IMG/VR virus record: IMGVR_UViG_3300042691_033629
Location: 1 to 21,342 of that record
From: a virus
Strand: one strand, 5' to 3'
Length of the DNA stretch: 21,342 bases
The notes beneath the pieces were generated by a model. It had not been told where the DNA came from, ran no database searches, and was given only the letters and a program-made list of their open reading frames with translations. The stretch's first letter is position 1; every line of letters starts with the position of its first letter. Below are positions 1-21,342 of this stretch, piece by piece. The position numbers were made by a program, and so were the translations under genes.

Positions 1-1789
1 GATGCTCAAGTAAAAACTTGTTTACAAATCCTGCTTTTAATGCACTAATTGTTACATCATAGACTTTATTTTCTAATGATTTAACTTTATTTGTAAAACC
101 TTCATTTAAGGCTTTATTTTCTGCTTTAAGTTTTTTAAGTTGTTCTCTTAATGTTTCAACTTCTCCTGCATCTTCCATTTCATCTTCTGCAAGAGTAGGT
201 TTTGAACGTCTATCAGGTCTTCCTTGAGCAACTGCATCAGCACCCATATTTCTTACCCTCATTTTGGTGCGGAAATTAGCTAAACTATCTTCTTCAAGTT
301 CATCTTCCTGAAGCATTTCTTCTTCTTTCATAGAATTTAACATTTCTTCAATTTGAGCTTCAGTTAAATTAGAATAATCTTCTTCCATTGGATAATCTTT
401 TCTAGGGTCAACATCAATTTTCATCCCATCTTTACCTTTATTTGTAAAAGTCATTGATTCACCATCACCTTCTTCTTGAAGAAGAGCATTCATTTCTTCA
501 AGTTCTTCCATTGTCATTTGTTCAAACATCTCTTCAATTTCACTTTTTGGTTGCATTTTATTAAAACCACTTGCTTCCTCAACATCGTGCATTGTTTCTT
601 CAGCACCCATTTCAGCAAGCATTTCATTAATTTGCTCATCACTCAATGCCATTTCATCCATATTCCAACCTTCATCAGACATATCAATTTCGTAGATTAA
701 TTCTTCATCTTGTGAACCATACATTTCTTCATCTTCTGAAGATGGATAATTTTTGATTACAGTATCACGACCCATTTTCTCATAAGAGTAACGACTACCA
801 TCAGAACCTGTTCTTACAGGAAATTTTTCAGGATTATGTGCATATAAATCATATTTATTTTTTGGTGATTTATTAATATTAGGAACAAATGGACTTTCTT
901 CTTCATCCATATTCCAACCTTCTTCATATGATTCATCTTCAAATAAATCCTCATCCATCATTGAATGACCATATTCTTCATCATATAAATCCTCTTCCAT
1001 ATATTCATTTTCTTTAATAATGAAAGAATCATTATCACCCATGTTGTAATATGCTTCAACCAATTTATTAAAGCTTACATCTCTTAAATCTTTTAAGACT
1101 TGTTTTTTTGTATTTCTCATTTTAGTATTATTTCTTTTAAAATTTTCATTTATTTTTTGAAAGCTTTCTTCATCATCACTTGGTTTAGCTAAAACTGTAT
1201 TATCAACATTTGTGGTCATAAATTCATCATCCGATTCTTCATCATCCGATTCTTCATCACCAAATTCAATATCATCATCTGAATCATCCATATCTTCTTC
1301 ATCAGAATCCATATCTTCTTCATCAGAATCTATATCTTCTTCATCAGAATCCATATCTTCTTCATCATCCGAATCAGCCTGAACTAATTTAAAACCATGC
1401 TCTTCTGCTGCTTTTCTTAAATCATCTAATGATATTTCTTCATCATCTGAATCATCCATATCTTCTTCATCAGAATCCATATTTTCTTCTGAATCAATTT
1501 CATCGGAATTCATATCTTCATCAGAATCTTCATCTTCTGCATTTTTAAGTTCATTTAATATTTCATTCAATGATTCATTTTTTTCTTCCTTTGCTTCTTC
1601 TTCTTCTTTTATATCTTCTTCTTCAATATCTTCACCTGTAATTATTTTTTCAAATAATGCAGCAGATTTTTTTTCTAAAAGGTCAGCACTTTCATTAATC
1701 AATTGCTCTTTAGCAAGTTCCAAAGATTCATTTTTGATATTTTCTAGTTCTTGTAAACTATCTTGTAATAAAGATTTTTTATTATTCAT
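1..1789 (-). CDS. Probable prohead scaffold/core protein (T4 gp22 position), partial
   Basis: This frame is open from an ATG at 1789 to the left edge: 596 codons are visible and the C-terminus is missing. The protein is extremely acidic. Residues from about 75 to 220 are dominated by Asp, Glu and Ser, with SDEEDMD-type repeats. Further Glu/Met-rich segments follow, and a Leu/Glu/Lys coiled-coil lies close to the window edge (LREQLRKLKAENKALNEGF). It lies immediately downstream of the gp21-like protease, where T4 has its major scaffold gene 22. Being acidic, helical and low-complexity fits a scaffold that is degraded by the protease during head maturation. T4 gp22 is only about 270 residues, so this one would be more than twice as long. 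The start is preceded by an A/T-only leader without Shine-Dalgarno sequence. The role rests on position and composition, not on a recognised domain; another internal head protein is possible. Confidence 0.7.
   Translation of the reverse strand, partial: MNNKKSLLQDSLQELENIKNESLELAKEQLINESADLLEKKSAALFEKIITGEDIEEEDIKEEEEAKEEKNESLNEILNELKNAEDEDSDEDMNSDEIDSEENMDSDEEDMDDSDDEEISLDDLRKAAEEHGFKLVQADSDDEEDMDSDEEDIDSDEEDMDSDEEDMDDSDDDIEFGDEESDDEESDDEFMTTNVDNTVLAKPSDDEESFQKINENFKRNNTKMRNTKKQVLKDLRDVSFNKLVEAYYNMGDNDSFIIKENEYMEEDLYDEEYGHSMMDEDLFEDESYEEGWNMDEEESPFVPNINKSPKNKYDLYAHNPEKFPVRTGSDGSRYSYEKMGRDTVIKNYPSSEDEEMYGSQDEELIYEIDMSDEGWNMDEMALSDEQINEMLAEMGAEETMHDVEEASGFNKMQPKSEIEEMFEQMTMEELEEMNALLQEEGDGESMTFTNKGKDGMKIDVDPRKDYPMEEDYSNLTEAQIEEMLNSMKEEEMLQEDELEEDSLANFRTKMRVRNMGADAVAQGRPDRRSKPTLAEDEMEDAGEVETLREQLKKLKAENKALNEGFTNKVKSLENKVYDVTISALKAGFVNKFLLEH
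1290..1370 (-). repeat. 21-bp tandem repeats encoding SDEEDMD units
   Basis: Three consecutive 21-bp units (1290-1310, 1311-1331, 1332-1352) differ by one base at most, and a fourth degenerate unit follows. A detached identical copy is at 1458-1478. Each unit encodes seven residues (variants of DSDEEDM) inside the acidic scaffold candidate. The period is a multiple of three, so gain or loss of units keeps the frame. Confidence 0.85.
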
Positions 1790-1825
1790 TTTTATTTTAT
1801 TATCTATATTTAATTAGTAAAAAAA

Positions 1826-2527
1826 TTAATTTCCAATAATTTTTCTTATTGAATCATCGTATTTTTTTAAATTATTGTTTATTTGTTGTACTGATTCTTT
1901 CAATGGTTCATTTTTTGTTTCCAAAAATAAATAAGCATTAGGTGTAGAAGGTGTAGCTACAAGGTCAAAACAGATAAGTTCGAAATCATCTTGAACAATA
2001 TTTTTCCCACCTACCTTTTTAACACTACCCAATCCTCTTGAGGAAATACCAAGTTTGAGATTTCTTTGTAAGTAAAGAGCAATCTTATCACCAATTGTCC
2101 AACCGATACCATCTCTCATGAATGAATCACTAACAATAATGTCAAGTGTTCCATAAACAGCATTACCTGACCACCATGTTTTGGCAATTCTATGGGATAT
2201 ATTTTGTAAAGAGATTGTAACACTTTCGGGATGGTCTGCTTCATTAAGTGCTGCATAATCATTGATAAGTTTTTGATATTCATCTATTTGTTTTGCTAAT
2301 ATTTCTCTTGGGTAAACTCTACCGTTTCTATTTAAAACATCAGCTTCTTGTAATTTACAATCAATATAAAAGTGACCATCAAAATCATTTCTTTTTGCTC
2401 TAAGATTTAGGTCTTCAAATATTTTTTTATTATTAATTGTTAAATCATTGCTAATAATACCTGCATCAGTTTCTACCAATAAACCATAACCTTCTTGCCC
2501 TTCTTTTAGGAGTTGTACTTCTTTCAT
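1826..2527 (-). CDS. Prohead maturation protease, T4 gp21-like
   Basis: This 233-residue protein is the head-maturation serine protease that digests the scaffold and trims capsid proteins inside the prohead. Family features are visible in order. NRNGRVYP (66-73) is typical of T4-type prohead proteases, ADHP supplies the probable catalytic His99, and GISSRG supplies the probable nucleophile Ser162 or Ser163. The motif ELICFDLVATPSTPNAY (183-199) follows and contains an Asp (188). The length is close to T4 gp21 (about 212). The start overlaps the previous stop as TAATG, implying translational coupling with the upstream core-protein candidate. Near its N-terminus LKEG (7-10) resembles the L-x-E cleavage site of T4 gp21 and could be a self-processing site. 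It sits between the portal-adjacent gene and the scaffold, as in T4. Confidence 0.9.
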   Translation of the reverse strand: MKEVQLLKEGQEGYGLLVETDAGIISNDLTINNKKIFEDLNLRAKRNDFDGHFYIDCKLQEADVLNRNGRVYPREILAKQIDEYQKLINDYAALNEADHPESVTISLQNISHRIAKTWWSGNAVYGTLDIIVSDSFMRDGIGWTIGDKIALYLQRNLKLGISSRGLGSVKKVGGKNIVQDDFELICFDLVATPSTPNAYLFLETKNEPLKESVQQINNNLKKYDDSIRKIIGN

Positions 2528-3291
2528 TATTTATTTGAGTTTAGATTTTTAATCTCAAAAAGTTTGGACAAATTATTAATAGCACTTTCCGATTCATATT
2601 CTAATGAATCAATAAAATCAAATGTTTCTGTTAATACTTCTGAACTGATATTATCCTTTTCATTTAAAAGAAAATTCTTTGTTGATTTCTTATAACTTTC
2701 AAATACAGTTTTTTTCTTTTTTTCATCACCTTTAATAAAAGTTGAAATAACTTCGACTTCATCAGGTTGAAGATTTGAAAACCTTTCTTCTAATTTCTTT
2801 TTAGCTAAATGAAAAATATGACTAACTTTAAATCCTTTGTCTGTTTTTTCTAATTTAACATCTTCTTTTTTAGTTAATGACTCAATTAAAAAATTTACTG
2901 ATTCATGAAGTTTATTAACATTAGTAATTTTTTTGTAAACACTTTCACTAATAACATTTTCAATGTTTTGATTTAATTGAATTTTATCCTCAGATAATTC
3001 TATTTCTTTTAAATCAAACTTTTCAAGTTTTTTATTTTCTTTTAGTAATTCGGTTTTGTCAATTTTAGATAAAGCTGAGATATTTGCTTCAATAAATCTT
3101 AATGATTCATTATATTCAAAATTATTTTTCTTTAGATTTTCATAAATTGTATACTCTAACATTAGAATAGGCGAAGATTTAATTGTTTTTAAAAACTCTT
3201 CATATAGTTTTTTATACTTGCTAGTATTTTCAATTAAATCTTGAGAATATGCTTTATTTAATTTTGACTTGACATTACCAAAATTTACCAT
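2527..3291 (-). CDS. Putative prohead core protein between portal and protease
   Basis: I do not recognise a domain in this 254-residue protein. It is highly charged (Lys/Glu/Asn-rich), predicted mostly helical, and has no membrane segment or signal peptide. A conserved-looking N-terminal patch reads SSPILMLEYTIYENL (39-53). Its place between the portal and prohead protease matches that of the small core genes 67 and 68 of T4, so a role inside the prohead is the simplest guess. Several L-x-E sequences followed by small residues (for example LHES and LIES) could be protease sites, but such tripeptides are common in a Leu/Glu-rich protein. It starts after an A/T-rich leader containing an ACTATTTATATTAAAC element, and its stop overlaps the protease start as TAATG. 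Confidence 0.75.
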   Translation of the reverse strand: MVNFGNVKSKLNKAYSQDLIENTSKYKKLYEEFLKTIKSSPILMLEYTIYENLKKNNFEYNESLRFIEANISALSKIDKTELLKENKKLEKFDLKEIELSEDKIQLNQNIENVISESVYKKITNVNKLHESVNFLIESLTKKEDVKLEKTDKGFKVSHIFHLAKKKLEERFSNLQPDEVEVISTFIKGDEKKKKTVFESYKKSTKNFLLNEKDNISSEVLTETFDFIDSLEYESESAINNLSKLFEIKNLNSNK

Positions 3292-3325
3292 TTTTTTTAG
3301 TGTTTAATATAAATAGTATAAATTA

Positions 3326-5140
3326 TTATTCTTTTATTAATCTATCTAATTCCGCAGTCTTTTTAAATATTTCTTCACTTAGAAATCCTGCACCACCTGC
3401 TGCGCCACCGCCACCTGCTTCAGGTCCACCACCCATAGGGGGCGCACCACCACCTGCTTCAGGTCCACCACCCATAGGAGGCGCACCACCTCCCATATCA
3501 GAACCACCTAAACCACCACCAAGTGCATTATCTAATTGTTGTTGCTCTGAACCACCTTGCTGCCCTTGTGCTTCAACATTAAATCCTGCATTTTTATATT
3601 TAATCATTTTATCCATTACACCTGAAGTTTTAATTAACATACCAGCACTCTTAACTTCTTCACCAATCTTAGATTCAAGCATTTGCTCTTGAAGGTCATT
3701 TAATATATCTTCTTCAGACATATGGAAGAATTTCTTTCTTGCCATCATTTCTGACATTGGTTTTAAACCTGTATTAGTATTTGGTGTTGTAGCTTGTGCA
3801 TATACTTCTAATTTAGATTTCCAAATTTCAAGTTGCAGTAAATCAGATGCAGTTGATGGATTGTTAAGTGATAATTTAAAATCATCAATATATGATTCAT
3901 AATCACCACCAAGTAAACCCAAATGAATAATTGCAATTTTATTAAGTTCTCCAAGTAACGCTTGTTGAATACGATTTACTTTTCTTGCAAAACGAATATC
4001 AAGCATTGATAAGTTTTTACCTCCACCTTCACCTGTTGAATCAGATGAGAAACCAAGCAATGTTTTATGAATACCTAAACCTGTAAATAAATTATCACGA
4101 AGATAATTAATATCAGATATAGCCTCAAGATTAGATGCACCAGGAAGTGTATCAACAAATTGACCTGATGTGTTACCCCTATCAGCAATAAAGATATCTT
4201 CATCCATTGATGCAATATTATATTTAAAGTTAATATCACCTGTCTTAGGGTCAACTAATTTCTTTTTCTTTACATTGTTAGCAAATGCCTCAAGAATTTG
4301 TGGAACATCTTCAGGTGGAACATTACCAACAGGAACTTTATAAATTCTTCTTTCTGCTGCTCTTGTAATACGATACACCATCATAGCATCCTCCATCATA
4401 AAGAGTTGTTTATATGTTCTTCTTACTTTTTCATATACACTACAACCATATGGAAGTCTATCACCTGTACCCAATAATCTAAAATGTGCAACTTGATAAT
4501 CCATATATTCTTCTTCGCCACCTGAGTTAGGGTCTTTATATTTGAAGAATGCTCTGAATCTATTTTTAGCATCATATCTTTCATTTCTCTCAACAAATTG
4601 AGAGGCAAGTTGTCTAAAATCTACAATACCATTATCTTTAGACATTTCTAAGAAAACAAAGTTATCACCATATTGACACATATTTCTGCACCAATAGAAT
4701 AAATTTGTATTCACATCCATAACTTTATAAAAAAATCTTTCAAGTTCTTTTTTAACTTTATCGGATGAACAATAAACATTTAAGATTTGACCTGTATCAC
4801 TTTTAGTTGTGGTAGCTTCTTCAGATAATAAATCCAATGCTGCACCTAAAATTGGATAACCATCCATTGACAAATAATCATAGTAGAGCATCATTCTACT
4901 AGATTCATACATCAACTTACGTTGGTCATTACCTCTATCAATTTTAGTGCTTTGACCTCTATAAAATTTTATAGCACCATCCTCAACTGCTGTTTTAATT
5001 GCATCTTCTTGGGATGCTGCTGTTATAAATTCTTTTTGTGCAGGTGCTTCAAGTCTATTACTAACTCCATCCAAAGCATCGGTTGCTCTTTTAAAGAAAG
5101 TATTAATGTTTGAAAATAACCCTTTATTATCTTCTGCCAT
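3326..5140 (-). CDS. Portal vertex protein, T4 gp20-like
   Basis: This 604-residue protein forms the dodecameric ring at the special capsid vertex through which DNA enters and to which the neck and tail attach. The core matches T4 gp20: SSRMMLYYDYLSMDGYPI near residues 80-97, the strongly conserved MMEDAMMVYRITRAAERR (248-265), then a VGNVPPEDV stretch, TLPGASNLEAISD (331-343) and the following RDNLF helix. Its length is somewhat above that of T4 gp20 (524), partly because of a C-terminal tail. Residues 540-584 are almost entirely Gly, Pro, Ala and Met with a perfect 13-residue duplication, ending in a short charged helix. Such a tail is unusual for a portal and is probably disordered. It lies 40 bases downstream of terminase, its functional partner; the genes for sheath and tube that separate 17 from 20 in T4 are not here. 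Confidence 0.95.
   Translation of the reverse strand: MAEDNKGLFSNINTFFKRATDALDGVSNRLEAPAQKEFITAASQEDAIKTAVEDGAIKFYRGQSTKIDRGNDQRKLMYESSRMMLYYDYLSMDGYPILGAALDLLSEEATTTKSDTGQILNVYCSSDKVKKELERFFYKVMDVNTNLFYWCRNMCQYGDNFVFLEMSKDNGIVDFRQLASQFVERNERYDAKNRFRAFFKYKDPNSGGEEEYMDYQVAHFRLLGTGDRLPYGCSVYEKVRRTYKQLFMMEDAMMVYRITRAAERRIYKVPVGNVPPEDVPQILEAFANNVKKKKLVDPKTGDINFKYNIASMDEDIFIADRGNTSGQFVDTLPGASNLEAISDINYLRDNLFTGLGIHKTLLGFSSDSTGEGGGKNLSMLDIRFARKVNRIQQALLGELNKIAIIHLGLLGGDYESYIDDFKLSLNNPSTASDLLQLEIWKSKLEVYAQATTPNTNTGLKPMSEMMARKKFFHMSEEDILNDLQEQMLESKIGEEVKSAGMLIKTSGVMDKMIKYKNAGFNVEAQGQQGGSEQQQLDNALGGGLGGSDMGGGAPPMGGGPEAGGGAPPMGGGPEAGGGGAAGGAGFLSEEIFKKTAELDRLIKE
3411..3488 (-). repeat. Two 39-bp direct repeats in the portal C-terminal tail
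   Basis: Bases 3411-3449 and 3450-3488 are the same 39-bp unit, differing by a single base (ggggg versus ggagg). They encode two copies of a 13-residue Gly/Pro-rich unit containing APPMGGGPEAGGG. The unit is much richer in G+C than the surrounding DNA and looks like a recent in-frame duplication. Confidence 0.9.
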
Positions 5141-5180
5141 AATTAATAAAATACGTTTTTCTTAAATAGATATAAATATT

Positions 5181-6962
5181 TTATCTGACAAATATGTAAG
5201 GATTATTATTTATTTTTGGTGTCTGACGTTCAGGTACTATATCCATATTCGTACCATTTGTATACCAATCCTTCCCTTTGAGCATGTCATTCTTTCTTTC
5301 ATAGTTTGCATCCTGACCATCTTGACTCAACATTTTCTTTTGGAATTCAGTATTCATATCAGTAAATTCATCACCCTTTCTAACTATTGCTGATTTAGCA
5401 TAGTTTAAATAAATATTAAATTCATTTCCAATAGTTTTTGAAAACATATAAACTGCAAATAACATACCTGTAGCAATCAATAAGTCATCATGCGCTGAAC
5501 GCATATGGTCATATCTATTTGTATTATCGTTAAATACAAATGTTTTGATTTCACTAAGTAATCTAATTGAATGAATCAATGACTCACCTTCTCTTAATCT
5601 TCTCTCAAATTCCCTAATAACATAATCACGAATAGCACCACTCTTCATTGTGAATCCTGGTTGTAATTCACCTCTTTGTAAATTCTTTAATTGAATTTTT
5701 ACATCATTTTGTCTTGGTCTATCGTAATGTATTTTCTTATATTTTTTATTAACCAAATATCTAATAACTGATATACCCCAACCTCCTGTTACGTCAACAA
5801 TAACATATGCATTATTATATTTTTCACCATATTGCAAACATAATTCACCCATTACTTCAAGTGGAACTCTTGATTGATATTCAGCTACTTGAACAAGTAA
5901 CATATTTACAGCATCATTTTTAAATATTTGAATTGTAGAATAGTCACCATCACCACTACCTTTTGCAACGTCACAAGATAAATAATAATCATATCCAAAT
6001 ATTGGGTCTTCCCAAATCCAAAAATTATTATCATACTCAGTTCTAATAGGTTCTTTACAAGTCTTTTCAATTCTCATAATAGTTTCCTCATCAACAAGGT
6101 TACCACCTGAACCTAAGAACTTATTTTCTAATTCTTGTGCAATTTTTCTTGGGTCATTGTTAAAGGTTTGACACATATCCCTAAACCAAGAAGATGATGG
6201 TCTATAACCATTAACTCTTAACTCCATATATTTTTCAGGGTCTTTTTCTTCAACAAACTCATCACCCCTAATCCAAATTAAATCTTCATTATAACGAGGG
6301 TCTTCAAACCAATTAATTTCAACAACTTTAAAGTTATTTTTCTTTGTTCTAGCACCTTCATAACGAGCATAATATGTTGGGTCAAGTCCTCTTGGTGTTG
6401 AGTTTAATATAATCTGACCACCTGCTGACATTGTACCTGATGCAGAAGACATAAATTCTTCACCTTCTTCAAGGAACGCTGCTTCATCTATAAATAATAT
6501 ATCAGGTGTAAATCCCCTTAGACCATCGGCAGATGCTGCGAAAGCCTGTAGTGTTGCACCATTGTTATAAATCTTAATCTCTTTTGTATCTGAATCAGTT
6601 GGTATTCTACCAAATATTTCTCTTGGTAAATTATTGATGATGGATGCTATCTGATAGAAGATACTTTCTTTTGCAAGTTTTAATTTGTTAGCTGCAACAC
6701 CAACTTTAATATCTTTTCTAAAAACAATTGAGTGTGCTAAGTAAAGACAAGTCACGGTAGTAATACCACCCTGACGATATTTTGCAACTAAAACTCTGTT
6801 ACTTTCTTTATATGTTTCTAAAACTTGTGTTTGTTGTGGTAATAATTGAAAAGCCACATACTGTTGTTTTTTCTTATCCCAAACTTTACAATATTTTCTT
6901 GCAAAGTACTCTATATCAATAGCGCACTTGGCATACTCCATCATTAGTTCATGTTTAGTCAT
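5181..6962 (-). CDS. terL: Terminase large subunit (T4 gp17-like packaging ATPase/nuclease)
   Basis: This 593-residue motor protein pumps DNA into the prohead through the portal and cuts the concatemer. The N-terminal ATPase shows a Walker A region KYRQGGITT (61-69), Walker B ILFIDEAAF (155-163) with Asp159/Glu160, and coupling motif NSTPRG (187-192). The C-terminal RNase H-fold nuclease has the acidic residues expected for metal binding: Asp331 in SCDVAKGSGDGDYS, Asp390 in YVIVDVTGGWG, and Asp492/493 in SAHDDLLIATG. The length agrees with T4 gp17 (610). The Walker A lacks the usual Lys before Thr (RQGGIT instead of GKT); the Lys at 61 ahead of it may substitute, as known in several terminase lineages. 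The preceding gene's stop lies 15 bases upstream. No small terminase is recognisable next to it. Confidence 0.96.
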   Translation of the reverse strand: MTKHELMMEYAKCAIDIEYFARKYCKVWDKKKQQYVAFQLLPQQTQVLETYKESNRVLVAKYRQGGITTVTCLYLAHSIVFRKDIKVGVAANKLKLAKESIFYQIASIINNLPREIFGRIPTDSDTKEIKIYNNGATLQAFAASADGLRGFTPDILFIDEAAFLEEGEEFMSSASGTMSAGGQIILNSTPRGLDPTYYARYEGARTKKNNFKVVEINWFEDPRYNEDLIWIRGDEFVEEKDPEKYMELRVNGYRPSSSWFRDMCQTFNNDPRKIAQELENKFLGSGGNLVDEETIMRIEKTCKEPIRTEYDNNFWIWEDPIFGYDYYLSCDVAKGSGDGDYSTIQIFKNDAVNMLLVQVAEYQSRVPLEVMGELCLQYGEKYNNAYVIVDVTGGWGISVIRYLVNKKYKKIHYDRPRQNDVKIQLKNLQRGELQPGFTMKSGAIRDYVIREFERRLREGESLIHSIRLLSEIKTFVFNDNTNRYDHMRSAHDDLLIATGMLFAVYMFSKTIGNEFNIYLNYAKSAIVRKGDEFTDMNTEFQKKMLSQDGQDANYERKNDMLKGKDWYTNGTNMDIVPERQTPKINNNPYIFVR

Positions 6963-6977
6963 GGGATTTTATTTTAA

Positions 6978-7415
6978 TTAGTCCTCAAACTTAATATCAT
7001 TGTTTCTTAATACTTCACGAACATCATAATATGAATCGCCATATCTAAAAACAACAAGACTTTTGTTTAATGAAGACATCTTTCTATAATCCTCAACATA
7101 TTCCCATGCAAGAGCAACAACACCAAATACAGCATCAAGCATCCTAAACTCTGATGAATCCACAATGCAATCAAATTCAATTGAATCTGATGTAACTTCC
7201 ATTACTTTTTTGATAAATCCTTTTCTTGGTGGGTAAACACCTAAGTCACATACATCTTCCCATTGAGGTCCAATACAATCATCAGGATTATTTGAAAATA
7301 TGAATTCCAATTTTTGTGAACCATTATGAGTTTCACCTACAGGATTAATAAAAACTAATTTTAAATCTTCTTCTTGAACCTTAATAGATTCAATATTAAT
7401 ATATTCTTTTTCCAT
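6978..7415 (-). CDS. Unknown protein upstream of terminase
   Basis: I do not recognise this 145-residue protein. It appears to be a compact soluble domain: alternating hydrophobic strands in the first two-thirds (LKLVFINPVG, KLEFIFSN, SIEFDCIVD), then a helix with the aromatic patch ALAWEYVEDY and a final strand/helix. There are no repeats, signal peptide or membrane segment. The composition is unlike the low-complexity neighbours, which suggests a folded and conserved protein. It does not look like a coiled-coil small terminase. It begins 15 bases after the stop of the membrane coiled-coil gene and ends 15 bases before terminase, so it is cotranscribed with packaging genes. Confidence 0.75.
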   Translation of the reverse strand: MEKEYINIESIKVQEEDLKLVFINPVGETHNGSQKLEFIFSNNPDDCIGPQWEDVCDLGVYPPRKGFIKKVMEVTSDSIEFDCIVDSSEFRMLDAVFGVVALAWEYVEDYRKMSSLNKSLVVFRYGDSYYDVREVLRNNDIKFED

Positions 7416-7430
7416 AAATAATAATAATAA

Positions 7431-7841
7431 TTAGGATTTCTTTTCTAAGAATCTAGTAAAAAAGTCATCTAATTTTTTAGTGTGTTCATTTAAGTTTTGA
7501 AGAGTCGCTTCTAACTTAGTAATAGCTTCTGTATTTTTTTGAATCATTAATTGAAATTTATCATTATTTTCTTTTTCAGAATCAAATAATTCATCAATTA
7601 ATTTAGTCATTTTAGTATCAGAATTTTCTAGTATTGCTATTCTAGTTTTAATTTCTGATATATCATTACTTATTTTATCAAAAGTCTCATTCTGAGATTT
7701 TTTATTCTCTTCTAAACTATTTATTTTGTTTTGTAATACAGGTATAATAAATACATATGTTAAAATAGTACCAACTATTGCAGATAATGCAGCAAAAATT
7801 ATTTGAGTACTTGGTACTATTTGTAAAAGTATTGCCAACAT
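7431..7841 (-). CDS. Membrane-anchored coiled-coil protein, function unknown
   Basis: This 136-residue protein begins with a short polar-poor segment followed by a strong transmembrane helix (about residues 13-35, IIFAALSAIVGTILTYVFII), then a long heptad-like coiled coil (about 38-135) rich in Lys, Glu, Asn and Ile/Leu. This architecture is seen in phage holin-like, spanin-like and inner-membrane proteins, but nothing here is diagnostic. Its start is one base after the stop of the preceding gene (TAATATG), so the two are translationally coupled. A membrane protein inside a head/packaging operon is notable; it may help tether prohead assembly to the membrane or contribute to lysis. Both options are speculative. 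Confidence 0.75.
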   Translation of the reverse strand: MLAILLQIVPSTQIIFAALSAIVGTILTYVFIIPVLQNKINSLEENKKSQNETFDKISNDISEIKTRIAILENSDTKMTKLIDELFDSEKENNDKFQLMIQKNTEAITKLEATLQNLNEHTKKLDDFFTRFLEKKS

Positions 7842-7842
7842 A

Positions 7843-8997
7843 TTAAATTATTTTTTTCTTAATACTTTCAATTAAAATATTTCTTTTCCTTTTTTCAAGT
7901 TCTTGCTTTAATTGCTCTTTTAGTAATCTTTTAGATTCAGCTTTTAATTGGTTTAAGAAACCTTCATCCAACTTTTCTGTTGATTCTTCTTCAGCAGGTT
8001 CTTCAGCAGGTAATTCTTCAGTAGGTGTTTCTTCTTCAGTATTATCAGTACTAACTTCTGAACCTTGCATTTTTTTATAAAAAGATTCTACAACTTTATC
8101 ACCAACTAATTTAAATCCTTCAGGACCAATAGCAGTAATAAGACTATTCATTGCATTTTTAATATCTTTCTCATCAAAATTATCACTATCTTGAAGGTCA
8201 TTAATAATTTGACCAAGTTTACCAACAGCTTCTTGAAATTCCTTTTTAGGGTCAGCTTCTTCAGCAGGTGCTTCAGGAGTTGCAGTAGCATCAGCAGCAG
8301 GTTCTTCAACAGCAGGTTCTTCAACAGCAGTATCAGTAGCACCACCTTCAGGAGCAGCAGTTGCATCAGCAGTAGCATCAGTAGCACCACCTTCAGGAGC
8401 AGCAGTAGCATCACCTTCAGGAGCAGCAGTAGTTTCTGCATCAGGCTTATTCATACCACCTAAAATATCATCTGCTATTTTTGTTGTTGATTCAGCACCT
8501 GTTTGAGTTGTATTAACAGGAGCAGCAGGTTCAGCAGTTGCATCAGCAGTTGCATCAGCAGCAGGTTTTAAAGCATCTAAAAGGTTTTTTTCCTTTTCAT
8601 CAGATGTTACCTCTTCTTCTGTATCACCATCTTTTTCAAGAAGCAATCTTAATTTATGGACATTATTTTGTGCTTCACAAATAAAAGTCATTTTATTAGT
8701 TGCCTTTTCAAAAGAATTAAATTTCTCAATACCAAAAGTAGCATTTAAACCATCCAAGTGTTTAAAATCGGTTGGATTAGTGCTTCCTTTTTTAGTAGTA
8801 TATTTTAAATAATAAGTTTTATTTTCGTGAATAATACCAAAAGTATTACCATCCAAAGTCTTTTGAATTTTTAATAGAGAAGGTTTTAATTGAACCTTTT
8901 TATCTGTATCAACAGCTAACCTTTTAAAGTTTTCAGCAATCTGTTCTTTAGTTGCTTTCTCTCTACTAATTCTACTTGCGTCTGCTCTTTTAATCAT
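7843..8997 (-). CDS. Ala/Pro/Glu/Thr-rich low-complexity protein, putative head-associated
   Basis: No known domain is recognised in these 384 residues. The N-terminal 120 residues look folded, with strands around GNTFGIIHENKTYYLKYTT. The middle (about 145-250) is low complexity, made of Ala, Thr, Pro, Glu and Gly with repeated TAAPEGGAT and VEEPA units. A short helical domain follows (about 250-310, KKEFQEAVGKLGQIINDLQD), then a second Glu/Pro-rich linker and a basic C-terminal helix (LLKEQLKQELEKRKRN). The layout is two or three small domains joined by disordered acidic linkers. Given its place in the head operon, an internal head or core protein is plausible. LDEG near residue 350 could be a site for the prohead protease. 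Confidence 0.75.
   Translation of the reverse strand: MIKRADASRISREKATKEQIAENFKRLAVDTDKKVQLKPSLLKIQKTLDGNTFGIIHENKTYYLKYTTKKGSTNPTDFKHLDGLNATFGIEKFNSFEKATNKMTFICEAQNNVHKLRLLLEKDGDTEEEVTSDEKEKNLLDALKPAADATADATAEPAAPVNTTQTGAESTTKIADDILGGMNKPDAETTAAPEGDATAAPEGGATDATADATAAPEGGATDTAVEEPAVEEPAADATATPEAPAEEADPKKEFQEAVGKLGQIINDLQDSDNFDEKDIKNAMNSLITAIGPEGFKLVGDKVVESFYKKMQGSEVSTDNTEEETPTEELPAEEPAEEESTEKLDEGFLNQLKAESKRLLKEQLKQELEKRKRNILIESIKKKII
8344..8430 (-). repeat. Imperfect repeats encoding AAPEG units
   Basis: The 18-base string accttcaggagcagcagt occurs at 8344-8361, 8389-8406 and 8413-8430, within a longer imperfect gca/tca/cca-rich array from about 8260. It encodes the Ala/Pro/Glu/Gly linker of the surrounding gene. 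Spacings are 45 and 24 bases, both multiples of three. Confidence 0.8.
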
Positions 8998-9027
8998 TTT
9001 ATTATAAATTTTTATTTATTTTATTTA

Positions 9028-9543
9028 TTAATACCTTCTTCTTTTTTTACTTTCATTTAAAGTTTCACCTCTAACACCAGTTTCTCTTAAAGCTTCTAAT
9101 ACAGCTTTTGTTAGTGTCATTCTACCTAATTTAGGGGCTAAATTTCTAGTAAACACACTAGCTTCTAATCCATCACTTAATTTACCTGATTTAATTAAAC
9201 CCTTTTCAATTACATTAAGTAAAGAATCTCTACTACCTCCTGCTGCAAGACCTTTATCAATTAAATCAAATAACCAATCCATTAGTTTACTACCTTGTTG
9301 ATATTTAGCACCTAATTTAGTACCTGTTTCATCTTCTTTTAAAGATTTCTTTTTCAACATTTCATTTTCTCTTTGAAGAGTCTTCACTTTTTCTTCAAGC
9401 ATTTTCTTCTTTGTTTGTTCAAAGATATCATTGAAATCAAGTTTTTTTGAATCTTCTCTTTTTAAATAACCTTCTCTAAGAAGTTCTCTCTTTGCTTGAA
9501 CAAAATTTTCGAAAACTAAATTATATAGTTGTTTATTAGTCAT
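9028..9543 (-). CDS. Coiled-coil protein of unknown function
   Basis: This 171-residue protein is not recognised. It is mostly helical. A heptad-like coiled coil spans about residues 40-70 (KKKMLEEKVKTLQRENEMLKK). A second helical region with Gly-rich turns follows (KGLAAGGSRDSLLNVIEKG), and the C-terminus is strongly basic (SKKRRRY). LREG (22-25) and LNES near the end are the type of L-x-E sequence that T4-family prohead proteases cut, so it may be an internal head protein. A small terminase subunit, which is also a short coiled-coil oligomer, is an alternative that the sequence does not prove. It starts just behind an ACTAATTATATTAAAA element that begins at the previous gene's stop. Confidence 0.72.
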   Translation of the reverse strand: MTNKQLYNLVFENFVQAKRELLREGYLKREDSKKLDFNDIFEQTKKKMLEEKVKTLQRENEMLKKKSLKEDETGTKLGAKYQQGSKLMDWLFDLIDKGLAAGGSRDSLLNVIEKGLIKSGKLSDGLEASVFTRNLAPKLGRMTLTKAVLEALRETGVRGETLNESKKRRRY

Positions 9544-9561
9544 GACAATATTTTAATATAA

Positions 9562-10869
9562 TTAGTTAGAATTTATAGAAAATACGTTATTTACTATTTC
9601 TTTTTTATTATCCTTGATAATATCAAATACTTTCTTATTTCTCAATACTTTGAAGACTAAGTTATTTACTGAAAACTCACCTTCTGTCTGTGTTGCTTCA
9701 CCACGTTCTTTCTTAATCTTTTTAAGTACTTTATTATAAGTTTCCATCTTCTTTAATGAATCTTCCATCATTGATATCTTATTAAAGATATCTAAATACT
9801 TGTTAACTTTTTGTGTAACTAAATGCCTATCAACTTCAGGTAATTTATACTTTGGTTTCTTAACCCATTTGTTATCAATTACTGAATACATTGCGCTCTT
9901 ACCCACAGTCTGTTCATTTATATCTTGAACATATATTTCAACAGGATATGAACCAATCTTTACATCATTTGATACTTCCCATGCTGCTCTCTTTTGTAAA
10001 AAATAATTCATTACAAAATCAACATCATCTGAAACATCTTTATAATCAATAACAATATGTAAATCAATATCAGATGAATCTGTATAATTATAATTTGCTA
10101 AACTACCTGTAAAGATTATATCTTTTAATTTTACTTTTGAATCTAATTCTAAACTATTAAAATAGTATTTACCAAGATTTAAAAGATTTTTTCTGATATT
10201 ACTTTTTAAATGATTATTCAACCAAAATTGAGGATTTAAACTTTTATGATATTCAATCTCAACATCTGATTTTAATTTAGATGGGATATTTTCTTCTTCT
10301 ATTTTACTAGCTGTAAAATCAATAACAGGAACTTTTATGATTCCAAGTTCTTTTGCTGCTATCGCTCTATGTCTTCCATCACTATTTCTCACATCTGATT
10401 TATCAGATGAATATAAAGCAAGTGGGTCAAGTTTTTTACCACTTTTTATATGTTCTTTTATATTTTCTATATTTTCTCTTGCTTCATCATCTATTTTTAA
10501 TTCTTTTGTTTTACTTAAAAATTCATCAGGATTCATATAAACAATTTTTCCACCTCTTTTTTCGTAATCTTCATCACCATACCATTTCCCTTTATCTTCT
10601 ATTGGATAATTTAATTTTTCTTTTAAATCTTCCATAATCATTTCTTCCAACTTTGCTTTTTTAAGTTTTGTATAATATTTTGGATTTTCAGCTAAATGGT
10701 CCATTGCAATTTCTTTTGCTTGTTTCCTACTATCCGTATGCTCCATTTCAGTTTTAATACCCAATTTCAGTTGTGATGTTAAATCTACAATAGAAACTTT
10801 AGGTTTTTTATCTTTATGTATTTCAACAATTTTTGACAATGTTAATTTGTCTGCTTTACCTCCTTTCAT
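9562..10869 (-). CDS. DUF5661-like / ParB-like / nucleotidyltransferase fusion protein
   Basis: This 435-residue protein combines three recognisable parts. Residues about 35-70 (GIKTEMEHTDSRKQAKEIAM, then DHLAENPKYYTKL) match the DUF5661 pattern. Residues about 108-190 look like a ParB-type nuclease/NTPase fold, with PDEFLSK, DPLALY and the signature DVRNSDGRHRAIAAKELG (159-176). Residues about 245-330 are a polymerase-beta-type nucleotidyltransferase: FTGSLANYNYTDSSDIDLHI carries Gly255-Ser256 and metal ligands Asp267/Asp269, with Glu311 in PVEIYVQD as the likely third carboxylate. The remainder is basic and helical. The intact NTase residues suggest an active enzyme, but the substrate (protein, RNA, nucleotide) is unknown. 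It is the first gene of the minus-strand head operon and directly faces the divergent control region, so it would be made together with capsid proteins. It is not a typical toxin-antitoxin pair, since no separate partner gene adjoins it. Confidence 0.8.
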   Translation of the reverse strand: MKGGKADKLTLSKIVEIHKDKKPKVSIVDLTSQLKLGIKTEMEHTDSRKQAKEIAMDHLAENPKYYTKLKKAKLEEMIMEDLKEKLNYPIEDKGKWYGDEDYEKRGGKIVYMNPDEFLSKTKELKIDDEARENIENIKEHIKSGKKLDPLALYSSDKSDVRNSDGRHRAIAAKELGIIKVPVIDFTASKIEEENIPSKLKSDVEIEYHKSLNPQFWLNNHLKSNIRKNLLNLGKYYFNSLELDSKVKLKDIIFTGSLANYNYTDSSDIDLHIVIDYKDVSDDVDFVMNYFLQKRAAWEVSNDVKIGSYPVEIYVQDINEQTVGKSAMYSVIDNKWVKKPKYKLPEVDRHLVTQKVNKYLDIFNKISMMEDSLKKMETYNKVLKKIKKERGEATQTEGEFSVNNLVFKVLRNKKVFDIIKDNKKEIVNNVFSINSN

Positions 10870-10926
10870 TTGAAAAATCGTATTTTATACATATAACTAG
10901 AAAAAAACTATTTATAATAAAATATT
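10870..10926. promoter_or_regulatory. Divergent control region for the head operon and the lysis-side operon
   Basis: These 57 bases separate two divergent starts and must hold the leader of both genes. On the minus strand TATAAATA (10916 to 10909) is identical to the T4 late promoter consensus and stands about 40 bases before the ATG at 10869. Read on the plus strand the same place is ACTATTTATAATAAAA (10907-10922), close to elements in front of several other genes, and ends four bases before the ATG at 10927. Neither start has a Shine-Dalgarno sequence. In DNA this rich in A and T such matches can be chance, so promoter assignment is tentative. Confidence 0.4.
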
Positions 10927-11394
10927 ATGTTTAGATTTAATCAAAATAAAACAAATAGAGAAGTTGATGAACTTAAAAAATTACTAGCAATTACAAAAGG
11001 TATGAGAACACCTGCTAAATCAATCTCTTCGTCTTTTTTAAGGGAAGATGTTGACCCATTAGCCAATCCAAGTAACCCTGCTCCAACTGCCGAACCATCT
11101 CTTAATGATACTAGCGATACAAGCAATTTAGCTCAAACTGATGAAACAAAAAAGATTCAAAGTGCTATTGAAAATTCAAAAATAGAAAGCGCAACTTCAG
11201 AAAAAGTAGAAGGATTTGTTTTAGCTTCAGGTGAAGATAATGATGGTCTTTATTTTTCTTTTGATAAGGATTCAACTAGTCCAAAAATTTCAACAAAAAG
11301 GGATAAGGAAATCATTTTAGATGAAGATATGGTAAAATCAATTGGTCAAATTTCAGCATATTTTGATACTTGGAAAGATACACTTGAAAAATAA
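10927..11394 (+). CDS. Unknown protein, first gene of the lysis-like operon
   Basis: This 155-residue protein is not recognised. It has a basic, helical N-terminus (about 1-30, EVDELKKLLAITKGM). A disordered Ser/Thr/Asn/Pro-rich middle follows (about 35-90, for example LANPSNPAPTAEPSLNDTSD). The C-terminus looks folded (about 92-155, EKVEGFVLASGEDNDGLYFS, then an acidic helix IILDEDMVKSIGQISAYFDTW). No signal peptide or membrane helix is seen. Its stop overlaps the next start as TAATG, so its translation is coupled to the membrane protein that follows. It may be a virion-associated or lysis-regulating protein; nothing in the sequence decides this. Confidence 0.7.
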   Translation: MFRFNQNKTNREVDELKKLLAITKGMRTPAKSISSSFLREDVDPLANPSNPAPTAEPSLNDTSDTSNLAQTDETKKIQSAIENSKIESATSEKVEGFVLASGEDNDGLYFSFDKDSTSPKISTKRDKEIILDEDMVKSIGQISAYFDTWKDTLEK

Positions 11395-11753
11395 TGAGTA
11401 ATACTAATCATAATTATTTACAAATAATACTTTTATGTATTGTAACAGTAATATTATGCGTTTTACTTTATTTTATTAATGATAAAACAGATAAGACTTC
11501 TCATGAAGTAGCAAAAACTTCTGAAGAAGTCCAAAATATTAAAAAAGAAACAAAAGATTTTAAAATAAGATATCAAACTTTAAAAAAAGTTAATGATTCA
11601 ATTTTTTTATTAATTGATAAACAAAATATTAAAATCATAACATATAATAAAAGAATAGCCGAATTAGAAAAAAATGAAGAAGATATTAAAAAGATTGTTG
11701 GTAGTATTGATGATAGTACCCTTTATAAGTTACTCTCAGAAGTTCCCTTCTAA
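11394..11753 (+). CDS. Membrane-anchored coiled-coil protein, inner-membrane spanin candidate
   Basis: This 119-residue protein has one N-terminal transmembrane helix (about residues 8-28, YLQIILLCIVTVILCVLLYF) and a charged coiled-coil domain (about 35-105) expected to be periplasmic. It ends with a short tail, LYKLLSEVPF. Size and topology are those of Rz-type inner-membrane spanins, which connect inner and outer membranes at the last step of phage lysis. The strongest contextual support is that the next gene, encoding an exported protein, starts inside its 3' end in another frame, as Rz1 genes do in many phages. There is no sequence motif that proves spanin function, and a simple structural membrane protein remains possible. 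Confidence 0.7.
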   Translation: MSNTNHNYLQIILLCIVTVILCVLLYFINDKTDKTSHEVAKTSEEVQNIKKETKDFKIRYQTLKKVNDSIFLLIDKQNIKIITYNKRIAELEKNEEDIKKIVGSIDDSTLYKLLSEVPF

Positions 11754-12117
11754 AACATTAAAACCTATAACTTTTGTAAAGGAAAGGGATAATTATTTAT
11801 ATACTTTTAATACAGAGCAAACTAAATTTTTTTATGAAACTAAAATGTTATATGATGTTTGTAATAAAAAAACATTATATAAAGACTCAATAATTAATGC
11901 CAAAGATAAAATAATTCAAGAATTGACTTTAACTAATAAAGACAATAAAATAGAATTGGATACTTGTAATTCATTAGTTATTAAACAATATAATTTAATA
12001 AATAGACAAGATAGCTTAATTAAAATTCAACATGATATTATTGATAGAAAAAATATAAAACTATCATTTCTTGGAGGTACAACTTTAGCTATTGTATTAG
12101 CTATATTATTTCTTTAA
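11674..12117 (+). CDS. Exported protein with C-terminal membrane anchor, spanin-partner candidate
   Basis: This 147-residue protein begins with a clear signal peptide: MKKILKRLL, a hydrophobic core VVLMIVPFI, and a SYSQ end (20-22 region) in the style common in Bacteroidota. No lipobox Cys is present. The mature part is a helical domain with Asp/Lys-rich heptads (KDSIINAKDKIIQEL, QDSLIKIQHDIID) and two Cys residues (63 and 98), followed by a C-terminal hydrophobic helix (131-147, SFLGGTTLAIVLAILFL). The first 80 bases lie inside the upstream membrane-protein gene in another frame. A convincing signal peptide in such an overlap argues that both genes are real. It resembles a spanin partner but differs from a classical Rz1 lipoprotein, so it may be a distinct lysis protein type. 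Its stop overlaps the convergent stop of the next gene. Confidence 0.7.
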   Translation: MKKILKRLLVVLMIVPFISYSQKFPSKTLKPITFVKERDNYLYTFNTEQTKFFYETKMLYDVCNKKTLYKDSIINAKDKIIQELTLTNKDNKIELDTCNSLVIKQYNLINRQDSLIKIQHDIIDRKNIKLSFLGGTTLAIVLAILFL

Positions 12118-12308
12118 ACAGCATTACCCCAAGTGCTTTTTCTACTCCAAAGTACTCTGAATAAATTAGTTAATGTGTTGACTGTAATTTTTTTAACTTC
12201 GTCTTCACTAAATTTATCTTTAACAATTTTAGCTATCTCCTTTTCAATAAAAGGTTTTAACTCTTTTATAATTTCTTTTTTAAAAGATTCTTCTTCCTTT
12301 TTAGTCAT
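12114..12308 (-). CDS. Small charged helical protein, unknown
   Basis: This 64-residue protein has a Lys/Glu-rich helix (about 1-45) and an aromatic/basic C-terminal end LFRVLWSRKSTWGNAV. The tail differs from the simple helix before it and looks like a conserved binding motif. It is the only minus-strand gene between two plus-strand groups; its stop overlaps the convergent spanin-like gene by four bases. The start at 12308 is preceded by the recurrent element ACTAATTATATTAAAT (12336 to 12321), which supports its being real. No function can be assigned. Confidence 0.6.
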   Translation of the reverse strand: MTKKEEESFKKEIIKELKPFIEKEIAKIVKDKFSEDEVKKITVNTLTNLFRVLWSRKSTWGNAV

Positions 12309-12365
12309 TTAAACTTATATATTTAATATAATTAGTTGTTTTCAACTATTTAATAAAAACCTTTA
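12309..12365. promoter_or_regulatory. Divergent leader region with a small hairpin
   Basis: The 57 bases between the divergent starts at 12308 and 12366 contain ACTAATTATATTAAAT on the minus strand and a perfect 6-bp stem with a TTTT loop (TAGTTG and CAACTA, 12333-12348). The hairpin overlaps the edge of the element and lies 17 bases before the plus-strand ATG. No Shine-Dalgarno sequence is present on either side. It could serve as promoter and leader for both genes; the sequence alone does not show which part is used. Confidence 0.35.
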
Positions 12366-14519
12366 ATGGAAAAACAACAATTACAACAACCTGCTATTGA
12401 TACTAGAGTCAATGTCAAAAAAGGAAAGAAACGAGAATTTAAAAATCGTAAAACTTTTTCTTTGAAAGCAATGGAGGCTTTGGTTGATAAAGTCAGTTTT
12501 TTAAAAAATAAGTATGATACCTTGGCAATTAATGCACAAGAAAAATTAGGATATCATTATAATGAAATCTTGAACATCTTACTTTTTCATAAATATGTTA
12601 AACCAAATAAGAAATTATTTGAAATGTATAAAAAAGTAAAAGATGCTATAAATAAAGGTTATGAATTTAATAAAAAGAAAAAATTAAAAGAAAATACAAT
12701 GAAAAAAGCAACTGATAAAAACAAAAATACACATTTTGCTATTAATAAAAATACTAATAAGATTTTAGAATCTTGGAATTATGAAGGTTATACACAAGAT
12801 GAATTAAAAAATTATAAAGATGAATTTTTCACAAAAGATATTAAAAGAAATTATCCTTTCTTGAATGAAAATGATGTAGTAGTTGTTTCTAATAAAAATT
12901 TAGGAAAAAGACAACTTAATGAAAATAATAAATCAGATTGGCAAAAATATAATTATTCACACTTTGCTTTATTAAAAGAAACTAATCATATTCTTTATGG
13001 TTTTGATTATTCTAATGTAGATTCAGAAGAATTAAAAGAAAATAAAAATGAATATTTTCTAAATGTTTTATCTGAAGTTTATGGTTCTGATATTTCCGCA
13101 AAAGATGTTGTAGTTGTTAAATCTAGTAAACTTAATAAATTAGGTATTAAAGATTATTTAAATGAATCTAATTGGGTTGGTTTAATTAATGAAGCATATT
13201 GCGGAAGCAATATGGATGAAATGATTGATGAAAACATTGAAGAAAATTTTGAAGAAGAAGGTCTTGAAGAGTCAACCGCAATGAGTGGTGGAGATGGTAT
13301 TGGTATGTTTGGTGCTGAAGGTCCACCTGTAATGAGAGGTAGTTTTGATTTAAGTCCTAATCAAGATATGTTTAAAGCAAAAAATATGAAACCTTCTGTT
13401 AAAAAGGGTATTAAAAAATATCAGTCTGAATTTTCAAATCCAACTTTTAAACAAACTACTGAACCTGAATTTATTACACCTGTAAAAACAACTCATTTTC
13501 AAGGTACTAAAAAGAAAGCAATGAAAGAAAACTATGATTTAGTTGATTTAGATGCTTTAATGAATGATGAGATTGTAGAATACAAAAAATTATCCACACC
13601 TAGTAATGTATTTAAAAGCCCTAAGATTGAATTAATCAGAGAAAACAATAGAGATAGTATAACTGACTTTATAGTAAAACATCAAGGTCATGAATTACCT
13701 GAATATTATAATAAAAGACAATTAAATAATCTTTCATTAAAAACTTTAAATGAATATTATAATAGATTAGTTCAAAGACTTGGTTTATTAGAAGAAGAAA
13801 AAAGACCTGATGCATTAGTTAGAATTGATGCACTTAAAAAGCAATCTGAAAAAGATTCCAATTCTTATTATAAAAAAGATGCAAGTACAAAAACAACAAC
13901 TATGCTTGTTCAAAAAGGTGAAGGTGATAGTTTAGTATATGATAAAGATTCTTTAGAAAAGAAAGATATACCAAAATATAAATACCAATCTGAACATCAA
14001 AAAGATTATCTTGAAAAGATTCATAGAGGATTAGAAGATTTTGTTCCTGAAAACCAACCAAATGGTGAAGTTGACCCACAATGGGAGGCAAGAAAGAAAG
14101 CATTAATGAGTACACAAGAAGTTGGTGCTAAACAATATGATTCATCTAAGAAAAGAATTAAAGCAAAACAAGATAATAAACTTGGTACTAACAAAGCAGT
14201 ATTAATGCAAAAAGATTTACCTGCGGTTAAAAAAGATGATAAAGTCCTAAAAGAAGATAAATTCACAGTTCTAAATGAAGAAAATATCTTAAATCAGATT
14301 CAATCTTATTACATTGATGACGAAAATAGAAAAAAACCTGTTATATTTGATTCAAACAATATCGTTGAAATGGGAAAAATCAATGAAAATAAACTTATTG
14401 GTTATAAAGAATTAACATATAAAGGTTTAGGTCAAACTTTATCTGAAGATTTTAAAAATAGAGTTTTAAACAAAAGACTTCTTTACTCACCAGTAAGTAA
14501 AAAAGTTATTTTAGTTTAA
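12366..14519 (+). CDS. Large putative structural protein with an internal domain duplication
   Basis: This 717-residue protein has no domain that I can name. An N-terminal helical part (about 30-100) precedes two related segments of about 65 residues. The first (122-185) starts THFAINKNTNKILESWNY and the second (198-262) starts SHFALLKETNHILYGFDY. Both continue with an EELK/DELK helix, K-[DN]-E-[FY]-F and a DVVVV strand. An acidic stretch follows (about 280-303), then a Gly/Met-rich linker and a long Lys/Glu/Tyr-rich region to the C-terminus. Repeated L-N-E and L-x-E sequences (QLNEN, LINEA, LLEEE, VLNEE) recall prohead-protease substrates. Size and layout suggest a virion or head-internal protein, made apart from the main head operon. 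The start follows a short A/T leader. Confidence 0.75.
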   Translation: MEKQQLQQPAIDTRVNVKKGKKREFKNRKTFSLKAMEALVDKVSFLKNKYDTLAINAQEKLGYHYNEILNILLFHKYVKPNKKLFEMYKKVKDAINKGYEFNKKKKLKENTMKKATDKNKNTHFAINKNTNKILESWNYEGYTQDELKNYKDEFFTKDIKRNYPFLNENDVVVVSNKNLGKRQLNENNKSDWQKYNYSHFALLKETNHILYGFDYSNVDSEELKENKNEYFLNVLSEVYGSDISAKDVVVVKSSKLNKLGIKDYLNESNWVGLINEAYCGSNMDEMIDENIEENFEEEGLEESTAMSGGDGIGMFGAEGPPVMRGSFDLSPNQDMFKAKNMKPSVKKGIKKYQSEFSNPTFKQTTEPEFITPVKTTHFQGTKKKAMKENYDLVDLDALMNDEIVEYKKLSTPSNVFKSPKIELIRENNRDSITDFIVKHQGHELPEYYNKRQLNNLSLKTLNEYYNRLVQRLGLLEEEKRPDALVRIDALKKQSEKDSNSYYKKDASTKTTTMLVQKGEGDSLVYDKDSLEKKDIPKYKYQSEHQKDYLEKIHRGLEDFVPENQPNGEVDPQWEARKKALMSTQEVGAKQYDSSKKRIKAKQDNKLGTNKAVLMQKDLPAVKKDDKVLKEDKFTVLNEENILNQIQSYYIDDENRKKPVIFDSNNIVEMGKINENKLIGYKELTYKGLGQTLSEDFKNRVLNKRLLYSPVSKKVILV

Positions 14520-14520
14520 A

Positions 14521-14958
14521 ATGATGGATATAAAGGACAAAGATAAAATATCTAAAGATAATTATTATCTTTTATTTAGTGAAAACGTAGATTATCAAAA
14601 AGTTGAAGTATGTAAAGAGTTTATGATTGACTATACAAAGTTATTTATAAACTCTTTTTTAGGTTTAGACGCATTTGATAATCAACAACAAATAGATGAA
14701 TATATTAAATGGTGTTTTAATAAAACATCAAAAGAATATAATGACATATATAATTTTGACTTCTCACAAAGAGAAAGATTATTATTATATTTTACAACAT
14801 TTTCAAATGAAATAATATCAAAAGAAGTTGATTTTAATAAATTATTAATAAATTTAATTAAATTAATTAAAGAAAGATTTTATATTTATAAAAACAAAAA
14901 TGAAAAAGATTTAAAAGATTTCTTAAATTTGTATTTCCTTTTTTTTAAAAAACTATGA
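14521..14958 (+). CDS. Unknown helical protein
   Basis: This 145-residue protein is not recognised. It is rich in Lys, Phe, Tyr, Leu and Asn, apparently all helical, and lacks a signal peptide or clear membrane helix. Part of it, RERLLLYFTTFSNEIISKEVD (around residues 80-100), is amphipathic. Two Met codons lie at the start (14521 and 14524), and either could be used. It begins one base after the stop of the 717-residue gene, and its own stop overlaps the next start as ATGA, so it belongs to the same transcript and is translationally coupled at both ends. Confidence 0.65.
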   Translation: MMDIKDKDKISKDNYYLLFSENVDYQKVEVCKEFMIDYTKLFINSFLGLDAFDNQQQIDEYIKWCFNKTSKEYNDIYNFDFSQRERLLLYFTTFSNEIISKEVDFNKLLINLIKLIKERFYIYKNKNEKDLKDFLNLYFLFFKKL

Positions 14959-15221
14959 AAGCAAGATACTTTACTTACGGAGAAAAACCAAAAGCAGTTT
15001 ATTATTTAACTGACATTAAAGGAGAATTATTTCCAAATCACACAGCCGAACAATTTTATGAAGAGATTGAAACTAAATGGTTAAAAAATCCTGATTTAAT
15101 TATTGTTGATGACAGACAAAATCCAGATTCAAATAGTGTGATAGAAATGAATCAAATAGAAAAATACTTAGATAAATTAGAAGAACTTAGAAAACAACTA
15201 GAAGAAGATGAAACTGAATAA
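14955..15221 (+). CDS. Small unknown protein
   Basis: This 88-residue protein has a compact N-terminal part with strands and aromatic residues (MKARYFTYGEKPKAVYYLTD), a central segment LIIVDDRQNPDSNS, and an acidic coiled-coil C-terminus (IEKYLDKLEELRKQLEED). The start overlaps the previous stop as ATGA. The mixed composition, with an ordered strand-rich beginning and a helical tail, looks like a genuine folded small protein. No function is recognised. Confidence 0.65.
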   Translation: MKARYFTYGEKPKAVYYLTDIKGELFPNHTAEQFYEEIETKWLKNPDLIIVDDRQNPDSNSVIEMNQIEKYLDKLEELRKQLEEDETE

Positions 15222-15417
15222 AGAAGAACAAGAAGAAGCTAATATTCTTAAAAAAGAAGAACTAAAAGAAGAGCAATTTTGGGAAGGTTATTCAAATAAA
15301 TTAAAAGAACAAATTCGTTCTGAAAACATATTTGAAGAAGTTAAAATTTTTAAAACTAAAAAAGAAAAAGAAAAAAATAACTTTTTTAAAAAATTTTTGA
15401 AAACTTTAGGATTTTAG
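15208..15417 (+). CDS. Small highly charged protein
   Basis: This 69-residue protein is almost all Lys, Glu, Asn and Phe and is probably helical. It overlaps the preceding gene by 14 bases and ends in TAG, unlike most genes here. Its C-terminus (NNFFKKFLKTLGF) is basic and amphipathic. Low-complexity composition makes it the least certain of this group, but tight packing and an open frame at the expected place favour a real gene. No function can be assigned. Confidence 0.5.
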   Translation: MKLNKEEQEEANILKKEELKEEQFWEGYSNKLKEQIRSENIFEEVKIFKTKKEKEKNNFFKKFLKTLGF

Positions 15418-15449
15418 CTTTATATTTAACACATCAAATCTATATTATT

Positions 15450-15611
15450 ATGCCTGTTTCAAAACAAAGAAAAAATCATAAGAAAAAAAGTTCAGCAAGG
15501 ACATCAAGATTGGAAAACAATGCCAAAAGAATTTCTAAAAAATTCTTGGAAAATTATCACCAAATAATGGAAGCAAGAAACCAATCTCAAAATCCTCAAA
15601 CTGAAGAATAA
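15450..15611 (+). CDS. 53-residue basic protein
   Basis: A complete frame of 53 codons starts at ATG 15450 and stops with TAA at 15609-15611, two bases before the next gene. The protein opens with a strongly basic stretch (MPVSKQRKNHKKKSSARTSR), followed by a helix (about 21-45) and a Gln/Asn-rich end. It fills what would otherwise be a gap of about 195 bases and has an A/T leader like the other genes (CTTTATATTTAACACA at 15418-15433). The basic N-terminus suggests binding to nucleic acid, but no family was identified. Confidence 0.65.
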   Translation: MPVSKQRKNHKKKSSARTSRLENNAKRISKKFLENYHQIMEARNQSQNPQTEE

Positions 15612-15613
15612 TA

Positions 15614-16693
15614 ATGAACTTTATTAATAATTTGGAATCACCTAAGTTTGATTTCCATGATATCGCTTTAGTACCATCCGTATTATCAAAAGTAGAATCA
15701 AGAAGTCAAATTAATTTACAATTCCCTCTTCCATTGGTTGCATCTCCAATGAACTCTGTTCTTTCAATTAAAAGAAAAGAACGATTCAATGAAGACTTTT
15801 ACAATCAATTACTTGGTGAAATGATTGTATGCGTACCAAGAAGCTATGAATATAGTAAAGAAAACGAACATTTACAATGGTGTGAGTTTGCATTTAAATC
15901 AATTTCATTACAAGAGTTTAGATTAATTGAAACTGATTTTGAAGCTTTTGAAACTATTGTAAAAGATTCCAAAGGTATATTAGTTGATATTGCTAATGGA
16001 CATATGTGGAAACTCCTTGATTTGTCCAAGATTTTCTTAAAAAAGTTTAAAGATAAAAAATTAATGATTGGTAATATTGCTAATCCACATACATATGATG
16101 AGTTTTCTAAAATTGGTGTCCATTATTGTCGTATCGGTATTGGTGGCGGTAGTGTTTGTACAACAAGTGCTAATGCTTCAATTCATTATCCAATGGCATC
16201 ATTGATTTATGAATGTAATCAAATTAGGATTGCTAATGCACATAAATCTAAAATTGTTGCTGATGGTGGATTTAAAAACTTTGCAGACATTATTAAGGGT
16301 CTTGCTCTTGGTGCAGATTATATTATGCTTGGTGGTATTTTAAATAAATGCTTGGATTCGGATTCTCACCCCTATCTTTGGAAAAGATTTAAAATTACTA
16401 ATATGTCTTTAGCTAATTGGTTTTATAGAAATAAATTTTCATTATATAAAAGACATGTTGGTATGTCTACAAAAGAAATTCAAAAGATTTGGGGTAACTA
16501 TAAACTAAAAACATCTGAAGGTATTGCCAAATGGAATAAAGTTGAATATAGTTTTGATGGTTGGCTTGAAAATTTTAATGATTATCTGAAAAGTACAATG
16601 AGTTATTTGAATTGTACAAATTTGGAAGAGTTAAAAGAAAAGGCTACCTTTGTATTCATTACTGAAAATTCATTCAGGAGATTTCATAAATAA
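15614..16693 (+). CDS. guaC: GMP reductase/IMP dehydrogenase-family enzyme
   Basis: This 359-residue TIM-barrel enzyme belongs to the family that interconverts GMP and IMP/XMP. Motifs in order are SPMNSV (44-49), LVDIANGH (123-130), IGNIANP (152-158), catalytic loop GIGGGSVCTTSA (175-186) with Cys182, ADGGFKNFADIIKGLALGAD (216-235), IMLGG (237-241), GMST (283-286) and an EG pair (302-303), then a C-terminal ending like the STxxY...F segment of GMP reductases. The DxANG motif, the short length without a CBS insert, and the C-terminal pattern favour GMP reductase (E. coli GuaC is 347) over IMP dehydrogenase. After Cys the loop reads SANASIHYPM, where the family usually has R-x-x-T-G-V-G-x-P-Q, so substrate or mechanism may differ. 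It is followed five bases later by the DNA polymerase, which suggests a role in supplying purine nucleotides during replication. Confidence 0.8.
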   Translation: MNFINNLESPKFDFHDIALVPSVLSKVESRSQINLQFPLPLVASPMNSVLSIKRKERFNEDFYNQLLGEMIVCVPRSYEYSKENEHLQWCEFAFKSISLQEFRLIETDFEAFETIVKDSKGILVDIANGHMWKLLDLSKIFLKKFKDKKLMIGNIANPHTYDEFSKIGVHYCRIGIGGGSVCTTSANASIHYPMASLIYECNQIRIANAHKSKIVADGGFKNFADIIKGLALGADYIMLGGILNKCLDSDSHPYLWKRFKITNMSLANWFYRNKFSLYKRHVGMSTKEIQKIWGNYKLKTSEGIAKWNKVEYSFDGWLENFNDYLKSTMSYLNCTNLEELKEKATFVFITENSFRRFHK

Positions 16694-16698
16694 CAATA

Positions 16699-19600
16699 AT
16701 GGCAGTAAAAGAGAAAATTACCTACAAGACATTTAAAGATGAACAAATAGAAAGATTTTTAAATGGTAGAAACATAAATCAAAAACACATTGTATGTATT
16801 GAAGGTAGTTCATACTCTAATAATGTCAATTTAGTTATTGATGATATTGAAGATAATAAAAAATACATTAAGACTGAAGAATATAAACCATTCATCTATG
16901 TTAAAGATTTAAAGAAACTTGGTATTCCGTTCTATGAAAATAGAAGAGATGAATATAGAGAAAACATGGATAAATATAAAGTTTCCTTTAAAACTTTAAG
17001 AACAACAGATAATAATGGTGGTATTGTTGATAGACTTGAAAACGGATATAAATATTTATTCTATACTGAATCTGATTATGGAATGAGAGATTTACTTACT
17101 TTCTTTAGAAAGGGTGGTCTTGATGTTTATTGGAAAGCAACAGAAACATTTACAACTAAATTGTTCATCCCCGATATTGGGGATGAACCTTTTATATATG
17201 ACCCTGATAATTTTAATATAGTTTACAACACTATATCAGAAAATTATGAAGTTATTATCAGAAATATAAATAAAGTTGTTTATAATTCTATCCAAGTAAA
17301 ATATTCAGGAGAATTCAAAGAGGAAAAAAAAGATGAAGAAGATGATAATGATGTTAGTGATTTAATTGAGGAAGAAACTAAAATAGTTGCTAAATCAAAT
17401 GTATTAAAAAAATTAGCATTGTTTCATAACTATGAAATCTTTCATGATGAATCTGAAAATGTTTATCGCATTATTTTTAAAGATAAGTTAAAAGATGGTG
17501 AGAAATTAAACATTTCATATGATTTAAGTAATAGAAATTTATTTTATACACTTAAACCCGAAGAACAATATCTAATACAAAAAGGTGTTCGTATGTTCAA
17601 TGGATATAAAACATATGATGATGTTCACAAACTTGTATTTGATATTGAAACCACAGGGTTAAATCCTAACAAGGATAGAATCTTTGCTATTGGTTGTAAA
17701 GATAATCGTAAATTTGTTTCCATTGATTTTGTAAATCAAATGGATAATGATGATGAAGAAATAAAACTAATACTAAAATTATTTAAAATAATAAATAAAC
17801 TAAAACCTGCAATTATATTTGGTTATAATAGTGAGGATTTTGATTTTAATTTTATTCTTAGAAGAGCAGAGATATTAGGTATTGATATTGATTCATTAAA
17901 AACAACATATATTGATAATAAATCAATACAAAGATTAGAAAATTCAAGTCTTAAAGTTGGTAATGAAACAAAGTACTATACCAAAACTTCTATGTTTGGA
18001 TATAATGTTTTGGATATTATTCATGCAGTATGGAAAACACAAGCTATCAATTCTAACATGAAAGAAGCAGGTTTGAAATATGTCTGTAAATTTGCAGGTA
18101 TTGCCAAACCTAATCGTATGTATGTTAAAAATGGTGCTAAGATTTATGAAATGTGGAAAGAAAATAAACTCTACATCAATAAATCTGAAATTAATGATTA
18201 TGAATTAATACCAGAAGATTATCAAAATAAAGCAACTAAATATCTTGAAATAAATCCTGATTATGATAAAATTATATCAGGCAAAGAAATAATTGAACAA
18301 TATCTTGAAGATGATTTATGGGAAACATTAGAAGTTGATAAAGTATATAATGAATCAACATTCATGCTTTCAAAACTTCTACCAACTTCATTAGAAAGAA
18401 CTGCAACTATTGGTGGTGCAGGTTCTTGGAATCTTATTATGACAGCTTGGAGTTATGAGAATGACCTTGCAATTCCTGTAACACCTAATAAAAGAGATTT
18501 CACAGGTGGTCTTTCAAGAACATTTAAAGTTGGATATTTTGAAAATATCTATAAAGAAGACTATGCAGGTCTATATCCATCTATTCAACTTGAACATTAT
18601 GTCTTTCCAAAACATGATGTAACCAATATTTTATTTAGATTATTGAGTTACTTTAAATTTACAAGGGATAAATATAAGAAATGGGCAAAGGATGAAACAC
18701 TTCCTGAATCAGATAGGAAGTTTTATGATGCTCTTCAACTTCCAATTAAGATTCTTAACAACTCAAACTTTGGTGCATTTGGCTCTGAATACTTTAATTG
18801 GGCAGATTTTGATTGTGCTGAACGAATCACTTGTACAGGTAGACAATACCTTAGAAGAATGATTCATTACTTTATGCAATTTGGCGCAATTCCAATTACA
18901 GAAGATACTGATGGTTGTAACTTCTCTGTACCTGAATATACAAATGTTGATTTAGATTTTCAATATCATGAGAAACCAATTAAAATTGATGATTTAACAT
19001 ATGAATATGAAGGTGTAACATATAAAGGTGTTGATGCAATGGTTGAGAAATTCAATAATGAAATCATTGCAGGTCAATATATGAAACTTGATAATGATGG
19101 TATGTGGATATCTGCTGCTAACTTTTCAAGAAAGAACTATGCAAATCTTGAATATTCAACACTTGAAGATAAGAATAAGAAAAAGATATTTAATATTCCA
19201 AAAGAATATCTAGGTAAAGAAGATGAATACCTTAAAGAATACGCAGAGAAGAAATCTTACTTGGCAGAAGATACCAAGAATCTTAAAATTAAAAAGTCCA
19301 AGCCAAAGGTCACAGGAAATACAATCAAATCTAAAACCATGTCGGAATACATTGAGGATTTTGTCAATCAAGGAATTAAACTTATCCTCACCAATAAACC
19401 TAAAGAATTTATAGAATTCTATTATGAGTATTTGACAAAGATTTATTGCAAACAAATACCTATTAAAAAGATTGCATCCAAATCAAGATTAAAACAAACT
19501 GTTGAAGATTATCAAAAAAGAGGTACAGATGTAAATGGTAAAGCAAAAGCTAAACAAGCACATATGGAACTTGTTATTGCTAATAACATTAATACAAGTG

Positions 19601-20337
19601 GTATGGACTTTATTTATTATGTAAATAATGGTACTGCTAAATCTCATGGTGATGTTTCTATCAATAAAAAAACAGGTATGTATAATTCTTATATCATTAC
19701 CGAAAAAGAATTAAAAGACAATCCTGATATGCTTGGTGAATATAATGTTGCTCGTTATGTTAATAATTTTAATAAACGTGTAACTGCTTTATTAACTGTA
19801 TTTCCTGAAAAAATAAGAAATACTATTATCAAAGATAAACCAATGGATAGAGAATACTATGGTGATAATGAAATTCAATTAGTAAACTTTGATAGAGATT
19901 CAATTGAAGATTTCTTTTACCTAGAAGAAAAAGAAGTTAAATTTTGGAATAGAACAGGACTTAGACCTGATGATATATTTAAAGAATTTAAATGTGATTA
20001 TGAATTAAAATCACAAGAATATTATGATAAATATAACTATGTTCAAAATAGAATGAAAGAACTTGGTTCTAAATCCATATTAAAAACACAACATGATAGA
20101 TATAAAAATGAAGATATTATATTGATATTAAAAAATTCATTTAAAATAAATGATGAACTTATTGATGAACAATATAATAAATATTTAAGTATAGATAATG
20201 TATATTTACCTTTAAAATCTTATAAAGATTTATATACAATTTATAAACAAACCAAATCAAAGAAAATTATTGAATTAAATAATTATTTTCTTTGTCATAT
20301 TATAAATGGTAAAATAGAAATTATTAAAGAAGTTTAA
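16699..20337 (+). CDS. Family B DNA polymerase with 3'-5' exonuclease (T4 gp43-like)
   Basis: This 1212-residue replicative polymerase carries all expected motifs. The exonuclease has VFDIETTG (313-320; Asp315, Glu317), FGYNSEDFDFN (374-384) and YLEDDLWE (535-542). The polymerase has motif A EDYAGLYPSI (620-629, with Asp621), motif B KILNNSNFGAFGS (684-696) and motif C EDTDGC (735-740; Asp736, Asp738). RKNYA (811-815) matches the KKRY-like DNA-contact motif. It is about 300 residues longer than T4 gp43 (898). The extra length is spread over the N-terminal domain, which has an acidic linker EEKKDEEDDNDVSDLIEEET at about 208-227, and over the region after motif C; no intein or homing endonuclease is seen. 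The start is five bases after the GMP-reductase-like gene. A perfect GC-rich hairpin lies in the codons for residues 155-164. Confidence 0.95.
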   Translation: MAVKEKITYKTFKDEQIERFLNGRNINQKHIVCIEGSSYSNNVNLVIDDIEDNKKYIKTEEYKPFIYVKDLKKLGIPFYENRRDEYRENMDKYKVSFKTLRTTDNNGGIVDRLENGYKYLFYTESDYGMRDLLTFFRKGGLDVYWKATETFTTKLFIPDIGDEPFIYDPDNFNIVYNTISENYEVIIRNINKVVYNSIQVKYSGEFKEEKKDEEDDNDVSDLIEEETKIVAKSNVLKKLALFHNYEIFHDESENVYRIIFKDKLKDGEKLNISYDLSNRNLFYTLKPEEQYLIQKGVRMFNGYKTYDDVHKLVFDIETTGLNPNKDRIFAIGCKDNRKFVSIDFVNQMDNDDEEIKLILKLFKIINKLKPAIIFGYNSEDFDFNFILRRAEILGIDIDSLKTTYIDNKSIQRLENSSLKVGNETKYYTKTSMFGYNVLDIIHAVWKTQAINSNMKEAGLKYVCKFAGIAKPNRMYVKNGAKIYEMWKENKLYINKSEINDYELIPEDYQNKATKYLEINPDYDKIISGKEIIEQYLEDDLWETLEVDKVYNESTFMLSKLLPTSLERTATIGGAGSWNLIMTAWSYENDLAIPVTPNKRDFTGGLSRTFKVGYFENIYKEDYAGLYPSIQLEHYVFPKHDVTNILFRLLSYFKFTRDKYKKWAKDETLPESDRKFYDALQLPIKILNNSNFGAFGSEYFNWADFDCAERITCTGRQYLRRMIHYFMQFGAIPITEDTDGCNFSVPEYTNVDLDFQYHEKPIKIDDLTYEYEGVTYKGVDAMVEKFNNEIIAGQYMKLDNDGMWISAANFSRKNYANLEYSTLEDKNKKKIFNIPKEYLGKEDEYLKEYAEKKSYLAEDTKNLKIKKSKPKVTGNTIKSKTMSEYIEDFVNQGIKLILTNKPKEFIEFYYEYLTKIYCKQIPIKKIASKSRLKQTVEDYQKRGTDVNGKAKAKQAHMELVIANNINTSGMDFIYYVNNGTAKSHGDVSINKKTGMYNSYIITEKELKDNPDMLGEYNVARYVNNFNKRVTALLTVFPEKIRNTIIKDKPMDREYYGDNEIQLVNFDRDSIEDFFYLEEKEVKFWNRTGLRPDDIFKEFKCDYELKSQEYYDKYNYVQNRMKELGSKSILKTQHDRYKNEDIILILKNSFKINDELIDEQYNKYLSIDNVYLPLKSYKDLYTIYKQTKSKKIIELNNYFLCHIINGKIEIIKEV
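17163..17188 (+). repeat. Perfect 10-bp inverted repeat (hairpin) within the polymerase gene
   Basis: Arms GTTCATCCCC (17163-17172) and GGGGATGAAC (17179-17188) are exact reverse complements around the six bases GATATT. Four consecutive C-G pairs make this by far the most stable stem I found in a very A/T-rich window. It is followed by CTTTTATATATG. It lies about 465 bases into the polymerase gene and uses CCC and GGG codons, which are scarce elsewhere in the gene. A role as transcription attenuator, RNA-protein binding site or DNA cruciform is possible. Confidence 0.7.
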
Positions 20338-21342
20338 CCACGAGGAAATTCATCAAACGGATTATTATTATAGTAATTTTGGTTTTCTTCTATAATTTTA
20401 TTTTGTTTATTTCTTTGTTCTTGTTTTTCCATTGCTTCTTTTGTGCGATATAAGTCTTTTTTAAGACTAGTTCCTCCTTCTATCAAATCATTCTTTATAC
20501 CTGATACACTAGGAATATTTTGAACATTAAAACTATTATTTGATATTGTATCAGTAATTGGACTAGTATATGCTCTACTACGAACAGGTGGATTAGAACC
20601 TGGTGTAGGAGTTGGTTCTGATTTTGATTTTGATTCTTTTTTATCTTCACCACTACCTTTACCTTTGTATTGATAACCCTCTTCTTTTCTAGAAGAAGCA
20701 AATCTAACATTCTTATAGTACCTACCACTATTAAAGGATGTATTAGCAATAAAGCTAGAATCACTAGCAGTTTGAATTCTATCAATTGGTCCTGCAAGAG
20801 ATTGTCCACCAAGAAGAGTTAAATCCATTGTAACTGTACACATCAATGGAATAGCACCCATACCTTCAGGATTTAAATCCCAAGTTGATTCAGTTATATC
20901 AAAGTTAATTGACCTTGCAATTGCTTTTGTATGTAAGAAATCACCATAACGAAGAATAAATACAGGCATTCTACCAAATACTGTATTATCAATTTCACCA
21001 TTATTTCTTAATCTTGATGGTCTTGTTAATTGATGTAAGAATACATAACGCTTTGTAAAATCAAATGGTGTTTGACTATTAAATGATGGTGTAAATACAT
21101 TTAATTTTTCAAATCCTGTTGGAAATTTATTTTCTTTTTTGAGTTCTTCAAAACCTAAAGTTAATGCAGGGTCATTATTTTGACCTAATTGCTTACCTAA
21201 ATCACCTCTAAATTGTTTTTCTAATAAATCTTCATTTAATTTAGGTTCATTTACATTTGTATCTTTAGATTTAATATCAGGTTTAAATGTTACTTTAATT
21301 TTTTTTATTAAAGCATTTCTTTCTTGTATTTGCCCAGGGTCA
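20334..21342 (-). CDS. Putative tail/baseplate structural protein, partial (C-terminal part)
   Basis: The frame is open from the right edge to a stop at 20334, giving 336 visible residues; the true start lies outside the window. An internal Met at 20969 should not be taken as the start, because the frame upstream continues with similar composition (NEDLLEKQFRGDLGKQLG, NVFTPSFNSQTPFDFTKRY). A folded region follows: GRMPVFILRYGDFLHTKAIA, then FDITESTWDLNPEGMGAIPL and VTMDLTLLGGQSLAGPIDRI. The WDLNPEG...LGGxxLxGPIDRxQ pattern is, as far as I recall, seen in tail or baseplate proteins of large myoviruses. The last 120 residues are disordered (Ser/Lys/Pro/Asn-rich) with a charged helix near the end. 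The stop overlaps that of the convergent DNA polymerase. Confidence 0.75.
   Translation of the reverse strand, partial: DPGQIQERNALIKKIKVTFKPDIKSKDTNVNEPKLNEDLLEKQFRGDLGKQLGQNNDPALTLGFEELKKENKFPTGFEKLNVFTPSFNSQTPFDFTKRYVFLHQLTRPSRLRNNGEIDNTVFGRMPVFILRYGDFLHTKAIARSINFDITESTWDLNPEGMGAIPLMCTVTMDLTLLGGQSLAGPIDRIQTASDSSFIANTSFNSGRYYKNVRFASSRKEEGYQYKGKGSGEDKKESKSKSEPTPTPGSNPPVRSRAYTSPITDTISNNSFNVQNIPSVSGIKNDLIEGGTSLKKDLYRTKEAMEKQEQRNKQNKIIEENQNYYNNNPFDEFPRG

What the first reader, a model, noticed from the sequence alone, without database searches (positions are those of the whole stretch)
9562..10869. Three-domain DUF5661 / ParB-like / nucleotidyltransferase fusion leading the head operon
The sequence shows a DUF5661-type motif, a ParB-like DGRHR signature and an intact GS...DxD nucleotidyltransferase site in one 435-residue chain. 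ParB-like folds can bind or hydrolyse nucleotides and NTases transfer nucleotides to proteins or RNA, so the fusion could be a self-contained modifying enzyme. Its position as first gene of a late head operon suggests it is made in quantity and perhaps packaged with the DNA, acting on the host at the next infection. The function is inference.
Basis: partly seen in the sequence, partly recalled or inferred. Interest (0 to 1): 0.6.

Follow-up and report, generated by a model that had tools for sequence, protein, structure and literature searches.

The report
Modular phage head-operon effector protein
A T4-like phage makes, at the start of its capsid-gene cluster, a multi-part protein with a constant catalytic nucleotidyltransferase end and a middle part that close relatives delete, swap or enlarge, which looks like a swappable payload for host takeover or counter-defence; which payload does what, and whether it rides in the virion, is not yet shown.

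Summary
Window 9562-10869 on the MINUS strand encodes a 435-aa protein with DUF5661 (res 25-71), a ParB/Srx-fold module (~83-195) and a Pol-beta-type nucleotidyltransferase (~202-428). Sequence profiles, a conserved site and predicted structures support this. Asp267, Asp269 and Glu311 are invariant in 13 diverse homologues. It is the first gene of the late head operon: a T4-type late promoter element, TATAAATA, sits at -47 and is kept in all eleven loci compared (window plus ten).

The same locus in 12 related phages shows nine architectures. A relative 98% identical in the NTase lacks ParB altogether. Others carry a different ParB, unknown modules B or C, or an N-terminal CCA-adding enzyme plus HD domain. 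NTase and DUF5661 are constant; the middle is a variable slot. In unrelated phages the same NTase and DUF5661 are fused in the opposite order, once with an Acb1-like (anti-CBASS) 2H domain. The ParB module recurs in giant polyvalent proteins.

Best reading: a polyvalent, module-swapping effector of a T4-like phage, probably head-delivered. Packaging, protease processing and substrate are inferred. New variant of a known kind.

The parts
9562..10869 (-). 435-aa modular protein: DUF5661 - ParB/Srx module - Pol-beta-type nucleotidyltransferase (NTase); first gene of the head operon
   Evidence: ORF and translation; domain hits; homologues
10909..10916 (-). TATAAATA, T4-type late promoter element, 47 nt upstream of the ATG
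   Evidence: Only minus-strand exact match between 1 and 11793; same position in all eleven loci compared
10866..10892 (-). Leader mini-ORF MYKIRFFK*, its stop overlapping the gene's ATG (ATGA); in L002/L012 the CCA-adding-enzyme module is inserted in frame with this leader
   Evidence: Sequence and upstream comparison
10657..10797 (-). DUF5661 domain (residues 25-71), predicted all-helical
   Evidence: Pfam E=1.8e-12; model pLDDT about 95
10618..10650 (-). Junction DUF5661/ParB with three L/I-x-E motifs (LEE, IME, LKE; residues 74-84), candidate prohead-protease sites
   Evidence: Junction statistics; protease specificity from PMC9026906
10285..10623 (-). ParB/sulfiredoxin-fold module (residues 83-195), the exchangeable slot; absent in L001-L003, replaced in L004-L012
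   Evidence: phrog_1033, A5, model and fold search, architecture survey
10366..10380 (-). DGRHR signature (residues 164-168), ParB/Srx nucleotide-site motif
   Evidence: Conserved in the ParB-module alignment
10294..10302 (-). I-E-E (residues 190-192) just before the NTase; an L/I-x-E motif in this linker in 9 of 11 clade members
9586..10266 (-). NTase domain (residues 202-428), constant part of the protein in all intact clade loci
   Evidence: phrog_36119 E=4e-41
10063..10107 (-). Catalytic GS-x10-DxD (Gly255-Ser256 ... Asp267, Asp269); third carboxylate Glu311 at 9937-9939
   Evidence: Both Asp and Glu311 invariant in 13 homologues
9028..9543 (-). Second gene: constant N-terminus - variable core - constant basic tail; T4-internal-protein-like layout
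   Evidence: Alignment of 11 loci
5181..6962 (-). Terminase large subunit (head operon context)
   Evidence: Pfam Terminase_6N
3326..5140 (-). Portal protein, gp20 family
   Evidence: Pfam Portal_T4 E=3e-68
1826..2527 (-). S77 prohead protease (gp21 family), the enzyme proposed to cut the junctions
   Evidence: Pfam Peptidase_S77 E=3e-23

Best explanation
It is a modular 'polyvalent' effector precursor of a T4-like phage. Late transcription from the conserved TATAAATA makes it together with the head proteins [promoter: shown by conservation; activity inferred]. The constant parts are DUF5661 at the front and a catalytically intact Pol-beta-type NTase at the back [shown]. Between them lies a slot in which relatives carry nothing, one or two payload modules; here it holds a ParB/Srx-fold NTP-binding module [shown]. 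Most likely the protein is enclosed in the prohead, cut at L/I-x-E sites in the linkers by the S77 protease, and the modules are injected with the DNA [inferred]. There the NTase transfers an NMP to a host or phage target, most likely an RNA (tRNA) end. The ParB module, an NTP-binding switch or nuclease, adds an independent takeover or counter-defence activity [inferred, substrate weakest].
For: Domains and active site. Late promoter and operon. Variable slot: nine architectures in the clade; clean in-frame presence/absence against near-identical flanks; L009 looks like an in-frame deletion of an L010-like parent at a short repeat; TerL 96% but NTase 66% identical between window and L008, so alleles are exchanged. 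Same domains in independent effector-like fusions: NTase+DUF5661 in reverse order (L118, L132; L110 adds an Acb1-like 2H domain, 28.6 bits against a cut-off of 27, and a metallopeptidase-like C-terminus); ParB module in a TerL-adjacent protein with a weak ART-PolyVal match, in 1300-2760-aa proteins, and in short phage proteins starting MKLLLENWRKFINE|S or MKLLLENWRAFLTE|G. Junction L/I-x-E enriched 7-fold, p about 0.006-0.009 after composition shuffling; the MCP has LINE|S at the expected place. The nearest cultured relative has a DUF5661 gene ahead of TerL/gp20/protease/MCP, starting MKKSQLRQIIKE|A. RNA-end hint: CCA-adding enzyme and HD domain in the same ORF in L002/L012.
Against: No proteomics. 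No capsid-targeting leader on this protein. [LI]xE near the N-terminus is not enriched in DUF5661 proteins as a group (13 of 54 against 85 of 289 controls). DUF5661 genes often lie far from the portal gene. Linkers are Glu/Leu-rich and related by descent, so the junction statistics are not independent. Stand-alone NTase relatives sit by replication genes, so the NTase can work inside the cell without packaging. PDB fold hits for the NTase are weak and mixed (CD-NTase, AadA, MNT, CutA).
Confidence: 0.5

Rival explanations
1. Not packaged: an intracellular late enzyme. The NTase repairs or modifies RNA/tRNA (or another substrate) during late infection, and the gene sits in the head operon only for timing; the slot modules are accessory enzymes.
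For: Stand-alone NTases lie beside regA/DNA polymerase/uvsX-type genes or tRNAs in cyanophages and Cr30, and in no head operon seen. CCA-adding enzyme and HD domain fused in L002/L012. Poly(A)-polymerase-like Pfam hits in 7 of 13 members. No targeting leader.
Against: Late head-operon expression is kept in the clade; payload-like module swapping and Acb1/ART/ParB partners are typical of injected polyvalent proteins (PMC5512222).
Confidence: 0.3
2. The three domains form one integrated enzyme: ParB senses NTP and gates the NTase, DUF5661 docks it.
For: All three occur in one chain; both ParB and NTase folds handle nucleotides.
Against: ParB is missing from L001-L003 and replaced in the others while the NTase stays 66-98% identical; ParB relatives occur with quite different partners.
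Confidence: 0.08
3. Structural/scaffold protein: a core component of the prohead in which the NTase and ParB folds are retained for binding only.
For: Late head operon; the neighbour gene and the ORF at the window's end also have L/I-x-E rich sequences.
Against: Catalytic Asp267/Asp269/Glu311 invariant in all homologues; extreme architecture variation is unlike a structural component.
Confidence: 0.07

Closest known systems
Phage polyvalent proteins (Iyer et al. 2017, PMC5512222)
   Same: Several conflict-related domains in one chain in a late-gene context; ParB/Srx-type domain; orthologues that differ in domain make-up; ParB module shared with proteins that carry ART-PolyVal-like domains
   Different: Smaller; T4-like head operon with S77 protease; hub domain is DUF5661, not MPTase, ArdC or MuF; constant Pol-beta NTase of phrog_36119; one slot varies among close relatives
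T4 internal proteins IPI-IPIII and Alt (PMC9026906, PMC12373910)
   Same: Made late with the head; L/I-x-E motifs as for gp21; variable, counter-defence type cargo at a genomic hotspot
   Different: No N-terminal capsid-targeting leader; multidomain; presence in the virion not shown
Stand-alone phage NTase family phrog_36119 (cyanophages, Cr30, Maribacter Molly/Colly, Lak phages)
   Same: Same NTase with G[SG]x10DxD, VExY and C-terminal GEFSxENLxFKxLRN motif
   Different: Single-domain there, in replication or miscellaneous gene neighbourhoods, not in the head operon
ParB-CTPase fold fusions in phages (PMC12704722)
   Same: ParB/Srx fold fused to phage-specific domains
   Different: The text names DUF3850, DUF4417, DUF6551, DUF1983 and methyltransferase partners in phages; 'nucleotidyltransferase' does not occur in it, and DUF5661 was found in no paper of the library

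Membership tests
Pol-beta nucleotidyltransferase superfamily | G[S/G]-x(7-13)-[D/E]-x-[D/E] plus a third carboxylate on a beta strand | tested here: met
   Asp267, Asp269, Glu311 invariant in 13 homologues; weak fold hits to CdnE, AadA, MNT, CutA
Pol-beta nucleotidyltransferase superfamily | Demonstrated nucleotidyl transfer | not testable with these tools
   Needs an assay
ParB/sulfiredoxin superfamily | Alpha/beta ParB-N fold with conserved Arg/His in a G-E/R-R/H-R type box | tested here: met
Canonical ParB partition protein | TIGR00180-level match with DNA-binding HTH, and a parA partner | tested here: not met
   17.2 bits against a cut-off of 58; only the ParB-N part is present and no ParA-like ORF was seen among the window's listed ORFs
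DUF5661 (PF18905) | Score above the gathering threshold | tested here: met
   47.8 against 27 bits
Phage polyvalent proteins | Two or more conflict-related domains in one chain, late-gene context | tested here: met
Phage polyvalent proteins | Orthologues vary in domain make-up and modules are shared with other polyvalent proteins | tested here: met
Phage polyvalent proteins | Delivered with the DNA | not testable with these tools
   No virion proteomics available
T4-type internal (injected) head protein | Short N-terminal capsid-targeting leader ending in L/I-x-E | tested here: not met
   Protein starts MKGGKADKLTL; no enrichment in DUF5661 proteins at large. So it is not filed as a T4 IP
T4-type internal (injected) head protein | Cleavage by the S77 protease at L/I-x-E | tested here: inconclusive
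   Motif enriched at module junctions, p about 0.006-0.009 after composition control, non-independent data
MntA/HepT-type toxin-antitoxin NTase | MntA model match and an adjacent HEPN partner | tested here: not met
   13.6 bits against a cut-off of 60; no HEPN domain was found in the neighbouring head-operon genes scanned

The most novel reading that the evidence does not exclude
The locus is a payload cassette of T4-like phages: a DUF5661-NTase chassis with an exchangeable slot flanked by prohead-protease sites, so that each phage lineage loads a different set of enzymes (ParB-type NTPase, CCA-adding enzyme/HD, unknown modules B and C; in other phages the same chassis parts with an Acb1-like anti-CBASS domain) into the head as one polyprotein that is cut apart during capsid maturation and injected as separate effectors.
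Probability: 0.25. Interest if true: 0.75.

Novelty: new variant of a known kind. Interest (0 to 1): 0.52.

Why it matters
T4 injects a few small counter-defence proteins and Alt. If this locus is a multi-enzyme equivalent with a swappable slot, one gene and its relatives would give a ready list of unknown phage effectors: modules B and C, the ParB module, the phrog_36119 NTase, and other DUF5661 partners. It would also show how T4-like phages renew their injected arsenal. The phrog_36119 NTase, present in cyanophages, Lak megaphages, Caulobacter and Bacteroidota phages with an invariant active site and no assigned function, becomes directly testable. DUF5661 appears in none of the 5.4 million papers searched, yet it is a recurrent partner of enzymatic phage domains.

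Tried and rejected
Whole-protein L/I-x-E count: not above shuffled sequence (window 9 against 5.9 expected, p=0.11). Only the junctions are enriched, and modestly once composition is controlled. DUF5661 as a general capsid-targeting tag: rejected as a general rule, because DUF5661 proteins show no N-terminal L/I-x-E excess, and in only 3 of the 11 records with a gp20 portal does the DUF5661 gene lie within about 10 kb of it on the same strand. ParB as a partition protein: rejected. MntA/HepT toxin-antitoxin: rejected. NTase assignment to CD-NTase, aminoglycoside adenylyltransferase, CutA or MNT: hits too weak (best E 2e-3, low TM-scores). Sequence search of PDB with the protein: no hit. Two attempts to align ParB relatives into the full-length alignment failed because MAFFT placed them on the NTase, so the ParB module was modelled separately. 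Module C had no relative in the annotated phage collection; modules B and C had no Pfam or PHROG hit. PADLOC gave only weak NTase-region matches. The broken homologue L013 (frameshifted) was left out of comparisons.

Full report
WHAT IS THERE. The gene lies on the minus strand, 10869 to 9562 (435 aa). Pfam finds DUF5661 at residues 25-71 (E=1.8e-12) and an NTase signal at 241-321. PHROGs finds a ParB-like match at 129-193 (E=4e-7) and the phage family phrog_36119 over 202-428 (E=4e-41). The ParB module was modelled from an alignment of 17 relatives (pLDDT 87). Its best PDB matches are ParB N-domains, Noc, sulfiredoxin, SerK and SbnI, so the ParB/Srx fold is real; it lacks the rest of a partition protein. 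The full-length model gives a confident helical DUF5661 (about 95) and a confident NTase (about 90), while the ParB part is poor there for want of alignment depth. The NTase matches CdnE, AadA, MNT and CutA only weakly: Pol-beta superfamily, subclass undecided.

THE ACTIVE SITE IS KEPT. In 13 NTase homologues from this clade, cyanophages, Caulobacter Cr30, Maribacter Colly and metagenomic phages, the G[SG]x10DxD motif with Asp267 and Asp269 and the strand residue Glu311 are invariant, as is most of a C-terminal GEFSxENLxFKxLR-type signature. dN/dS in the NTase is 0.07-0.18.

LATE HEAD OPERON. Downstream on the same strand come TerL, gp20 portal and the S77 protease, and an acidic ORF that runs off the window end. 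The sequence TATAAATA (T4 late promoter element; from general knowledge of T4) is found 47 nt before the ATG, the only exact minus-strand copy in the first 11.8 kb. It is kept in all ten homologous loci compared. In L002 and L012 it lies 24 nt before an upstream ATG, the start of the leader peptide MYKIRF..., into which a CCA-adding enzyme has been inserted in frame.

THE FUSION IS NOT FIXED. IMG/VR holds 13 loci with this gene, one of them broken (L013). Reading the ORFs of the twelve intact ones gives, with the window: DUF5661-ParB-NTase (window); DUF5661-NTase (L001, L003); CCA/HD-DUF5661-NTase (L002); CCA/HD-DUF5661-C-NTase (L012); DUF5661-B-NTase (L004, L005); DUF5661-C-NTase (L006, L008); DUF5661-C-second ParB type-NTase (L007); DUF5661-C-B-NTase (L010, L011); and a remnant form (L009) that looks like an in-frame deletion of an L010-like parent. 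That is nine architectures at one syntenic locus. L001 is 98% identical to the window in the NTase yet has no ParB, and the DNA on both sides of the missing segment is almost identical. The window and L008 are 96% identical in TerL but 66% in the NTase, so alleles are exchanged too. A 'three-domain enzyme' is therefore the wrong unit; the constant chassis is DUF5661 plus NTase.

WHERE THE PARTS OCCUR ELSEWHERE. The NTase alone is found in many phages, but next to regA/DNA polymerase/recombination genes or tRNAs, hence as an intracellular enzyme there. NTase and DUF5661 are fused in the opposite order in other phages (L118, L132). In L110 the chain runs NTase-DUF3008-DUF5661-2H phosphoesterase matching Pfam Acb1 (anti-CBASS, 28.6 bits, cut-off 27), with a metallopeptidase-like C-terminus judged by eye. 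DUF5661 also accompanies NMNAT-like, 2H/Acb1-like, DUF2213, possible phosphatase and acetyltransferase-like, and portal/MuF-like sequences (acetyltransferase and portal/MuF by eye). The ParB module has relatives in proteins of 1300-2760 aa, in an Octadecabacter virus protein beside TerL that also has a weak ART-PolyVal match (39% identity to the window ParB), and in small phage proteins beginning MKLLLENWRAFLTE|G or MKLLLENWRKFINE|S, which resemble T4 capsid-targeting leaders (T4 leaders described in PMC9026906). This is the company of injected 'polyvalent' proteins (PMC5512222).

PACKAGING AND PROCESSING: THE WEAK LINK. T4 gp21 cuts after L/I-x-E (PMC9026906). In this clade the MCP carries SYLINE|STDATSSGSFE at the expected place (inferred from position). 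In the modular protein L/I-x-E occurs in 23 of 25 unique junction strings, 7 times denser than elsewhere. In 14 less redundant junctions the excess survives composition shuffling at p about 0.006-0.009, but the sequences share ancestry and whole-protein counts are ordinary. The next gene (9028-9543) has the clearest layout of all: constant N-terminus, a variable core and a constant ...E-[SN]-KRRRY tail. The nearest cultured relative, Flavobacterium phage immuto (TerL 29% identical), has a DUF5661 gene ahead of TerL-gp20-protease-MCP, and that protein starts MKKSQLRQIIKE|ALDA. Against this: the window protein has no such leader, DUF5661 proteins as a group show no leader excess, and many DUF5661 genes lie far from the portal. 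Delivery in the head is somewhat more likely than not for this clade, but unproven.

FUNCTION. The NTase must be assumed active. The best hint at its substrate is RNA ends: a tRNA CCA-adding enzyme with HD domain fused into the same ORF in two relatives, poly(A)-polymerase-type Pfam matches in 7 of 13 members, and 2H phosphoesterase partners. Protein NMPylation and small-molecule transfer remain open. For the ParB module, NTP-dependent switching (PMC12704722) or nicking (PMC5512222) are the precedents.

VERDICT. Observation confirmed; interpretation partly supported. The real interest is the module-swapping slot in a late head operon of T4-like phages, a new variant of the polyvalent-protein theme.

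Noticed in passing
window 9028-9543 (-): Second gene of the operon: conserved 60-aa N-terminus, core that varies greatly among 11 relatives, conserved tail E-[SN]-..KRRRY; looks like a T4 internal-protein cargo gene with two cleavage sites.
   Followed up: partly
L110:2933-5179: Single 749-aa protein with NTase, DUF3008, DUF5661, an Acb1-like 2H domain (anti-CBASS, above Pfam cut-off) and a SprT-like metallopeptidase C-terminus; a natural multi-defence candidate.
   Followed up: partly
L118:3239-4351 and L132:3260-4345: NTase and DUF5661 fused in the opposite order, placed among tail-fibre-like genes, with a C-terminal ...RAGIPPLLR motif.
   Followed up: partly
L086 and L088: Two DUF5661 proteins with the same C-terminus (ESQKKLIKKLIRENLGF), one with module C inserted right after DUF5661, one without: the same cassette behaviour in another gene.
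   Followed up: no
L021:1736-4465: Portal/MuF-like phage protein ending in a DUF5661 domain.
   Followed up: no
L074, L075, L079, L097, L115: DUF5661 proteins with an N-terminal domain carrying an AGNTRL-type motif that resembles the ParB/Srx box; Pfam did not name it in the one scanned (L074).
   Followed up: no
window 12366-14519 (+): 717-aa protein with two related THFAI.../SHFALL... segments separated by LNE/LKE motifs; possibly a second protease-processed head protein.
   Followed up: no
window 15614-16693 (+): Phage protein matching a PHROG 'dehydrogenase' family (E=4e-47), IMP dehydrogenase/GMP reductase-like by eye.
   Followed up: no
L050:2439-2837, L056:2371-2769: Small SprT-like metallopeptidase gene (HELVHQKQ motif) directly after the major capsid gene, resembling the C-terminus of L110.
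   Followed up: no
L045:3932-4687: Flavobacterium phage immuto DUF5661 protein has a weak match to T4 RegB endoribonuclease (E=0.006) behind the DUF5661 domain.
   Followed up: no
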